Shown: positions 1 through 64,000 of the stretch, piece by piece
Layout of the letters: each line of letters opens with the position of its first letter
Numbering within the stretch: position 1 is the stretch's first letter
Assembly (NCBI RefSeq): GCF_014483895.1
Contig: NZ_CP059987.1
Coordinates: 1,612,001-1,676,000 of the forward strand
DNA from: Protaetiibacter sp. SSC-01
Lineage (GTDB): Bacteria; Actinomycetota; Actinomycetes; Actinomycetales; Microbacteriaceae
Length of the DNA: 64,000 bases
Direction: 5' to 3'
Program-made: the position numbers and the translations under genes
The notes under the pieces: generated by a model
What the model was told of the DNA's origin: nothing
The model's database searches: none
What the model saw: only the letters and a program-made list of their open reading frames with translations

Positions 1-2708
1 ACCGCGTCGATCGCGTCGATCGTCGGCGGCAGGGCCGCGGTGAGCGTGCCCTTCCACGTCGCGCCGAGCGCGTGCTTCTTCGCCGGGGCCGTCACCTTCG
101 TGACGTGCAGGACGGGGTTCGCGAGCACGTCGATCGTGGCCTGCACATCGACGGGCAGCGAGCTCGACGCCGTGACGGTGCACGTCGAGGTGCCGTTCCG
201 CTTGATCTCGGTCGGCTCGCACGACTGGGCGAGCGACAGCGACGCCTCCCCGACGTTGACGGCGACCGGCAGCACGACGGCGTTGCCGCCCCTGCGCGGC
301 GTGAGCACCAGCTGACCCTCGTGCCATCCGTCCGCCGCCCCGATGCCCGTGATGAGGATCGTGAGCTTCTTCGACGAGCCCGCGGCGAGCGTGAACGACG
401 AGGGGCTCACGAACGCCTGCACGCCACCCGAGATCGACGAGCTCGCCGAGAACGTCTGCGGCGAGCCGGTGACGTTCTTGACGGTGCGCGTGACGACGAC
501 CGCGCCCGGGAGCGGGTCGATGAGCACGCTCGGGATGTTGAGGTCGTTCCGGCTGAGCGGGTCGGCGGCGCTCGCCGCGAACCGGTCGGCCGTCTCGCTC
601 ACTGTCAGCACGGGTGCGACCGCACGGTCGGCCCGGATGCTGCCCGCGCCCCGGTCGAAGACGCCCGCGGGGCTCCCGTCCGCGTTGACGACGCTCTGCA
701 CCGACGAGGTCATGAGCGCCGACTTGACCTGACCCGGCGTCCAGTCGGGGTGCGCCGCGATGACGAGCGCCGAGACGCCCGCCGCGTGTGGCGACGACAT
801 CGAGGTGCCCGCGATCGCCTGATAGAGCTCGCCCTGCGGGCCCGTCGCGACATCCGTCGACTCGGGCGTGTGACCCGCGAGGATCTGCACGCCCGGCGCG
901 GTCACGTCGGGCTTGAGGAACTCGCCGATGGGTCCGCGCGAGCTGAAGCCCGCCATGACGTCGCCCTGCGCGGGCGCCGCCTGCCCCTCCGCCCACGTCG
1001 CCGTGATGTCGGGGTGACCTGCGAGGAACGCGAGCAGCTCGTCGTTCGGCCCTTCGAGGTGGATCGTCGGGAGGAAGTGGTTGTCCGTCTCGACATCGCT
1101 CGCCGTGGGGTTGTAGAGGATCATGCCCTCTGCGCCACCCTGCGCGGCGTTGTAGCCCTTCTCGACGCGGCCGTTCTCACCGCGCTCGCAGACCACGACG
1201 TAGCCGCTGAGCGAGCCCTCCGGGAACGGCTCCAGGCAGCGCGCGCCGCCCGTATAGCCGGGCACGACGGCCGCGAGCACGACGGGCGTGTCGGTGACCC
1301 CCTGCGTGAGCGTCGAGCCCTCCTTCGCGTACGTCGCGCCGTCGCTCGAGGTGAGCGTGAGGGTCGAGGCGTACTGCCGGTCGTAGGTCGAGGCCGCGAC
1401 CGTCGTGACCCACGGTCCCGCGTGGTTCGCCGTCGAGGCGCCCGGGCCATCGTTGCCGGCCGAGGCGTTCACGGCGATGCCCGCGGCGTACGCGTCGAGG
1501 AACGCGAGCTCCACGGGGTCCGTGTAGACCGACGCGGAACCGCTGATCGAGTAGTTGATGACGTCGACGCCGTCGATGATCGTCTGCTGCACGGCGGCGA
1601 GCAGGTCGGAGTTGTAGCCGCCGCCGGGGCCGAGTGCGCGGTAGGCGATGACGGATGCGCCCGGTGCGATGCCGCTCACGGGGCCGCGGTCGACGCCGAA
1701 GACGGGCGCGCTGTCGACGTAGGAGCCGGCCGCGGTCGTCGCCGTGTGCGTGCCGTGGCCGTCGGAGTCGCGCGCGGAGCACTCGCCGCCGGAGCAGAAG
1801 TCCTCCTCGCCGATCTCGTTGAGCGCGGCGTAGGTGTCGAGGAAGGCGTACGCGCCGACAAGCTTGTCGTTGCAGGCGAACGCCGGGTCGCCGCCGTCGC
1901 CGAAGTCGCAGTCCCACGGGCCGCCGTCGGGACGCGGGATGCCGTTGTCGGCGAGCATCGGGTGCTCGGGCCAGATGCCCGAGTCGATGACGCCGACGAT
2001 GACGCCCTGGCCGGCGAGGTCGCGGCCGCCGAGCGAGGGCCACACGGCGTCGGCGCCGATGAACGTGCTCGCGTCGTTGTCGATCGTGCCGTCGCCGGCC
2101 GCGACCGCCGCGCCGCTCGCGCCGACCGCCGCGACGGATGCCGCGAGCGACCCGCTCTCCGACGACGGGAGGCGGCGCAGCGCGTTGTCCTGCACGGCGG
2201 CGACGCCCTCGACGCCCAGGATCGCCTTCGCATCACGTGCCTGGACGGTCATCGAGAGCCCGCCGTACGCCACCGCGTACGTGCCCAGGCCCTTCGCGCT
2301 CGGCACAGCGGCGGTGATCGCCGCCTGCGTCTCGGCGAGCACGCTCTCGACGTGCGCCAGGTACTTCTTCACCGCCGCATCCGAGAGCGAGAGCTCCTTG
2401 CCCGTGACCGACGGGCTCGTCGCCGCGAAGCCGTCGAGGTCGCCCGTGTAGGAGGCGACCGGGTCGACGTCGACCTTGATCATGACGGGCACGACCGCCC
2501 CGTCCGAACGGGCGAGCAGCGCCTGGTCGCTCTCGGCGAGCTGACCGGTCTTCGTGCGCGCGCCCTCCTGCGGTGGTCCCTCCGGACTCACGCTCGTTCC
2601 GGTGAAGCCGGACCCCGGATCGGCTGCGTACGCGGGTGCGGCGACCGCCCCCACGACGAGCGCCGATGCGGCGCAGACGGACACGAGGACAGATCGACGA
2701 GAGCGCAT
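1..2708 (-). CDS. Secreted subtilisin-like serine protease (S8) with PA domain, 3' end cut by window
   Basis: The 902 visible codons run off the left edge, so the C-terminus is missing. The start ATG follows GGAGGGG. Residues 1-28 form a signal peptide (Arg-rich start, hydrophobic core, AYA cleavage site). An inhibitor_I9-like propeptide region follows, then the S8 domain with the triad Asp242 (GVIDSG), His318 (HGTH) and Ser636 (GTSMSSPHAAG). The long gap between His and Ser holds a protease-associated (PA) insert around residues 440-560 (CLEPFPEG, VVVCERG, AEGMILYN). After the catalytic domain come Fn3-like beta domains that continue to the window edge. This is the layout of large extracellular subtilases of Actinobacteria. 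It probably degrades external protein. Substrate and wall attachment cannot be judged because the C-terminus is missing. Confidence 0.93.
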   Translation of the reverse strand, partial: MRSRRSVLVSVCAASALVVGAVAAPAYAADPGSGFTGTSVSPEGPPQEGARTKTGQLAESDQALLARSDGAVVPVMIKVDVDPVASYTGDLDGFAATSPSVTGKELSLSDAAVKKYLAHVESVLAETQAAITAAVPSAKGLGTYAVAYGGLSMTVQARDAKAILGVEGVAAVQDNALRRLPSSESGSLAASVAAVGASGAAVAAGDGTIDNDASTFIGADAVWPSLGGRDLAGQGVIVGVIDSGIWPEHPMLADNGIPRPDGGPWDCDFGDGGDPAFACNDKLVGAYAFLDTYAALNEIGEEDFCSGGECSARDSDGHGTHTATTAAGSYVDSAPVFGVDRGPVSGIAPGASVIAYRALGPGGGYNSDLLAAVQQTIIDGVDVINYSISGSASVYTDPVELAFLDAYAAGIAVNASAGNDGPGASTANHAGPWVTTVAASTYDRQYASTLTLTSSDGATYAKEGSTLTQGVTDTPVVLAAVVPGYTGGARCLEPFPEGSLSGYVVVCERGENGRVEKGYNAAQGGAEGMILYNPTASDVETDNHFLPTIHLEGPNDELLAFLAGHPDITATWAEGQAAPAQGDVMAGFSSRGPIGEFLKPDVTAPGVQILAGHTPESTDVATGPQGELYQAIAGTSMSSPHAAGVSALVIAAHPDWTPGQVKSALMTSSVQSVVNADGSPAGVFDRGAGSIRADRAVAPVLTVSETADRFAASAADPLSRNDLNIPSVLIDPLPGAVVVTRTVKNVTGSPQTFSASSSISGGVQAFVSPSSFTLAAGSSKKLTILITGIGAADGWHEGQLVLTPRRGGNAVVLPVAVNVGEASLSLAQSCEPTEIKRNGTSTCTVTASSSLPVDVQATIDVLANPVLHVTKVTAPAKKHALGATWKGTLTAALPPTIDAIDA

Positions 2709-2847
2709 GCTTCCCCTCCGCGGATGGTGGTGCGGTGTGCGGCGCCACTACCCCCTTACGCGGGTAGACCCCCCTGTCTGGGCGACGCCCGATCGACACC
2801 GTAGCCGCCGCTCGGAGCGCAGCGCTAGAGCGGATCACGCACGAATG

Positions 2848-2893
2848 CCGCGTCTGTGCGCACGGGAAGTGCGCGCCCCGCGAGCAGACGCGG
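2848..2893 (-). terminator. Nested hairpin downstream of thrS
   Basis: A 9-bp stem (CCGCGTCTG/CAGACGCGG) encloses a second stem (TGCGCAC/GTGCGCG) 18 bases after the thrS stop. There is no clear T tract, as is common for terminators in high-GC Actinobacteria. Function is inferred from position. Confidence 0.5.
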
Positions 2894-2910
2894 GAAACGT
2901 GCTCGTGAGG

Positions 2911-4866
2911 TCAGACCTGCGCGTGCGTGTCGATCGCGTCGCGGATGCGGCGCACGGCCTCGTCGACCGGCACGCCGTTGTCCTGGCGGCCGTCGCGGAA
3001 GCGGAAGCTGACCGTGCCGGCGTCGCGGTCCTGGCTGCCCGCGATGAGCTGGAACGGCACCTTCATGAGGGTGTGCGTGCGGATCTTCTTCTGCATCCGC
3101 TCGTCGCTCGCATCCAGCTCGGCGCGCACGCCCTCGGCGCGCAGTCGGCCGATGATGTCGCCGAGGTAGTCGGCGAACTCCTCGGCCACGGGCACACCCA
3201 CGACCTGCACGGGCGAGAGCCACACCGGGAACGCGCCCGCGTAGTGCTCGAGCAGGATCGCGAAGAAGCGCTCGATCGAGCCGAAGAGCGCCCGGTGGAT
3301 CATGATGGGGCGCTTCTTCTGGCCGTCGCGGTCGGTGTACTCGAGCTCGAAGCGCTCCGGCAGGTTGGGGTCGACCTGCACGGTCGAGAGCTGCCACGTG
3401 CGGCCGATCGCGTCGCGCGTCTTGAGGTCGATCTTGGGGCCGTAGAACGCCGCCTCGCCGGGCATCTCGGTGAGCTTGAGCCCCGAGGCCTTTGCGACGT
3501 TGCGGAGCGCGTTCGTCGAGTACTCCCAGAACTCGTCGGATCCGATCCACTTCGACTTCTCGTCGTCGCGCATCGAGAGCTCGAGCTCGAAGTCGTCGAG
3601 CCCGAAGTCGCGCAGCATCGAGATGACGAACTCGAGGACCTTGGTCGCCTCGTCCTCGAGCTGCTCGGGCGTCACGAAGAGGTGGGAATCGTCCTGGGTG
3701 AAGCCGCGCACGCGCGTGAGCCCGTGCAGGGCGCCCGAGAGCTCGTTGCGGTACACGGTGCCGTTCTCGGCGAGCCGCATGGGCAGGTCGCGGTAGCTGC
3801 GCGCACGCTCCTTGTAGATGAGGATGTGCATCGGGCAGTTCATGGGCTTCAGGTAGTAGTCCTGGCCCTGCTTCGTGACGTTGCCCTCGTCGTCGCGCTC
3901 CTCGTCCATGACGATGGGCGGGAACATGCCCTCCTTGTAGGTCACGAGGTGGTTCGACTGGAGGAACAGGTCCTCCTTGGCGATGTGCGGCGTGTACACG
4001 TAGGTGTAGCCGGCCTCGACGTGACGACGGCGCGCGTGCTGCTCCATCTCCATGCGGATGACGCCGCCGCGCGGGTGCCAGACCGAGAGGCCCGAGCCGA
4101 TCTCGTCGGGGAAGCTGAAGAGGTCGAGCTCCTTGCCGAGCTTGCGGTGGTCGCGCTTGGCGGCCTCCTCGAGGCGCTCGAGGTACGCGCGCAGCTCGTC
4201 CTTGCTCGCCCACGCGGTGCCGTAGACGCGCTGCAGTTGCGGGTTCTTCTCCGAGCCGCGCCAGTAGGCGGCGGCCACGCGCATGAGCTTGAAGTGGCCG
4301 AGCGCGCCCGTGTTGGGCACGTGGGGGCCGCGGCAGAGGTCCTTCCAGACCGTGTTGCCGTCGCGGTCGACGTTGTCGTAGATCGTGAGCTCGCCTGCCC
4401 CGACCTCGACGCTCTCGCCGTCCTTGCCCGACTCGGCGCCGCCCTTGAGTCCGATGAGCTCGAGCTTGTACGGCTCGTTCGCGAGCTCGGCGTGCGCCTC
4501 GTCCTCGCTCACGACGCGGCGCACGAAGCGCTGGCCGGAGCGGATGATGCGCTCGGCCTCCTTGGTGATGGCGCCGAGGTCGTCGGGCGTGAAGTGCTCG
4601 GCGACGTCGAAGTCGTAGTAGAAGCCGTCCTGCACGGGCGGGCCGATGCCGAGCTTCGCCTCGGGGTTGATGCGCTGCACCGCCTGCGCGAGCACGTGCG
4701 CCGTCGAGTGGCGGATGATGGCGAGGCCGTCGGGCGAGCTCGCCTCGACGGGCTCCACGGCATCCGTCTCGGTGACCGCCGTGGCCTTGTCCTTGAGCTC
4801 GCCGTTCACGCGGATCGCGATGACGGCGCGGTCGGGGAACAGGTCGAAGCCGGTCTGCGCGCTCAT
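2911..4866 (-). CDS. thrS: Threonyl-tRNA synthetase
   Basis: Class II synthetase that charges tRNA(Thr) in the cytoplasm. The 651-residue product shows a short TGS-like N-terminus (about 50 residues), the editing-domain motif [11 protein letters not shown], the motif 2 loop region and zinc-site motifs of the catalytic core ([23 protein letters not shown]), motif 3 ([13 protein letters not shown]) and a C-terminal anticodon-binding domain. The N-terminal TGS portion is shorter than in most bacterial ThrRS. A TAAAGT hexamer lies 7 bases before the ATG, so the mRNA is probably leaderless and starts at the ATG. The upstream acyltransferase gene is on the same strand with a 46-bp gap that holds this promoter. 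Confidence 0.97.
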
Positions 4867-4873
4867 TCCCCCA

Positions 4874-4879
4874 ACTTTA
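4874..4879 (-). promoter_or_regulatory. -10 hexamer TAAAGT of thrS (leaderless)
   Basis: TAAAGT, then 7 bases, then ATG at 4866. It matches the TANNNT-N6-8-start pattern seen at many genes here. Confidence 0.6.
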
Positions 4880-4912
4880 GTGCTGGCGGAGGATCGTTCC
4901 GTCCGCGGGGAC

Positions 4913-7084
4913 CTAGGCTCGGCGCCCGACGTCGGGAAGGTCCGGGTGGACGCTGAGGAGGGCCGTGCGCATGACCGCCGCGAGGCGGGCCGAGAACTCC
5001 GCGCTCAGGTGGTGGCTGTCGATGCGGATCGCGGTGCCGTCGACGCTCCAGGGGCACATGGAGGCGGGCGTGCAGACCCACGAGCGCGTATCGATGTAGG
5101 GGACGTCTGCGGCTGCCGCCGCGGCTCGTTCGGCCGACGCCTGCCTCCACCAGTCGTCGCTGATCGGGACGCGGCACCGTGTTCCGCCCGGCTCGAAGTC
5201 GGCCGAGCCGCAGCCCTCGGTCCCGAGGGGCGGAGCACCGACCACGACGACAGGAGCGCCGCCGCGGGAGAGCGACGAGAGGGTTCGCATCATCCCGGCC
5301 TCCCACTCGGCTCGGGCGGCATCGCCCGACGCGCCGCTCACGAGACGAGCGAGCGTGCGCGTCGAGTTCGACACGAGCACGAGCTCCGGCTCGGCCGCGA
5401 CGGCCCCCGCGATGAGATCGGCGCGTATGGCGGCACACTCTTCCGCCCACGCTGGATCGGTCGATCCGACGGTGTACGCGGGCACATCGGCCGCGGGGCA
5501 CGCGCCGCGCGTCGCAGTCACGATCCGCCACTCCGCACCCAGCGCATCCCGCACGGCCGGCAGCCAACTGGCGGCGATCGAGTCCCCGAGGATGACGGCC
5601 GAGTGCGGGGCGTCCGGGTCGCCGACCACGCACGCGGCCTCCCATCCGGCGACCGTGACGCACGCACCCGACTCTGCATACGCAGGGGTGGCCGCGTCGG
5701 CGAGAGCTGCCGTGTCCATCGGCAGCTGCGTCCATGAGGCCGACGACGTGAGCGCCGCCCGAAGAGCGGCGAGGTCGGGGTAGACGCCGGGCGCGTCGAC
5801 GTAGCGGTCGGTGCCCGTCGTCGGCGCGGCGGGAATCGACGGTGGCGCCGACGGGGACGCGAGGGATGCGGTCCGAGATCGTCCTATGGCCGCAGCTCCG
5901 AGCGCCCCCGCCCCGAGGGCCGCGATGAGCACGATCGCGATCACGGCGGCCCACGGCGTGCGCTGGCCCCAGCGCTGCCACGGCTGCTCGAGCACGTGCT
6001 TCATGACCCACGCAGCGATGAGCGAGGCGAGCACGATCGTGACGCCCTCCTCGATCGTGAAGGTGCGACGGTTCTGCAGGATCGCGAGGGCCGAGATGAC
6101 GGGCCAATGCCACAGGTACAGACCGAAGGCGAGGCCGCCGAGCCACACGGCGGGCCGCGAGCCCAGCAGCCGGTGCGCACCGACGGGCGATGCCGAGTTC
6201 GCGCCGACGAGCACGAGCGCCGTGCCGAGCACGGGCCAGACGGATGCGATGCCCGGGAACCACGGATCGAACTCCCCCAGGAAGCCGAGCCCGACCACCA
6301 TCGCGAGCCCCAGCCATCCGAGCACCGCGCCCCACAGCCGGTTCGGCACGAGCCGCGCGCCGAGCAGCGCCAGCAGGGCGCCGACCCCGAACTCCCAGAT
6401 GCGGGCGGAGGTGTCGAGGTAGGCGATCGGCTGGTCGCGGAGGGTCTCGACGACGCTCCAGGTCCACGAGGCGAGCGTGAGGGCCGCGATCGCCGTCGTC
6501 GCCGCGCGCAGCCGTCGGGTCGCGCTGCTCCCCCGGCGCAGCCCGAGCGCGAGCACGGCGACGAGCGCGAGCCACACGAGGTAGAACTGCACCTGCATCG
6601 AGAGCGCCCAGAAGTGCTCGGCGGGGTTGAGCAGGCGATCGGCCGAGAGGTACCCGTCGGTCGCGAGCGCGAGGTACCAGTTCTCGCCGAAGAGGGCCGC
6701 CCATCCGGCTCCGCGCAGCACGTCGGAGGCGAGCGACGGCCGGGCCTCGAGCAGGATCCACGTGCCGACGACGATCGTGCCGAGCACGAGGAGCGCCGCC
6801 GGGATGAGGCGCGCGCCGAGGCTGCGCAGGTAGCGGATCGCGCCCACCTCGCCCGTGCGCACCCAGCGGATGACGAGCGTGACGGTGATGAGGTATCCCG
6901 AGACGACGAGGAAGACGTCGATGCCGCCCGAGATGCGCCCCCACCACAGGTGCGACGCCGCGACGAGGAGGATCGCGACCGCGCGCAGACCCTCGAGCTC
7001 CGGCCGGTAGGGGGCGCGGAATCCGGATGCGGCGGGCGCCGCCCGTGGCTCGTCGCCCATGAGAGCGGGAGCGGCCACGGTCAT
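4913..7084 (-). CDS. Membrane acyltransferase of the OafA/YrhL type with SGNH domain
   Basis: The 723-residue protein begins with an acyltransferase-3 domain of about ten membrane helices (opening [21 protein letters not shown], with the Arg-Ala-Val motif typical of the family) and ends with an extracellular SGNH hydrolase-like domain (block [12 protein letters not shown] about residue 475, C-terminal DSHHLS). Proteins of this layout transfer acetyl or other acyl groups from the cytoplasm to surface polysaccharides or peptidoglycan. The acceptor is not evident here. The gene stands alone between thrS and a small membrane peptide gene. The ATG overlaps no upstream gene, and no strong Shine-Dalgarno is visible. 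Confidence 0.9.
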
Positions 7085-7152
7085 GACCTCATGGTGCGCC
7101 AGAGCGCGACCCGCTCGCGCGATCGCGCGCGGCGCGTCCGCGAGCGCTCGGG

Positions 7153-7416
7153 TTAGTCGGCGCGCGGACCTCGGTCGTCGTCCGCGTCGGGGTCCGTGTC
7201 GGGCTCGCCTTCCGCGTTCGCGGCGCCTCCCTTGCGAGCCCCGTCGAATGCGGGCCCGAGCGCGACACCGATCGCGACGCCCATGCCGATGCCGACGCCG
7301 ATGTTGCCGAGTGCCACGCCGAAGCCCGCGCCGATCGCCAGGCCGATCGCGATCCCGATGGCGAGCCCCGAACCGGCGTTGCTACGGGGTTCGGGCTTCT
7401 CGTCGTTCTCGCTCAT
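7153..7416 (-). CDS. Small glycine-rich membrane peptide, function unknown
   Basis: 87 residues: a charged N-terminus, about 45 residues of alternating Gly/Ala/Ile/Val (GIAIGLAIGAGFG, GVGIGMGVAIGVALG) with glycine-zipper spacing, and an acidic Asp-rich tail. It would form one or two tightly packed membrane helices. The ATG lies 6 bases after TAGGTT, a leaderless promoter as at neighbouring genes, which supports the start and the reality of the gene. No family function is known to me. Confidence 0.75.
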   Translation of the reverse strand: MSENDEKPEPRSNAGSGLAIGIAIGLAIGAGFGVALGNIGVGIGMGVAIGVALGPAFDGARKGGAANAEGEPDTDPDADDDRGPRAD

Positions 7417-7422
7417 ACCGGC

Positions 7423-7428
7423 AACCTA
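7423..7428 (-). promoter_or_regulatory. -10 hexamer TAGGTT (leaderless) of the glycine-zipper gene
   Basis: TAGGTT, 6 bases, ATG at 7416. Confidence 0.55.
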
Positions 7429-7488
7429 GGAACGGCGCCGGGAGCACGCCTCCGCCCCAAGACGGAGATGCAGGAGGAAGACAAGTGG

Positions 7489-7563
7489 TGGTGGGCGATA
7501 CTGGGATCGAACCAGTGACCTCTTCCGTGTCAGGGAAGCGCGCTACCGCTGCGCCAATCGCCC
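7489..7563 (-). tRNA. tRNA-Val (GAC), CCA encoded
   Basis: Full cloverleaf: acceptor GGGCGAT/ATCGCCC, anticodon stem CTTCC/GGAAG around loop CTGACAC (anticodon GAC), T loop TTCGATC, discriminator A, then an encoded CCA at 7489-7491. Last of three tRNA genes in a minus-strand cluster. Confidence 0.95.
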
Positions 7564-7597
7564 GTCTCCGAGGCTCGCGCTTCGGTTTCGGTGAGTG

Positions 7598-7668
7598 AGG
7601 TGGCGACGGGATTCGAACCCGTGTGGACGGCTTTGCAGGCCGCTGCCTCGCCTCTCGGCCACGCCACC
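7598..7668 (-). tRNA. tRNA-Cys (GCA)
   Basis: Acceptor GGTGGCG/CGCCACC, anticodon loop CTGCAAA (GCA), T loop TTCGAAT, discriminator U as usual for Cys. No CCA is encoded (the next bases read CAC). Confidence 0.95.
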
Positions 7669-7722
7669 AGGTGTGCGGTCTGTGCACTTGGTAGTGCAGC
7701 GGACCGTGAGACTCCTAACTCG

Positions 7723-7795
7723 AGCGGATGACGAGACTCGAACTCGCGACCCTCACCTTGGCAAGGTGATGCGCTACCAACTGCGCTACATCCGC
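7723..7795 (-). tRNA. tRNA-Gly (GCC)
   Basis: Acceptor GCGGATG/CATCCGC, anticodon loop TTGCCAA (GCC), T loop TTCGAGT, discriminator U. No CCA is encoded. First gene of the Gly-Cys-Val cluster. Confidence 0.95.
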
Positions 7796-7825
7796 GTTGC
7801 TCACCGTTTCCGGTGTGCGTCATTG

Positions 7826-7853
7826 ACTGTAGCCGATTCCCGCGCGACGTCAA
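7826..7853 (-). promoter_or_regulatory. SigA-type promoter of the tRNA Gly-Cys-Val cluster
   Basis: On the minus strand TTGACG (-35), 16 bases, TACAGT (-10), about 30 bases upstream of tRNA-Gly. This is close to the actinobacterial housekeeping consensus. Confidence 0.7.
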
Positions 7854-7930
7854 AACCGGGACACGCTCACGTTACGGAGGCGGTCGAGTGTGCGGAACGG
7901 CCCCTCCGGATATGGCAGGATGGTCGTCGC

Positions 7931-8006
7931 GGGCGATTGGCGCAGTTGGTAGCGCGCTTCCTTCACACGGAAGAGGTCATCAGTTCGAGTCTGGTATCGC
8001 CCACCA
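7931..8006 (+). tRNA. tRNA-Val (CAC), CCA encoded
   Basis: Acceptor GGGCGAT/ATCGCCC, anticodon loop TTCACAC (CAC), T loop TTCGAGT, discriminator A at 8003 and encoded CCA at 8004-8006. It lies opposite in direction to the tRNA-Val (GAC) gene 370 bp away and shares its acceptor stem and D-arm start. Confidence 0.95.
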
Positions 8007-8008
8007 AG

Positions 8009-8034
8009 AAACCCCCGGTCAGCCGGGGGTTTTC
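8009..8034. terminator. Bidirectional terminator between tRNA-Val and the Amt-like gene
   Basis: ACCCCCGG/CCGGGGGT stem with loop TCAG, flanked by AAA on the left and TTTT on the right, so it can act on both strands. The loop contains the stop codon (TGA on minus) of the Amt-like gene. Confidence 0.85.
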
Positions 8035-9065
8035 TCGTTTCGCGGAGCTGTCGCATCCGGTGCTCGACGCGCGTCGCGCGCGAGCAGCCAGCTCGGCACG
8101 CTCAGCACGAGGCCGAGCGCCGCAGCGGATGCGAAGGCCGCCACGGGAGGCAGCAGCGCCGCTATCCGGCCGGTGAAGACGAATCCGATCGTGTCGCCCG
8201 TGATCGCCGGTGCGAGGTAGCCGATCGCCGTCGACGCGAGCACGACGAGGGCCCAGTGGCCCGCACGCCCGCCCGACGAGAGTCGGCGCGATCCGTAGAC
8301 GACGGCAGCAGCAGCGCCCGCGAGCACGCCCACGACGAGCGACCAGGGGAACGATATCCCCGCGACGCCCGGCACGATCGCCACGAGCCCCGCGAGGGCG
8401 CCGTCGGCGGCCGAACGGACGGGATGCCGGGGCGTGCCCTTCAGCAGATCGACGAGCAGCCATCCGGCCGCTCCCCCGGCCGGCGCGACGACCGCGGCGA
8501 GCAGGATTCGCGGCGTGTACGCGTCGATGACGCCCTCGAGGCTCGCGAGCCACACGACCGCCGCGAGCCACACGACGAGCGCCGGGAGGGCGAAACGCGC
8601 CCAACCCTCGCGGACCCCGGATGACGGCGCACGCCACGCGGGCAGCACGGCGGCCGCCGACGTCACGAGCAGGGCGAGCGCACCGCCGAAGTCCTCGGCC
8701 CGGCACTCGCTCGCATCGCAGCCGGCGAGCACGAGCGGCGGAACGACCGACGCGACAGGGAAGACGATCCCGGCCCACGTCAGCACGAGTGCCCACGCGA
8801 CTCCCCCGCGGCCCGGAGCGACCTCCTGGGCGGCGCCGCCCAGGAGCACGGAGACGGGTCCTGCGGCGAAAGCCGACGCGAGCAGGTACGACGTCGTCTC
8901 CGCGCCCGTGACGGCGCCGAGAGGCACCACGACGGCCGCTGCGACGGCTGCGGCGGCGAGGGCGCGCACGACCGCCGCCGAGCGCCGGGGTGGGCGCAGC
9001 ATCCGCACGAGGCCGGCCGTCATGATGGCGCACGCGAGCGCCGAGACGAGCAGCAGTTCGGGCAC
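8019..9065 (-). CDS. Degenerate ammonium-transporter paralogue (membrane protein)
   Basis: 348 residues, about ten hydrophobic helices, GTG start after GGAGG. The C-terminal half aligns by eye with the upstream AmtB: ADGALAGLVAIVPG against AGSGAVAGLVAITPS, and WSLVVGVLAGA against WALVLGVVAGA. In the first half, EDFGGALALL matches IDYAGGTAVH. Both pore histidines of Amt proteins (His166 and His321 of the neighbour) are replaced by hydrophobic residues here, and the protein is about 60 residues shorter. It therefore probably does not conduct ammonium in the usual way. It may pair with or regulate AmtB. It follows amtB by 96 bp on the same strand, so cotranscription is likely. Its stop codon lies in a terminator loop. 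Confidence 0.75.
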   Translation of the reverse strand: MPELLLVSALACAIMTAGLVRMLRPPRRSAAVVRALAAAAVAAAVVVPLGAVTGAETTSYLLASAFAAGPVSVLLGGAAQEVAPGRGGVAWALVLTWAGIVFPVASVVPPLVLAGCDASECRAEDFGGALALLVTSAAAVLPAWRAPSSGVREGWARFALPALVVWLAAVVWLASLEGVIDAYTPRILLAAVVAPAGGAAGWLLVDLLKGTPRHPVRSAADGALAGLVAIVPGVAGISFPWSLVVGVLAGAAAAVVYGSRRLSSGGRAGHWALVVLASTAIGYLAPAITGDTIGFVFTGRIAALLPPVAAFASAAALGLVLSVPSWLLARDARRAPDATAPRNEKTPG

Positions 9066-9161
9066 AACGCCTCCGGTCCGGGTCGAGCACGTCGGTCGCT
9101 ACGACGATACGGGGCGCCGCCTCCGGAGAGACGGCGCCCCGCGCCGGTTCGAGGATGCCGA

Positions 9162-10382
9162 TCAGTCGGCCAGGACGTAGCCCTCCTCGCCGTGCACGAC
9201 CGTGTCGACGCCGGCGAGCTCGTCCTCGCTCTTGATGCGGAAGCCGATCGTCTTCTCGATCGCGAAGCCCACGATGAAGGCGACGACGAAGGAGTAGAGC
9301 ATGACGGCGACCGCGGCGACGGCCTGCGACGCGAGCTGACCGAAGTCGCCCGAGAACACGAGGCCCGTGTCGATGGCGAAGAAGCCGAGGTACAGCGTGC
9401 CGATGAGGCCGCCGACCATGTGGATGCCGACCACGTCGAGCGAGTCGTCGAAGCCGAGCTTGAACTTGAGCTCCACCGCGAGGGCGCAGAGGGCACCCGC
9501 CACGACACCGAGCACGAGGGCCCAGATCGGGTCGAGGTTCGCGCACGACGGGGTGATCGCGACGAGACCCGCGACGGCACCCGAACCGGCGCCGACCGAG
9601 GTGGCCTTGCCATCCTTGAGCTTCTCGACGACCAGCCAGCCGAGCACCGCGGCAGCGGTCGCACCGAGCGTGTTGATGACGATGAGGCCGGCACCCGTGT
9701 TCTCGGGGCCGAGGAGGCCGAACGTGCCCTCAGCACCGGTGTTGAAGCCGAACCAGCCGAACCACAGGATCGACGCGCCGAGGAGCGTGAGCGGCACGTT
9801 GTGCGGCTTCTGGATGCCCTTGGCGAAGCCGATGCGCTTGCCGAGCACGAGGGCCAGCGCGAGGGCCGCGGCACCCGCGTTGATGTGGACCGCGGTGCCA
9901 CCGGCGTAGTCGATGACGCCCGGGAGGCCGGTCTCGGCGCCCCAGTTGAGGATCCAGCCGTCGCCCCACACCCAGGCCGCGACCGGGAAGTACACGAAGG
10001 TGGCCCAGATGCCGGCGAAGATCAGCCACGAGCCGAACTTCGCGCGGTCGGCGATGGCGCCCGAGATGAGCGCGACGGTGATGATCGCGAACGTCGCGCC
10101 GAACGTCGCGCCCACGAGGGTCGCGCTGTCCGCGCCGTTCACGAAGCCGAAGTTCTCGAACGGGTTGCCCGAGAAGGCGAAGGTGCCGCCACCGAGGGTC
10201 ATGTTGAATCCGTAGAGGATCCAGAGCACGCTCACGAGGCCGAGGGCCCCGAAGCTCATCATCATCATGCTGACGACGCTCTTGGCCTTGACAAGACCGC
10301 CGTAGAAGAAGGCGACGCCGGGGGTCATGAACAGGACGAGTGCCGTCGCTGTGATGGACCAGGCGAAGTTGCCGCTATCCAT
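9162..10382 (-). CDS. amtB: Ammonium transporter
   Basis: 406 residues with eleven predicted helices. It imports ammonium/ammonia across the plasma membrane. Visible family features: the start GNFAWSITATALVLFMTPGVA, Asp158 (IDYAGG), the twin pore histidines His166 (AVHINAG) and His321 (GIHMVGG), and AGLVAITP. I place the start at the ATG at 10382, preceded by GAGAGG, because an upstream extension in frame lacks transporter similarity and would run into the promoter. A 38-bp double GlnR box lies 88 bp upstream. A degenerate paralogue follows. No glnK or glnD is present downstream, unlike in many Actinobacteria. Confidence 0.96.
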   Translation of the reverse strand: MDSGNFAWSITATALVLFMTPGVAFFYGGLVKAKSVVSMMMMSFGALGLVSVLWILYGFNMTLGGGTFAFSGNPFENFGFVNGADSATLVGATFGATFAIITVALISGAIADRAKFGSWLIFAGIWATFVYFPVAAWVWGDGWILNWGAETGLPGVIDYAGGTAVHINAGAAALALALVLGKRIGFAKGIQKPHNVPLTLLGASILWFGWFGFNTGAEGTFGLLGPENTGAGLIVINTLGATAAAVLGWLVVEKLKDGKATSVGAGSGAVAGLVAITPSCANLDPIWALVLGVVAGALCALAVELKFKLGFDDSLDVVGIHMVGGLIGTLYLGFFAIDTGLVFSGDFGQLASQAVAAVAVMLYSFVVAFIVGFAIEKTIGFRIKSEDELAGVDTVVHGEEGYVLAD

Positions 10383-10453
10383 GTGGTTGTTACCTCTCTC
10401 GTTGCATCGGACCGATGCGGTGGGAACCGCCGGATCCTTCGGGTACGGGGAAG

Positions 10454-10459
10454 AGTCTG
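10454..10459 (-). promoter_or_regulatory. Candidate -10 CAGACT of amtB
   Basis: CAGACT lies exactly 10 bases downstream of the GlnR box, the same spacing as TACCCT at glnA. The inferred transcript has a leader of about 65 bases. Confidence 0.5.
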
Positions 10460-10469
10460 GGGACGCGAC

Positions 10470-10507
10470 GTTTCCGTTCGACGCGTGCGGTGTTTCGCGA
10501 GTGTTAC
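10470..10507 (-). promoter_or_regulatory. Double GlnR box upstream of amtB
   Basis: On the minus strand: GTAAC-N6-GAAAC-N6-CGCGT-N6-GAAAC. The first a/b pair matches the known GlnR consensus gTnAC-n6-GaAAC exactly. In the second pair only the b-site is perfect. The box ends 88 bp before the ATG. It implies activation of amtB by GlnR under nitrogen limitation. The glnR gene itself is not in the window. Confidence 0.8.
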
Positions 10508-10594
10508 GGCGGCGGCGCACATGTAAACATCACGTTTCCTGCCGCTGCCGCTTTCCCGCGAAACGACCCCGTAGACGCATGAAAGGGTTGAGGG

Positions 10595-11737
10595 ATGCAG
10601 CTTTTCCGCTCGGAACGCACCGCCGCCCTCGTGCTCGCGGCAGCCGCCGCGGTCGGTCTCGCGCTCGCGAACAGCCCCTGGGGCGAGGCGATCATCGGCC
10701 TCCGCGACGCGCATCCGGCGACCGGCATCACGGTGCTCGACCTCTCGATCGGCCACTGGATCGCGGATGGGCTGCTCGCGATCTTCTTCCTCGTCGCGGC
10801 GATCGAGCTGCGGCACGAGCTCACGCACGGCGAGCTCGACACCCCGCGCAAGGCCCTCGCGCCGGCGGTGGCCGCGACGGCGGGGGTCGTCGTGCCGGCG
10901 ATCGTCTTCCTCATCGTCGTGCGCGAACCCGCGCAGGCGGCCGGATGGCCGATCCCGACGGCGACGGACATCGCGTTCGCGCTCGGCGTACTCGCCCTCC
11001 TCGGTCGCGGTCTCCCCCGGCGGGTGCGCGCGTTCCTGCTCGCACTCGCCGTGCTCGACGACCTCATCGCGATCGGCATCATCGCCGTCTTCTTCACGCG
11101 CGATCTCGAGCCGCTCCCCCTCCTGCTCGCCGTGCCGCTGATCGCGGCGTTCGGCTGGCTCAGCGCACGGCGGCGCCCTGCGCACCCGTGGCGCGGCATC
11201 CTGCTCGCCGTGCTCGGCGTCGCGTCGTGGGCGCTCGTGCTGCAGTCGGGCGTCCACGCGACGATCGCGGGCGTCGCGCTCGGCCTCGTCTACGCGCCGA
11301 AGCCCGCCGGGCGCGTGCGGCACGCCCTCGAGCCCGCGGTCAACGGCCTCATCCTCCCCGTCTTCGCCCTGAGCGCCTCGATGGTGCGCATCCCCGAGGT
11401 GCGGGAGGGGGGACTCGAGCCGGTGTTCTGGGGCGTGCTCATCGCGCTCCCGGTCGGCAAGCTCGTCGGGATCACCGCCGGCGCCCTCCTCGCGCGCGGG
11501 ATGGTGCCGAGGGGCGAGCGGCGCGCAGCGCTGCGGCTGCCCGAGGTGCTCGTCGTCGCGACGCTCGGCGGCGTGGGCTTCACGATCTCACTGCTCATGG
11601 GTGAGCTCGCCTTCCGCGGCTCCGAGGAGCTCATCGCCTCGTCGACCCTCGGCGTGCTCACGGGATCGCTCATCGCGATCGTGCTCGGCGGCGTCACGAC
11701 CGCCGTGGTCGCGCGCCGCGCGCGGCTCAGCTCGTGA
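10595..11737 (+). CDS. nhaA: Na+/H+ antiporter NhaA
   Basis: 380 residues, about 12 helices. It exchanges cytoplasmic Na+ for external protons and supports pH and salt tolerance. The transport-site motifs are intact: PTATDIAFALG with Asp125, and LAVLDDLIAIG with the Asp155-Asp156 pair. The ATG follows GAGGG. It diverges from amtB across a 212-bp region that holds the GlnR box of amtB. The 3' end overlaps the convergent zapE gene by 11 bp. Confidence 0.95.
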   Translation: MQLFRSERTAALVLAAAAAVGLALANSPWGEAIIGLRDAHPATGITVLDLSIGHWIADGLLAIFFLVAAIELRHELTHGELDTPRKALAPAVAATAGVVVPAIVFLIVVREPAQAAGWPIPTATDIAFALGVLALLGRGLPRRVRAFLLALAVLDDLIAIGIIAVFFTRDLEPLPLLLAVPLIAAFGWLSARRRPAHPWRGILLAVLGVASWALVLQSGVHATIAGVALGLVYAPKPAGRVRHALEPAVNGLILPVFALSASMVRIPEVREGGLEPVFWGVLIALPVGKLVGITAGALLARGMVPRGERRAALRLPEVLVVATLGGVGFTISLLMGELAFRGSEELIASSTLGVLTGSLIAIVLGGVTTAVVARRARLSS

Positions 11738-12737
11738 GCGCGATGAGGCGCGACACGGCGCGCAGATACTTCTTGCGGTAGCCGCCCGCCATCATCTCGG
11801 CCCCGAACACCTCGTCGAGGGGGACGCCGGAGGAGACGATCCGCACCTGCTCGTCGTAGAGGCGGTCGACGAACGCGACGAAGCGCAGCGCATCCGCCTG
11901 GTCGACGAGCGTGCGCACGCCGCGCAGCCCGACACCCGCGAGCCCGTCGACCATCCGCACGTAGCGGGACGGGTGCACGCGCGAGAGGTGCTGCAGGAGG
12001 GCGTCGAAGTCGTCGACCGTCGTGGACCCTCCGAGCTCGGCGAGCACGGGCTCGATGCGGTCGGCCTCGGTCACGGCGGCGTGGCCCTCCACCTCGCGGC
12101 GGCGGTAGTCGAGGCCGTCGATGCGGACAATGTCGAAGCGGTCGGAGAGCGCCTGGATCTCGCGCAGGAAGTCGACGGCCGCGAACCGCCCCTCGCCGAG
12201 GGCGTTCGGAGGCGTGTTCGACGTCGCGGCGATACGCGTGCCATCGCCCGCGAGCTCGCCGAGCAGGCGCGTCATCATCATGGTGTCGCCCGGGTCGTCG
12301 AGCTCGAACTCGTCGATCGCGACGAGCGAGGCGCCGCGCAGGAGCGACACGGCGTTCGCGTAGCCGAGGGCGCCCACGAGAGCCGTGTACTCGATGAAGG
12401 TGCCGAAGTACTTGCGACCGGGTGCGCGGTGCCAGAGCGACGCGAGCAGGTGGGTCTTGCCGACGCCGAAGCCGCCGTCGAGGTAGATGCCGGGTTTCGC
12501 CTCGGGCGCCTTCCGCCGACCGAACAGGCCGCGACCGCCTCCGCCTCCGCCGCGCATGGCATCCGAGAACGCCCGCACCTTCTCGACCGCCTCGGCCTGC
12601 GACGGGAAGTCGGGATCGGGCCGGTAGCTCTCGAGCGTCGCCTCGGCGAACTGCCGCGGCGGCACGAGCGCGGCCGCCATCTCGGCACCCGTCATCTCGG
12701 GGGCGCGGTCGAGGAGCGACGCGGGATGCTGCGGCAT
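11727..12737 (-). CDS. zapE: AFG1-like ATPase, ZapE family
   Basis: 336 residues from the ATG at 12737 (after AAGGA). The Walker A motif GGFGVGKTH is at residues 88-96, a Walker B-like VAIDEFELDD follows, and sensor residues sit in RIAATSNTPP. ZapE/AFG1 proteins are AAA-type ATPases linked to the divisome in E. coli and to mitochondrial proteostasis in eukaryotes. The role in Actinobacteria is not well defined. A longer reading to 12809 is open but has no ribosome site. A low-complexity glycine run (about residues 63-70) interrupts the N-terminal part. Confidence 0.88.
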   Translation of the reverse strand: MPQHPASLLDRAPEMTGAEMAAALVPPRQFAEATLESYRPDPDFPSQAEAVEKVRAFSDAMRGGGGGGRGLFGRRKAPEAKPGIYLDGGFGVGKTHLLASLWHRAPGRKYFGTFIEYTALVGALGYANAVSLLRGASLVAIDEFELDDPGDTMMMTRLLGELAGDGTRIAATSNTPPNALGEGRFAAVDFLREIQALSDRFDIVRIDGLDYRRREVEGHAAVTEADRIEPVLAELGGSTTVDDFDALLQHLSRVHPSRYVRMVDGLAGVGLRGVRTLVDQADALRFVAFVDRLYDEQVRIVSSGVPLDEVFGAEMMAGGYRKKYLRAVSRLIALTS

Positions 12738-12832
12738 GCGGGTCCTTCGGCTGGCCTCGCGGGCCGTGACGGGGGCGGCGACGACGTGTGTCGAACTCTT
12801 ACGGCACACCAGCGCCGAGGGAGGCGGATGCC

Positions 12833-12838
12833 TACCCT
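12833..12838 (+). promoter_or_regulatory. -10 hexamer TACCCT upstream of sseA
   Basis: TACCCT, with a start point expected near 12845 and an AAGGAG ribosome site at 12861-12866 before the ATG at 12875. This supports the short form of the rhodanese gene. Confidence 0.5.
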
Positions 12839-12874
12839 GGACAATGGAAAGCCTACCCGCAAGGAGATACCGCC

Positions 12875-13774
12875 ATGGCTGTCGAGACCGACCCGAATCC
12901 CGCCTTCAGCTCGTTCGCACACCCCGAGCGCCTCGTGAGCACCGAGTGGCTCGCCGAGCACCTGGGAGAGCCGGGCCTCGTGGTCGTCGAGTCCGATGAA
13001 GACGTGCTCCTCTACGAGACCGGCCACATCGAGGGCGCCGTCAAGATCGACTGGCACACCGACCTCAACGACCCTGTGCTGCGCGACTACCTCGACGGCG
13101 CGGGCTTCGCGAAGCTCCTCGGCGGCAAGGGCATCTCGCGCGACGACACCGTCGTCATCTACGGCGACAAGAACAACTGGTGGGCCGCCTACGCCCTGTG
13201 GGTCTTCACGCTCTTCGGCCACGAGGATGTGCGCCTCCTCGACGGCGGCCGCGCCAAGTGGGAGGCCGAGGGCCGCCCCTACACGACCGAGGTGCCCGTG
13301 CGCGAGAGCGTCGAGTACCCCGTCGTCGAGCGCGACGACAGCGCCGTGCGCGCCTTCAAGGAGGACGTGCTCGCGCACCTCGGCAACCCGCTCATCGACG
13401 TCCGCTCCCCCGAGGAGTACGTCGGCGACCGCACGACCGCTCCCGCCTACCCCGAGGAGGGCACGCTGCGCGCGGGCCACATCCCGAGCGCCCAGAACGT
13501 GCCGTGGGCGAAGGCCGTCGCCGAGGACGGATCCTTCAAGACGAAGGAGGAGCTCGACGCCATCTACCGCGACGGTGCCGGTCTCAAGGACGGTGATAGC
13601 GTGATCGCCTACTGCCGGATCGGCGAGCGCTCGAGCCACACCTGGTTCGTGCTCACCCATCTTCTCGGCTTCGAGGGAGTGCGCAACTATGACGGGTCGT
13701 GGACCGAGTGGGGCAGCGCCGTGCGCGTCCCGATCGTCAAGGGCGCTGAGCCCGGCACGGTCCCCGCGCGCTGA
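12875..13774 (+). CDS. sseA: Thiosulfate/3-mercaptopyruvate sulfurtransferase (tandem rhodanese)
   Basis: 299 residues with two rhodanese domains. It transfers sulfane sulfur to cyanide or thiol acceptors. The C-terminal domain carries the active Cys247 in the loop CRIGERS. The N-terminal domain has Asp-Lys-Asn at the equivalent position (YGDKNNWWA) and is structural only, the normal arrangement. ATG chosen because of AAGGAG 8 bases upstream. A further-upstream in-frame ATG would place the promoter inside the gene. It is followed 40 bp later by sufE, so a sulfur-handling unit is likely. Confidence 0.94.
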
Positions 13775-13813
13775 GCGCGTGACCGCGCGCCGCACGCGAT
13801 CGGCGGTGGCGTC

Positions 13814-14251
13814 GTGAGCGCGGCGCTGCCGGCGAAGCTCGCCGAGATCCGCGACGACTTCCTCGCGCTCGAGGTGCCCGACCGGCTGCAGCTGCTGCTC
13901 GAGTTCTCGCACGAGCTCCCCGAGCTGCCGGAGCGCTACGCCGACCACCCCGACCTGCTCGAACGCGTCGAGGAGTGCCAGTCGCCGGTCTACATCTTCG
14001 TGGAGATCGACGACGACCGGATCGTGCACCTGCACGCGACGGCGCCCCGCGAGGCGCCCACCACGCGCGGCTTCGCGTCGATCCTCGTGCAGGGTCTCGC
14101 GGGCCTCACGGTCGAGGAGGTGCTCGCCGTGCCGTCGGACTACCCGCTCACGATCGGGCTCACCGAGGCCGTGAGCCCGCTCCGCATCCGGGGCATGACG
14201 GGTCTGCTCGGACGGGCCCAGCGGCAGGTGCGCGAGAAGACGGCGGCGTGA
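13814..14251 (+). CDS. sufE: SufE-family sulfur acceptor
   Basis: 145 residues, GTG start. SufE proteins accept persulfide from a cysteine desulfurase and pass it to the SUF iron-sulfur assembly. The acceptor is Cys55 in VEECQSPVY, and the fold motifs LLLEFSHELPELPERY and GLAGLTVEEVLAVP match the family. No desulfurase gene is adjacent. Here it sits with a rhodanese gene instead, which suggests a sulfur-relay unit. Its stop overlaps the start of the next gene (GTGA). Confidence 0.93.
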   Translation: MSAALPAKLAEIRDDFLALEVPDRLQLLLEFSHELPELPERYADHPDLLERVEECQSPVYIFVEIDDDRIVHLHATAPREAPTTRGFASILVQGLAGLTVEEVLAVPSDYPLTIGLTEAVSPLRIRGMTGLLGRAQRQVREKTAA

Positions 14252-14976
14252 TCCTCCGACCGGTGCATCCGGCCGCCGGGGAGGCCATCCCCGTCGGCGA
14301 GCCCGAGACGCGCGAGCGTCTGCGCGAGCTGTACCGGCGCGACGACGGCGCCCCCGGCATCCGTCTCAACCTCGTGGCGAGCGTCGACGGCAGTGCGCGC
14401 GGCGACGACGGCACCTCGGAGACGCTCTCGAGCCGCGCCGACCGCGCCGTGCTCGGCGCCATCCGCGCGGAGAGCGACGTCGTGCTCGTCGGCGCGGCGA
14501 CCCTGCGCGCGGAGGGCTACCTGCTCCCCCGTACGGCGCGCCTCGCCGTCGTGACGGCATCGGGCGACCTGAGCGGCGCGTCGACGGGCGGCGCGACGGA
14601 TGCCGACCGCCTGCTCGTGCTCGGGCCCGGCTCGGCGGGAGCGCGCGTCGCGGAGACGCTGCCCACGCCGCACACCTTCGTCGAGCTCCCCGCCGGCACC
14701 GACGGCCGAGTCGACCTCGCCGTCGCGCTCGACGCCCTCGCGGAGGTGGGCGCGCCGCGCATCGTGTGCGAGGGGGGCCCTGCTCTCGCGGCCGAGCTCA
14801 TCGCCGCGGGACTCGTCGGGGAGGTGTGCCTCTCGACGAGCCCGCGCCTCGTCGGCGGCGGGCTCCCCGTGCTCGGCGGCGTGCCGCATCCGGCGATCGA
14901 CCTCGAGCTCGCGAGCCTCCTCGTCGACGACGCGGGCGGGCTCTACGCGCGCTGGCTCGTGCCGTCTGCCCGCTGA
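14248..14976 (+). CDS. RibD C-terminal-type pyrimidine reductase
   Basis: 242 residues from a GTG that overlaps the sufE stop by 4 bases. It belongs to the dihydrofolate-reductase-like RibD_C family: IRLNLVASVDGSARG (N-terminal strand and substrate loop), SDVVLVGAATLRAEGY (nucleotide-binding region) and RIVCEGGPALAAELIAAGLV. Stand-alone members are annotated as pyrimidine reductases. The substrate in this organism is uncertain, and no riboflavin genes are nearby. It overlaps the convergent hydrolase gene by 34 bp at the 3' end. Confidence 0.85.
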   Translation: MILRPVHPAAGEAIPVGEPETRERLRELYRRDDGAPGIRLNLVASVDGSARGDDGTSETLSSRADRAVLGAIRAESDVVLVGAATLRAEGYLLPRTARLAVVTASGDLSGASTGGATDADRLLVLGPGSAGARVAETLPTPHTFVELPAGTDGRVDLAVALDALAEVGAPRIVCEGGPALAAELIAAGLVGEVCLSTSPRLVGGGLPVLGGVPHPAIDLELASLLVDDAGGLYARWLVPSAR

Positions 14977-16169
14977 TCGCCCGCGGATGCCGCCGAGGCA
15001 TCGAGCGCCTCGAGCCAGTTGACGATCGCATCCTCCCAGCGCGTGCGGTCGTAGTTCCACAGCTTCGTGTGGCGCGCGATCGTGAACTCCTCGAAGGTCA
15101 CGATGTCGGGGCGCGCGGCCGCGAGGGCGATCGACGCCGTCGCGGGCACGAATCCGTCGTCGACGCTGTGCAGGAGCAGGATCGGGCGGTCGAGCTCGGC
15201 GGCGCGCGTCACGAAGTCGAGGCGGCCGAGGTCGAGGGGCTCGGCGAGACCCGTGACGACGCGGCCCCAGCGCGAGCGGATGATCGTGTAGACGCCCCAG
15301 CGCACGATACCGGGGAGGCGGCGCATGCGGGCCTGGAAGTCGAGCGTCGTGATCCAGTCGACGACGGGCGATTCGAGCACGACGCCCGTGACGAGCGCCG
15401 AGCGCGGGGAGCGGGTGAGCGCCTGCAGCACCGTGGCACCGCCCATCGACCAGCCCATGAGCACGATCTCGCGCGCGCCCCGGGCGATCGCGTACGCCAT
15501 CGCGGCGTCGACATCCACCCACTCCCGGTCGCCCAGCGCGTAGCGGTAGTCGGGGCTGTGCGGCGCCTCTCCGTCGTTGCGGTACGAGACGACGAGCGAG
15601 TGGTAGCCCGCGTTGCGGAAGGGCACGATGCCGCGGAGGGTCTCGGCGCGCCGCACCGCACGCCCGTGCACCTGGATGACCCAGCGCTCCGACTGCGTCG
15701 CGGGCGGGATGTGCCACGCGGGCGCCGGGCCGAGCGGCGTCGTGATCGTGACGTTCTCGTAGGGCACCCCGAGCTCGCGCGGCGTGAGCCAGAACCAGCC
15801 CGAGAACCGCCCCCGGCGCGACACCGCGATATCGCCGAAGTCCACGCCCAGGAGCTCGCGCGTGACGCCGTCGCGATCGGTGCCGACGATCTCGCCGACA
15901 CGCGCGTGTCCCGTGTCGCCCGAGAACCAGAGGCTGTAGTCGCCGGGGAGCAGGGAGTCCGGCGTCGCCGAGAGGCGGATGCGGCGGGCCACGAGATCGA
16001 CGTCGAGGATGCGGATGTCGTCGTCGCGTCGCGAGGGCGGGATGAGCACGGTGCGGGCGACGAGCGCGCTGAGCACCGCGATGACGGCTGCGATCGTCGC
16101 GCCCAGGCCGAGCGCGGTCCAGACCGCCGCGAGAAGCGGCGATCGACGCGTACCCCGACGTCGCGGCAC
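14943..16169 (-). CDS. Membrane-anchored alpha/beta hydrolase
   Basis: 408 residues, GTG start after GGAGGGGAGG. One N-terminal membrane helix (about residues 13-37) anchors the protein, leaving the bulk outside. The hydrolase core shows the nucleophile elbow GWSMGG, the acid region LLLHSVDDGFVP and a His near EFTIARHTKLW. The N-terminal 150 residues form a beta-rich extension. An esterase, lipase or peptidase role is likely, but the substrate is unknown. It is convergent with the reductase gene and divergent from DUF3000. Confidence 0.85.
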   Translation of the reverse strand: MPRRRGTRRSPLLAAVWTALGLGATIAAVIAVLSALVARTVLIPPSRRDDDIRILDVDLVARRIRLSATPDSLLPGDYSLWFSGDTGHARVGEIVGTDRDGVTRELLGVDFGDIAVSRRGRFSGWFWLTPRELGVPYENVTITTPLGPAPAWHIPPATQSERWVIQVHGRAVRRAETLRGIVPFRNAGYHSLVVSYRNDGEAPHSPDYRYALGDREWVDVDAAMAYAIARGAREIVLMGWSMGGATVLQALTRSPRSALVTGVVLESPVVDWITTLDFQARMRRLPGIVRWGVYTIIRSRWGRVVTGLAEPLDLGRLDFVTRAAELDRPILLLHSVDDGFVPATASIALAAARPDIVTFEEFTIARHTKLWNYDRTRWEDAIVNWLEALDASAASAGDQRADGTSQRA

Positions 16170-16224
16170 GGCGACCTCCCCTCCGGCGACGGCGTGGCAT
16201 CGCTGCGCCCCTGTCCCAGAATCC

Positions 16225-16230
16225 TAGGCT
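16225..16230 (+). promoter_or_regulatory. -10 hexamer TAGGCT (leaderless) of the DUF3000 gene
   Basis: TAGGCT, 6 bases, GTG at 16237. Confidence 0.6.
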
Positions 16231-16236
16231 TCCCTC

Positions 16237-16842
16237 GTGACCACCCCCGAGTCCGGCCCCGGCGACGCCGGCGTCCCCGCGGAGTTCGCGCAGGCCGTCG
16301 CGTCGATGCGCGCCGCGCAGCCGCGCGCGGAGATGGAGGTCGTCGAGATCCCCTCTCCCTCGGGGCTCGCCCCGCACTCCTTCGCGCTCGCCGCCGACGT
16401 GCGGCCCACGGTGCACGGCATCGACTCGGTGCTCGGCACCGGCAGGTTCGTGCTCCTCTACGACCCCGAGGAACCCGAGGCGTGGGGCGGCGCCTTCCGC
16501 GTCGTCGCCTACGCTCAGGCGCCCCTCGAGACGGAGATCGGCGTCGATCCCTTCATCGCCGAGGTAGCGTGGTCGTGGCTCGTGGACGCGCTCGACGCCC
16601 GGGGTGCCGCCTACAGCGCCCCGTCCGGGACAGCCACGAAGGTGCTCTCGGCCGGTTTCGGCGAGCTCGCGGGCCAGGGCGACTCGGCGCAGCTCGAGCT
16701 GCGCGCATCGTGGTCGCCCGAGACGCCCGACGTCGGCGCCCAGGTCGAGGCCTGGTGCGACCTGCTCTGCATGCTCGCGGGACTCCCGCCGTCGTCGGAC
16801 GCCGTTTCCCTGCTCCCCCACCGACGGGTTCCACGTGACTGA
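16237..16842 (+). CDS. DUF3000 family protein
   Basis: 201 residues, GTG start, probably leaderless. Recognised by the conserved EFAQAVASMRAAQPRAEMEVVEIPSP opening region and the FVLLYDPEEPEAWGGAFR centre. The family is restricted to Actinobacteria, has no known function, and is regularly found immediately upstream of an RNase D/HRDC gene, as here, where the two genes overlap by 8 bp. This coupling suggests a shared role. Confidence 0.88.
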   Translation: MTTPESGPGDAGVPAEFAQAVASMRAAQPRAEMEVVEIPSPSGLAPHSFALAADVRPTVHGIDSVLGTGRFVLLYDPEEPEAWGGAFRVVAYAQAPLETEIGVDPFIAEVAWSWLVDALDARGAAYSAPSGTATKVLSAGFGELAGQGDSAQLELRASWSPETPDVGAQVEAWCDLLCMLAGLPPSSDAVSLLPHRRVPRD

Positions 16843-18064
16843 CGCTCCCTCCCTCCCCACGGCCGATGCCGACCACCCCGAAGTCCACGTCATCGACACC
16901 CGTGAGGAGTACCTCGAGGCCGTCCGCGCGCTCGCCGGCGGCACGGGGCCCTTCGCGGTCGACGCGGAGCGCGCATCCGGCTTCCGCTACTCGCAGCGCG
17001 CCTACCTCATCCAGGTCTTCCGCCGTGGCGCCGGCGTCCACCTCTTCGACCCGCCCGCGATCGGCGACTTCTCGGAGCTCCAGGAGGTCATGAGCGGCGA
17101 GGAGTGGATCCTGCACGCCGCGAGCCAGGACCTCGCGTGCCTGCGCGAGGTCGGCCTCGACCCCGCGACCATCTTCGACACCGAGCTCGGGGCGCGCCTC
17201 GCGGGGCTCCCCCGCGTCGGCCTCGCGACGGTCGTCGAGGAGCTCCTCGGCATCCACCTCGCGAAGGCGCACTCCGCGGCCGACTGGTCGACGCGTCCGC
17301 TCCCCCAGGGCTGGCTCGTCTACGCCGCGCTCGACGTCGAGCTGCTCCCCGACCTGCGCGACCGCATCGCCGAGCTGCTCGTCGCGGCCGGCAAGGGGGA
17401 GATCGCGCGCCAGGAGTTCGCCGCGGTGCTCGAGAAGGAGACGCCCGTGCGCCTCGAGCCGTGGCGCCGCCTCTCGGGCATGCACTCGCTGCGCACCCCG
17501 CGTCAGCTCGCGATCGCACGCGCGCTGTGGACGGCGCGCGACGAGCTCGCGCAGCAGCTCGACAGCGCCCCCGGTCGCCTCGTGCCCGACCTCGCGCTCG
17601 TGGCCGTCGCGAAGGCGCAGCCGCAGAGCAAGCGCGACCTCGCATCCCTCAAGGACTTCACGGGCCGCGCGAGCCGCCGTGAGCTCGACCGCTGGTGGGC
17701 CGCCGTGGAGGCGGGCGTCGCGGATCCCGAGCCCCCGAGCATGCGCGGCACGGGCGACGGGGTGCCCGCGCCCCGGGTCTGGGCGGAGAAGAACCCCGAG
17801 GCCGATCGCCGCCTCAAGAAGGCCCGCGCCGCGGTCACCGCGCGCGCCGAGGAGCTCGCGATCCCCGTCGAGAACATGCTCACGCCCGAGACCCTGCGCC
17901 GGGTCGCGTGGGCCCCGCCCGCCGAGGTCACACGCGAGTCGATCGCCGCCGCCCTCGCCGAGCACGGCGCCCGCCCGTGGCAGTTGGAGGAACTCTCCGG
18001 ACTCTTGGCCGATGCGTTTGTCGAGGCGCGCCAAGCGCCGGGCGCCGCCCCCGCGGAGGCGTAG
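16835..18064 (+). CDS. rnd: Ribonuclease D family 3'-5' exonuclease with HRDC domain
   Basis: 409 residues from the GTG at 16835, inside the end of the DUF3000 gene. The DEDDy exonuclease motifs are visible: FAVDAERA (Exo I, Asp and Glu), HAASQDLACL (Exo II, Asp) and YAALDVELLPDL (Exo III, Tyr and Asp). An HRDC domain follows (about residues 215-290, TPRQLAIARALWTARDELA) and then a second helical region. RNase D trims the 3' ends of tRNA precursors and other stable RNAs. Translation is likely coupled to DUF3000. Confidence 0.93.
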   Translation: MTDAPSLPTADADHPEVHVIDTREEYLEAVRALAGGTGPFAVDAERASGFRYSQRAYLIQVFRRGAGVHLFDPPAIGDFSELQEVMSGEEWILHAASQDLACLREVGLDPATIFDTELGARLAGLPRVGLATVVEELLGIHLAKAHSAADWSTRPLPQGWLVYAALDVELLPDLRDRIAELLVAAGKGEIARQEFAAVLEKETPVRLEPWRRLSGMHSLRTPRQLAIARALWTARDELAQQLDSAPGRLVPDLALVAVAKAQPQSKRDLASLKDFTGRASRRELDRWWAAVEAGVADPEPPSMRGTGDGVPAPRVWAEKNPEADRRLKKARAAVTARAEELAIPVENMLTPETLRRVAWAPPAEVTRESIAAALAEHGARPWQLEELSGLLADAFVEARQAPGAAPAEA

Positions 18065-18175
18065 TAGCTTCCGTCGAACGATTCGGGCCGCTCGCTGTAG
18101 GTCTGCATAGGATCGACACGACACCCGGGTGCGTATTCGCGCGCCCGCAACCGTCCCTCGAAATGTGGAGGCATC

Positions 18176-19390
18176 GTGGCCCATTCGCCCTCGGCTCACC
18201 GCTCGGACGTCGTGTTCGTCGACGGGGTGCGTACCCCGTTCGGACGCGCCGGCGAGAAGGGCCAGTACTGGAACACCCGCGCCGACGACCTCATCGTCAA
18301 GGCGATGATCGGTCTCCTGGAGCGCAACCCCAACCTGCCCAAGGAGCGCGTCGACGACGTCGCGATCGCGGCGACGACGCAGCAGGGCGACCAGGGCCTC
18401 ACGCTCGGCCGCACCTCCGCGATCCTCGCGGGCCTCCCGAAGACCGTCCCGGGCTACGCGCTCGACCGCATGTGCGCGGGCGCCATGACGACCGTCACGA
18501 CGATCGCGGGTGCCATCGCCTTCGGCGCCTACGACATCGGCATCGCGGGCGGCGTCGAGCACATGGGTCGCCACCCGATGGGCTTCAACGCCGACCCGAA
18601 CCCGCGCTTCCTCGCGGAGAAGCTCGTCTCGCCCGACTCGCTCAACATGGGCAACACGGCCGAGCGCCTGCACGACCGCTTCCCGCAGCTCACGAAGGAG
18701 CGCAGCGACCGCTACGCCCTCGCGAGCCAGCAGAAGGTCGCCTCGGCGTACGCGGCGGGCAAGATCCAGCCCGACCTCGTGCCCGTCGCCATCAAGACGG
18801 ACAGCGGATGGGGCCTCGCCACCCAGGACGAGGGCATGCGCCCCGAGACCACCATGGAGGGCCTCGCGGGCCTCAAGACCCCGTTCCGCCCCCACGGCCG
18901 CGTGACGGCCGGCAACGCCTCGCCCCTCACCGACGGCGCGACCGTGTCGCTCATCGCGAGCGCGGAGGCGGCCGCCGAGCTCGGCCTGCCCGTCAAGATG
19001 CGCATGGTCTCGTTCGCGTTCGCCGGCGTCGACCCCGAGGTCATGGGCATCGGTCCGATCCCGTCGACCGAGAAGGCCCTCCGCAAGGCCGGCCTCACGA
19101 TCGACGACATCGGGCTCTTCGAGCTCAACGAGGCGTTCGCCGTGCAGGTGCTCTCCTTCCTCGACCACTTCGGCATCGACGACGCCGACCCGCGCGTCAA
19201 CCCGTGGGGCGGCGCGATCGCGATCGGCCACCCCCTCGCGTCCTCGGGCGTGCGCCTCATGATCCAGCTCGCGCGTCAGTTCGAGGAGCACCCGGAGGTG
19301 CGCTACGGCCTCACCGCGATGTGCGTCGGCCTCGGCCAGGGCGGCACGGTCATCTGGGAGAACCCCCACTACGGAAAGGGACGGAAGTGA
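18176..19390 (+). CDS. fadA: Acetyl-CoA C-acyltransferase (thiolase)
   Basis: 404 residues, GTG start after GGAGG. It catalyses the last step of fatty-acid beta-oxidation, cleavage of 3-ketoacyl-CoA. The nucleophile Cys100 sits in LDRMCAGAMT, the GHPLASSG histidine motif is near residue 355, and the second catalytic Cys383 is in AMCVGLGQGG. It forms a two-gene operon with the multifunctional FadB-type enzyme 2 bp downstream. Confidence 0.95.
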   Translation: MAHSPSAHRSDVVFVDGVRTPFGRAGEKGQYWNTRADDLIVKAMIGLLERNPNLPKERVDDVAIAATTQQGDQGLTLGRTSAILAGLPKTVPGYALDRMCAGAMTTVTTIAGAIAFGAYDIGIAGGVEHMGRHPMGFNADPNPRFLAEKLVSPDSLNMGNTAERLHDRFPQLTKERSDRYALASQQKVASAYAAGKIQPDLVPVAIKTDSGWGLATQDEGMRPETTMEGLAGLKTPFRPHGRVTAGNASPLTDGATVSLIASAEAAAELGLPVKMRMVSFAFAGVDPEVMGIGPIPSTEKALRKAGLTIDDIGLFELNEAFAVQVLSFLDHFGIDDADPRVNPWGGAIAIGHPLASSGVRLMIQLARQFEEHPEVRYGLTAMCVGLGQGGTVIWENPHYGKGRK

Positions 19391-19392
19391 CG

Positions 19393-21549
19393 ATGAGCAA
19401 GCTGCCCGACTACAGCGCATCCGACTTCTCGAAGCTCGTCGCACTCGACCCCGACGAGGTCGTGACGCACTCGTTCGTGCGCGACATCCGCCTTCCGAGC
19501 GGCAAGACGATCGCTCTGCTGACGCTCGACAACGGACGCGACTACAACCGCCCGAACACCCTCGGCCCGGCGACCCTCACCGAGCTCGGCGAGCGTCTCG
19601 ACGAGCTCGCGGCGCGGGCCGCCGCGAAGGAGATCGACGCCGTCGCCGTCACCGGCAAGCAGTACATCCTCGCCGCGGGCGCCGACCTGTCGCGCGTGGG
19701 AGAGATCGAGGACTACGAGACGGGCCTGCTCATGGCCCAGCTCGGTCACAAGACCCTCGGCAAGCTCGGCGAGCTCGGCGTCCCGTCGTTCGTGTTCATC
19801 AACGGCCTCGCCCTCGGAGGCGGCGTCGAGATCGCGCTCAACGCCGACTACCGCACGATCGACTCGTCGGTGCCGGCCCTCGCCCTGCCCGAGGTCTTCC
19901 TCGGCATCATCCCGGGCTGGGGCGGCGCGTGGCTGCTGCCGAACCTCATCGGCATCGAGAACGCCCTCGAGGTCGTCATCTCGAACCCGCTCAAGAACAA
20001 CCGCATGCTCAAGGGCCCGCAGGCGTTCGAGCTCGGCATCGCGGATGCGATGTTCGGCCCGGCGAACTTCCTCGAGGACTCTCTGCGCTGGGCCGACGGC
20101 GTGCTCACGGGTGCGGCGAAGGTCAAGCGCCCGAACGAGCCCGGCAAGCTCGAGCGCCTCGCCAAATGGGATGTCGCGATCGGCATCGCGGAGAAGACGC
20201 TCAAGAGCCGCATCGGCCAGGTCGCCAAGAGCCCCTACACGGCGCTCGAGCTGCTCAAGGCGGCGAAGAACACCGACAAGAAGGCGGGCTTCCTCGCCGA
20301 GGACAAGGCGCTCGCCGACCTCATCTCGGGCGACCAGTTCCGCGCATCCATCTACGCGTTCAACCTCGTGCAGAAGCGCGCGAAGAAGCCCGCGGGCGCG
20401 CCTGACAAGGAGCTCGCCCAGAAGGTCACGAAGGTCGGCGTCATCGGTGCGGGCCTCATGGCGAGCCAGTTCGCGCTGCTCTTCGTGCGTCGCCTGCAGG
20501 TGCCTGTCGTCATCACCGACCTCGACCAGGCGCGCGTCGACAAGGGCCTCTCCTACATCCACGGCGAGATCGACGAGCTGCTCGGCAAGGGCCGCATCGA
20601 CTCCGACGAGGCGAATCGCCTCAAGGCGCTCGTGACCGGCACGACCGACAAGGCCGACTTCGCCGACTGCGACTGGGTCATCGAGGCCGTCTTCGAGGAG
20701 CTCGCCATCAAGCAGGACGTCTTCGCCGACGTCGAGCAGTACATCTCGCCCGAGGCGATCCTCGCGACGAATACCTCGTCGCTCTCGGTCGAGCAGATCG
20801 GCGCGAAGCTCAAGAACCCCGAGCGCCTCGTCGGGTTCCACTTCTTCAACCCCGTCGCGGTCATGCCGCTCATCGAGGTCGTGAAGACGCCGCAGACGAC
20901 GGATGCCGCCCTCGCGACCGCGATGGCGACCGCCGCGAAGCTCAAGAAGACCGCCGTCATCACGAGCGACTCCCCCGGCTTCGTCGTCAACCGCGTGCTC
21001 GCGAAGGTGCTCGGCGAGGCGATGCACGCCGTCGAGCAGGGCGCGTCGTTCGAGGACGTCGTCGAGGCCGCGCGCCCCTTCGGCCTCCCGATGGACCCGT
21101 TCGTGCTGCTCGACCTCGTGGGGCTCAAGGTCGGCGCCCACGTGCTCGACACGCACCACAACGCGTTCCCCGAGCGGTTCTTCGACAGCCCCGCCCTCCA
21201 CGAGCTCGCCGAGTACGGCGCGATCTTCGAGAAGGACGCGAAGGGCAAGATCAAGGGCTACGACAAGAAGGCGATCGAGATCGTCAAGAAGCACCGTCCC
21301 GCGGACGCCGTGGCGCTCACCCCCGAGCAGCTGCGCGACCGTCTCGAGGTCGGCCTCGCCGACGAGATCCACCGCATGCTCGAGGACGGCGTCGTGGCCG
21401 CGGCGGAGGACATCGACCTCTGCATGATCATGGGCGCGGGCTGGCCGTTCCAGATGGGCGGCGCGACGCCGTACCTCGACCGCGTCGGGGCGAGCGAGAA
21501 GGCGTTCGGCGGCACGTTCCACAACCCGCCCATCCGCGGAGTCCGCTGA
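19393..21549 (+). CDS. fadB: FadB/FadJ-type enoyl-CoA hydratase / 3-hydroxyacyl-CoA dehydrogenase
   Basis: 718 residues. The N-terminal crotonase domain (ITGKQ-like AVTGKQYILAAGADLS, INGLALGGGVEIAL, LPEVFLGIIPGWGG) hydrates enoyl-CoA. The dehydrogenase part begins near residue 350 with the NAD site VGVIGAGLMAS and includes the catalytic-region motif VGFHFFNPVAVMPL and two C-terminal helical domains. With the thiolase it forms the trifunctional complex of beta-oxidation. ATG at 19393 chosen. A GTG at 19387 overlapping the fadA stop is possible. The inverted repeat downstream may end the operon. Confidence 0.94.
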   Translation: MSKLPDYSASDFSKLVALDPDEVVTHSFVRDIRLPSGKTIALLTLDNGRDYNRPNTLGPATLTELGERLDELAARAAAKEIDAVAVTGKQYILAAGADLSRVGEIEDYETGLLMAQLGHKTLGKLGELGVPSFVFINGLALGGGVEIALNADYRTIDSSVPALALPEVFLGIIPGWGGAWLLPNLIGIENALEVVISNPLKNNRMLKGPQAFELGIADAMFGPANFLEDSLRWADGVLTGAAKVKRPNEPGKLERLAKWDVAIGIAEKTLKSRIGQVAKSPYTALELLKAAKNTDKKAGFLAEDKALADLISGDQFRASIYAFNLVQKRAKKPAGAPDKELAQKVTKVGVIGAGLMASQFALLFVRRLQVPVVITDLDQARVDKGLSYIHGEIDELLGKGRIDSDEANRLKALVTGTTDKADFADCDWVIEAVFEELAIKQDVFADVEQYISPEAILATNTSSLSVEQIGAKLKNPERLVGFHFFNPVAVMPLIEVVKTPQTTDAALATAMATAAKLKKTAVITSDSPGFVVNRVLAKVLGEAMHAVEQGASFEDVVEAARPFGLPMDPFVLLDLVGLKVGAHVLDTHHNAFPERFFDSPALHELAEYGAIFEKDAKGKIKGYDKKAIEIVKKHRPADAVALTPEQLRDRLEVGLADEIHRMLEDGVVAAAEDIDLCMIMGAGWPFQMGGATPYLDRVGASEKAFGGTFHNPPIRGVR

Positions 21550-21576
21550 TCGACTGAGGTAGCTCAGCACAGCGCC

Positions 21577-21632
21577 TGAGGTAGGCCGTCCGGAGAAATA
21601 GGGCATCGTCCCGATCCGGGCGGCCTACCTCA
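21577..21632. repeat. 18-bp inverted repeat downstream of fadB
   Basis: TGAGGTAGGCCGTCCGGA and TCCGGGCGGCCTACCTCA pair over 18 bp with one mismatch across a 20-base loop. A shorter TGAGGTAGCTCA palindrome sits just before (21555-21566), sharing the TGAGGTAG word. There is no T tract. It may be a terminator of fadAB, a repeat element, or an operator for the downstream regulator gene. Confidence 0.7.
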
Positions 21633-21649
21633 TTCACGACGCTGGAGTC

Positions 21650-21838
21650 ATGGATATCGGCAGCAGCTCTCGCATCTGGATCTCTGACTCCCGCGACGTC
21701 GACCTGGCGGTCGCGGCCGAGCGCGCTCGCGTCGCTGCGGAACGCGTCGCCTCGGATCGCGGTGACGCCGCGGGCGGGAACCTCCTGTCCCGCCTGCGGC
21801 GTCGCCTGCCCCTCCGCCTTCACCCGGTGACGCGCTGA
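21650..21838 (+). CDS. Possible small protein of 62 residues
   Basis: An ATG with GGAG 4 bases upstream opens a 62-codon frame. The product has a polar N-terminus (MDIGSSSRIW), a helical middle (VDLAVAAERARVAAERVA) and a basic Arg/Leu/Pro tail. The frame lies in an otherwise gene-free stretch of 348 bases (21550-21897). No similarity is recognised. The ribosome site and the helical composition favour a real gene, but the high GC content makes chance open frames common. Confidence 0.4.
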   Translation: MDIGSSSRIWISDSRDVDLAVAAERARVAAERVASDRGDAAGGNLLSRLRRRLPLRLHPVTR

Positions 21839-21897
21839 GCGCCGCCGCCGCGGCTCGCGGCCCTGCCCGTGACGCACGCGGGTGGCACGATGAGGGG

Positions 21898-24768
21898 GTG
21901 CGCATCCCGTCCGTCTCCCCCATGGTGGGCCGCGACGCCGAGCTGGGCGCCCTCGAGGCGGCGCTCGACGACGCGCGCGGCGGCACCCCCCGCCTCGTCG
22001 TGGTCGGTGGCGAGGCCGGCATCGGCAAGTCGCGCCTCATCGACGAGTTCTCGAGCACCGTCGGCGACGAGGTCGTGATCGCGCGCGGCCAGTGCGTCGA
22101 GTTCGGCACCGTCGGCATCCCGTACGCTCCGCTCGTGGGCGTGCTGCGCGACCTCGTCGCGGCCGTCGGGTCGGATGCGGTCTTCAGCGCCGCGGCGGGC
22201 GGTGCGCCGACCCTGCGTGGGCTCGTGGAGGCGAGCACGCCCGTCGAGCGCGACGAGCGCCTCGGCGCGGAACGGCTCGACGAGGTCGTGACGACGATCC
22301 TCGAAACCCTTTCCGAGGCGCGCGACGTGGTCGTGGTCATCGAGGACGTGCACTGGGCCGATCCCGCGACGCTCGACGTGCTGCGCTTCCTCGCCCGGAT
22401 GCTGCGCGGCGGTCGGCTGCTCGTCGTCGTGAGCTACCGTAGCGACGACGTGGGCCGCGGCCACCCACTACGGGGACTCCTCGCCGAGTTCGAGCGCAAC
22501 CGGCGCGTCACGCGCGTGCTCCTCGACCGGCTCCAGGTCGGCGACGTGCGGCGACAGCTCGAGGCCCTGCTCGGGGCGAGGCCGCATCCCGAGCACGTTC
22601 GCGAGGTCTTCCAGCGCAGCGAGGGTGTGCCGTTCTTCGTCGAGGAGCTCGTCGACTACGGGGCGGGCGCGCCCGTGCCCACCACTCTGCGCGAACTGCT
22701 GCTCGCACGCTACGAGAACCTCACCTCGCAGGCGCGCCTCCTCGTCCGCGTGCTCGCGGCCGGCGGCGGCGCGGTCGACCACGGCCTGCTCGCCGAGGTC
22801 GCGCGGTTCTCCCCCGACGAGCTCGACACGGCGCTCCGCGAGGCGATCGACGCGGGCGTCATCGTCGTCGCCGGGCGCGGCTACGACTTCCGGCATGCGC
22901 TCGTGCGCGAGGCCGTCGTGGACGAGCTGCTGCCCGGCGAACGGGCCGAGGTGCACGCGCGGTACGCCCGAGCGCTCGAATCCGGCGACGTCGACCCCGC
23001 GGGCCGTGCCGCCCGGGCGGTGCTCGTCTCCGCGCACTGGCTCGAAGCGCACGACCTCGAGCAGGCCTTCCGGTCGTCGGTCGAGGGCATGCGCCTCAGC
23101 CGCACGGCGTTCGCGTACGCGAGCGCTGCGCAGCTCGGCGAGCGAGCCCTCGCCCTGTGGGATCGCGTGACCGACGCGCAGGCTACGGCGGGCATCGGCC
23201 ACGTCGAACTGCTCGACCTCGTGGCGCGCTCGTGGCGCAGCGCCGGCGAGCCGACACGCGCCGTCGCGACGATCGAGCAGGCGCTTGCGGAGTCCGATCC
23301 GAACGACCGCGCCGCCCACGCGCGGCTGCTGCGCAACAAGGCCCTCATGCTCGACGCCGAGGGTCGCGCCGAGGCCCTCGCGACGCTCGAGCAGACCCTC
23401 GAGATGCTGGGCGACGCCGAGGAACCCGCACTCCGCGCCAACGTGCTCGCCGAGATGTCGAGCAAGTACATGCTCCGGGGCCACTCGGACAAGGCGATCG
23501 CCGCCGCGACCGAGGCGATGCGGATCGCGCCTCCCGACGCGCCGCGAACGCGCTCGATCGCCGCCAACGTGCGCGCCGGCACCTTGGTCCACCTCGGGAG
23601 GGTCGACGAGGGTCTCGCCGACTACGAGCTCGCGCGCCGCGAGGCGGGCGACGATCGCGACGCGCGTCTGCGCTACCACGTCAACTTCTCCGACACGCTC
23701 TACCTCCTCGGCCGCTACGCCGAATCGATGGAGGTCGCCCTCGAGGGAGTCCGGATCGCCGAGGCCTCGGGCGTCGCCCGCACCTCGGGCGCGATCCTCG
23801 CCCTCAACACGGTCGACCCGCTCTTCGCCCTCGGCGAGTGGGACCGCGCCGACGAGCTCGTCGAGAACTCGCTCGGCCTGGATCCCCCCGCCGTCTTCCG
23901 CGTGTACCTGCGGCGCGCCCGCATCCGCTCGGTGCTGCGGCGCGGCGACCCCCGCGCGGCGCTCTCGCTCTTCGAACGTTGGGCCCGGCCCATGCGTCAG
24001 CTCGCCGAGTTCGAGGATCAGGTGGCGGCCGGCCTCGCCCAGGACATGTCCGACGTCCACCTCGCCCTCGGCGACCTCGACGGCGCCTGGGCCTGGGCGG
24101 GCGCCCTCGTCGAGCGCGATCGACTCGCCTCGCCGCCCTGGGAGCTGCCCCTCGCCCCCACGGTCGCCCGCATCGTCGCGCGGCGACGGATGCTCGCAGG
24201 CGACAGCGGCGTCGGTGCGGATACCGTGGATCGGCTGCGGTCGGTGATCGAGCGCGACGCCTGGCCGACCCGGCCCCTGTGGGCCGCCTTCGCCGAGGCG
24301 GAGCTCGGAGGCCCGAGCGGGGCGGGCGACGACGTCGAGCTGTGGCGCGAAGCGTGCCGACTCGCCGAGGCGCCCGAGGCATCCGTGCTCACGCGGCTGC
24401 TCATCGAGCAGGGCCTGGCGACGGCGCTCGTGCGCACGGGTGACCGAACGGCAGCGGCCGACGTGCTCGTCGCCCTGCGCGATCGCTCCCACGCGCTCGG
24501 CGCCGGCCTGCTCGTGCGCGAGGCTGGCGAGCTGTTGGCATCCGCCGGTCTCGCCCGCGGCGAGTCCGCCTCGAGCGACCCCGAGGAGCTGACCGCTCGC
24601 GAGCGTCAGGTGCTCGAGCTCATCGCGGAGGGACTCAGCAACGGGCAGATCGCCGAGCGGCTCTACATCAGCCGAAAGACCGTCTCGGTGCACGTCTCCG
24701 CGATCCTGCGGAAGCTGGGTGCGGCCTCCCGGACGGAGGCCGCACGCCGCTACCTCGCGCGCGGCTGA
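21898..24768 (+). CDS. Large LuxR-family transcriptional regulator with AAA/TPR domains
   Basis: 956 residues, GTG start. An N-terminal STAND-type ATPase (Walker A GGEAGIGKS at residues 37-45, Walker B VVVIEDVHWAD near 150) is followed by a long helical repeat region of TPR type (about 350-880). The C-terminal LuxR helix-turn-helix is at about residues 893-956 (LTARERQVLELIAEGLSNGQIAERLYISRKT in two parts). Such LAL-type regulators are ATP-dependent activators that respond to an unknown ligand bound by the repeat domain. Targets are not evident. The convergent efflux gene 15 bp downstream is on the other strand. Confidence 0.92.
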   Translation: MRIPSVSPMVGRDAELGALEAALDDARGGTPRLVVVGGEAGIGKSRLIDEFSSTVGDEVVIARGQCVEFGTVGIPYAPLVGVLRDLVAAVGSDAVFSAAAGGAPTLRGLVEASTPVERDERLGAERLDEVVTTILETLSEARDVVVVIEDVHWADPATLDVLRFLARMLRGGRLLVVVSYRSDDVGRGHPLRGLLAEFERNRRVTRVLLDRLQVGDVRRQLEALLGARPHPEHVREVFQRSEGVPFFVEELVDYGAGAPVPTTLRELLLARYENLTSQARLLVRVLAAGGGAVDHGLLAEVARFSPDELDTALREAIDAGVIVVAGRGYDFRHALVREAVVDELLPGERAEVHARYARALESGDVDPAGRAARAVLVSAHWLEAHDLEQAFRSSVEGMRLSRTAFAYASAAQLGERALALWDRVTDAQATAGIGHVELLDLVARSWRSAGEPTRAVATIEQALAESDPNDRAAHARLLRNKALMLDAEGRAEALATLEQTLEMLGDAEEPALRANVLAEMSSKYMLRGHSDKAIAAATEAMRIAPPDAPRTRSIAANVRAGTLVHLGRVDEGLADYELARREAGDDRDARLRYHVNFSDTLYLLGRYAESMEVALEGVRIAEASGVARTSGAILALNTVDPLFALGEWDRADELVENSLGLDPPAVFRVYLRRARIRSVLRRGDPRAALSLFERWARPMRQLAEFEDQVAAGLAQDMSDVHLALGDLDGAWAWAGALVERDRLASPPWELPLAPTVARIVARRRMLAGDSGVGADTVDRLRSVIERDAWPTRPLWAAFAEAELGGPSGAGDDVELWREACRLAEAPEASVLTRLLIEQGLATALVRTGDRTAAADVLVALRDRSHALGAGLLVREAGELLASAGLARGESASSDPEELTARERQVLELIAEGLSNGQIAERLYISRKTVSVHVSAILRKLGAASRTEAARRYLARG

Positions 24769-24783
24769 CCCGCGCGCAAGCGC

Positions 24784-26268
24784 TCAGTGCCCGACGTGCT
24801 GGCCCGCCGGCGCGTCCTTCGGTGCACGCACGAAGAACGAGAGCGCGACGACGGCGAGCGAGATGAACGCCCCCGCGAGGAACGCGAGATGCACGCCGCC
24901 CGCGATCTCGGACGCACTCGCGGTCGCGACGTCGTCGCCGCCCGAGGCGAAGATGCCCACTGCGAGGAGGGCGATGTAGAGCGCCGTGCCGGCCGCGCCC
25001 GCGACCTGCTGCAGCGTCGAGACCGTCGCGCTGCCGTGCGAGTAGAGCGAGCGGTCGAGCGAGCCGAGTCCCGTCGAGAACAGCGGCGTGAAGAGGAACG
25101 CGAGGCCGAGGCTCATCGCGACGTGGCACGCCAGCACGACCCACAGCTCGGTCTCGGGACCGAGCAGCAGGGCCATGGCCCACAGCGCGGCGCTCAGCAT
25201 GATCGAGCCGGGCACGAGGAGCGGCGTCGGGCCGACCTTGTCGTAGAGGCGACCCACAAGGGGTCCGAGGAGGCCCGAGATGAGCCCACCGGGCAGCAGC
25301 AGGGCGCCGATGACGACGGGCTGGAAACCGAGGGCGTTCTGCAGGTACTGCGGCAGGAGGATGACCGTTCCGAAGAGCGACATCATCGCGACCGCGAGCA
25401 TCACGAGGGAGGTCGTGAACTGCACCGAGCGGAACGTGCGCAGGTCGAGGAACGCCCGGTCGTCGCGCTGCAGACGCAGCTGGCGCAGCACGAACACGCC
25501 GAGGGCGAGGACGCCGACGACGATCGGGATCCACGGCGGCATGAGCGTCGCCTCACCGGCCGACTCGCCGAGGCTCGAGAGGCCGTAGACGACCCCGCTG
25601 AAGCCGAGTGCGGACAGCACGACAGAGAGGGCGTCGAGACGCATGCGACGGGGCTCGTTGACGTTCGGCACGTTGAGCGCGCCGACGACGAGCATCGCGA
25701 CGGCGAGCGGGAGCATCACGTAGAAGAGCCCGCGCCAGGAGAGCACGGTGAGCAGCACGCCCGAGACGGCCGGGCCCAGGGCGGGCGCCATCGACATGAC
25801 GATCGCGATTCGACCCATGATGCGGCCGCGGCTCGCGGGCGGCACGATCTCGAGCACCGTCGTCATCATGAGCGGCATCATGATCGCGGTGCCGGAGGCC
25901 TGGATGACGCGTCCGATGACGAGCACCGAGAAGGTCGGGCCGACGGCCGCGAGCAGCGTGCCGGCCGTGAAGAGCGTCATGGCCGCGACGAAGAGCGTGC
26001 GCGTCGAGAAGCGCTGCAGGAGCCAGCCCGTGGTCGGGATGACGACGGCCATCGTGAGCGCGAACGCGGTCGTGAGCCACTGACCGGTCGACGCGGACAC
26101 GCCGAGGTCGGTCATGATGTCGGGGATCGCGACGCTCATGAGCGTCTCGTTGAGGAAGGTGACGAACGTCGCCGCGAGCAGCAGGACGAGTGCGCGGCGC
26201 GCGGGCGCGTCGAGCCGGTCGGCGGGCGCTGCGCTCGTGGCGGGCACCTGGACGGCGTTGGTCGACAA
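24784..26268 (-). CDS. DHA2-type MFS multidrug efflux transporter
   Basis: 494 residues with about 14 hydrophobic segments. The family motif region LNETLMSVAIPDIMTDL near the N-terminus, motif A-like GWLLQRFSTRTLF, motif C-like ALGPAVSGVLL and the mid-protein linker (RRMRLD) place it in the EmrB/QacA group of proton-driven drug exporters. A 21-bp palindrome upstream is a good operator candidate, but no TetR or MarR gene is adjacent. Confidence 0.9.
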   Translation of the reverse strand: MSTNAVQVPATSAAPADRLDAPARRALVLLLAATFVTFLNETLMSVAIPDIMTDLGVSASTGQWLTTAFALTMAVVIPTTGWLLQRFSTRTLFVAAMTLFTAGTLLAAVGPTFSVLVIGRVIQASGTAIMMPLMMTTVLEIVPPASRGRIMGRIAIVMSMAPALGPAVSGVLLTVLSWRGLFYVMLPLAVAMLVVGALNVPNVNEPRRMRLDALSVVLSALGFSGVVYGLSSLGESAGEATLMPPWIPIVVGVLALGVFVLRQLRLQRDDRAFLDLRTFRSVQFTTSLVMLAVAMMSLFGTVILLPQYLQNALGFQPVVIGALLLPGGLISGLLGPLVGRLYDKVGPTPLLVPGSIMLSAALWAMALLLGPETELWVVLACHVAMSLGLAFLFTPLFSTGLGSLDRSLYSHGSATVSTLQQVAGAAGTALYIALLAVGIFASGGDDVATASASEIAGGVHLAFLAGAFISLAVVALSFFVRAPKDAPAGQHVGH

Positions 26269-26327
26269 GAGTCCTCCGATGGGGGTGGTGGTGATGAACG
26301 GGGCGTCGCGCCCGCGTGGGACACACG

Positions 26328-26348
26328 AATGTGAACGTCGTCCACATT
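26328..26348. promoter_or_regulatory. 21-bp palindrome upstream of the efflux gene (operator candidate)
   Basis: AATGTG and CACATT arms flank a near-symmetrical core. Only the pair at positions 7/15 and the centre base break the symmetry. It lies 59 bp upstream of the ATG at 26268. The size and symmetry fit a TetR- or MarR-type repressor site. Confidence 0.6.
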
Positions 26349-26407
26349 AGTCGAAGCCTCCGACAACGGGTCAGTGACCCGCGAAAGGGCGGAGACGTAC
26401 GGGCTAC

Positions 26408-28351
26408 TTAACGCTCCCGTTCGACGTCGTATTCCCGGCTCGCATCCTCCGGCAGCGGTCGGGCCACCGGGATGCGCGTGCCGAGCACCTGAGCAACGAT
26501 ATCGCGTGCGATCCGCTGGTCGGTGAGCCCCGCATCCGCGAGGATCTCGTCGCGCGAGGCGTGCTCGAGGAACTCGTCGGGCAGGCCGAGCTCGTCGACG
26601 GCCGTGTCGACGCCCGCGGCGCGCAGGTCCTGACGGATGCGCGTGCCCACGCCGCCGACGCGGATGCCGTCCTCGATCGACACGACGAGGCGGTGCGAGC
26701 GCGCGAGCTCGACGACGCTGCCCGGCACCGGGATGACCCAGCGCGGGTCGACGACGGTCGCCCCGATGCCCTGGTCGGCGAGCCGGTCCGCGACGCGCAT
26801 CGCGAGGCCCGCCATGGGGCCGACCGCCACGAGCAGCACGTCGCGGTGCGGGGCCTCCCGCAGCACGTCGACGCCATCCTCTGTGCGGCGCACGGCGTCG
26901 TACTCGTTGCCGACCGAGCCCTTCGAGAAACGCAGCACGGTGGGGCCGTCGTCGATCGCGACGGCCTCGGCGAGCTCCTCGCGCAGGCGCGTGGCGTCCC
27001 GCGGCGCCGCGATGCGGATGCCGGGCACGACCTGCAGGATCGCGAGGTCCCACATCCCGTGGTGGCTCGGACCGTCGGGGCCCGTCACGCCGGCGCGGTC
27101 GAGCACGAAGGTGACGCCCGCGCGGTGGAGCGAGACATCCATGAGCACCTGGTCGAAGGCGCGGTTGACGAACGTCGCGTAGAGGGCGACGACCGGATGC
27201 AGCCCGCCGAATGCGAGACCGGCGGCGCTCGTCGCGGCGTGCTGCTCGGCGATGCCGACATCGAACACGCGCTCGGGGAACCGCTCCGCGAACTTGTGCA
27301 GGCCCGTCGGACGCAGCATGGCCGCCGTGATGCCCACGAGCCGCGGGTCGCGCTCGGCGAGCTCGAGCATCTCGTCGGCGAACACCGAGGTCCACGACGG
27401 CCTGCTCGGGTGCTCGAGCGGCTCGCCCGTCTCGGGGTCGATCTGCCCGACGGCGTGGAACTGATCGGCGACATCGGCGACGGCGGGCTGGTAGCCGCGT
27501 CCCTTCTGCGTGATGACGTGCACGATGACGGGTGCGTCGTACGCCTTCGCCTGGCGCAGCGCCTCCTCGAGCGACCCGAGGTCGTGTCCGTCGACGGGTC
27601 CGAGGTACTTGATGTCGAGGTTGGAGTAGAGCGCTTCGTTGTTGGAGAACCGCGAGAGGAAGCCGTGGATGGCGCCGCGCGTGCCGCGGTAGATCGCCTG
27701 ACCCGGCCGCCCCATCCGGTCGAAGAAGCGCCGGCTGGAGAAGTAGAGCGAGCGGTAGGCACGACGCGTGCGCACGGTGTTGAGGAACCGCGCCATGCCG
27801 CCGATCGTCGGCGCGTAGGAGCGACCGTTGTCGTTGACGATCAGCACCAGGCGACGCGAGTTGTCGTCGGAGATGTTGTTGAGCGCCTCCCACGTCATGC
27901 CGCCCGTGAGCGCGCCGTCGCCCACGACCGCGACGACGTAGCGGTCGCCCTGCCCCGTCATCGCGAACGCGCGTGAGATGCCGTCGGCCCAGCTGAGCGA
28001 GCTCGACGCGTGGGAGCTCTCGACGATGTCGTGCTCCGACTCGGCGCGCTGCGGGTATCCCGCGAGACCGCCGCGCTCGCGCAGTCGGCTGAAGTCCTGG
28101 CGCCCCGTGAGCAGCTTGTGCACGTAGCTCTGATGCCCCGTGTCGAACACGATCGCGTCGTGCGGCGAGTCGAAGACGCGGTGCATCGCGATCGAGAGCT
28201 CGACGACACCGAGGTTCGGCCCGAGGTGGCCGCCCGTCTTCGAGACCTCGCGCACGAGGAACTCGCGGATCTCGGCGGCGAGCTGCACGAGCTCGTCGCG
28301 GCTCAGTCCGTCGAGGTCTCGCGGACCCCTGATGGACTCGAGAATGCTCAC
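26408..28351 (-). CDS. dxs: 1-deoxy-D-xylulose-5-phosphate synthase
   Basis: 647 residues. A thiamine-diphosphate transketolase-like enzyme that condenses pyruvate and glyceraldehyde 3-phosphate as the first step of the MEP isoprenoid pathway. Features: GGHLGPNLGVVELSIAMH, the ThDP motif GDGALTGGMTWEALNN, the linker LGPVDGHDL, and the second domain with DRAGVTGPDGPSHHG. GTG at 28351 chosen because a TAGGGT hexamer lies 7 bases upstream (leaderless). An in-frame extension to 28441 is rich in Ala/Gly/Pro and unlike the family. Confidence 0.96.
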   Translation of the reverse strand: MSILESIRGPRDLDGLSRDELVQLAAEIREFLVREVSKTGGHLGPNLGVVELSIAMHRVFDSPHDAIVFDTGHQSYVHKLLTGRQDFSRLRERGGLAGYPQRAESEHDIVESSHASSSLSWADGISRAFAMTGQGDRYVVAVVGDGALTGGMTWEALNNISDDNSRRLVLIVNDNGRSYAPTIGGMARFLNTVRTRRAYRSLYFSSRRFFDRMGRPGQAIYRGTRGAIHGFLSRFSNNEALYSNLDIKYLGPVDGHDLGSLEEALRQAKAYDAPVIVHVITQKGRGYQPAVADVADQFHAVGQIDPETGEPLEHPSRPSWTSVFADEMLELAERDPRLVGITAAMLRPTGLHKFAERFPERVFDVGIAEQHAATSAAGLAFGGLHPVVALYATFVNRAFDQVLMDVSLHRAGVTFVLDRAGVTGPDGPSHHGMWDLAILQVVPGIRIAAPRDATRLREELAEAVAIDDGPTVLRFSKGSVGNEYDAVRRTEDGVDVLREAPHRDVLLVAVGPMAGLAMRVADRLADQGIGATVVDPRWVIPVPGSVVELARSHRLVVSIEDGIRVGGVGTRIRQDLRAAGVDTAVDELGLPDEFLEHASRDEILADAGLTDQRIARDIVAQVLGTRIPVARPLPEDASREYDVERER

Positions 28352-28358
28352 GATCCCG

Positions 28359-28364
28359 ACCCTA
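28359..28364 (-). promoter_or_regulatory. -10 hexamer TAGGGT (leaderless) of dxs
   Basis: TAGGGT, 7 bases, GTG at 28351. Confidence 0.6.
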
Positions 28365-28475
28365 CGCCTCTCCCCTGGATGCCCCGCATTCGAACCCGCC
28401 CCTGGTGCGGGGGTCGCGCGTGCGCTACTGTCCTGCGCCACCCGCGGCGACGCGACGAACCCGCCGGAGTCTCTA

Positions 28476-28513
28476 CCGCGACACGGCGCGACCGCGCTCG
28501 TGCCGTGTCGCGG
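28476..28513 (-). terminator. 12-bp hairpin downstream of aconitase gene
   Basis: CCGCGACACGGC and GCCGTGTCGCGG form a perfect 12-bp stem around a 14-base loop, 30 bases after the acn stop and upstream of the dxs promoter. No T tract is present. Confidence 0.6.
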
Positions 28514-28543
28514 AGCGACGCGCGGCGGACTACCGCCGCGCCA

Positions 28544-31420
<2,877 letters not shown>

Positions 31421-31440
31421 GGTCGTCTCCTCTGGCGAAT

Positions 31441-31470
31441 GTCAGGATGCGCTGCCTCAGCCATCCTGAC
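31441..31470 (-). promoter_or_regulatory. Leader hairpin of acnA
   Basis: GTCAGGATG/CATCCTGAC (9 bp) continues through one bulged base into GCTG/CAGC with a 3-base loop. In the mRNA it ends 21 bases before the GTG, close to the ribosome site. There is no T tract, so it is more likely a translation or stability element than a terminator. Confidence 0.5.
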
Positions 31471-31493
31471 GGCCGACGCAGGCACGTTCCAGC

Positions 31494-31506
31494 AAGGCAA
31501 GCCTAA
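31494..31506 (-). promoter_or_regulatory. acnA -10 TAGGCT within an iron-box-like sequence
   Basis: On the minus strand TTAGGCTTGCCTT contains TAGGCT, the same -10 as at parE and DUF3000. The AGGC-TT-GCCT symmetry resembles the core of DtxR/IdeR boxes but only one flank matches. The start point is expected near 31493, giving a leader of about 73 bases. Confidence 0.4.
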
Positions 31507-31537
31507 GCCTGTCCGCCCCGGCGCACCCGAGTCGATT

Positions 31538-31555
31538 TATCTTGACGTCGAGATA
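31538..31555. promoter_or_regulatory. 18-bp palindrome upstream of acnA
   Basis: TATCTTGACGTCGAGATA is symmetrical except at one base pair. It sits directly after the stop of the DUF3159 gene and about 50 bases upstream of the predicted acnA start point, a position suited to a dimeric regulator. Confidence 0.6.
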
Positions 31556-31557
31556 TC

Positions 31558-32319
31558 TTACGCCTTCTCGGTGCTCTCCGCGTCCGACGCGCCGGTCCAT
31601 GCGCTGCGGATGAGCAGCCACGTGACCCACAGCACGATCGCGTAGGGCGGGATCCCGAGCAGGAGCTTCATGGCCGCGAGACCCGCCGCGTCGTCCGCGA
31701 CGTAGAGCGGCACCTCGACCGCGAGGCGCAGGGCCGGCAGCGCCGCCCACACGATCGTCGCGATGAGGGCGACGCGGGCCTTCGCGGGGTCGTCCCGCCA
31801 GTGCGGGTCGTTCGTGAGCAGGCCCGCCATGACGCCGATGAGGGGTCGCCGCACGGCGATGCTCACGAGCATCGCGACGAGCAGCACGACGTTGATGATG
31901 AGCCCGGGCAGGAAGTTGTCGGATGCGCGGCCGCTGAACAGCGCAAGGCCCGCCGAGACTCCGACACCGAGCGCGCCCACGACGGCCGTCATGACGGGCT
32001 GCCTCATGACGAGGCGCGCCGCGATGAACACGACGGCGAGACCGAGCGGCGCGAGCACCGACGGGACGAGCTGCTGGGTGATCGTGTAGACGACGAGGAA
32101 GAGCAGCGGCGGCAGGATCGACTCCACGAGGCCCCGGATGCCGCCCACGGCTGCGAGCAGCGCGCGCCCGCTCGGCGCCTCGCCCGGCTTCACATGCCCG
32201 AGGCCCGAGCGCCGGGCGGCGACGGCCATGGCATCCGAGAAGCTCGGGGTCGCCTCGACTGCCGGCTCCTCGGCGCGATCGTGCGCGCCGGGCTCCCCCG
32301 ACGCGTCGCCCGAGGACAT
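31558..32319 (-). CDS. DUF3159 membrane protein
   Basis: 253 residues: an acidic cytoplasmic N-terminus, then six or so hydrophobic segments from about residue 55 (GGIRGLVESILPPLLFLVVY, FIAARLVMRQPV, GLLTNDPHWRDDPA). DUF3159 proteins occur in Actinobacteria next to DUF3710 and dut, as here. Function unknown. The start shares one base with the DUF3710 stop (TGATG), which implies translational coupling. Confidence 0.88.
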   Translation of the reverse strand: MSSGDASGEPGAHDRAEEPAVEATPSFSDAMAVAARRSGLGHVKPGEAPSGRALLAAVGGIRGLVESILPPLLFLVVYTITQQLVPSVLAPLGLAVVFIAARLVMRQPVMTAVVGALGVGVSAGLALFSGRASDNFLPGLIINVVLLVAMLVSIAVRRPLIGVMAGLLTNDPHWRDDPAKARVALIATIVWAALPALRLAVEVPLYVADDAAGLAAMKLLLGIPPYAIVLWVTWLLIRSAWTGASDAESTEKA

Positions 32320-32930
32320 CAGGCCTGGCCGCCCGGCTGCACGTTCGCGGGAACGGTCAGCGGGATGAGGTCGCGCGGCGGCATCGGGGTGTTGCCGCGC
32401 ACGACGACGATGCTGCGGAAGAGGTCCTCGACCTGCGCCGCGGCATCCGGGTCGACCGCCGCCTTGCCGCTGATGACGCCGCGCAGGAACCAGCGCGGAC
32501 CGTCGACGCCGACGAAGCGCGCGATCCGCACGCCCGGGGCGTTGCCGGCGGGAGCGGGGATCTCCGCGCGCAGCTCCGGACCGAAGGGCCCCTCGACCGT
32601 CTGCGTCGTGCCGCCCTGACGGGCGATCTGCTCGACGATCTGCTCGCGGATCTCGTGCCAGAGGCCGCTCGAGCGCGGGGCCGCGAACGGCTGCACCTGC
32701 AGCGTCGACTCCGCGTAGTCGAGGGCGACGGCGACGACGCGCTTGCTGCCCTCCTCGATCTCGAGACGCAGAGCGAGTTCGGGGCGCGGGAGGATCTTGA
32801 CCCCGCCGAGGTCGACGTAGGGGCGCACGGCGTTCGCCTCGGCGACGTCGAGCGGGCCGTTCTCGGCGCGGTCGGCCGGAGCGGACTTCGGCTGTTCGAC
32901 GGGCGCGTCATCCATCGGGACGTCGCTCAT
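32319..32930 (-). CDS. DUF3710 family protein
   Basis: 203 residues, soluble. The family features are YVDLGGVKILPRPELALRLE, VVAVALDYAESTLQVQPFAAPR and GPRWFLRGVISGKAA. It lies between dut and DUF3159 with 4-bp and 1-bp overlaps. Function unknown. The conserved position in this housekeeping block is the main clue. Confidence 0.9.
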   Translation of the reverse strand: MSDVPMDDAPVEQPKSAPADRAENGPLDVAEANAVRPYVDLGGVKILPRPELALRLEIEEGSKRVVAVALDYAESTLQVQPFAAPRSSGLWHEIREQIVEQIARQGGTTQTVEGPFGPELRAEIPAPAGNAPGVRIARFVGVDGPRWFLRGVISGKAAVDPDAAAQVEDLFRSIVVVRGNTPMPPRDLIPLTVPANVQPGGQA

Positions 32931-33379
32931 GGGGTTCCTCCTCGGGTCGAGTAGCCGGTGGAGCCGAAGCCGCCCTCACCGCGGTCGGAGCCGGGGAGGC
33001 GTTCGACCGGGATGAAGCGCGCCCGGCTCACGGGCATGACGATGAGCTGCGCGATGCGGTCACCCGCGGCGACGGCGTAGCTCTCACGCGCGTCGGTGTT
33101 GAGCAGGGTGACCCGGATCTCTCCGCGGTAGCCCGCGTCCACCGTTCCGGGACTGTTGACGATCGTGATGCCGTGCTTGGCGGCGAGGCCGCTGCGCGGC
33201 ACGACGAAAGCGACGTATCCGTCCGGCAGCGCGATCGACACGCCCGTGCCGACGACGGCGCGCTCACCGGGGGCGAGCACGACATCGTCTGTGGAGACGA
33301 GATCGGCGCCCGCGTCGCCCGGGTGCACGTACTCGGGGACGGTGTCGCCGCGGAACAGCACCTCGACGGACTCGGTCAC
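32927..33379 (-). CDS. dut: dUTP diphosphatase
   Basis: 150 residues, the normal trimeric dUTPase length. It hydrolyses dUTP to dUMP, keeping uracil out of DNA. Motifs in order: AGADLVS (1), PRSGLAAKHG (2), VDAGYRGEI (3), GDRIAQLIV (4) and RGEGGFGSTG (5). GTG at 33379 chosen because TATCGT lies 6 bases upstream, the leaderless pattern of this genome. An ATG at 33397 would add six residues. First gene of the dut-DUF3710-DUF3159 operon. Confidence 0.96.
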   Translation of the reverse strand: MTESVEVLFRGDTVPEYVHPGDAGADLVSTDDVVLAPGERAVVGTGVSIALPDGYVAFVVPRSGLAAKHGITIVNSPGTVDAGYRGEIRVTLLNTDARESYAVAAGDRIAQLIVMPVSRARFIPVERLPGSDRGEGGFGSTGYSTRGGTP

Positions 33380-33385
33380 CCCACG

Positions 33386-33391
33386 ACGATA
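33386..33391 (-). promoter_or_regulatory. -10 hexamer TATCGT (leaderless) of dut
   Basis: TATCGT, 6 bases, GTG at 33379. Confidence 0.5.
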
Positions 33392-33412
33392 GTCCATGGT
33401 CGAATAAGGGTG

Positions 33413-33850
33413 ATGTCCTACCGTGAACGACTCTGGCCCGCCCCGTGGATCTACATCGCGACCGCGCTCGTGATCCCGGCGTCCCTTCTCGTGTTCCTGC
33501 CGATCGACATGATCGTCGGGATCATCGTCGCGATCGTGCTGTACGGCGGGATCGTCGGGCTGCTGCTGTTCACGACGCCCACGGTGGAGGTCGCCGACGG
33601 CGTGCTCCGCGCGGGCCGCGCCCGCCTGCCGCTCTCGGTCGTCGGCGAGGTCGTCGCCGCGAAGGGCGCGGATGCGGTGCGCGAGCGCGGAACAGGGCTC
33701 CACGCGGACGCGTGGCTCCTCATCCGCGGCTGGATCCCCGACGTCGTGCGGGTCGAGCTCGTCGATCCCGCCGACCCGACGCCCTACTGGCTCGTGTCGA
33801 GTCGACGTGCGGACGAGCTCGCCGCGGCGATCAGCTCAGCCCGCGCTTAG
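33413..33850 (+). CDS. DUF3093 membrane protein
   Basis: 145 residues. It begins MSYRERLWPAPWIYIATALVIP and has two adjacent membrane helices in the first 60 residues, then a beta-rich cytoplasmic part (RGWIPDVVRVELVDPADPTPYWLVSSRR). DUF3093 is actinobacterial, of unknown function, and normally divergent from dut, as here. The last 4 bases overlap the convergent DUF4193 gene. Confidence 0.9.
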   Translation: MSYRERLWPAPWIYIATALVIPASLLVFLPIDMIVGIIVAIVLYGGIVGLLLFTTPTVEVADGVLRAGRARLPLSVVGEVVAAKGADAVRERGTGLHADAWLLIRGWIPDVVRVELVDPADPTPYWLVSSRRADELAAAISSARA

Positions 33851-34137
33851 GCGGCGCACTCCGCGCAGATCGGACCGAGGTCCGAGTTGTGGTCGAACTG
33901 CGACTGGTGCTTGACGAGGAAGCAGTTCATGCAGGTGAACTCGTCCTCCTGCGGCGGGAGCACGACGACGTCGAGGTCGACGTCGGAGAGGTCCTGTCCT
34001 GCGAGCTCGAAACCCGGGTTGTCGGCGTCATCGACGTCGACCACGCCCGACAGCTTGTCGGGGACACGCTCCTGGAGGGCCTGGATCGACTCGGTGTCGT
34101 CGTCGGTCTTCCGAGGGGCGTCGTAATCGGTAGCCAT
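33847..34137 (-). CDS. DUF4193 zinc-ribbon protein
   Basis: 96 residues, acidic, with four cysteines in FTCMNCFLVKHQSQF and GPICAECAA that would bind one zinc. DUF4193 is a conserved actinobacterial family of unknown function found beside sepH and DUF3093. ATG at 34137 (MATDYDAPR) chosen. An ATG two codons upstream is equally open. Confidence 0.9.
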   Translation of the reverse strand: MATDYDAPRKTDDDTESIQALQERVPDKLSGVVDVDDADNPGFELAGQDLSDVDLDVVVLPPQEDEFTCMNCFLVKHQSQFDHNSDLGPICAECAA

Positions 34138-34343
34138 TCCCATCCATTTCCATCGGCGCGTGCGGGTGAAGCGGCGTCAGTCTGCATCATCGGATGCCGA
34201 AGCGCAAACCCTCCCAGCCGGCTCCCAGACACGCCGGGAACCGCGGGCAATGCAACTCGCGGCACGCCCGCGTTATTCCCCGGATCCGGACCGAGCTCGT
34301 GTCATCCTGGCCTCGAATCCTGACGCCTGGAGGTCGGTTCAGC

Positions 34344-35393
34344 ATGCAAGAACTCAAGGTCATCGGAGTCGAGAACGGCTCGCTCCTGGTCGCCTCGGAT
34401 GACGGGGAGCAGTTCCGCGTCGAGGTCGACGAGACCGTGCAGTCGCGCCTGCGCGCTTCCATGCCCGATCCCGGGCCCATCCGCCGCCTCGCACCGCGGG
34501 AGATCCAGGCGCAGATCCGCGCCGGCATGACCGCCGAGGACGTCGCCCGTGTCACGGGCGCGTCGCTCGAGTACATCCGCCGCTTCGAGGGCCCCGTCGT
34601 CGCCGAGCGCGAGTACGTCATCGAGTCGGCCCTCAACGTGCCCGTGCACATGGCCGTCGAGACCGACCCGCTCGCCTCTGGCGCGACGTTCGGCTCCGTC
34701 ATCCGCGAACGGCTCGCCGACGCGGGTGCGCAGGGCGAGCGCTGGGCGAGTTGGAAGGAGCAGGGCGGCGGCTGGATCGTCAAGCTCACGTTCACGGCCG
34801 CCGAGATCGAGCGCGACGCCCGCTGGGGCTTCGATCCGAAGAAGCAGTCGCTGCAGCCCCTCAACCAGGAGGCCGTGCAGCTCTCGCAGCAGGGCGAGCT
34901 CCCGCCGAGCCTCATCCCGCGCCTGCGCGCCGTGCCGCTCGACGAGCGCGACGACGCGCGCTTCGACTCGGGCGCCTTCGCCGTCGAGACGGATGGCGAC
35001 GACACGGTCGTGACGCCCGTCGAGTTCACGCAGCTCGAGTTCGGCGGCCGCCCCGCGGTCGCCGAGGAGCCGAGCACGACCCACCACACGGCCGATCTGC
35101 TCGAGGCGCTCCGCCGTCGCCGCGGTGAGCGCGAGCCGCTCGACCTCGACGAGGGCGAGCAGGGCCTCGCGGCGCACCCCTCGACGGGGGTCGTGAAGCT
35201 CGTCGACGTGCCGCTCGAGGGCGTGCCCGACGAGCCCGTGCCCGCCGCCTTCACCTCGGCTCCGAGCTCGGCGCCGACCGCGAAGGCCTCGGGCTCCTCG
35301 GGAGCGACAGGGCCGCTCGGCAAGCGCCGCGGCCGTGCGTCGATGCCGAGCTGGGACGAGATCGTCTTCGGCGCCCGCGGCGACGAGGACTGA
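34344..35393 (+). CDS. sepH: Septation protein SepH
   Basis: 349 residues, ATG after TGGAGG. The N-terminal DUF3071 domain (MQELKVIGVENGSLLVAS, then a helix-turn-helix region REIQAQIRAGMTAEDVARVTG) is followed by a disordered C-terminus rich in Ala/Pro/Ser and ending in a conserved short helix. In Streptomyces and Mycobacterium SepH binds FtsZ and promotes Z-ring assembly. Its neighbours DUF4193, DUF3093 and dut are the standard context. Confidence 0.92.
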   Translation: MQELKVIGVENGSLLVASDDGEQFRVEVDETVQSRLRASMPDPGPIRRLAPREIQAQIRAGMTAEDVARVTGASLEYIRRFEGPVVAEREYVIESALNVPVHMAVETDPLASGATFGSVIRERLADAGAQGERWASWKEQGGGWIVKLTFTAAEIERDARWGFDPKKQSLQPLNQEAVQLSQQGELPPSLIPRLRAVPLDERDDARFDSGAFAVETDGDDTVVTPVEFTQLEFGGRPAVAEEPSTTHHTADLLEALRRRRGEREPLDLDEGEQGLAAHPSTGVVKLVDVPLEGVPDEPVPAAFTSAPSSAPTAKASGSSGATGPLGKRRGRASMPSWDEIVFGARGDED

Positions 35394-35422
35394 CCGCCCG
35401 CTGACCGGCCGACCGTCCGGCC

Positions 35423-36532
35423 TCAGGCGAACGCGCCGAAGCGCAGGAACGGCACCACCGTCTCGCCCGGCGTGAGCGAGCCGTGCTGCCCGACCATGCC
35501 GCGCGCACGGTCGTCGGCGTCGGCGTAGTACGCGTGGTCGCCGCGCGCAGCGACGAAGACCTCCCCGATGCGCGGCAGCACCTCCGGGTCGACCGCGCCG
35601 AACCAGCCCGATGCGAGCGCCTCGTCACGCGTGCCCACCCACGCGCGCTTGCCCTCCGACGCGCGCCAGGCGGACGCCACCCCCGCGGGGTCGACCCCCC
35701 GCTCGAGGTGCAGCTGCAGGCACCGCGGCTCCCCCGCGACGTGACGCACGCCTTCCAGCAGGTCGGCGGATGCGATGCGCTGGGCGTGCAGGGGCACGTC
35801 GACCATCCCGTGGTCGGCCGTCACGGCCATGCCGTGGCGCGGGCCGAGCGCGCCGGCCACGAGGGCGAGCTCGGCGTCGAGCGCCTCGAGCGCCGACACC
35901 CACTCGGACGAGGCGACGCCCTTCGCGTGCCCCGCCATGTCGAGGTCGGGAACGTAGTAGTAGACGAGCGCGGGTCCGGGGTCGGCGAGCACGCCGCGCA
36001 GGAGCGCGAGGCGCTCCCCCGAGTCCCCCGCCCCCAGGAACTCGGCGCCTCGCAGCACCGCATGCGTGAACGCCGAATCGCGGTAGCGGGGGTGGGTGAT
36101 CGCCACGCTCCGCACGCCCTCGGATGCCGCCCGCTCGAAGAGGGTCGGCATCCGCTGCCAGGTGGCCGGGTCGAGCCCGTCCCAGCCGCTCAGCTGGTTG
36201 ACGACGCGGTCGTGGTCGGGGTCGTAGACGCGGTAGCCGACGAGACCGTGGCGGCCGGCGGGCTCCCCCGTCGTGAGGGTCGCGAGGGCCGCGACGGTCG
36301 TCGTCGGGAAGCCCGCGCCGATCGCCGGGTCGTGGTCGAGGCGCTTCGCGAGGGTGCGCGCGTGGCCGCGGTGCGCCTCGAGCTGCGCGTGACCGAGTCC
36401 GTCTACGACCACGACGACGACCTTCTCGACGGGCGGGAGCCCCATCGGGCCCCTCCTGCCCGCGAGGGCGTCGAGGCAATTCGGCACGACATCCGCGAGG
36501 CTCAGCCTGTGCGTTTTCGCCGCCGGTAGCAT
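35423..36532 (-). CDS. Alkaline-phosphatase-superfamily phosphodiesterase
   Basis: 369 residues. It matches the type I phosphodiesterase/nucleotide pyrophosphatase group: the metal-site start [14 protein letters not shown], the nucleophile region [16 protein letters not shown] (Thr), [10 protein letters not shown] and [10 protein letters not shown]. No signal peptide is seen, so it is probably cytoplasmic. The substrate is unknown. The ATG is 7 bases after TAGGAT. That hexamer overlaps the first base of the divergent parC start codon, leaving only 12 bp between the two genes. Confidence 0.88.
36527..36532 (+). promoter_or_regulatory. -10 hexamer TAGCAT of parC
   Basis: TAGCAT ends 12 bases before the parC ATG at 36545, giving a leader of only about 5 bases. 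The hexamer lies inside the start of the divergent phosphodiesterase gene. Confidence 0.45.
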
Positions 36533-36539
36533 GGCGACG

Positions 36540-36545
36540 ATCCTA
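36540..36545 (-). promoter_or_regulatory. -10 hexamer TAGGAT (leaderless) of the phosphodiesterase gene
   Basis: TAGGAT, 7 bases, ATG at 36532. It overlaps the A of the parC ATG on the other strand. Confidence 0.55.
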
Positions 36546-39001
36546 TGACTCCGCCCGAAAAGACCTCGCCCACACCTGCCTCCGGCGAACGTATCGAAGA
36601 CGTCGACGTCTCGACCGAGATGCAGGGCTCGTTCCTCGAGTACGCCTACTCCGTCATCTACTCGCGCGCGCTCCCCGACGCCCGCGACGGGCTCAAGCCC
36701 GTGCAGCGCCGCATCCTCTTCCAGATGAACGAGATGGGCCTGCGACCCGACCGCGGGCACGTCAAGTCGGCTCGCGTCGTGGGCGACGTCATGGGCCGCC
36801 TGCACCCGCACGGCGACACCGCCATCTACGACGCGCTCGTGCGCATGGCGCAGGACTTCACGATGCGCGTTCCGCTCGTCGACGGGCACGGCAACTTCGG
36901 CTCGCTCGACGACGGGCCCGCCGCACCCCGCTACACCGAGGCGCGCATGCAGGCCGCGGCGCTCGCGCTCGTCGAGTCGCTCGACGAGGACGTCGTCGAC
37001 TTCGTGCCGAACTACGACAACCAGCTGACGCAGCCCGAGGTGCTGCCGGCGGCGTTCCCGAACCTGCTCGTCAACGGCGCGAGCGGCATCGCGGTCGGCA
37101 TGGCGACCAACATGGCGCCGCACAACCTCATTGAGGTCGCGGGAGCCGCGCGCCACCTGCTCGAGAACCCCGAGGCGACGCTCGAGGAGCTCATGGCCTA
37201 CGTGCCCGGTCCCGACCTGCCGACGGGCGGCACGATCGTGGGGCTCGACGGCATCCGCGACGCGTATGCGACGGGCCGCGGCTCGTTCAAGACGCGCGCC
37301 AAGGTGTCGATCGAGCAGATCTCCGCGCGCCGCACGGGCCTCGTCGTGACCGAGCTGCCGTACCTCGTCGGCCCCGAGAAGGTCATCGAGAAGATCAAGG
37401 ACGGCGTTAACGCCAAGAAGATCACGGGCATCGCCGACGTCACCGACCTGACCGACCGCAAGAACGGCCTGCGGCTCGTCATCGGCATCAAGACGGGCTT
37501 CTCGCCTGAAGCGGTGCTCGAGCAGCTCTACCGGCTCACGCCGCTCGAGGACGGCTTCTCGATCAACAACGTCGCGCTCGTCGACGGGCGCCCGCAGACG
37601 CTCGGCCTCCGGGAGATGCTGCGCGTCTACCTCGACCACCGCGTCGAGGTCGTCACGCGCCGCTCGCAGTACCGCCTCGCCCGCCGCCAGGAGCGCCTGC
37701 ACCTCGTCGACGGCCTCCTCATCGCGATCCTCGACATCGACGAGGTCATCCAGGTCATCCGCTCGAGCGACGACACCGCCCAGGCGCGTGCGCGCCTCAT
37801 CGACGTCTTCGACCTCTCGACGCTCCAGGCCGACTACATCCTCGAGCTCCAGCTGCGCCGGCTCACGAAGTTCAGCCGCATCGAGCTCGAGGCCGAGCGC
37901 GACAAGCTGCGCGCCGAGATCGCCGAGCTCGAGGCGCTCCTCGGCGACCCCGCGCGCATCCGCACGCAGGTGGGCGTCGAGCTCGACGACGTCGCCGAGC
38001 GCTTCGGCACGCCGCGCCGCACCCTCCTCACCGAGGCGGGCGCACAGGTGAAGGCCACGGCGGCGTCGCGCAAGGCGGGTGCCGTCTCGCTCGAGATCCC
38101 GGATGCGCCCACGCTCGTCGTGCTCTCGACGACCGGCCGCGCGGTGCGCGTCGACCTGCCCGAGGGCACCGAGGCCCCGCTGCCGTCGACGCGCCGCTCG
38201 AAGCACGACGCGATCCTCTCCGCGGTGCGCGGCACGACGCGCGGCGAGCTCGGCGCGATCACCTCGCACGGGCGCCTCATCCGCTTCACGCCCGTCGACC
38301 TGCCCTCCGTGCCCGCGAACTCGGTGCAGCTCGCGGCGGGCGCGCGCATCAACGACTACCTCGGCATCGACAAGAAGGAGCGCGTGCTCGGGCTCGTCTC
38401 GCTCGGGGCCGAGGTGCCCATCGCGATCGGCACCCGCCAGGGCGTCGTCAAGCGCGTCGCGCCCGGCGGCTACCCGAGTCGGCCCGACTTCGAGGTCATC
38501 GCGCTCAAGCCGGGCGACGAGGTCGTGGGCGTCGCGCAGGCAGGCGACAGGGCCGAGCTCGTATTCGTCGCATCCGACGCCCAACTGCTGCACTTCTCCG
38601 CGTCGCAGGTGCGCCCGCAGGGCGTTGCCGCGGGCGGCATGGCGGGCATCAACCTCTCGGCGAAGGCCACCGTGGTGTTCTTCGGCGCGGTCGACCCCGA
38701 GGATGCCGTCGTGGTGACGATCTCCACCCCGACCGAGACGCTCCCCGGCACCGACCCCGGTCGCGGCAAGGTGTCCCACTTCGCGGAGTTCCCCGCCAAG
38801 GGCCGCGCCACGGGCGGCGTGCGCTCGCACTCGTTCCTCAAGGGCGAGAGCGCGCTCGCGCTCGCGTGGGTGGGCCCTGCTCCCGCACTCGCGGTCACCC
38901 CCGACGGCGCCGCACGCACGCTCCCCGAGGCGGGTGCGAAGCGCGATGCATCCGGCACGCCGCTCGACGCGGTCGTCGGCTCGATCGGGCGGGCGCTCTA
39001 G
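36545..39001 (+). CDS. parC: Type IIA topoisomerase subunit A (ParC type)
   Basis: 818 residues. The breakage-reunion domain has the catalytic Tyr130 in APRYTEARM. The quinolone-pocket segment GDTAIYD (residues 90-96) carries Thr and Asp at the positions of E. coli GyrA Ser83 and Asp87. The C-terminal beta-pinwheel repeats ([42 protein letters not shown]) lack a clear GyrA box. The matching B subunit is the convergent gene at 39188, away from the usual dnaA-recF-gyrBA context, so this is likely the second (decatenating) enzyme rather than gyrase. Confidence 0.9.
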
Positions 39002-39013
39002 TCGCGAATCACC

Positions 39014-39112
39014 GCTGGTTGAGTGCGCGCGTAGCGGGCGTATCGAAACCAGCCGCGCGAGTGGCATCGGGGCTGGTTTCGACACGCCGCCTCCGGCGGC
39101 TACTCAACCAGC
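39014..39112. repeat. Long inverted repeat between parC and parE
   Basis: Arms at 39014-39054 and 39071-39112 share GCTGGTTGAGT and ATCGAAACCAGCC-type ends in opposite orientation, with GC-rich centres that vary. The pair can form a large cruciform between two convergent genes and could act as a terminator for both. Confidence 0.75.
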
Positions 39113-39182
39113 GGGGTGAGCCGCCTCCGGCGGCTACTCAACCAGCGGGGTGAGCCGCCTCCGGCGGCTACTCAACCAGCAG
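39087..39182. repeat. 34-bp tandem repeat, nearly three copies
   Basis: Copies at 39087-39120, 39121-39154 and 39155-39182 (the last truncated) are identical. Each contains the palindrome CCGCCTCCGGCGG followed by CTACTCAACCAGCGG. The unit is the right arm of the inverted repeat, so the array looks like local duplication of that arm. The last copy ends 6 bases from the parE stop. Confidence 0.85.
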
Positions 39183-39187
39183 CGCGG

Positions 39188-41260
39188 TCACACGTCGACG
39201 CGCGAGCGGTCGAGCCCCTGCCCCGCGATGATGAAGTCCTTGCGCGGCGCGACGTCGTTGCCCATGAGCAGCTCGAACACGCGGTTCGCGGCATCCGCAT
39301 CCTCGATGCGCACGCGGCGCAGGGTGCGGTGCGCGCGGCTCATGGTCGTCTCGGCGAGCTGGTCGGCATCCATCTCCCCGAGGCCCTTGTAGCGCTGGAT
39401 CGGGTCCTGGTAGCGCTTGCCCTGCTTCTTGAGCGTCGCGAGCACGGTCTGAAGCTCCTGCTCGGAGTACGTGTAGATGATGTCGTTGGGCTTCGAGCCC
39501 GGGTTCACGACGACGACGCGGTGCAGCGGAGGCACAGCCGCGAAGACCCGTCCGTCTTCGATCATGGGCCGCATATAGCGGAAGAAGAGCGTCAGGAGCA
39601 GGGTGCGGATGTGCGCGCCGTCGACGTCGGCGTCGCTCATGATGATGACCTTGCCGTAGCGCGCCGCCTCGAGGTCGAAGCTGCGGCCCGAGCCCGCGCC
39701 GATCACCTGGATGATCGAGGCGCACTCGGCGTTGCCGAGCATGTCGGCGACGGACGCCTTCTGCACGTTGAGGATCTTGCCGCGGATGGGCAGGAGCGCC
39801 TGGTGCTCGGAGTCGCGCGCGAGCTTCGCGGTGCCGAGGGCGGAGTCGCCCTCGACGATGAAGAGCTCGGTGTCGGCGACGTCGTTGGAACGGCAGTCGA
39901 CGAGCTTGGCGGGCAGCGACGAGTTCTCGAGCGCGTTCTTGCGGCGCTGCGTCTCCTTGTGGGCGCGCGCGGAGATGCGCGACTTCATCTCGGCGACGAC
40001 CTTGTCGAGCACGAGCGCCGACTGGGCCTTGTCGTCGCGCTTCGTGCTCGCGTAGCGCGCCTGGAGGCCCTTGACGATCGCGTTCGAGACGATCGCGCGC
40101 ACAGCAGGGGTGCCGAGCACCTCCTTCGTCTGGCCCTCGAACTGTGGCTCGGGGAGGCGCACCGTCAGCACGGCCGTGAGGCCCGCGAGCACGTCGTCCT
40201 TCTCGAGCTTGTCGCTGCCTGCCTTGAGGCGGCGGGCGTTCTTCTCGACCTCGGCGCGCAGGAACTTGAGGAGCCCCTGCTCGAAGCCCGCCTGGTGCGT
40301 ACCGCCCTTGGGCGTCGCGATGATGTTGACGAAGCTCTTGAAGACGGTGTCGTAGCCCGTGCCCCAGCGCAGCGCCACGTCGACCTGGCACTCGCGCTCG
40401 AGCTCCGTGGGCACCATGTGCCCGTTCTCCTGCAGCACGGGGACGGTCTCCGTGTAGCCGCCCGTTCCCTGGATGCGCCACACATCGGTGAGCGCCGCAT
40501 CCGGGGCGAGGTGCTCAACGAACTCGCTGATGCCGCCCTCGAAGCGGAAGCTCTGGACGGTGGGCTCCTCGGCCCGCTCGTCCGTGATCTCGATGCCGAG
40601 GCCGGGCACGAGGAACGCCGTCTGGCGCGCGCGCCCGAGCAGTTCCTCGGTCTGGAACCCGGCGCCCTTCGTGAAGATCTGACGGTCGGCCCAGTAGCGG
40701 ATGCGCGTGCCGGTCACGCCCTTGGCGACCTTGCCGACGACGCGCAGCTCGCTGCCCGAGACGAACGGGGTGAACGGGGCGTCGGGCGTCGGCTCGCCCG
40801 TGTCGGCGAAGACGCCGGGCTCGCCGCGGTGGAACGACATCGCCCACGTCTTGCCGTCGCGGTCGACCTCGACGTCGAGCCGCTCCGAGAGGGCATTGAC
40901 GACCGACGCGCCCACGCCGTGCAGACCGCCCGACGCGGCGTACGAGCCGCTGCCGAACTTGCCGCCCGCGTGGAGCTTCGTGAACACGACCTCGACGCCC
41001 GTGAGCCCCGTCTTGGGCTCGATGTCGACGGGGATGCCGCGCGCGTGGTCGCGCACCTCGACCGAGTCGTCGGGGTGCAGGATGACCTCGATCTGCGAGC
41101 CGTGGCCCGCGAGGGCCTCGTCGACGGAGTTGTCGATGATCTCCCACAGGCAGTGCATGAGACCGCGCGAGTCGGTCGAGCCGATGTACATCCCGGGGCG
41201 CTTGCGCACCGCCTCGAGACCCTCGAGGACGGAGAGATGACGGGCGGAGTAGTCGGTCAC
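39188..41260 (-). CDS. parE: Type IIA topoisomerase subunit B (ParE type)
   Basis: 690 residues. The GHKL ATPase domain shows DNSVDEALAGH (Asn and Glu for Mg-ATP) and the lid GGLHGVGASVVNALS. The TOPRIM domain shows LFIVEGDSALGTAK and IMSDADVDGAHIRTLLL, and the C-terminal end is complete. It partners the convergent ParC-type subunit. GTG at 41260 lies 6 bases after TAGGCT, so the mRNA is probably leaderless. Confidence 0.92.
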   Translation of the reverse strand: MTDYSARHLSVLEGLEAVRKRPGMYIGSTDSRGLMHCLWEIIDNSVDEALAGHGSQIEVILHPDDSVEVRDHARGIPVDIEPKTGLTGVEVVFTKLHAGGKFGSGSYAASGGLHGVGASVVNALSERLDVEVDRDGKTWAMSFHRGEPGVFADTGEPTPDAPFTPFVSGSELRVVGKVAKGVTGTRIRYWADRQIFTKGAGFQTEELLGRARQTAFLVPGLGIEITDERAEEPTVQSFRFEGGISEFVEHLAPDAALTDVWRIQGTGGYTETVPVLQENGHMVPTELERECQVDVALRWGTGYDTVFKSFVNIIATPKGGTHQAGFEQGLLKFLRAEVEKNARRLKAGSDKLEKDDVLAGLTAVLTVRLPEPQFEGQTKEVLGTPAVRAIVSNAIVKGLQARYASTKRDDKAQSALVLDKVVAEMKSRISARAHKETQRRKNALENSSLPAKLVDCRSNDVADTELFIVEGDSALGTAKLARDSEHQALLPIRGKILNVQKASVADMLGNAECASIIQVIGAGSGRSFDLEAARYGKVIIMSDADVDGAHIRTLLLTLFFRYMRPMIEDGRVFAAVPPLHRVVVVNPGSKPNDIIYTYSEQELQTVLATLKKQGKRYQDPIQRYKGLGEMDADQLAETTMSRAHRTLRRVRIEDADAANRVFELLMGNDVAPRKDFIIAGQGLDRSRVDV

Positions 41261-41266
41261 CGGACG

Positions 41267-41272
41267 AGCCTA
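41267..41272 (-). promoter_or_regulatory. -10 hexamer TAGGCT (leaderless) of parE
   Basis: TAGGCT, 6 bases, GTG at 41260. Confidence 0.6.
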
Positions 41273-41318
41273 ACCGCGGCCGCCCACGCCGCCGTGGAGG
41301 CTCACCCGGGGCGACGCG

Positions 41319-42611
41319 TCAGGCCCCGAACTGCTGCACCCAGTACACGCGGCCCGTGCTCGACGTCGACGAGCAGGCGCCCATCATCGTGTACGTGCCG
41401 TTGAGGATGTTCGCCCGGTGCCCGGAGGAGTTCATCCACCCGTTGACGACGCCGGAGGCGCTCCCGTAGCCGTAGGCGACGTTCTCGGCCCAGGCACGGA
41501 AGCCGCTCGACCAGCCCGAATGGTAGAGGTCGCCGTTGCGGGCCGCGAGCTCGGCCGCGAAGGAGCAGGACCGGCTCGCGAGGGTGCCGTTCCACACGAG
41601 CGCGCCCACGCCGTTGGCGCCGCGATGCGCGTTGGTCTCGGTGAGCACTCCGCGCTGCTCGCTCGCGGAGGTCACGCTGCCGCCACCACCGCCGGCGCCG
41701 CCACCGCCGCCGCCGGCGCGGGGGCTGCCGCCGCGCGCGCGTTTGGCCGCCTCGGCGGCCGCCTGCTCCGCGGCGATCCGCGCGGCCTCGGCGTCGTGGG
41801 CCGCGATCACGGCCGCCGCCGCGGACGCGTAGCCCGCGAACAGCGGCGGCAGCTCGGCGGGCGTCTCCGCGGCGGTCAGCGCCTCGGCGGCCGCGACGGC
41901 CGCGCTTCTGCTGTCACCGGATGCGAGCGTGCGGGCGGCGAGGAGTGCGTCGTTGACGCCTCCGATCGTGCCGGCGAGGTTCGCGAGCGCCTCGCCGAGG
42001 GCACCGTTCACCTCGCCGATCCGCCCCGACTCCTCCTCGAGCTCACCGCGCGACTCCGCGGCGGCCGCTGCGTCCGCGCCGAACCCCTCGGTGAGCTCGC
42101 GAAGCGCCTCGGTCGGCGCGGCCTTGTCGATGGGCGCGGGTGCGGGGAAGGGACGGATGCCGAGCTCGGCATCCGCTCCCGGCGCCTCCGTGCCGAACAG
42201 CTCCGCGAGCGCGAGCGCGAGATCCTCGTGAGCCGCGACCACCGGCGCGACGGCCTCGGCACCGCCCAGCAGGCCGGTGTGAGGGAGCACCTTCGCTGCG
42301 ACGGCGTCGCGCAGCGTTATCGCAGCGTCCGCATCCGCGCCGAGCTCCTCGAGCACGCTGCGCTGCCCCACGACGGCCTCGACGGCGTCGGCACGCGCAT
42401 CCGTCGCGAGAGCGAGAGCCTCGTCATGGGCGCGCTGCTCAGCCCACGCGACGCCTCCCCAGATGCCGCCCGCGGCGACGAGCGTCACGGCGACGGCGAT
42501 GACGACCGCGCCACGACGCCCGATCCGGCCCCGCCGCCGAGCTGTCTGCTCGGCGTCGGCGGCCTCGACCTCGGGCACGGCGTCGAGGACGGCTCCCTGC
42601 TGCTCCCCCAT
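41319..42611 (-). CDS. Membrane-anchored CAP-domain (SCP/PR1) protein
   Basis: 430 residues. A cytoplasmic N-terminus and one membrane helix (about residues 33-56) lead into a long Ala/Glu-rich helical stalk (60-285), a Gly-rich linker (SPRAGGGGGGAGGGGG) and a C-terminal CAP domain with the cavity residues His and Glu in DLYHSG, WAENVAYGYG and SSGHRANILNG. The CAP domain faces outside. Bacterial CAP proteins are secreted, of mostly unknown function, and some bind lipids or sterols. Leaderless start: TAGGGT lies 8 bases before the ATG. The stalk design recurs in the sortase-like protein at 58592. Confidence 0.85.
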   Translation of the reverse strand: MGEQQGAVLDAVPEVEAADAEQTARRRGRIGRRGAVVIAVAVTLVAAGGIWGGVAWAEQRAHDEALALATDARADAVEAVVGQRSVLEELGADADAAITLRDAVAAKVLPHTGLLGGAEAVAPVVAAHEDLALALAELFGTEAPGADAELGIRPFPAPAPIDKAAPTEALRELTEGFGADAAAAAESRGELEEESGRIGEVNGALGEALANLAGTIGGVNDALLAARTLASGDSRSAAVAAAEALTAAETPAELPPLFAGYASAAAAVIAAHDAEAARIAAEQAAAEAAKRARGGSPRAGGGGGGAGGGGGSVTSASEQRGVLTETNAHRGANGVGALVWNGTLASRSCSFAAELAARNGDLYHSGWSSGFRAWAENVAYGYGSASGVVNGWMNSSGHRANILNGTYTMMGACSSTSSTGRVYWVQQFGA

Positions 42612-42619
42612 GGCCCGCC

Positions 42620-42625
42620 ACCCTA
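42620..42625 (-). promoter_or_regulatory. -10 hexamer TAGGGT of the CAP-domain gene
   Basis: TAGGGT, 8 bases, ATG at 42611. Confidence 0.45.
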
Positions 42626-42775
42626 GACCGTGCGCCTGGGAGCGACCAGGCCCTCATGAGAGGGGTGTGTCGTACGCCACGGGCGAAATACCCGCCGCCT
42701 GCCCGGCATTGTCAGAGACCTCGTGCTTACATGGACGCACGGCACCACACCGCGACCCGAGGGAAGGAGCAGGAC

Positions 42776-42997
42776 ATGTCTCAGATCACGACCGATGGCA
42801 CCGTCGAGCTGGAGCGTCCCGCCCTGAGCGCGGCCGACCGCTGCGACATGTGCGGCGCCCAGGCCTACGTCCGGGTCACTCTCGTGTCGGGCGAGCTGCT
42901 CTTCTGCGCCCACCACGGCACCGAGTACAAGCCGAAGCTCATCGAGAGCGCGCTGGAGTGGCACGACGAGAGCGGCCGACTCGCCGAGGAACGCTGA
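42776..42997 (+). CDS. DUF7455-type small zinc-binding protein
   Basis: 73 residues, ATG after AAGGAG. The cysteines and histidines in DRCDMCGAQAYVRV and LLFCAHHGTEY would bind zinc. Such small proteins are widespread in Actinobacteria near sigA and have no known function. The stop TGA is followed directly by the GTG of the ATP-grasp gene, so the two genes are translationally linked. Confidence 0.85.
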   Translation: MSQITTDGTVELERPALSAADRCDMCGAQAYVRVTLVSGELLFCAHHGTEYKPKLIESALEWHDESGRLAEER

Positions 42998-44020
42998 GTG
43001 GCTGAAGCCCCCGGCGGCCTCGGCCGCCGACTGCGGTACCTCGCGAACCGCGCAGCACGACTCAACCCCGCGAACGTCTGGCGGATCGCCGGCGCCGCAC
43101 GCTCCCTCACCCGCAAGCCGCGACTGCTCATCGTCGCCGACATGCTGTGGTGCTCGGTGCGCTACGAGTTCGGCTTCCAGGACTACCTCGACTGGGATGT
43201 CGTCATGCTGACCGCCGCCGAGCGGCGCACGTACATCACGCATCCGAAGTCCAACCACCTCGCGATGACGCTCAACCATCCTGAGCTGCGCCGCATCTTC
43301 GCCGACAAGCTGCGCTTCAACGCGCGCTTCTCCGACTTCATCGGCCGCGACTGGATCGACCTGCGCGAGGCCGACGCGGATGCCGTGCGCGCCTTCCTCG
43401 ACGACCACGGCCGCGCGATGCTCAAGGTGCCCGACAGCCTCTCGGGCAAGGGCATCGAGAAGGTCGAGGCCTCGGCGGTGACGGATGTCGACGCGTTCGT
43501 GGCCGAGGCGATCGCGGAGCGTCAGTTCCTGCTCGAGGGCTACATCGTGCAGCACCCCGAGATGGCATCGCTGTGCCCGACGAGCGTCAACTCGCTGCGC
43601 GTCATCACCTACTTCGACGGTGAGACGCTCCACGTGCTCGCAAGCGTGCTCAAGATGGGCAACGGCGGCGACATCGACAACTTCTCGAACGGCGGCATGT
43701 ACACGATGCTCGACGAGACGGGCACCGCGCACTTCGCGGCCTTCGACGAGAGCGGCACGAGCTACGCGACGCATCCGCTCACCGGCACGTCGATCGTCGG
43801 CTTCCGGGTGCCCCTCTACGACGAGGTCGTGCCGATGCTCGAGCGCGCCGCCCGTGTCGTGCCCGAGGTGCCGTACGTCGGCTGGGACGTCGCCATCACG
43901 CCCGACGGACCCGTCATCATCGAGGGCAACCCGAACTCGGGCGTCTACCAGGCGAAGCCCTCGGTCTCGGGGGTCCGCGAGGGGCTTCTCCCCCGCTACC
44001 GCGCCGCGATCGGCTTCTGA
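42998..44020 (+). CDS. ATP-grasp enzyme of the sugar-transfer-associated family
   Basis: 340 residues, GTG start abutting the upstream stop. The C-terminal two thirds show ATP-grasp features: GRAMLKVPDSLSGKGIEKV (phosphate-binding loop region), LLEGYIVQHPEM, SLRVITYF, DNFSNGGMYT, and the metal-binding end GWDVAITPDGPVIIEGNPN. This family (ATPgrasp_ST) ligates a carboxylate to an amine or sugar-linked acceptor, usually in surface polymer synthesis. The exact substrate is unknown. It converges with the GatD-like gene, overlapping it by 25 bp, so a wall-related role is possible but unproven. Confidence 0.82.
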   Translation: MAEAPGGLGRRLRYLANRAARLNPANVWRIAGAARSLTRKPRLLIVADMLWCSVRYEFGFQDYLDWDVVMLTAAERRTYITHPKSNHLAMTLNHPELRRIFADKLRFNARFSDFIGRDWIDLREADADAVRAFLDDHGRAMLKVPDSLSGKGIEKVEASAVTDVDAFVAEAIAERQFLLEGYIVQHPEMASLCPTSVNSLRVITYFDGETLHVLASVLKMGNGGDIDNFSNGGMYTMLDETGTAHFAAFDESGTSYATHPLTGTSIVGFRVPLYDEVVPMLERAARVVPEVPYVGWDVAITPDGPVIIEGNPNSGVYQAKPSVSGVREGLLPRYRAAIGF

Positions 44021-44766
44021 ACGCGCTCACCGGGATGCCACCGGCGCTCGTCGCGGAACTCGCGTAGGCGCGCCTCGTAGGCGGCGGTCGCGTACTCCTC
44101 ATGGGCGAGCACGGGCTCGGTGTCAGGGTCGAGCCGCTTGAGCAGTGCGCGCGTGAAGTGCGGGTTGACGACGAGCAACGGGCCGATGAGCGAGGTGCCG
44201 ATGAGTCCGCCCATCCGCACGCCCTCGACGGGCGTCGTCGTGTTGCGCCCGATGCCGCGCTCGGCCGTGAGGAACCCCTCGACGCCCGGCGCGACTTCGA
44301 GCATCGAGAACTGCGACTTGTAGCCGACGATCGGCTGCTCGACGGGCAGCTCGGGCACCGCGCCCATGACCTTGCCGCTGTAGCGGCCCATCATCGCGAG
44401 GGTCGACTCGAGCTCGACGAGGCCGAGCCCTTCCACGTCGTAGCCCATGTCGGCGTTGCGGATGCGCGTGCCGAGCACCTCCACGGCGTTGTGCGTGAAG
44501 AGCGTGAGGGCGCCGGATGCGATGCGCGCCTCGAGCGCGTCGCGGTGCGGCCGCAGGCGGTCGATCGCCTTGAGCTGCCCGCGCTCCGTGAGGGGGCCGA
44601 GGTAGAGCAGGTCGACGTCGCGGTCGAGGAACGTGGGGCGCTCGTTGAGGCCCGTGCGCACGACCTCGGCGTCGGGACGGCACTGCGCGAGGTAGGTGAT
44701 GTTGGCGTTGTCGCCGTGGAGGTTCGCGACCTCCGGGAACAGCATCTCGATCGTGAGGCCGCTCAC
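43996..44766 (-). CDS. GatD-like amidotransferase subunit lacking glutaminase residues
   Basis: 256 residues, GTG start overlapping the MurT-like stop by 4 bases. The fold and partner gene identify it as a homologue of GatD, the class I glutamine amidotransferase that supplies ammonia to MurT for amidation of D-Glu in lipid II. The nucleophile motif (TICGGYQ in S. aureus GatD) reads LFTHNAVEV here, with no Cys (Thr91/His92). The catalytic His motif (LHGP) reads LIGP with Ile194. The only Cys in the protein is Cys29, far from the site. It cannot act as a normal glutaminase and may have a structural or substrate-gating role for its partner. Confidence 0.85.
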   Translation of the reverse strand: MSGLTIEMLFPEVANLHGDNANITYLAQCRPDAEVVRTGLNERPTFLDRDVDLLYLGPLTERGQLKAIDRLRPHRDALEARIASGALTLFTHNAVEVLGTRIRNADMGYDVEGLGLVELESTLAMMGRYSGKVMGAVPELPVEQPIVGYKSQFSMLEVAPGVEGFLTAERGIGRNTTTPVEGVRMGGLIGTSLIGPLLVVNPHFTRALLKRLDPDTEPVLAHEEYATAAYEARLREFRDERRWHPGERVQKPIAAR

Positions 44767-46142
44767 GCGCCGCCTCCCGCCCGATCGGCGAGGCGCGCCC
44801 GCAGCCGCTCCTGAACCCGGTTGCCGGTCGTGAGCGCGTTGTGCACGCTGTGGAGGTTGAACACGACGTCGGCGCCGGCGACGTCGATCCGCTCGGCGGG
44901 CTCCGTCTCCGACTCGAGCGTAACGATGCGCGCGGGGTCGACACCCGCGATCGCGAGACGCAGCGCCTGGTCGTAGCGGCGGTTGCCGCCCACGACGAGC
45001 TGCTCGATGCTCTCGTCGGCGAGGTACTCGTAGTCGGCGTCGTAGATCCAGGCCGTGTTCTCGACCTCGTTCTCGCGCTCGCTCCACTCGTCGATCGTCA
45101 TGACGACGGCCTTGCGGCCCGGGAACGACCGCAGGTACTCGAAGGCGCGCGAGCACGCGACGCCCACGAGTCCCTTCGTGAGGAGGCGTACGAGCAGCGC
45201 GTCGCCGATGCGCTCGGACGCGAACCGGGTCGTCGGCGGCGCGAGGGTGTCGAAGGCGCGCACGATGCGGTCGCGCGGCACCTCGAGCACGTCGAGCACC
45301 GCCGCGACGGCGATCTCGTTGTAGACGTTGACGATGTTGTCGTTGACGAGCCGCGCCTCGCGGGCGTCGCCGTCGAGGTCGAGCACGACGCGCTCGCCCG
45401 CGGGGTCGATGTCGCGCGCGCGGTAGGCGGCCTCGGGCGAGCGGAAGCCGCACGCCGGGCAGTGGGCGCGGCCGATGTGGTTGAAGCGCCAGTGGTCCCA
45501 CGCGAGGCGCGTGTCGCACACGGGGCACGTCATGGCGTCGAGCGCGGCGCCCGTCGGGGCGTCGGTGTCGCTCGGCAGGCGATCGACCGCGAAGTGCACG
45601 CGCGGGTTGGCCTCGCCGCCGAGCGACGACGCGATGAGGTCGTCGGCGTTGAGCACGAGCGTCGTCTGCTCGGAGAGCTCCGAGCTGAGGATCCACGCGA
45701 TGTACTCGGGGTGGGCGTTGCGCTTGATGGAGTCGCGCGTGAGGTTGGTGCAGACGAGCACGTCGGGTCGCAGCCCCGGCAGCACGAGGCGCCCCGAGCG
45801 CTCGTCGAGCTCGAACACCCCGACGTCGGCACGCGGCCGGCCGCGCCAGTCGACGGCGGCGATGAGCGCCGCCGCGATGCCCGGCGCGAGGTTCGACCCC
45901 GTTCGGTTGCTCGCGACCGTGAGCCCCTCGCCGAGAAGCGCCTCGGCGAGCAGGTTCGACACGGTCGTCTTGCCGTTCGTGCCCGTCACCGCGATGACGC
46001 GCTTCGGGTGCTGCACGGCGCCCAGGATGCCCGGGTGGATGCGGCGGGCGATCTTGCCGGGCACGTGCGTCCCCTGACGCCCGATGGCCCGCAGCAGGCC
46101 GGCCGCGAGCTTGGCAGCCCAGACGGCCAGCAGCACGCGCAC
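44763..46142 (-). CDS. MurT-like Mur ligase
   Basis: 459 residues. Mur ligase core with the ATP loop VTGTNGKTT (residues 52-60), the MurT-specific zinc ribbon Cys206-Cys209/Cys228-Cys231 (CPVC, CPAC) and a DUF1727-type C-terminal domain (NTAWIYDADYEY at 362-373). Canonical MurT motifs of that last domain (a KNPAG-type loop, NDxxADGxDxSW and the ANYTA-type end) are replaced by TKGLVGVA, IDEWSERENEVENTAW and FNLHSVHNA. It should still activate a carboxylate with ATP, presumably the alpha-carboxyl of D-Glu in the stem peptide. The amine donor is open. GTG start, with AAGGGG overlapping the sigA stop 10 bp upstream, suggests cotranscription with sigA. Confidence 0.85.
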   Translation of the reverse strand: MRVLLAVWAAKLAAGLLRAIGRQGTHVPGKIARRIHPGILGAVQHPKRVIAVTGTNGKTTVSNLLAEALLGEGLTVASNRTGSNLAPGIAAALIAAVDWRGRPRADVGVFELDERSGRLVLPGLRPDVLVCTNLTRDSIKRNAHPEYIAWILSSELSEQTTLVLNADDLIASSLGGEANPRVHFAVDRLPSDTDAPTGAALDAMTCPVCDTRLAWDHWRFNHIGRAHCPACGFRSPEAAYRARDIDPAGERVVLDLDGDAREARLVNDNIVNVYNEIAVAAVLDVLEVPRDRIVRAFDTLAPPTTRFASERIGDALLVRLLTKGLVGVACSRAFEYLRSFPGRKAVVMTIDEWSERENEVENTAWIYDADYEYLADESIEQLVVGGNRRYDQALRLAIAGVDPARIVTLESETEPAERIDVAGADVVFNLHSVHNALTTGNRVQERLRARLADRAGGGA

Positions 46143-46152
46143 GCGGCGCCCC

Positions 46153-47559
46153 TTACTCGAGGTAGTCCCGCAGCGACTGCGAGCGGCTCGGGTGACGCAG
46201 CTTCGCCATCGTCTTCGACTCGATCTGACGGATGCGCTCGCGCGTCACGCCGAAGGTGTCGCCGATCTGGTCGAGCGTCTTCGGCATCCCGTCTCCGAGG
46301 CCGAAGCGCATGCGGATGACGCCCGCCTCGCGCTCCGAGAGCGAGTCGAGGAGCGACTCGAGCTGCTTCTGCAGCATCGTGAAGCCCACGGCGTCGGCCG
46401 GGACGACCGCCTCGGTGTCCTCGATGAGGTCGCCGAACTCGCTGTCGCCGTCCTCGCCGAGCGGGGTGTGCAGCGAGATCGGCTCGCGGCCGTACTTCTG
46501 CACCTCGATGACCTTCTCCGGGGTCATGTCGAGTTCCTTCGACAGCTCCTCGGGGGTGGGCTCGCGGCCCAGGTCCTGCAGCATCTGGCGCTGCACGCGG
46601 GCGAGCTTGTTGATGACCTCGACCATGTGCACGGGGATGCGGATCGTGCGGGCCTGGTCGGCCATCGCGCGCGTGATCGCCTGGCGGATCCACCACGTCG
46701 CGTAGGTCGAGAACTTGAAGCCCTTGGTGTAGTCGAACTTCTCGACGGCGCGGATGAGGCCGAGGTTCCCCTCCTGGATGAGGTCGAGGAACTGCATGCC
46801 ACGGCCCGTGTAGCGCTTCGCGAGCGACACGACGAGGCGGAGGTTGGCGCCCAGCAGGTGGTTCTTGGCGCGCTGGCCGTCGCGCGCGACCCAGGAGAGC
46901 TCGCGACCGAGCTGGCTGCGCTTCTCCTGGTCGGTCATGTGCGAGAGCTTCTCCTCGGCGAAGAGACCGGCCTCGATGCGCATCGCGAGCTCGACCTCCT
47001 GCTCCGCGTTGAGGAGGGCGACCTTTCCGATCTGCTTGAGGTAGTCCTTGACGGGGTCGGCCGTCGCGCCCGTGATGGCGGCGGAGTAGACGGGGACCTC
47101 GTCGTCCTCGTCCGTCATCGACAGACGCAGGGCGCCCGTCGGAAGCGGCTCGTCGCGCGCGGTCGAGACCTCCTCGGTCTCCTCGTCGTCGGACTCCTCC
47201 TCGGAGTCGTCCTTCGCCTCGGGGGTCTCCGGCTCCTCGGCCTCGTCGGCGTCGCCGTCGGCGGCGACCTCCTCGGTCGCCTCCTCGATGTCGCCGTCGA
47301 GCTCGAGCTCGGCGTCGTCCTCGAGCTCGTCGCTCTCGAGCTCCGGGTCCTTGGCCTTCGCCGCGGACGCCTTGCCCTTGGGGGCGGCCTTGGCCGGCGA
47401 CTTCTTCGCGGCGGGCTTGGCGGCAGCCTTCGCGGGCGCCTTGGCGGTGGTCTTCGTGGTGGTCTTGGTCGCCGACTTGGTGGTCTTGGCGGCGGCGGTG
47501 GTCTTCTCGCGGTCGTCCTTGACCGCTTCCTTCGTCGATGTGGAGCGGGGGGTGGCCAT
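46153..47559 (-). CDS. sigA: Primary RNA polymerase sigma factor
   Basis: 468 residues, ATG after AAAGGGG. The N-terminus is a Lys/Ala/Pro-rich tail (about 70 residues) followed by an acidic stretch. Region 1.2 starts at [11 protein letters not shown]. Region 2 contains [20 protein letters not shown] and [16 protein letters not shown], region 3 [13 protein letters not shown], and region 4 [20 protein letters not shown]. It directs transcription of housekeeping genes. The TANNNT -10 sequences of this window are its expected targets. The murT-like and gatD-like genes follow 10 bp downstream. Confidence 0.96.
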
Positions 47560-47691
47560 GCTGACCCCTTTCGCGGGTGGGGAGGTGCGTCTGGGCAGTA
47601 CGTAGACCCGTGTCAAGTCCCCCACGCGATCGAGACGGGCTCTCGCCTGTCTGTCACGCGCGAGACGGGGATTCGACCGGGTCTCGGTTGT

Positions 47692-49032
47692 CTATTCTCG
47701 CACACGCGGGGGACGCCTCCCGACGCGCGCGCTGAAGAGTGCAACCCACAGGGGGGCTATCTGTATTCCCTCCTCCGCGGCGAGTCGCCTCCGGGCCCTC
47801 GTGCGGGTCCACAGCACGCCCACCGTGCCGACGAGCGCGACGAGGAAGACCGAGAAGAAGGCGTACCGGAACCCGTCGAGGCTGTAGAGCTCCGACGGCA
47901 GTCCGGATGCGACGCGCACGTCGTCGACGACGTCGAGCACCGCGCCGACGAGCAGCATCGCCACGAACCCGCCGACGAAGCCGCCCGAGTTCGCGATGCC
48001 CGTCGCCGAGCCGTGGGCGTGGCTCGGGTTCTCGCTGCGCGCGACGTCGAGGCCGATGAGCGACGCCGGCCCGCACACGCCCACTCCGAGGAAGAAGAGC
48101 GACACGAGCCACACGGGCGGAACTGGCTGCCACAGCAGCACGACGGCCCACACGAGGAACACGGCCCACGTGAGGGCGAGCACGACGTCGCTGCGACGCA
48201 GGGGATGCCGCGCGACGAGCAGGCCGATGACGGGGCCCGAGACGAGCGTGCCGACGACCATGAGGGAGAAGACGCCGGATGCCGTCCCCGCGTCGTAGCC
48301 GAGCCCCGCGGTGAGGAAGGGGTAGCCCCACAGGATGCCGAGCATCGTCGGCAGGGAGCCGCCGAGCAGGTGCGCCCAGAAGCCGAGACGCGTGCCGACA
48401 CGGCGGAGGCTCGCGCGCAATCCGAGCTCCGTGGGGTCGATCGCGGCGATCTCGGCCGTCGTCGTGAGCGCGGCACCCCGCCGCAGGAGGCCGGCCGCGA
48501 CGACGGCCGCGACGACGCTCGCACCGGCGGCGGCGAGGAAGCTCGGGGTCCAGCCCGCGAACCCGAGCAGGAGCGCGAAGGGGAAGGCCGAGACGATCTG
48601 CCCGAACTGCCCCGTCATCCCGACCCACTGCGAGAGCTGCGGGAGGATGCGCCCCTGGAACCACGCGGGCAGCAGGCGCAGGACGCTCACGAAGGTGGCC
48701 GCATCCCCCGTCCCGACGAGCACGCGCCCGAGGATCGCGAGCCCGACGCCGTCGGCGAAGGCGAGGGTCGCCTGGCCCGCCGCCATGACGACGGCGCCCG
48801 TGACGATGAGCACGGGCGCGCCGAACCTGTCGGCGAGCACGCCGACGGGGATCTGCAGCACGGCGTAGACGACGATCTGCACGACGGCGACGGCGGAGAT
48901 GACGGCCGCGCTCACCTCGAACCGCTCGGTGGCCTCGACTCCCGCGACGCCGAACGTCGTGCGCTGCAGCACGGCGACGAGGTATGCGAACGCGGCCCCG
49001 GCGAACACGAGCCAGGACCGCGCGGAGTTCAC
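47692..49032 (-). CDS. MFS transporter, substrate unknown
   Basis: 446 residues, 12 hydrophobic segments. Opening ARSWLVFAGAAFAYLVAVLQRTT, motif A-like GVLADRFGAPVLI, and a central loop near residue 210. It resembles the MFS group that includes nitrate and organophosphate-type antiporters, but no substrate motif is clear. GTG at 49032 lies 6 bases after TAGCCT, so it is probably leaderless. The gene sits between the PAC2 gene and sigA on the same strand. Confidence 0.85.
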   Translation of the reverse strand: MNSARSWLVFAGAAFAYLVAVLQRTTFGVAGVEATERFEVSAAVISAVAVVQIVVYAVLQIPVGVLADRFGAPVLIVTGAVVMAAGQATLAFADGVGLAILGRVLVGTGDAATFVSVLRLLPAWFQGRILPQLSQWVGMTGQFGQIVSAFPFALLLGFAGWTPSFLAAAGASVVAAVVAAGLLRRGAALTTTAEIAAIDPTELGLRASLRRVGTRLGFWAHLLGGSLPTMLGILWGYPFLTAGLGYDAGTASGVFSLMVVGTLVSGPVIGLLVARHPLRRSDVVLALTWAVFLVWAVVLLWQPVPPVWLVSLFFLGVGVCGPASLIGLDVARSENPSHAHGSATGIANSGGFVGGFVAMLLVGAVLDVVDDVRVASGLPSELYSLDGFRYAFFSVFLVALVGTVGVLWTRTRARRRLAAEEGIQIAPLWVALFSARVGRRPPRVRE

Positions 49033-49038
49033 TCCCCC

Positions 49039-49044
49039 AGGCTA
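49039..49044 (-). promoter_or_regulatory. -10 hexamer TAGCCT (leaderless) of the MFS gene
   Basis: TAGCCT, 6 bases, GTG at 49032. Confidence 0.55.
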
Positions 49045-49066
49045 CGCGGCGCCGCAGCCCCGTCTC

Positions 49067-49978
49067 TCAGGGGCGCGGCTCGTCGCGCCGGGTCGCGAGG
49101 AAGCGCTCGAGCTCGGCGGCGATCGTGTCGGCGCTCGGCAGCTCGCCGTCCTCGTCGACGAGGGGCGACGGGAGGGGGTTCTCCTCCATGTAGCTGTCGT
49201 GACGCTCCTCGAGCGTGCGCACGAGGCGCTCGAGCTCCGAGTTGCCCGTCACCTGCTCCTCGACCTTGAGCGTGAACTCGCGGCCCTCCTCGCGCAGCTC
49301 GTCCGTGGGCAGGATGAGCCCCGTCGCGGCGCCGATGCTCTCGAGCGCGGCGACCGCGGCGAGCGGGTACTCGGTGTCGGCGAGGTAGTGCGGCACGAGC
49401 AGCACGAAGCCCGCGGTCGGGTGGCCCGCCTCCTGAAGGCGGTACTCGAGCAGGTGCAGGATGTTGCCCGGCACCTGGGTGCGCGGGCGCCAGATCGAGA
49501 ACGCGTCGATGAGCTCCGTGCGGTTGCCGCTCACCGTCACGCCGATGGGGCGCGTGTGCGGCGTCGGCATCGGGATCGCGTTGATCCACGTCGTGTCGGC
49601 CACGTCGAACCGCTCGATGAGATCGATGACCGCGCGCGTGAACCCCTCCCAGCGGAAGTCGGGCTCGTAGCCGCTCAGCAGGAGGAAGGGCTGGTGGAGC
49701 TCGTCCTCGACGAGCGAGAGCACGAGCCGGGAGGGCTCGTAGGAGGCGAGGTGATCCTCGTCGAAGTACATGACGGGGCGGCGCGCGCGGTAGTCGAGCA
49801 GCGCGTCGTTGTCGAACACCACGAGGTCGCGCACGACGGGCAGTCCGCGCAGCAGCTCCGTGACCTGCGCGACCGCCGAACCGGAGTCGGTGAACCCCGT
49901 GAGACCGGCGACGAGATGCAATCCCGTGGGCACGTCGGAGACGTCTCCGACGACCTCGTAGAGCGGGTTCTCATCCAT
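49067..49978 (-). CDS. PAC2 family protein
   Basis: 303 residues. PAC2 (proteasome assembly chaperone 2-like) fold: GLHLVAGLTGFTDSGSAVAQ, LVVFDNDALLDYRARRP, FLLLSGYEPDFRWEGF and PHTRPIGVTVSGN. The C-terminus is a Glu-rich helix. PAC2 proteins are common in Actinobacteria, but their role is not settled, and no proteasome genes are in this window. Leaderless ATG 7 bases after TAGACT. Confidence 0.9.
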   Translation of the reverse strand: MDENPLYEVVGDVSDVPTGLHLVAGLTGFTDSGSAVAQVTELLRGLPVVRDLVVFDNDALLDYRARRPVMYFDEDHLASYEPSRLVLSLVEDELHQPFLLLSGYEPDFRWEGFTRAVIDLIERFDVADTTWINAIPMPTPHTRPIGVTVSGNRTELIDAFSIWRPRTQVPGNILHLLEYRLQEAGHPTAGFVLLVPHYLADTEYPLAAVAALESIGAATGLILPTDELREEGREFTLKVEEQVTGNSELERLVRTLEERHDSYMEENPLPSPLVDEDGELPSADTIAAELERFLATRRDEPRP

Positions 49979-49985
49979 GGCTCAG

Positions 49986-49991
49986 AGTCTA
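49986..49991 (-). promoter_or_regulatory. -10 hexamer TAGACT (leaderless) of the PAC2 gene
   Basis: TAGACT, 7 bases, ATG at 49978. Confidence 0.55.
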
Positions 49992-50068
49992 GAAGCCGCC
50001 CCGCGGGAGCCGCCGGATGACGGGGCCCGCGGCGTCATGCTCACAGCGAACAGGCGACAGCCGGGGAC

Positions 50069-50074
50069 TAGCCT
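50069..50074 (+). promoter_or_regulatory. -10 hexamer TAGCCT (leaderless) of pepA
   Basis: TAGCCT, 6 bases, ATG at 50081. Confidence 0.6.
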
Positions 50075-50080
50075 GACCGC

Positions 50081-51568
50081 ATGACCGCACCCGAGCTCTC
50101 CGTCACATCCGCCCCTCTCGCCGACATCGAGGCCTCGCTCCTCGTGCTCGGCGTGACGAAGGGTGCCGACGGTCCGGTGCTCGCGGACGACGTGCCGGCC
50201 GAGGTCGCCGAGCTCCTCTCCCCTCTCGGGGTGACGGGTGCCCCCGACGAGTTCCGCCGCGGCCCCGTGCTGCCGGGCGGACGCAGCCCCATCGCCTTCG
50301 TGGGCCTCGGCGCCGAGCCCGGCCGCGCCGCCATCCGCTCGGCCGCGGGCACCGCGGGGCGGCTCGCGAGCGGGCTCGAGTCGGTCGTGCTCGCGCTCCC
50401 CGTGGCCGACGACGAGACGGCGGAGGTCGCCCTCGAGTCGGCGGCGAGCGGCGCCTACGCCTACCTCGCCTACCGCACGGGCGACACCTCCGCGCGGCGC
50501 CCCGTCGGCAGCATCGCGCTGCGCGTGCCGGACGGGATCGACGGCGACGCCCTCGTCGCCGGCGCCGCAGCGACCGCGACCGCGACGCACCTCGTGCGCG
50601 ACCTCGTCAACGAGCCGGCATCCGATCTCTACCCCGAGACCTTCGTCGAGCGCGTCCGGCAGCTCGCCGACGGGCTGCCCGTCGAGGTCGAGGTGTACGA
50701 GCCCGAGCGTCTCGCCGCCGAGGGCTTCGGCGGCATCCTCGGCGTCGGGAGCGGCTCGAGCCGCGCACCCCGCCTCGTCGTCGTGCGCTACGCCCCCGAG
50801 GGTGCCGGGCAGCACCTCGCCGTCGTCGGCAAGGGCATCACGTACGACTCGGGCGGGCTCTCGCTCAAGCCGCCGGCCTCGATGGCGACCATGAAGTACG
50901 ACATGACGGGCGCCGCGACCGCGCTCGCGACGGTGCTCGACGCCGCCCGCCGCGGCACTCCCGTGCGCGTGACGGCGTGGCTGTGCCTCGCCGAGAACAT
51001 GCCGTCGGGCACGGCGCTGCGACCCGGAGACGTGCTGCGCACCTGGAGCGGCACGACGGTCGAGGTCACGAACACGGATGCCGAGGGTCGCGTCGTGCTC
51101 GCGGACGGCCTCGCGGCCGCCGCCGCCGAGCGCCCCGACCTGCTCGTCGACGTCGCGACCCTCACGGGGGCCGCGCGCGTCGCCATGGGCGAGCGCACCG
51201 TCGCCGTCATGGGCGACGAGCCCGCCGTCGAGCGGGTGCTCGCCGCGGCGGAGCGCGCCGACGAGGCCATGTGGCCGATGCCCCTCCCGCCCGAGCTGCG
51301 CTCGGTGCTCGACTCGGACATCGCCGACCTCGCAAATGCGAAGCTCGGCCACACGGCGGGCGGCATGCTCGTCGCCGGGCACTTCCTGCGCACCTTCGTG
51401 GGCGAGTCGGGCGGCGAGGGCCCCGGCGCGCGGATCGGCTGGGCGCACCTCGACATCGCGGGACCCGCCTACAACACCGGCGGCCCCTACGGCGCGGTCG
51501 GCAAGGGCCCCACCGGCGTCGCCGTCCGCACGCTCATCGGCCTGACGGCGGACCTCGCGGGAGCGTAG
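50081..51568 (+). CDS. pepA: Leucyl aminopeptidase
   Basis: 495 residues, cytosolic M17 aminopeptidase that removes N-terminal residues from peptides. The two-metal site is visible in VGKGITYDSGGLSLKP (Lys and Asp) and in the family signature NTDAEGRVVLADGL. The N-terminal regulatory domain is shorter and Ala-rich. A clear terminator follows, so the gene is its own unit. Confidence 0.95.
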   Translation: MTAPELSVTSAPLADIEASLLVLGVTKGADGPVLADDVPAEVAELLSPLGVTGAPDEFRRGPVLPGGRSPIAFVGLGAEPGRAAIRSAAGTAGRLASGLESVVLALPVADDETAEVALESAASGAYAYLAYRTGDTSARRPVGSIALRVPDGIDGDALVAGAAATATATHLVRDLVNEPASDLYPETFVERVRQLADGLPVEVEVYEPERLAAEGFGGILGVGSGSSRAPRLVVVRYAPEGAGQHLAVVGKGITYDSGGLSLKPPASMATMKYDMTGAATALATVLDAARRGTPVRVTAWLCLAENMPSGTALRPGDVLRTWSGTTVEVTNTDAEGRVVLADGLAAAAAERPDLLVDVATLTGAARVAMGERTVAVMGDEPAVERVLAAAERADEAMWPMPLPPELRSVLDSDIADLANAKLGHTAGGMLVAGHFLRTFVGESGGEGPGARIGWAHLDIAGPAYNTGGPYGAVGKGPTGVAVRTLIGLTADLAGA

Positions 51569-51580
51569 TAGGGTCGACTC

Positions 51581-51604
51581 GGCAAGGAACACCTTGCCCT
51601 TTTC
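51581..51604 (+). terminator. Intrinsic terminator of pepA
   Basis: GGCAAGG/CCTTGCC stem with loop AACA followed by CTTTT, 13 bases after the pepA stop. Confidence 0.85.
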
Positions 51605-51667
51605 CCGCTCCGCGACACCACCTATCTCGCGGGCAATCGACACGCGAAGCGCAAGGGAGTTTCTCCA

Positions 51668-53038
51668 GTGTCCGAGCAGACCTTCGACCTCGTCGTCCTG
51701 GGAGCGGGAAGCGGCGGATACGCCGCCGCCCTGCGCTACGCCCAGCTCGGCAAGTCCGTGGCCCTCATCGAGAAGGACAAGGTGGGCGGCACGTGCCTCC
51801 ACGTCGGGTGCATCCCGACGAAGGCCCTGCTCCACTCCGCCGAGGTCGCGGACGTCTCCCGCGAGGCCGCCAAGTACGGCGTCGCCACCCAGTTCGGCGG
51901 GATCGACATCGCCGCCGTCACGGCATACCGCGAGGGCATCGTCGCCGGCAAGTGGAAGGGCCTCCAGGGCCTCATCAAGGGCCGCGGCATCACGACGATC
52001 GAGGGCACCGGCCGCCTGACCTCGCCGAACACGGTGCAGGTGGGCGACCAGGTCATCCGCGGCACCAACGTCATCCTCGCCACGGGCTCCTACTCGCGCA
52101 CGCTCCCCGGTCTCGAGATCGGCGGGCGCGTCATCACCTCGGAGCAGGCCCTCGCGCTCGACTTCGTGCCGAAGAAGGTCGCCGTCCTCGGCGGCGGCGT
52201 CATCGGCGTCGAGTTCTCGAGCGTCTGGAAGAGCTGGGGCGCCGACGTCACGATCATCGAGGCGCTCCCCCACCTCGTCCCCAACGAGGACGAGTCGATC
52301 TCGAAGCACTTCGAGCGCGCGTTCCGCCGCCGCGGCATCGAGTTCAAGCTCGGCGTGCGCTTCTCGGGCGTGACGCAGAACGAGAACGGCGTCGTCGTCT
52401 CCCTCGAGAACGGCGAGACCGTCGAGGCCGACCTGCTGCTCGTCGCGGTGGGCCGCGGCCCGCTCACGGCGAACATGGGCTTCGAGGAGGTCGGCGTGCA
52501 GCTCGACCGCGGCTTCGTCGTCGTCGACGACAAGCTCCAGACGACGGTTCCCGGCGTCTACGCCGTCGGCGACATCGTGCCCGGCCTGCAACTCGCGCAC
52601 CGCGGCTTCCAGCAGGGCATCTACGTCGCGGAGGTGCTCGCGGGCCTCGACCCCGTCAAGGTGGAGGACGTCAACATCCCCAAGGTCACCTACTCCGACC
52701 CCGAGGTCGCCTCGGTGGGTCTCACGCAGGCCAAGGCGGAGGAGCAGTACGGCGCCGAGAACATCACGGCCGTCGAGTACAACCTCGCGGGCAACGGCAA
52801 GAGCCACATCATCGGCACGTCGGGCGTCATCAAGGCGATCCGCGTCAACGACGGCCCCGTCGTCGGCGTGCACATGATCGGCGCGCGCGTGGGCGAGCTC
52901 ATCGGCGAGGCGCAGCTCGTCGTCGACTGGGACGCCTACCCCGAGGACATCGCCCCCTACATCCACGCCCACCCGACTCAGAACGAGGCGCTCGGCGAGG
53001 CCTTCCTGGCCCTCGCAGGGAAGCCTCTGCACGGCTGA
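51668..53038 (+). CDS. lpdA: Dihydrolipoyl dehydrogenase (E3)
   Basis: 456 residues, GTG after AAGGGAG. FAD-dependent enzyme that reoxidises dihydrolipoamide in 2-oxo acid dehydrogenase complexes. FAD site VVLGAGSGGYAA, redox disulfide Cys43/Cys48 (GGTCLHVGCIP), NAD site AVLGGGVIGVEFSS, and C-terminal His-Glu dyad in HAHPTQNEALGEAF. It precedes the E2 gene by 58 bp. E1 is not adjacent. Confidence 0.96.
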   Translation: MSEQTFDLVVLGAGSGGYAAALRYAQLGKSVALIEKDKVGGTCLHVGCIPTKALLHSAEVADVSREAAKYGVATQFGGIDIAAVTAYREGIVAGKWKGLQGLIKGRGITTIEGTGRLTSPNTVQVGDQVIRGTNVILATGSYSRTLPGLEIGGRVITSEQALALDFVPKKVAVLGGGVIGVEFSSVWKSWGADVTIIEALPHLVPNEDESISKHFERAFRRRGIEFKLGVRFSGVTQNENGVVVSLENGETVEADLLLVAVGRGPLTANMGFEEVGVQLDRGFVVVDDKLQTTVPGVYAVGDIVPGLQLAHRGFQQGIYVAEVLAGLDPVKVEDVNIPKVTYSDPEVASVGLTQAKAEEQYGAENITAVEYNLAGNGKSHIIGTSGVIKAIRVNDGPVVGVHMIGARVGELIGEAQLVVDWDAYPEDIAPYIHAHPTQNEALGEAFLALAGKPLHG

Positions 53039-53048
53039 GTCCGACGGC

Positions 53049-53054
53049 TAAGCT
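53049..53054 (+). promoter_or_regulatory. Candidate -10 TAAGCT of odhB
   Basis: TAAGCT lies between lpdA and odhB, followed by the repeated word ACGGCTGAA and the AAGGAG ribosome site at 53083-53088. It may give odhB its own transcript in addition to readthrough from lpdA. Confidence 0.35.
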
Positions 53055-53096
53055 AGAACGACACGGCTGAACACGGCTGAATAAGGAGCATCACCG

Positions 53097-54701
53097 ATGA
53101 GCGAATCCGTCAGCCTCCCGGCGCTCGGAGAGAGTGTCACGGAAGGTACGGTGACCCGCTGGCTGAAGAAGGTCGGCGACCGCGTGGAGGTCGACGAACC
53201 TCTGCTCGAAGTCTCGACCGACAAGGTCGACACCGAGATCCCCTCCCCCGTCGCCGGCGTCATCGAGGAGATCCTCGTGGCCGAGGACGAGACCGTCGAG
53301 GTCGGAGCGCCGCTCGTGCGCATCGGCGACGGCTCGGGTGGCGGCGAGGCGGCCCCGGCCGCCGAGGCGCCTGCCGCCGAGGCCCCTGCTGCTGAGGCGC
53401 CTGCCGCCGAGGCTCCTGCCGCTGAGGCTCCTGCCGCGACTCCGGCTCCCGAGGCGGCTCCGGCCCCTGAAGCCGCTCCGGCTCCCGCGTCGGGTGGCTA
53501 CGGCTCGCCGGACGCGGCCGTCGAGGCCCCCGCCGAGGCGCCCGCCGCAGAGGCTCCGGCCGCCGTGCCCGCGCCGACGCCCGCTCCCGCGACGGAGGCC
53601 CCCGCTGCGGAGGCCCCCGTCGACACCCCGTCCGCCGAGCAGCCCGTGGGCGCCGAGCAGCCCGCGGCCGAGGCGCCCGCCGCACCGGCTCCGGAGGCCT
53701 CGGCTCCCGAGGCGCCCGCCGCCGAAGCCCCCGCCGCCGAGGCCCCTGCGGCTCCGGCCGCCGAGGCTCCCGCGGCATCCGCGTCGCACGCCGGCTACGT
53801 GACCCCGATCGTGCGCAAGCTCGCGAACGAGAAGGGCGTCGAGCTCGACAGCGTCACCGGCACCGGTGTGGGCGGTCGCATCCGCAAGCAGGACGTGCTC
53901 GCGGCCGTGGCGACCGAGGCTCCCGCCGAGGCCGCTCCGGCGCAGCCCGCCGCTGCCGCTGCTCCGGCCGCCGCCGAGGTCTCGCCGCTGCGCGGCACGA
54001 CCGTGCCGATGTCGCGCCTGCGCAAGGTCGTCGCCGAGCGCGCCGTCGTGTCGATGAACTCGACCGCGCAGCTCACGACGGTGGTCGAGGCCGACGTCAC
54101 GAAGATCGCCCAGCTCCGCGACGAGGTCAAGGCCGCGTTCCAGGAGAAGACCGGCACGAAGCTCTCCTTCATGCCGTTCTTCGCCCTCGCGGCCGCGGAG
54201 GCGCTGCGCGCCTACCCGATCATCAACGCGACGGTCGACGGCGACAACATCGTCTACCCGGAGACCGAGAACGTCTCGATCGCGGTCGACACGGAGCGCG
54301 GCCTGCTCACGCCGGTCATCCGCAACGCGGGCGACCTCGACATCGCGGGCCTCGCGAAGGAGATCGCCGACCTCGCGGAGCGCACGCGCGACAACAAGCT
54401 GAAGCCCGACGAGCTCGCCGGCGGCACGTTCACGCTGACCAACACCGGTTCGCGTGGCGCGCTGTTCGACACCCCCGTCGTGTTCCTGCCGCAGTCCGCG
54501 ATCCTCGGCACCGGTGTCGTCACGAAGAAGCCCGTCGTCGTGAGCGACGGCGGATCGGACGCCATCGCGATCCGGTCGACCGTGTACCTCGCGCTCTCGT
54601 ACGACCACCGCATCATCGACGGTGCGGACGCCGCCCGCTTCCTCGCCGCCGTCAAGGCGCGTCTCGAGGCCGGCGACTTCCGCTCCTCGCTCGGCATCTA
54701 G
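53097..54701 (+). CDS. odhB: 2-oxoglutarate dehydrogenase E2, dihydrolipoamide succinyltransferase
   Basis: 534 residues, ATG after AAGGAG. One lipoyl domain with Lys43 (TDKVDTE), an Ala/Pro/Glu-rich linker of about 140 residues made of imperfect EAPA repeats, an E3-binding domain (about 235-272, VRKLANEKGVELDSVTGTG) and a catalytic domain ending in SYDHRIIDGADAARF (His504, Asp508). It could serve the 2-oxoglutarate or the pyruvate complex, as actinobacterial E2 proteins are often shared. lipB and lipA, which install the lipoyl group, are 1.5 kb downstream. It overlaps the convergent pseudokinase gene by 4 bp at CTAG. Confidence 0.93.
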   Translation: MSESVSLPALGESVTEGTVTRWLKKVGDRVEVDEPLLEVSTDKVDTEIPSPVAGVIEEILVAEDETVEVGAPLVRIGDGSGGGEAAPAAEAPAAEAPAAEAPAAEAPAAEAPAATPAPEAAPAPEAAPAPASGGYGSPDAAVEAPAEAPAAEAPAAVPAPTPAPATEAPAAEAPVDTPSAEQPVGAEQPAAEAPAAPAPEASAPEAPAAEAPAAEAPAAPAAEAPAASASHAGYVTPIVRKLANEKGVELDSVTGTGVGGRIRKQDVLAAVATEAPAEAAPAQPAAAAAPAAAEVSPLRGTTVPMSRLRKVVAERAVVSMNSTAQLTTVVEADVTKIAQLRDEVKAAFQEKTGTKLSFMPFFALAAAEALRAYPIINATVDGDNIVYPETENVSIAVDTERGLLTPVIRNAGDLDIAGLAKEIADLAERTRDNKLKPDELAGGTFTLTNTGSRGALFDTPVVFLPQSAILGTGVVTKKPVVVSDGGSDAIAIRSTVYLALSYDHRIIDGADAARFLAAVKARLEAGDFRSSLGI

Positions 54702-56089
54702 GCGACCGCGACCCAGTCGCGGATCCGCCACCCGGCCTCGCTCCTCACCAGCAGGAGCGAGGCCGGAGCCGTCTCCGGACCCACGCGCACGAGCGCGCTG
54801 TCGCCGAGTCGCTCGACCAGCTGCGCGTCGACGGGTTCGACCCCGGAGGGCTCGGCCTCTCGCCCCTCGCGCAGCGCCGTGACCGCACGACGATCGTCCG
54901 CGAGTGCCGCCGAGCCCGCCTGATCGACCTCCTCGAGGCAGAGGAAGGACAGCTCCGCGAGGCACCGCTCGCGGCGGTCCAGGAGCGCGACCGCAGCGGC
55001 GAGCGGATCGTCGCCGGCGATCGCCGCGGAGCCGGCATCGGCGGCGGACTCCGGCTCGGCCGTCCGCTGCGCGTCGGCCGTGGGCTGCGTCTCGGGCGCG
55101 GCTCGCTGCGTCTGCGCGAGCGGCTCGGGGCCGGCATCCGCCCGCCCGTCGCTCCCGGACGGCAGCACGGCGAGCATCACGGATGCGACGGCCAGCGCCG
55201 CGCCCCCGCCGACGGCGAGTCGGCGGCGCGCCGCGGGCAGCGCGTCGAGCCGTGCACGCACGCCGGCCACGAGGGCGGGCACGCGAGCTCCGAGAGCGAA
55301 TCGCACGGGGGTGTCGGGACGGTCGTCGATACGGGCCGGCTCTCGAACGACAGGCACGAGGCGCGGCGCGGCGTCCTCTCGCGGCGCAGGTCCCTCCCGC
55401 TTCGCGATCCCCAACGGTGTCGCCGCGGCGAGCTCCGAGAGCCCCTGAGCCAACTCCTCGAGCACTCGGGCCCCGGATGCTGCGCCGACCAGCGCACCGA
55501 GCTCCCGCGCGGCGGCCGAGCGCGGCCCGTCGACACGTGCGAGGAGCAGCGCTGCGAGCTCCCGCACGGCCTCGCGATCGGCGGCGACGCCCGGCAGCCT
55601 CTCGCGGACGACCTCGGGCGAGCCAGGCGCGAAGAGCTCGGCGTGCAGGAGCCCGTCGAGCACGGGTCCCCTGTCGCTCAGCACCAGTCGAGCGGCTGAG
55701 ACCGCGCCGTGCGCGACGCCCGCGTCGTGAAGCCTCCCGATCGCGTCCGCGAGCGGCGCGAGCACGGTCACCGCCTCGCCCGCGCGCCAGACCTGCCGGT
55801 CGGCGACGACCGCGGCGAGCCTCGGCCCCGCGAGGCGTTCGACGAGGGCCGCGGGTGCCGTGTCGTCGCCGACGACGTCGAGCACGCGGATGACGCCGTC
55901 GCCGCGCGCGCGGTCGAGGGCCGCGAGCTCCCGCCGCCGCATCCGCGCCCCCACGTCGTCGAGAGCCCGCAGCAGCACCGCCGGATGCGGCTCCCGCAGC
56001 CCCAGGCGCACGAGCAGCGCCTCCGTGTGGGCGTCGCGTTCGAGCACCCGCACGACGCGGATGCCGGGGCGCTCACGGAACGTCGTCAC
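54698..56089 (-). CDS. Membrane pseudokinase-like protein
   Basis: 463 residues, GTG after AGGA. Residues 50-190 follow the C-lobe plan of a Ser/Thr protein kinase (PLADAIGRLHDAGVAHGAVS), but the HRD motif is HGA (127-129), the catalytic Asp and Asn are missing, DFG reads LDG, and no glycine loop or ATP-binding Lys is seen. One membrane helix (about 291-310) leads to an external part with two close Cys (RCLAELSFLCLEEV). It is probably an inactive scaffold or sensor. It is convergent with odhB and divergent from lipB. Alternative: an unrelated helical protein with chance similarity. Confidence 0.7.
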   Translation of the reverse strand: MTTFRERPGIRVVRVLERDAHTEALLVRLGLREPHPAVLLRALDDVGARMRRRELAALDRARGDGVIRVLDVVGDDTAPAALVERLAGPRLAAVVADRQVWRAGEAVTVLAPLADAIGRLHDAGVAHGAVSAARLVLSDRGPVLDGLLHAELFAPGSPEVVRERLPGVAADREAVRELAALLLARVDGPRSAAARELGALVGAASGARVLEELAQGLSELAAATPLGIAKREGPAPREDAAPRLVPVVREPARIDDRPDTPVRFALGARVPALVAGVRARLDALPAARRRLAVGGGAALAVASVMLAVLPSGSDGRADAGPEPLAQTQRAAPETQPTADAQRTAEPESAADAGSAAIAGDDPLAAAVALLDRRERCLAELSFLCLEEVDQAGSAALADDRRAVTALREGREAEPSGVEPVDAQLVERLGDSALVRVGPETAPASLLLVRSEAGWRIRDWVAVA

Positions 56090-56187
56090 CCGGAGATCCT
56101 CGCTCCGCCACCCTCCGCGGGGTCCCCGAGCGACAGCCGATCGTGCAATACCTCGCCGTCATCCGATGTGGACGACCCGACTCCGCA

Positions 56188-56193
56188 TAGAGT
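56188..56193 (+). promoter_or_regulatory. -10 hexamer TAGAGT (leaderless) of lipB
   Basis: TAGAGT, 6 bases, GTG at 56200. Confidence 0.6.
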
Positions 56194-56199
56194 GGACAC

Positions 56200-56865
56200 G
56201 TGGTCGACTACGTCGACGCGGGGCTAAGCGCCAACTCCGTGTCGTATTCGACGGCCCTCGAGCGTCAACGTGCCCTGCACGCCGACGTCGCGACCGGCCG
56301 GGCGCCCGATACCGTGCTCCTCCTCGAGCACCCCTCCGTCTACACCGCGGGGAAGCGCACAGCACCCGACGAACGGCCCGATGACGGCACCCCCGTCGTC
56401 GACGTCGACCGGGGCGGCAAGATCACCTGGCACGGACCCGGGCAGCTCGTCGGCTACCCGATCGTGCGGCTCGCCGACCCCGTGGACGTCGTCGCCTACG
56501 TGCGTCGTCTCGAGGGGCTGCTGATCGGCGTGCTCGCCGACCACGGCATCCACGGCACGCGCGTCGAGGGGCGCAGCGGCGTCTGGATCGAGCGGCCGGG
56601 ACGGCCGGCCGACAAGATCGCGGCCATCGGCATCCGCGTCGCCGACGGCGTCACGATGCACGGCTTCGCGCTCAACTGCAGCAACGACCTCGAGCCCTAC
56701 GCCCGGATCGTGGCGTGCGGCATCCGCGACGCGGGGGTCACGACGATGAGCCGCGAGCTCGGCCGCCTCGTCACCCCGTCCGATGTCGTGCCGGATGTCG
56801 TCCGTCGCTTCGAGGACGCCCTCGCGGGCAGCCTGCTCCCGGCTCGCGCGGGGGTGCTCGCATGA
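56200..56865 (+). CDS. lipB: Octanoyl-ACP:protein N-octanoyltransferase
   Basis: 221 residues. It moves octanoate from acyl carrier protein to the lipoyl lysine of E2 and GcvH proteins. The catalytic pair is Cys172 (VACGIRD) and Lys138 (PADKIAAIG). [18 protein letters not shown] is the family signature. GTG start, probably leaderless. Its stop overlaps the lipA start (ATGA). Confidence 0.96.
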
Positions 56866-57851
56866 GCGCCGAGCCCGGAGGCCGCAAGCTCCTGCGCCTC
56901 GAGGTACGCAACGCCCAGACGCCCATCGAGCGCAAGCCCGAGTGGATCAAGACGCGCGCCAAGATGGGCCCGGAGTACACGGCGCTGCACTCCCTCGTGA
57001 AGTCGGAGGAGCTGCACACCGTGTGCCAGGAGGCCGGCTGCCCCAACATCTACGAGTGCTGGGAGGATCGCGAGGCCACGTTCCTCATCGGTGGCAGCCA
57101 GTGCACGCGACGCTGCGACTTCTGCCAGATCGACACCGGCAAGCCCGCGCAGTACGACACCGACGAGCCGCGACGCGTCGCCGAGTCGGTGCAGCGGATG
57201 GGCCTGCGCTACGCGACCGTCACGGGCGTCGCGCGCGACGACCTGCCCGACGAGGGCGCGTGGCTGCACGCCGAGACCGTGCGCGCGATCCACACCGCGA
57301 ACCCCGGCACGGGAGTCGAGATCCTCGCGACCGACTTCTCGGGCAACCCCGAGCTGCTCGCCGAGGTCTTCGAGAGCCGCCCGGAGGTGTTCGCGCACAA
57401 CGTCGAGACGGTCCCGCGGATCTTCAAGCGCATCCGTCCGGCCTTCCGTTACGAGCGCTCGCTCGGCGTGCTGACGATGGCGCGGGATGCCGGACTCATC
57501 ACGAAGTCGAACCTCATCCTCGGCATGGGCGAGGAGCGCGAGGAGGTCAGCCAGGCGCTGCGGGACCTGCGCGACGCGGGATGCGACATCATCACGCTCA
57601 CGCAGTACCTGCGGCCGTCGCCGCGGCACCTGCCCGTGGCGCGGTGGGTGCGGCCCGAGGAGTTCGTGGAGCTCAAGGAGGAGGCCGAGGAGCTCGGCTT
57701 CCTGGGCGTGCTCGCCGGCCCTCTCGTGCGGTCGAGCTACCGCGCGGGTCGGCTGTGGGCGCGATCGATGCTCGCGAAGGGGCGCGACATCCCCGAGACC
57801 CTGCGGCATCTCGCCGAGAGCGAAGCGGCTTTCGCGCAGGCGGTGTCGTAG
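56862..57851 (+). CDS. lipA: Lipoyl synthase
   Basis: 329 residues. Radical SAM enzyme that inserts two sulfurs into the octanoyl group. The auxiliary cluster ligands Cys55, Cys60 and Cys66 ([12 protein letters not shown]) and the radical SAM ligands Cys81, Cys85 and Cys88 (CTRRCDFC) are present. The C-terminal RSSYRAG serine motif is also present ([10 protein letters not shown]). Cotranscribed with lipB. It serves OdhB upstream. Confidence 0.97.
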
Positions 57852-57858
57852 CACGCCC

Positions 57859-57864
57859 TAGGCT
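57859..57864 (+). promoter_or_regulatory. -10 hexamer TAGGCT of the DUF4191 gene
   Basis: TAGGCT, 7 bases (GGAAGGC), ATG at 57872. The spacer itself resembles a ribosome site, so the gene may be translated both from a lipBA transcript and from a leaderless one. Confidence 0.55.
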
Positions 57865-57871
57865 GGAAGGC

Positions 57872-58573
57872 ATGGCACGCAGCACCCCCGAGAAGGAACC
57901 CGGCCGCCTCAAGCAGATGTGGCAGGTCTTCCAGATGACCCGCCGGTACGACCCGGCCATCACCTGGCTCCTCATCCTCGCCTTCATCGCGCCCATCGCC
58001 GTCACGATCGTGCTGTCGGTGGTGTTCTTCGGCGACAACTGGCTCGGCATCGTGCTCACGATCATCACGGGCGTGCTCGCGGGCATGCTGCTCGCGCTCC
58101 TCGTGCTCGGTCGCCGCGCCGAGCGCGCCGCGTACTCGCAGATCGCCGGTCAGCCGGGTGCCGTCGGCGCGGTGCTCAAGAACGGCCTGCGTCGCTCGTG
58201 GATCGGCAGCGAGGAGCCCATCGCGTTCAGCCCGAAGACCCGCGACGCCGTGTACCGCGCGGTGGGCCGCGCCGGTGTCGTGCTCATCGGCGAGGGCCCG
58301 CGCTCGCGCACTCAGCCGATGGTCGACAAGGAGCGCGCCAACGTGGCCCGCCTGCTGCCGAACGTGCCCGTGCACCTCTTCTTCGCGGGCCCGGATGCCG
58401 ACGCGGTGCCGCTGCACAAGATCGCCTCGAGCCTCAACAAGCTCCCGCGCAAGCTCACGAAGGCCGAGGTCATCCAGGTCGACAAGCGCCTCACGTCGGT
58501 CGCCAAGGTCAAGGGCTTCAAGATCCCCGGCGGCATCGACCCGATGCGCATGCGGGCTCCGCGCCCGCGTTGA
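57872..58573 (+). CDS. DUF4191 membrane protein
   Basis: 233 residues. A cytoplasmic start (KQMWQVFQMTRRYDP) precedes two adjacent membrane helices (about 33-80), then a soluble domain (GQPGAVGAVLKNGLRRSW, RTQPMVDKERANVARLLPNVPV). DUF4191 is conserved in Actinobacteria immediately downstream of lipA. Function unknown. The linkage suggests a role near lipoylation or envelope homeostasis, but nothing in the sequence proves it. Confidence 0.9.
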   Translation: MARSTPEKEPGRLKQMWQVFQMTRRYDPAITWLLILAFIAPIAVTIVLSVVFFGDNWLGIVLTIITGVLAGMLLALLVLGRRAERAAYSQIAGQPGAVGAVLKNGLRRSWIGSEEPIAFSPKTRDAVYRAVGRAGVVLIGEGPRSRTQPMVDKERANVARLLPNVPVHLFFAGPDADAVPLHKIASSLNKLPRKLTKAEVIQVDKRLTSVAKVKGFKIPGGIDPMRMRAPRPR

Positions 58574-58591
58574 TCTGACGCTCGCGCCGGG

Positions 58592-59581
58592 TCAGGCGCG
58601 CTCGAGCAGCCACACGGCCATGTTGGAACCGCTGCCGCCGATGCAGGTCTGGTAGTAGCCCGCGTAGCCGCGCGGGATCGCGGATGCGTCGGCGCCGTAC
58701 ACGAGCCCGCTGACGACGCCCGCGACGCGGTAGGTGCCGTAGCCGGAGAACTCGACGAGCGAGCCCGCTCCGATGCGCCCCCAGGCGCTCCCGCCGCAGC
58801 CCCAGTGCTCGGCGGCGTAGAAGGCGCCCCCGAGGTATCCGGCGATCTGCGGCACGTTGACGGAGCCGCGGCACGCGTCGATCTGGCCCTGACCTCCGGA
58901 CGTCCAGATGCCCTCGACGTGCGCGACGCCCCCCGCGACGGATGCCGGCGCGGCACCGCGGGAGGCCCCGACCCAGCGTGCGTGAGGTGCTGCCGCGGCC
59001 GCGGCAGCGGCCGCACGGGCGGCCTCCTCAGCGGCGATGCGGGCCTGCTCGGCCTCCCAGGCTGCCACCGCCGTGGCGAGCTCCTCCTGCGCGGCCACGA
59101 GGGCGGCCTCGCCCTCCTCGACGAGCAGCAGCGCGGCCTCGGTGAGCCCGGCGCGCAGCGACTCCTCGGGCCACACGAGCAGCGATCGTGCGTCGACGAG
59201 GGCCTGGTGGGCGAGCTCGATCTCGCTCGTGAGCGCGACGCGCACCGCGTCGTCGAGCACGCGGCCGTCCGCCGCCTCGTGAGCGGCCGCGGCATCCGCG
59301 AGCTCCGCCTCGAGTGCGCCCGCCCGCTCGACGAGCACGGCACGAGCGGACTCGGCCACGGCGGCGGTGCGCGCGGCCCGCGTGCCCGCCGTGGCGGATG
59401 CGTCGGCCGGGGCGGCTGCGGGGCTCACGACGGAGACGGCCACGAGCGTCGCGGCGGCGAAGAGGGCGCCGCGTGCGGCGACGCCCGCCGAGACCGTGCG
59501 CTGCCGGCGCGCGGGCGGCGTCCGCAGCAGATGCCGTGGCGCCGACGCTGTGCCGTGCCAACTGTGACCGACGGTGGTCAT
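58592..59581 (-). CDS. Secreted helical-stalk protein with sortase-like C-terminal domain
   Basis: 329 residues. A long basic N-terminus and hydrophobic segment (about 37-55) form a signal peptide or anchor. Residues 65-200 are an Ala/Glu-rich helical stalk. The last 120 residues are beta-rich with His259 (AAEHWGCGG), Cys313 (YYQTCIGG) and Arg328 (LLERA), an order compatible with the His-Cys-Arg triad of sortases (TC motif, then Arg). No sorting signal substrates are in the window. If active it could be a transpeptidase or peptidase. The assignment rests on motif order only. Confidence 0.65.
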   Translation of the reverse strand: MTTVGHSWHGTASAPRHLLRTPPARRQRTVSAGVAARGALFAAATLVAVSVVSPAAAPADASATAGTRAARTAAVAESARAVLVERAGALEAELADAAAAHEAADGRVLDDAVRVALTSEIELAHQALVDARSLLVWPEESLRAGLTEAALLLVEEGEAALVAAQEELATAVAAWEAEQARIAAEEAARAAAAAAAAAPHARWVGASRGAAPASVAGGVAHVEGIWTSGGQGQIDACRGSVNVPQIAGYLGGAFYAAEHWGCGGSAWGRIGAGSLVEFSGYGTYRVAGVVSGLVYGADASAIPRGYAGYYQTCIGGSGSNMAVWLLERA

Positions 59582-59690
59582 ACCCGTACCTCGCCATCCG
59601 CTTTCGCGTGGTGAGACGTCGGGTACGCCTCGTTCTGCGCTCAGTCTGGCGCGTTTTGTCCCCTACGACAAATTTCGGGGTACAGGGCGC

Positions 59691-60116
59691 TCAGACGCGC
59701 ACGAGGACGGTGCCTGCGGCCTTGTCGTGGAAGCCTCGCTGGTCGCGATCCCAGATGAGGGCGGGGATCGCGAGGCACAGCAGGAGCGTGCGCACGAGCG
59801 GCCGCCAGAGGCCGAGGTAGCCGCCCACCAGCGGCACGACGCGAAGACGCACGATGAGGTGCCCGAGGCTGCCGTTGGCCACGAGCAGGAACACGAACTG
59901 CAGGGCGGCGAAGATGCCGAGCGTGATGAAGGGGTCGGCGCCGATCTCCGGCGAGCGGAAGAACGCCCATGAGAGCAGGTAGGCGATGCCCCAGTCGATG
60001 AGGATCGCGACGACCCGCCGGCCGAGACGCCCGATCGAGCGCGGGCCGTGCTCGGGGAGCCCGAGACGCTCCCCCGGCCAGCGGTTCTCGACGGGCTGGG
60101 CGGATGGGGAGCTCAC
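59691..60116 (-). CDS. RDD family membrane protein
   Basis: 141 residues, GTG start, leaderless. Three or four helices. The family motif appears as RVVAILIDWGIAYLLSWAF with Arg and Asp. RDD proteins are of uncertain function, and some take part in ion transport. It diverges from glnA, and its -35 region would overlap the GlnR box of glnA. Confidence 0.88.
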   Translation of the reverse strand: MSSPSAQPVENRWPGERLGLPEHGPRSIGRLGRRVVAILIDWGIAYLLSWAFFRSPEIGADPFITLGIFAALQFVFLLVANGSLGHLIVRLRVVPLVGGYLGLWRPLVRTLLLCLAIPALIWDRDQRGFHDKAAGTVLVRV

Positions 60117-60122
60117 GCTCCA

Positions 60123-60128
60123 ACTCTA
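60123..60128 (-). promoter_or_regulatory. -10 hexamer TAGAGT (leaderless) of the RDD gene
   Basis: TAGAGT, 6 bases, GTG at 60116. The -35 position (about 60146-60151) lies inside the GlnR box. Confidence 0.55.
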
Positions 60129-60139
60129 GGGTCCGGTGT

Positions 60140-60177
60140 GTAACACGCCCGAAACAATGCGGTCATGGTCGGGAAAT
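60140..60177 (+). promoter_or_regulatory. Double GlnR box upstream of glnA
   Basis: GTAAC-N6-GAAAC-N6-GTCAT-N6-GAAAT: a full double a/b site with 6-bp spacers. The first pair matches the consensus exactly, the second with two changes. It ends 70 bp before the ATG. Confidence 0.85.
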
Positions 60178-60187
60178 GCCGCGCACA

Positions 60188-60193
60188 TACCCT
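60188..60193 (+). promoter_or_regulatory. -10 hexamer TACCCT of glnA
   Basis: TACCCT begins 10 bases after the GlnR box, so the box covers the -35 region and centres near -41, a classic activator position. Confidence 0.6.
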
Positions 60194-60247
60194 CTCACGT
60201 GGCTGCACCCGTAGCCGACCCGTTCCACGCCCTTGGAGTAATCCCCT

Positions 60248-61684
60248 ATGTCCAAGCCTCTGTTCAGCGACTCCTCCGAGGTGCTGAAGTTCATCAAGGA
60301 CACGGATGTCAAGTTCATCGACATCCGCTTCACCGACCTTCCCGGTGTGCAGCAGCACTTCAACATCCCCGCCGCGACGGTGGATGAGGACTTCTTCACC
60401 GTGGGCCAGCTCTTCGACGGCTCGTCGATCCGCGGCTTCCAGTCGATCCACGAGTCCGACCTCCAGCTCATCCCGGACATCTCGACGGCGTACGTCGACC
60501 CGTTCCGCACCGAGCGCACGCTCGTCATCGTCTTCGACATCTACAACCCGCGCAACGGCGAGATCTACGGTCGCGACCCGCGCCAGGTCGCGAAGAAGGC
60601 GGAGAAGTACCTCGCGTCGACGGGCATCGCCGACACGGCGTACTTCGCGCCCGAGGCCGAGTTCTACATCTTCGACGACGTGCGCTACGAGGTGAAGCAG
60701 AACAAGTCGTACTACGAGGTCGACTCGTCGGAGGCCGCGTGGAACTCGGGTCGCGCCGAGGAGGGTGGCAACCTCGCCAACAAGACCCCCTACAAGGGCG
60801 GCTACTTCCCCGTCACGCCGGTCGACCAGCACGCCGACCTGCGCGACGACATCGTCCTGAAGCTCCAGGAGGTCGGGCTCGAGGTCGAGCGCGCCCACCA
60901 CGAGGTCGGCACCGCCGGCCAGGGCGAGATCAACTACAAGTTCGACACCATGGTCCACGCCGGTGACGACATCCTGAAGTTCAAGTACATCGTCAAGAAC
61001 ACGGCGCTCGAGTGGGGCAAGACGGCGACCTTCATGCCGAAGCCGCTCATGGGCGACAACGGTTCGGGTATGCACACGCACCAGTCGCTGTGGAACGACG
61101 GCAAGCCGCTGTTCTACGACGAGCAGGGCTACGGCGGCCTGTCGGACATCGCGCGCTGGTACATCGGCGGCATCCTCAAGCACGCCGCGTCGCTCGCCGC
61201 GTTCACGAACCCGACGGTCAACTCCTACCACCGCCTCATCCCGGGCTTCGAGGCCCCCGTCAACCTGGTCTACTCGGCCGGCAACCGCTCCGCCTCGATC
61301 CGCATCCCGATCACGGGCACCAACCCGAAGGCCAAGCGCATCGAGTACCGCGCGCCCGACGCCTCCGGCAACCCGTACCTCGCGTTCGCGGCCCAGCTCA
61401 TGGCGGGCATCGACGGCATCAAGAACAAGATCGAGCCGCACGAGCCCGTCGACAAGGACCTCTACGAGCTCCCGCCGGAGGAGGCCAAGGGCATCCCGCA
61501 GCTGCCCGGCTCGCTCGGCGAGGCGCTCGACGCGCTCGAGGCCGACCACGACTACCTCCTCGAGGGCGGCGTGTTCACGAAGGACCTCATCGACGCGTGG
61601 CTCGACTACAAGCGCGAGAAGGAGCTCCTCCCCTTCGCGCAGCGTCCGCACCCCTTCGAGTACGAGCTGTACTTCGGGGTCTGA
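60248..61684 (+). CDS. glnA: Glutamine synthetase type I
   Basis: 478 residues, ATG start after TGGAG. It makes glutamine from glutamate, ammonia and ATP. GSI signatures: DGSSIRGF near the N-terminus, metal ligands in [10 protein letters not shown], the ATP-site segment [33 protein letters not shown], and the adenylylation-site tyrosine in [10 protein letters not shown]. It is therefore probably controlled both by GlnR and by adenylylation. A strong terminator follows. Confidence 0.97.
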
Positions 61685-61709
61685 GCTCCCTGCACAGCAC
61701 AGCAGCGAA

Positions 61710-61747
61710 ACGGACGGGCCGTCTCCTTCGGGAGGCGGCCCGTCCGT
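61710..61747. terminator. Terminator between convergent glnA and the UDP-glucose dehydrogenase gene
   Basis: A 17-bp stem (ACGGACGGGCCGTCTCC and GGAGGCGGCCCGTCCGT, one wobble pair) with a TTCG tetraloop, between the two stops. No long T tract is present, so stem strength would do the work in both directions. Confidence 0.8.
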
Positions 61748-61771
61748 CGTGTGCAGCGGTTGCGGCGGGCG

Positions 61772-63187
61772 TCAGGCGAGCGCGGCGACGGATGCGCGGA
61801 GCGGCTCGTGCACGCCCGTCCCGAGGCCGATGACGGTCCAGCCGGCGGCGGTCCAGCGGTCGACGTCGAGCTTGGTGCGCGCGTCGATGATGGTACGTGT
61901 CCGCACGAGCGCGCCGAGCTCGACGGGGTCGGCGTCGAGGAACTCGCGCCACTCGGTGAGCAGCAGCACGACGTCGGCACCCGGGAGCGTGTCGCGCATC
62001 CCGTCCGCGAACGACAGGGTCGGGAAGGTGCGCCGCGCGGTCTCCCCCGCAGCCGGGTCGAAGACCGAGACCTGGGCGCCGCGGAGGTGCAGGGCCGCCG
62101 CGACGTTGAGGGCCGGCGAGTCGCGCACGTCGTCGGTGAGGGGCTTGAAGGCCGCACCGAGCACTCCCACGCGCGCGTTGAGCACCGATCCCCCGCACGC
62201 CTGCAGCGCGAGGTCGACGACGCGCTGACGCTGGGACATGTTGATCTCGTCGACTTTCTGCATGAGGCCGACGACCTCGCGCGCTCCGAGCTCGCCGGCG
62301 CGGTGCATGAGGGCACGGATGTCCTTCGGGAGGCAGCCGCCGCCGAAGCCGAGGCCGGCGTCGAGGAAGCGGCGCCCGATCCGTCCGTCCAGGCCGATCG
62401 CGTCGGCGAGGGCGTTGACGTCGGCGTCGGCCGCCGTGCAGAGCTCGGCGATCGCATTGATGAACGAGATCTTGGTGGCGAGGAACGCGTTCGCGCTCAC
62501 CTTGACGAGCTCGGCGGTCTCGAGACCGACCGTGAGGAACGGCGCGCCCTCGGCGATCGGCGCGGCGTACACCTCGCGCATGGCGGTCTCGGCCGCATCC
62601 GACGCCCCGCCGATCACGACCCGGTCGGGGTGCAGCGTGTCGTCGACCGCCTTGCCCTCGCGCAGGAACTCGGGGTTCCAGATGAGCTCCGCCTCGATCC
62701 CGGCGGGCGCGAGCGCGCCGAGCAGCTCGCGCAGACGCGCGGCGGTGCCGACCGGCACCGTCGACTTGCCGACGACGATCCCGTCGTGGCTGAGCGCCCG
62801 GGCGATTCCGGCGACCGCCGACTCGACGAAACGCAGGTCGGCCGCGTGGCTCGTCGCCTGCTGCGGGGTGCCGACGCACACGAAGTGGATGTCGCTCATC
62901 GCGACGGCCTCCGCGAGGTCTGTCGTGAACCGCAGGCGCCCCGACTCGAGGTGCGTCGCGATGAGCTCCTCGAGGCCGGGCTCGTAGAACGGCACCCGGC
63001 CGCGCGAGAGCGCCTCGATCTTCGCGGGGTCCGTGTCGACGCCCACGACGTCGAAGCCGAGCTCCGCCATCGCCGCGGCGTGCGTCGCCCCGAGGTAGCC
63101 CGTGCCGATGACGCTCACCCGCGGCCGCGGCGCTCCAGCCCCCTGCGCGCCCGACGTCTCGGCGTCGTCCCTCATCATCCCGAACAT
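61772..63187 (-). CDS. ugd: UDP-glucose 6-dehydrogenase
   Basis: 471 residues, ATG after GGAGGAG. It oxidises UDP-glucose to UDP-glucuronate, or a related UDP sugar, for surface polysaccharides. NAD site VSVIGTGYLGATHA (residues 24-37), the substrate segment EFLREGKAVDD, the catalytic Cys in FGGGCLPKDIRAL, and the C-terminal domain VGVLGAAFKPLTDDVRDSP. Encoded 27 bp downstream of the GH26 gene, so probably one transcript at the edge of a polysaccharide locus. Confidence 0.92.
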   Translation of the reverse strand: MFGMMRDDAETSGAQGAGAPRPRVSVIGTGYLGATHAAAMAELGFDVVGVDTDPAKIEALSRGRVPFYEPGLEELIATHLESGRLRFTTDLAEAVAMSDIHFVCVGTPQQATSHAADLRFVESAVAGIARALSHDGIVVGKSTVPVGTAARLRELLGALAPAGIEAELIWNPEFLREGKAVDDTLHPDRVVIGGASDAAETAMREVYAAPIAEGAPFLTVGLETAELVKVSANAFLATKISFINAIAELCTAADADVNALADAIGLDGRIGRRFLDAGLGFGGGCLPKDIRALMHRAGELGAREVVGLMQKVDEINMSQRQRVVDLALQACGGSVLNARVGVLGAAFKPLTDDVRDSPALNVAAALHLRGAQVSVFDPAAGETARRTFPTLSFADGMRDTLPGADVVLLLTEWREFLDADPVELGALVRTRTIIDARTKLDVDRWTAAGWTVIGLGTGVHEPLRASVAALA

Positions 63188-63214
63188 CCGCTTCTCCTCC
63201 CGTGTGCGGTGCCG

Positions 63215-64000
63215 TCAGCCGAGCGGCTGCGTCTGGATCCGGCCGCCGAGCCCCGCGAGCCCCTCGCGGAATGCCGCGAGCGAGTCGGCGCGCGAGTCGA
63301 TGCGCCAGTCGTTGGTGGCGCGCTCGCCCTGCACGTACGTCGTGATGGCGAGGCTGAACCACGAGAAGCCGACGATGTCGTCGTTGGCGGGATCGGCGAG
63401 CCCCTCGAAGAAGCTCTGCACCCATTCCGCCTTGTGGCCCTCGATCTCGGATGCTCCCACCTCGGCGAGGACGATCGGCTTGTCGGTGAGGTCGCGCAGC
63501 TGGGCGAGGGTCGCGCCGAACGTCGAGTCGAAGGAGATGTCCTCGCCGTTCCGGAACGGCGGCCTCAAGTAGCCGGACATGCCGACCCAGTCGACGTACT
63601 CGTCGCCGGGATAGAGGCTCGCGAGGTGCTCGGGCGAACGCAACACGCCGGGGAGCTTGTCGATGCGGTTGGGCGCCCACACCCAGATGACCAAATCGTT
63701 CGCACCCTCCTGCTCGAAGATGTCGTGCACGTAGCGCCACACCGCCGCATAGTCGCCCGGGCGGTTGCCGTTGATCGAGGAGCCCGACTCCCGTCGCTCC
63801 GACCACGGGTACCACGTGCCGTTCATCTCGTGGTTGAGCCGGATCGCGAGGGGCAGTCCCGTCTGCGCGATCGACTGCGCGTAGCGGCGGAGGTAGTCGT
63901 CGAAGGCCCCGTCGAGAATGCGCGGGAGCGAGTACTCGGGCTCCTCGACGACGTCGTTCTGCGCGGCGATGGGCCGCGACTCCCACGTGAGCAGGGGCAG
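63215..64000 (-). CDS. GH26 family glycoside hydrolase, 5' end beyond the window
   Basis: 261 codons are visible and the frame runs off the right edge without a start. The acid/base Glu is in RLNHEMNGTWYPW and the nucleophile Glu in PIVLAEVGASE, the two hallmarks of GH26 beta-mannanases and related enzymes, about 110 residues apart as expected. Several Trp and Tyr line the site (VIWVWAPN, FSWFSLAITTY). It may cut or edit an exopolysaccharide made with UDP-glucuronate from the next gene. Secretion cannot be judged without the N-terminus. Confidence 0.88.
   Translation of the reverse strand: MPLLTWESRPIAAQNDVVEEPEYSLPRILDGAFDDYLRRYAQSIAQTGLPLAIRLNHEMNGTWYPWSERRESGSSINGNRPGDYAAVWRYVHDIFEQEGANDLVIWVWAPNRIDKLPGVLRSPEHLASLYPGDEYVDWVGMSGYLRPPFRNGEDISFDSTFGATLAQLRDLTDKPIVLAEVGASEIEGHKAEWVQSFFEGLADPANDDIVGFSWFSLAITTYVQGERATNDWRIDSRADSLAAFREGLAGLGGRIQTQPLG

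Follow-up and report, generated by a model that had tools for sequence, protein, structure and literature searches.

MurT-GatD is the lipid II isoglutaminyl synthase, which amidates the D-Glu of lipid II with nitrogen from glutamine. The Mur ligases MurC to MurF activate a carboxyl with ATP, form an amide bond with an amino acid and, unlike the MurT described here, have no GatD partner. A further wall-related ligase, Aslfm, is a D-aspartate ligase of the ATP-grasp type. B-type peptidoglycan, reportedly classified since Schleifer and Kandler (1972), is cross-linked through the D-Glu alpha-carboxyl; our search of the open-access literature (subscription papers were outside its scope) found no enzyme named for the bond that starts the B-type bridge. 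B-type walls also occur in Bacillota, among them the Eubacterium limosum group.

For Staphylococcus aureus, the cited papers report that glutamine-dependent activity is lost in GatD C94A and H189A (PMC5871853) and in C94S and C94G (PMC6113224), and that MurT D349N has its activity abolished according to a figure legend, or severely reduced according to the text (PMC6113224). Published work also describes GatD R128 as a glutamine-binding (sequestering) residue, MurT as requiring GatD even without the Cys (PMC3266927) and MurT as likely condensing its substrates in the manner of Mur ligases (PMC6085368).

A MurT-GatD pair lacking the glutaminase residues

We analyzed a 64,000-nucleotide stretch of the Protaetiibacter sp. 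SSC-01 genome (the window), in which a MurT-like gene and a GatD-like gene lie directly downstream of a sigA-like gene. The features of the locus are as follows.

42998..44020, plus strand: ATP-grasp protein (PF14397, 151.9 bits), convergent with gatD, the 3' ends overlapping by 25 bp
43996..44766, minus strand: GatD-like protein of the T1 subfamily, 256 amino acids, GTG start, with a class I GATase fold lacking the catalytic Cys and His (alignment, predicted structure)
44185..44187, minus strand: GatD codon for Ile where S. aureus has the catalytic His189 (alignment)
44491..44493, minus strand: GatD codon for His where S. aureus has the nucleophile Cys94 (alignment)
44763..46142, minus strand: MurT-like ATP-dependent ligase of the T1 subfamily, 459 amino acids (PF08245, 36.6 bits; PF08353, 62.8 bits; both above cut-off)
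44910..45161, minus strand: MurT_C domain, MurT residues 328 to 411 (PF08353 match)
45057..45059, minus strand: MurT Asn aligned with S. aureus MurT Asp349, which completes the putative glutaminase triad as its third member (alignment)
45963..45983, minus strand: ATP loop GTNGKTT, MurT residues 54 to 60, with S. aureus K59/T60 kept
46153..47625, minus strand: primary sigma factor directly upstream of murT, a syntenic anchor, which we take to be sigA-like from its motifs
49067..49978, minus strand: presumably a PAC2-family protein, the syntenic anchor of the search for named relatives

The window GatD can be aligned with its S. aureus counterpart (5n9m; E = 3e-8), and its predicted structure (pLDDT 89.5) has the GatD fold (Foldseek against 5n9m, E = 5.7e-16, TM 0.79/0.83); PF07685 scores 18.8 bits on it, under the cut-off of 27. 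The window MurT aligns to S. aureus MurT (7q8e; E = 4e-49), C-terminal domain included. With the described MurT-GatD complexes (S. aureus 6gs2/7q8e and S. pneumoniae 6fqb) the pair has in common adjacent genes, Mur ligase middle and MurT_C domains, ribbon cysteines, the GatD fold, the ATP residues and R128. It differs from them in the replacement of GatD Cys94 and His189 and of MurT D349, in a Pro at the oxyanion position Gly60, seen in GatDs of the window's type, and in T1-fixed changes around the MurT site. Numerous positions of the GatD active site are altered.

A preliminary description of this DNA had noted a 4-bp overlap of the two genes, a GatD with no nucleophilic Cys and with Ile for the catalytic His, and a MurT that keeps its ATP loop and zinc ribbon but has lost the usual C-terminal domain motifs. 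The overlap is as claimed, the 5n9m alignment gives Cys94 to His and His189 to Ile, and both GTNGKTT and a CPVC...CPAC ribbon are present by sequence. The domain loss did not hold, as PF08353 matches at 62.8 bits against a cut-off of 25, the 7q8e alignment spans the domain, and the changes in it are single residues (N316G, P317L and D349N). The change of Asp349 to Asn had been overlooked. The main observation thus holds at the level of sequence, namely a MurT-GatD pair with a predicted intact ATP site and without a glutaminase. A genome search found only one MurT and hence no second canonical murT-gatD, for which the preliminary description had suggested looking; the other five PF08245 matches in the genome are presumably MurC to MurF and a folate-type ligase.

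These replacements are shared across the T1 subfamily. In our sample of the family Microbacteriaceae, all 10 T1 GatDs have His at Cys94 and Ile or Leu at His189, and Asn replaces MurT D349 in 9/10, the window included. The ATP/Mg residues K59, T60, E108 and N267 are kept in 10/10 T1 MurTs, and four further changes (Q135S, D137K, E141H and N316G) are likewise fixed in 10/10. The second Cys-less subfamily, T2, has Gly, Ala, Asn, Ser or Thr at the Cys position and keeps His189 in 45/79 GatDs and MurT K59, E108 and D349 in 38/38; with D349 always and the GatD His often kept, T2 has lost only the nucleophile for certain. We considered loss of the ribbon as a marker of T2 and rejected it, as most canonical actinobacterial MurTs also lack the pattern, which occurs in 0/79 T2, 7/69 canonical pairs of other families, 3/16 canonical pairs of the same family, 8/10 T1 and 2/3 odd pairs.

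R128 is kept in 10/10 T1 and 70/79 T2 GatDs, which could mean that some glutamine binding is left. This retention is what favors the explanation that the pair still amidates in the usual glutamine-dependent way, through a nucleophile at another site. We find this scarcely credible, given that T1 has other residues in place of Cys94, His189 and D349, that T2 has Gly, Ala, Asn, Ser or Thr for the Cys and that no Cys stands in an invariant or nearly invariant column of a 15-row alignment.

Distribution and evolution of Cys-less pairs

GatDs without the Cys make up 92/108 of those in Microbacteriaceae versus 0/68 in other families of the order, in samples that, like that of the phylum, are draws rather than full sets. 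The 108 come from 104 genomes, where each adjoins a PF08353 match; a broader profile detected MurT in 17 further family genomes, whose GatDs fall outside this count. For the other families, 70 of 92 MurT loci were read, and two without a GatD in the stretch leave 68. The Cys column was taken from longer stretches of the same genomes for two loci (L397 for L366 and L403 for L373), and the GatD of L292 lies beyond the contig end. The phylum sample comprises 58 loci, two of them without GatD and 28 picked for low scores. Outside the class, we identified 11 Cys-less pairs, ten of them with T1 motifs.

A quickly built MurT tree, which has long branches, places T1 and T2 in separate clades and implies a minimum of two state changes (AU p = 0.019, the tested group having been chosen after seeing the tree). 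The Cys thus appears to have been lost in at least two separate lineages.

Both genes appear to be under selection. Comparing the window with two close T1 relatives, dN/dS is 0.23 and 0.40 for GatD and 0.19 and 0.23 for MurT, and six comparisons of the trimmed T2 GatD domain gave 0.05 to 0.25; together, these eight pairwise GatD estimates indicate purifying selection. Because the same pattern recurs in all 10 T1 GatDs and the window's dN/dS values are of this kind, the GatD substitutions look like more than chance. GatD might still be a regulatory or structural leftover, in a complex that has no cross-bridge role and serves, for instance, as a scaffold when precursors are made. Once it lacks its nucleophile, a class I GATase fold can be a pseudoenzyme, and the many active-site changes agree with that, whereas the strictly kept ATP-site residues of MurT and the purifying selection on both genes do not; we regard this explanation as very unlikely.

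Proposed function and relation to wall type

Since the ammonia-making part has been lost and the joining part kept, in a family with unusual cross-links, the pair probably joins something else, which may be the bridge's first link. We hypothesize that it is a glutaminase-dead ligase that places an amine not derived from glutamine, most likely the amino acid that begins the B-type bridge, on the D-Glu alpha-carboxyl, and we assign this reading a probability of roughly one half. MurT would still bind ATP and activate a carboxyl, by homology the D-Glu alpha-carboxyl of a peptidoglycan precursor. The attacking amine would no longer be ammonia cut from glutamine and would most likely be the first bridge amino acid, Gly or a D-diamino acid. 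GatD would be kept as a structural partner and may help to hold that amino acid. The retention of R128 and the need of S. aureus MurT for GatD even without the Cys also count in favor of this reading. The sequences themselves show that the three glutaminase residues are gone and the ATP site is kept, that Cys loss extends across the family in at least two lineages, that selection is purifying, and that the pair and a CofE-like ligase almost exclude each other at one locus. We infer which carboxyl accepts the amine, which amine it is and how the pair relates to B-type bridges.

The preliminary description had likewise proposed that the pair joins an amino acid or diamine to the D-Glu carboxyl as the first step of B-type cross-linking. 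The family-wide Cys loss, the B-type genera among the holders and the replacement by a CofE-like gene agree with this proposal, whereas the tracking of wall type is not strict. B-type walls are printed for Clavibacter, Glaciihabitans, Frigoribacterium, Cryobacterium and Frondihabitans, and all five genera carry Cys-less pairs among the 80 named loci (the best 80 of 477 matches); this evidence comes from the genera of other holders rather than from the wall of the window's own strain. These holders are mostly T2, the exception being two T1 MAGs titled Glaciihabitans. T1 holders also include Pseudolysinimonas kribbensis and Schumannella soli. For Homoserinibacter, Microcella, Yonghaparkia and Rhodoglobus, we found no cell wall paper in the open-access literature. 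The expected association of Cys/His loss with B-type walls is partly supported by the contrast of 92/108 with 0/68 and by the B-type holders, and is weakened by 13/150 family genomes whose only pair is a canonical one with the Cys and by 8/150 that lack both a MurT-GatD pair and a CofE-like gene. These last two groups suggest that not every member of Microbacteriaceae needs the system.

The preliminary description had taken the same substitutions in species with A-type walls and ordinary D-iso-Gln as evidence against its proposal. None of the 68 GatDs of other families in the order lacks the Cys. The hosts of the 11 Cys-less pairs outside the class may be Coriobacteriia and, if so, may have A4-type walls, and the T1-like pairs among them come close to such evidence.

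A different reading is that the Cys-less pair is an ammonia-dependent amidase that still makes D-isoglutamine from free ammonia and, in T2, would cap unbridged stems. PMC3266927 (Table 2) records ammonia-dependent amidation by the C94G mutant of S. aureus MurT/GatD at pH 8.5 and no activity of this mutant with ammonia at pH 7.5. PMC9603630 reports amidated D-Glu, by UPLC-MS, in Clavibacter michiganensis, whose sigA locus, the one locus read in that genome, carries a T2 pair; this amidation also speaks against a strict link of the pair to B-type walls. Ammonia use leaves unexplained the concentration of Cys loss in Microbacteriaceae, the subfamily-fixed changes outside the triad (Q135S, D137K, E141H and N316G) and the presence of a glutaminase-free CofE-like ligase in the pair's place, and we consider it unlikely.

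CofE-like ligase and ATP-grasp genes at the same locus

A gene for a CofE-like amide ligase follows sigA in 21/29 MurT-less versus 2/121 MurT-bearing family genomes (p = 4e-17), counts in which misses are possible because PF01996 scores low and in which MurT absence is weak for four genomes less than 91% complete (G012, G022, G043 and G139). The named loci counted are the best 80 of the 477 matches that were confirmed; of these, 53 have MurT, 18 have the CofE-like gene and none has both. The protein has the fold of CofE, the F420-0:gamma-glutamyl ligase; the predicted structure of one representative (L244, pLDDT 85) matches CofE 2phn (Foldseek E = 9e-10, TM 0.59). It is unlike full CofE in scoring 25 to 55 bits on PF01996, at or over the cut-off, compared with 155 to 187 bits for a full CofE-type match elsewhere in these genomes. 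Finding such a ligase at the pair's locus is consistent with an amide being formed at a glutamyl carboxyl.

We tentatively hypothesize that Microbacteriaceae start the B-type bridge with glutaminase-free relatives of the enzymes that amidate the D-Glu carboxyl. Two interchangeable forms, unrelated to each other and encoded at one locus, would join an amino acid to the D-Glu alpha-carboxyl, one a glutaminase-dead MurT-GatD that arose by at least two losses and the other CofE-like. The Cys-less pair and the CofE-like ligase are two concrete candidates for this bond. If the hypothesis is correct, an amidation complex became a peptide ligase through loss of the chemistry of one of its halves, and both ligases would be the enzymes that define B-type peptidoglycan.

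The third gene of the locus encodes the ATP-grasp protein, which resembles the D-aspartate ligase in having an ATP-grasp fold beside wall genes, the window gene being of the PF14397 subfamily. It occurs in 20/29 MurT-less versus 8/121 MurT-bearing genomes. At the 80 named loci, the best of 477 matches, it is found together with either CofE-like genes or T1 pairs. Its distribution bears on the alternative that the D-Glu bond is formed by the ATP-grasp or the CofE-like enzyme and that the pair attaches a branch residue or a second one, or works on a different glutamyl carboxyl of the precursor. The ATP-grasp gene is present in 6/10 T1 genomes and beside five named T1 loci in that best-80 set, and CofE-like genes adjoin Cys-less pairs in G052, G117 and G541, a co-occurrence that may mean successive steps. 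However, the ATP-grasp gene is at no named T2 locus in the same set, though present in one T2 genome (G018), and homology places MurT on the D-Glu alpha-carboxyl; we judge this alternative quite improbable.

Two other signals were considered and set aside. That T2 and the ATP-grasp gene exclude each other was rejected as the main signal, the CofE-like gene being the cleaner partner. A replacement Mur ligase in MurT-less genomes was rejected as well, since 14/16 examined have exactly five PF08245 matches (G020 has seven and G023 six) and 11/11 MurT-bearing genomes have six.

In neighboring families, the CofE-like ligase is fused to an asparagine-synthetase-like glutaminase module (27 of 28 fusions read, L420 being left out).

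A ligase pair with an apparently dead glutaminase site

The MurT/GatD pair and the gene converging on it are encoded as follows.

44763-46142, minus strand, MurT-like gene
43996-44766, minus strand, GatD-like gene, overlapping the MurT-like gene by 4 bp
42998-44020, converging on gatD, ATP-grasp gene (PF14397)

Immediately upstream of the pair is a gene for a sigma factor, which we take from its motifs to be sigA-like. The gatD and ATP-grasp genes overlap by 25 bp at their 3' ends (43996-44020), and the ATP-grasp gene is separated from a gene for a gyrase-type subunit B by one encoding a CAP-domain protein (PF00188; 41319-42611).

The MurT protein matches the Pfam models Mur_ligase_M and MurT_C, both above cut-offs, and its residues 5 to 427 of 459 align to Staphylococcus aureus MurT (E 4e-49). 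The AlphaFold model of its partner (pLDDT 89.5) has the GatD fold (S. aureus GatD, 5n9m; E 5.7e-16; TM 0.79/0.83). The preliminary description held that this GatD lacks the catalytic Cys and His, and the alignment agrees, with His at the S. aureus Cys94 position and Ile at that of His189; it missed a third change. The putative triad is completed by Asp349 of MurT, and this residue is replaced by Asn in 9 of 10 MurTs of the window type (T1), the window among them. Two ATP residues, K59 and E108, are retained in all 10 T1 MurTs and in all 38 of the commoner Cys-less type (T2), in which the Cys is gone but D349 is retained (38/38), and 45 of 79 T2 GatDs still have the His. R128, the residue holding glutamine, is retained in 10/10 T1 and 70/79 T2 GatDs.

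In S. aureus, the changes C94A, H189A, and R128A were reported to kill glutaminase activity (PMC5871853), and C94S, C94G, and MurT D349N to abolish catalysis according to a figure legend, although the text of the same paper describes catalysis by D349N as "severely reduced" (PMC6113224). With the triad residues changed and K59 and E108 kept, the window type appears to have preserved its ligase half, the ammonia-making half being dead by these residues. The window pair fails three catalytic features of the isoglutaminyl synthase MurT-GatD; filed strictly, it should not be annotated as that enzyme and looks like a MurT-type ligase without glutaminase. Such a pair might still make D-isoglutamine from free ammonia instead of glutamine, for which S. 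aureus MurT/GatD-C94G, reported as active with free ammonia at pH 8.5 and inactive at pH 7.5, is a precedent (PMC3266927). The same report describes MurT as inactive without GatD, and these two results also set a precedent for retaining GatD solely as a partner.

Distribution and origin of Cys loss

The nearest named relatives being Homoserinibacter and other Microbacteriaceae, we take Microbacteriaceae as the family of the window. Pfam searches of 150 genomes from this family identified 108 MurTs in 104 genomes, and the neighboring GatD was read for all of them: the nucleophile position holds Cys in 16 and another residue in 92 (Gly 55, Ala 16, His 10, Asn 5, Ser 4, Thr 2). In the other families of the order, 70 of 92 MurT loci were read, and none of the 68 GatDs present was Cys-less. 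This contrast favors the proposal that Cys loss tracks B-type peptidoglycan, Microbacteriaceae being generally described as B-type, whereas 13 of the 150 family genomes with a canonical (Cys-bearing) pair only and 8 with neither a MurT pair nor a CofE-like gene count against it. A broader MurT profile found MurT in 121 of the 150 genomes and not in 29. As to a second, canonical pair in the window genome, there is none by either search: the window MurT is the sole MurT_C match and the sole match to the broader profile at E 1e-20. Three family genomes (G053, G063, and G118) carry one canonical and one Cys-less T2 pair each, which would be redundant if both did the same job.

A quick tree of 96 MurT rows places T2 (38 rows) in one clade within actinobacterial Cys-bearing MurTs; T1 is separate from it, as are three odd Cys-less pairs, all near the S. 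aureus and Streptococcus pneumoniae sequences. The Cys state requires at least two changes on this tree; an AU test against a single Cys-less clade gave p 0.019, but the branches are long and the tested group was chosen once the tree had been inspected. Selection on Cys-less pairs is purifying, with dN/dS values of 0.05 to 0.25 for T2 GatD (six comparisons), 0.045 to 0.08 for T2 MurT (five), 0.23 and 0.40 for T1 GatD (two), and 0.19 and 0.23 for T1 MurT (two).

A CofE-like gene at the same locus

By eye, T1 and T2 pairs usually share one place, right after sigA and a few kilobases from what is presumably a PAC2-family gene; the exceptions are G005, G045, G052, and G107, where the Cys-less pair lies at a distance from PAC2 or on a different contig. 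In all 13 canonical-only genomes the pair lies elsewhere. Searching named relatives with the PAC2 gene (10-kb flanks), we found among the best 80 of 477 matches 53 loci with MurT, of which the 52 with a readable GatD were all Cys-less, and 18 with a short CofE-like gene (PF01996) in place of MurT; none of these 80 held both, and 9 held neither, 8 at a contig end and one (L267) with no sigma gene nearby. Across the family sample, the CofE-like gene occurs in 21 of 29 MurT-less and 2 of 121 MurT-bearing genomes (Fisher p 4e-17), and exactly five PF08245 matches were found in 14 of the 16 MurT-less genomes examined. The CofE-like model matches Archaeoglobus CofE (2phn, E 9e-10), an amide-bond-forming gamma-glutamyl ligase.

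The ATP-grasp gene accompanies 15 of the 18 CofE-like loci, 5 T1 loci, and no T2 locus among those best 80 of 477; in the family sample it lies beside the pair of one T2 genome (G018). At two Homoserinibacter loci, an alanine-racemase-family gene replaces it beside the CofE-like gene (L241:14658-15874 and L242:14527-15954). Two family loci with neither system (L395 and L396) have PAC2, sigA, and a gyrase-type gene but lack any ligase gene between them. A record titled Acidobacteria bacterium (G2_35; L245) carries a Microbacteriaceae-type PAC2/sigA/MurT/GatD locus and is probably a misnamed assembly.

Wall types and a proposed role in the B-type bridge

B types are printed for several genera with Cys-less pairs, namely, Clavibacter (B2gamma; PMC5882085, PMC9603630) and Glaciihabitans, Frigoribacterium, Cryobacterium, and Frondihabitans (PMC7033078), as well as for two genera with the CofE-like gene, Salinibacterium and Lacisediminihabitans (PMC7033078); a report on Rhodoluna gives further printed support for B-type Microbacteriaceae (PMC4156110). 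Salinibacterium soli has a T2 pair instead of the CofE-like gene. The reading with the most support, given about even odds, is the one first proposed for this pair, in which it would attach an amino acid to D-Glu and so begin the B-type bridge. Besides the canonical-only and neither-type genomes and the Cys-less pairs outside the class, the amidated D-Glu among UPLC-MS results for C. michiganensis (PMC9603630) counts against it. The amino acid reading has more support for T2 than for T1, the type of the window. Cys-less holders in genera with printed B types are T2, except two MAGs titled Glaciihabitans (L264 and L285), and for neither of the named T1 isolates (Pseudolysinimonas kribbensis and Schumannella soli) did we find a printed wall type in the open-access literature.

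Cys-less pairs outside the class

In a phylum sample of 56 GatDs, 45 have the Cys; the 11 Cys-less ones all belong to two genera outside the class that were chosen for low scores. Ten of these carry T1 motifs, and the remaining one (L370) resembles the odd pairs. Their hosts, which the data suggest are Coriobacteriia, would come close to the condition named beforehand as refuting the bridge proposal, the same substitutions in A-type hosts with ordinary D-iso-Gln, as A4alpha is printed for one Coriobacteriia example, Atopobium (PMC11382707). If so, T1-type Cys loss would be independent of B walls. Window-like Cys-less pairs outside the class were seen at L366-L376, L397-L406, and L410, with MurT and GatD in one open frame at L398, L405, and L406. 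Since a CofE-like gene lies beside the fused Cys-less MurT-GatD of L405 (G541) and beside the Cys-less pairs of two family genomes (G052 and G117), the two may also act together.

CofE-like fusions elsewhere in the order

Among 297 genomes of the order, PF08353 MurT occurs in 101 and the CofE-like domain in 37, with no coincidence (p 9e-8). From this exclusion only, we infer that the CofE-like fusions described here act on D-Glu; glycine on the D-Glu alpha-carboxyl is reported for the A-type Intrasporangium calvum (PMC3035309). In the 28 genomes outside the family (L377-L390 and L411-L424; sampled families f12, f17, and f6), all without PF08353 MurT, the domain makes up the C-terminal portion of a long protein, whose remainder in the three scanned with Pfam is an asparagine synthetase with a glutaminase domain. 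The glutaminase Cys2 is kept in 18 of the 28, lost in 9 (five with a clear Met-Ser motif, Cys to Ser), and unread in 1. The stand-alone CofE-like gene of Microbacteriaceae is likewise without glutaminase, in parallel to the Cys-less GatD.
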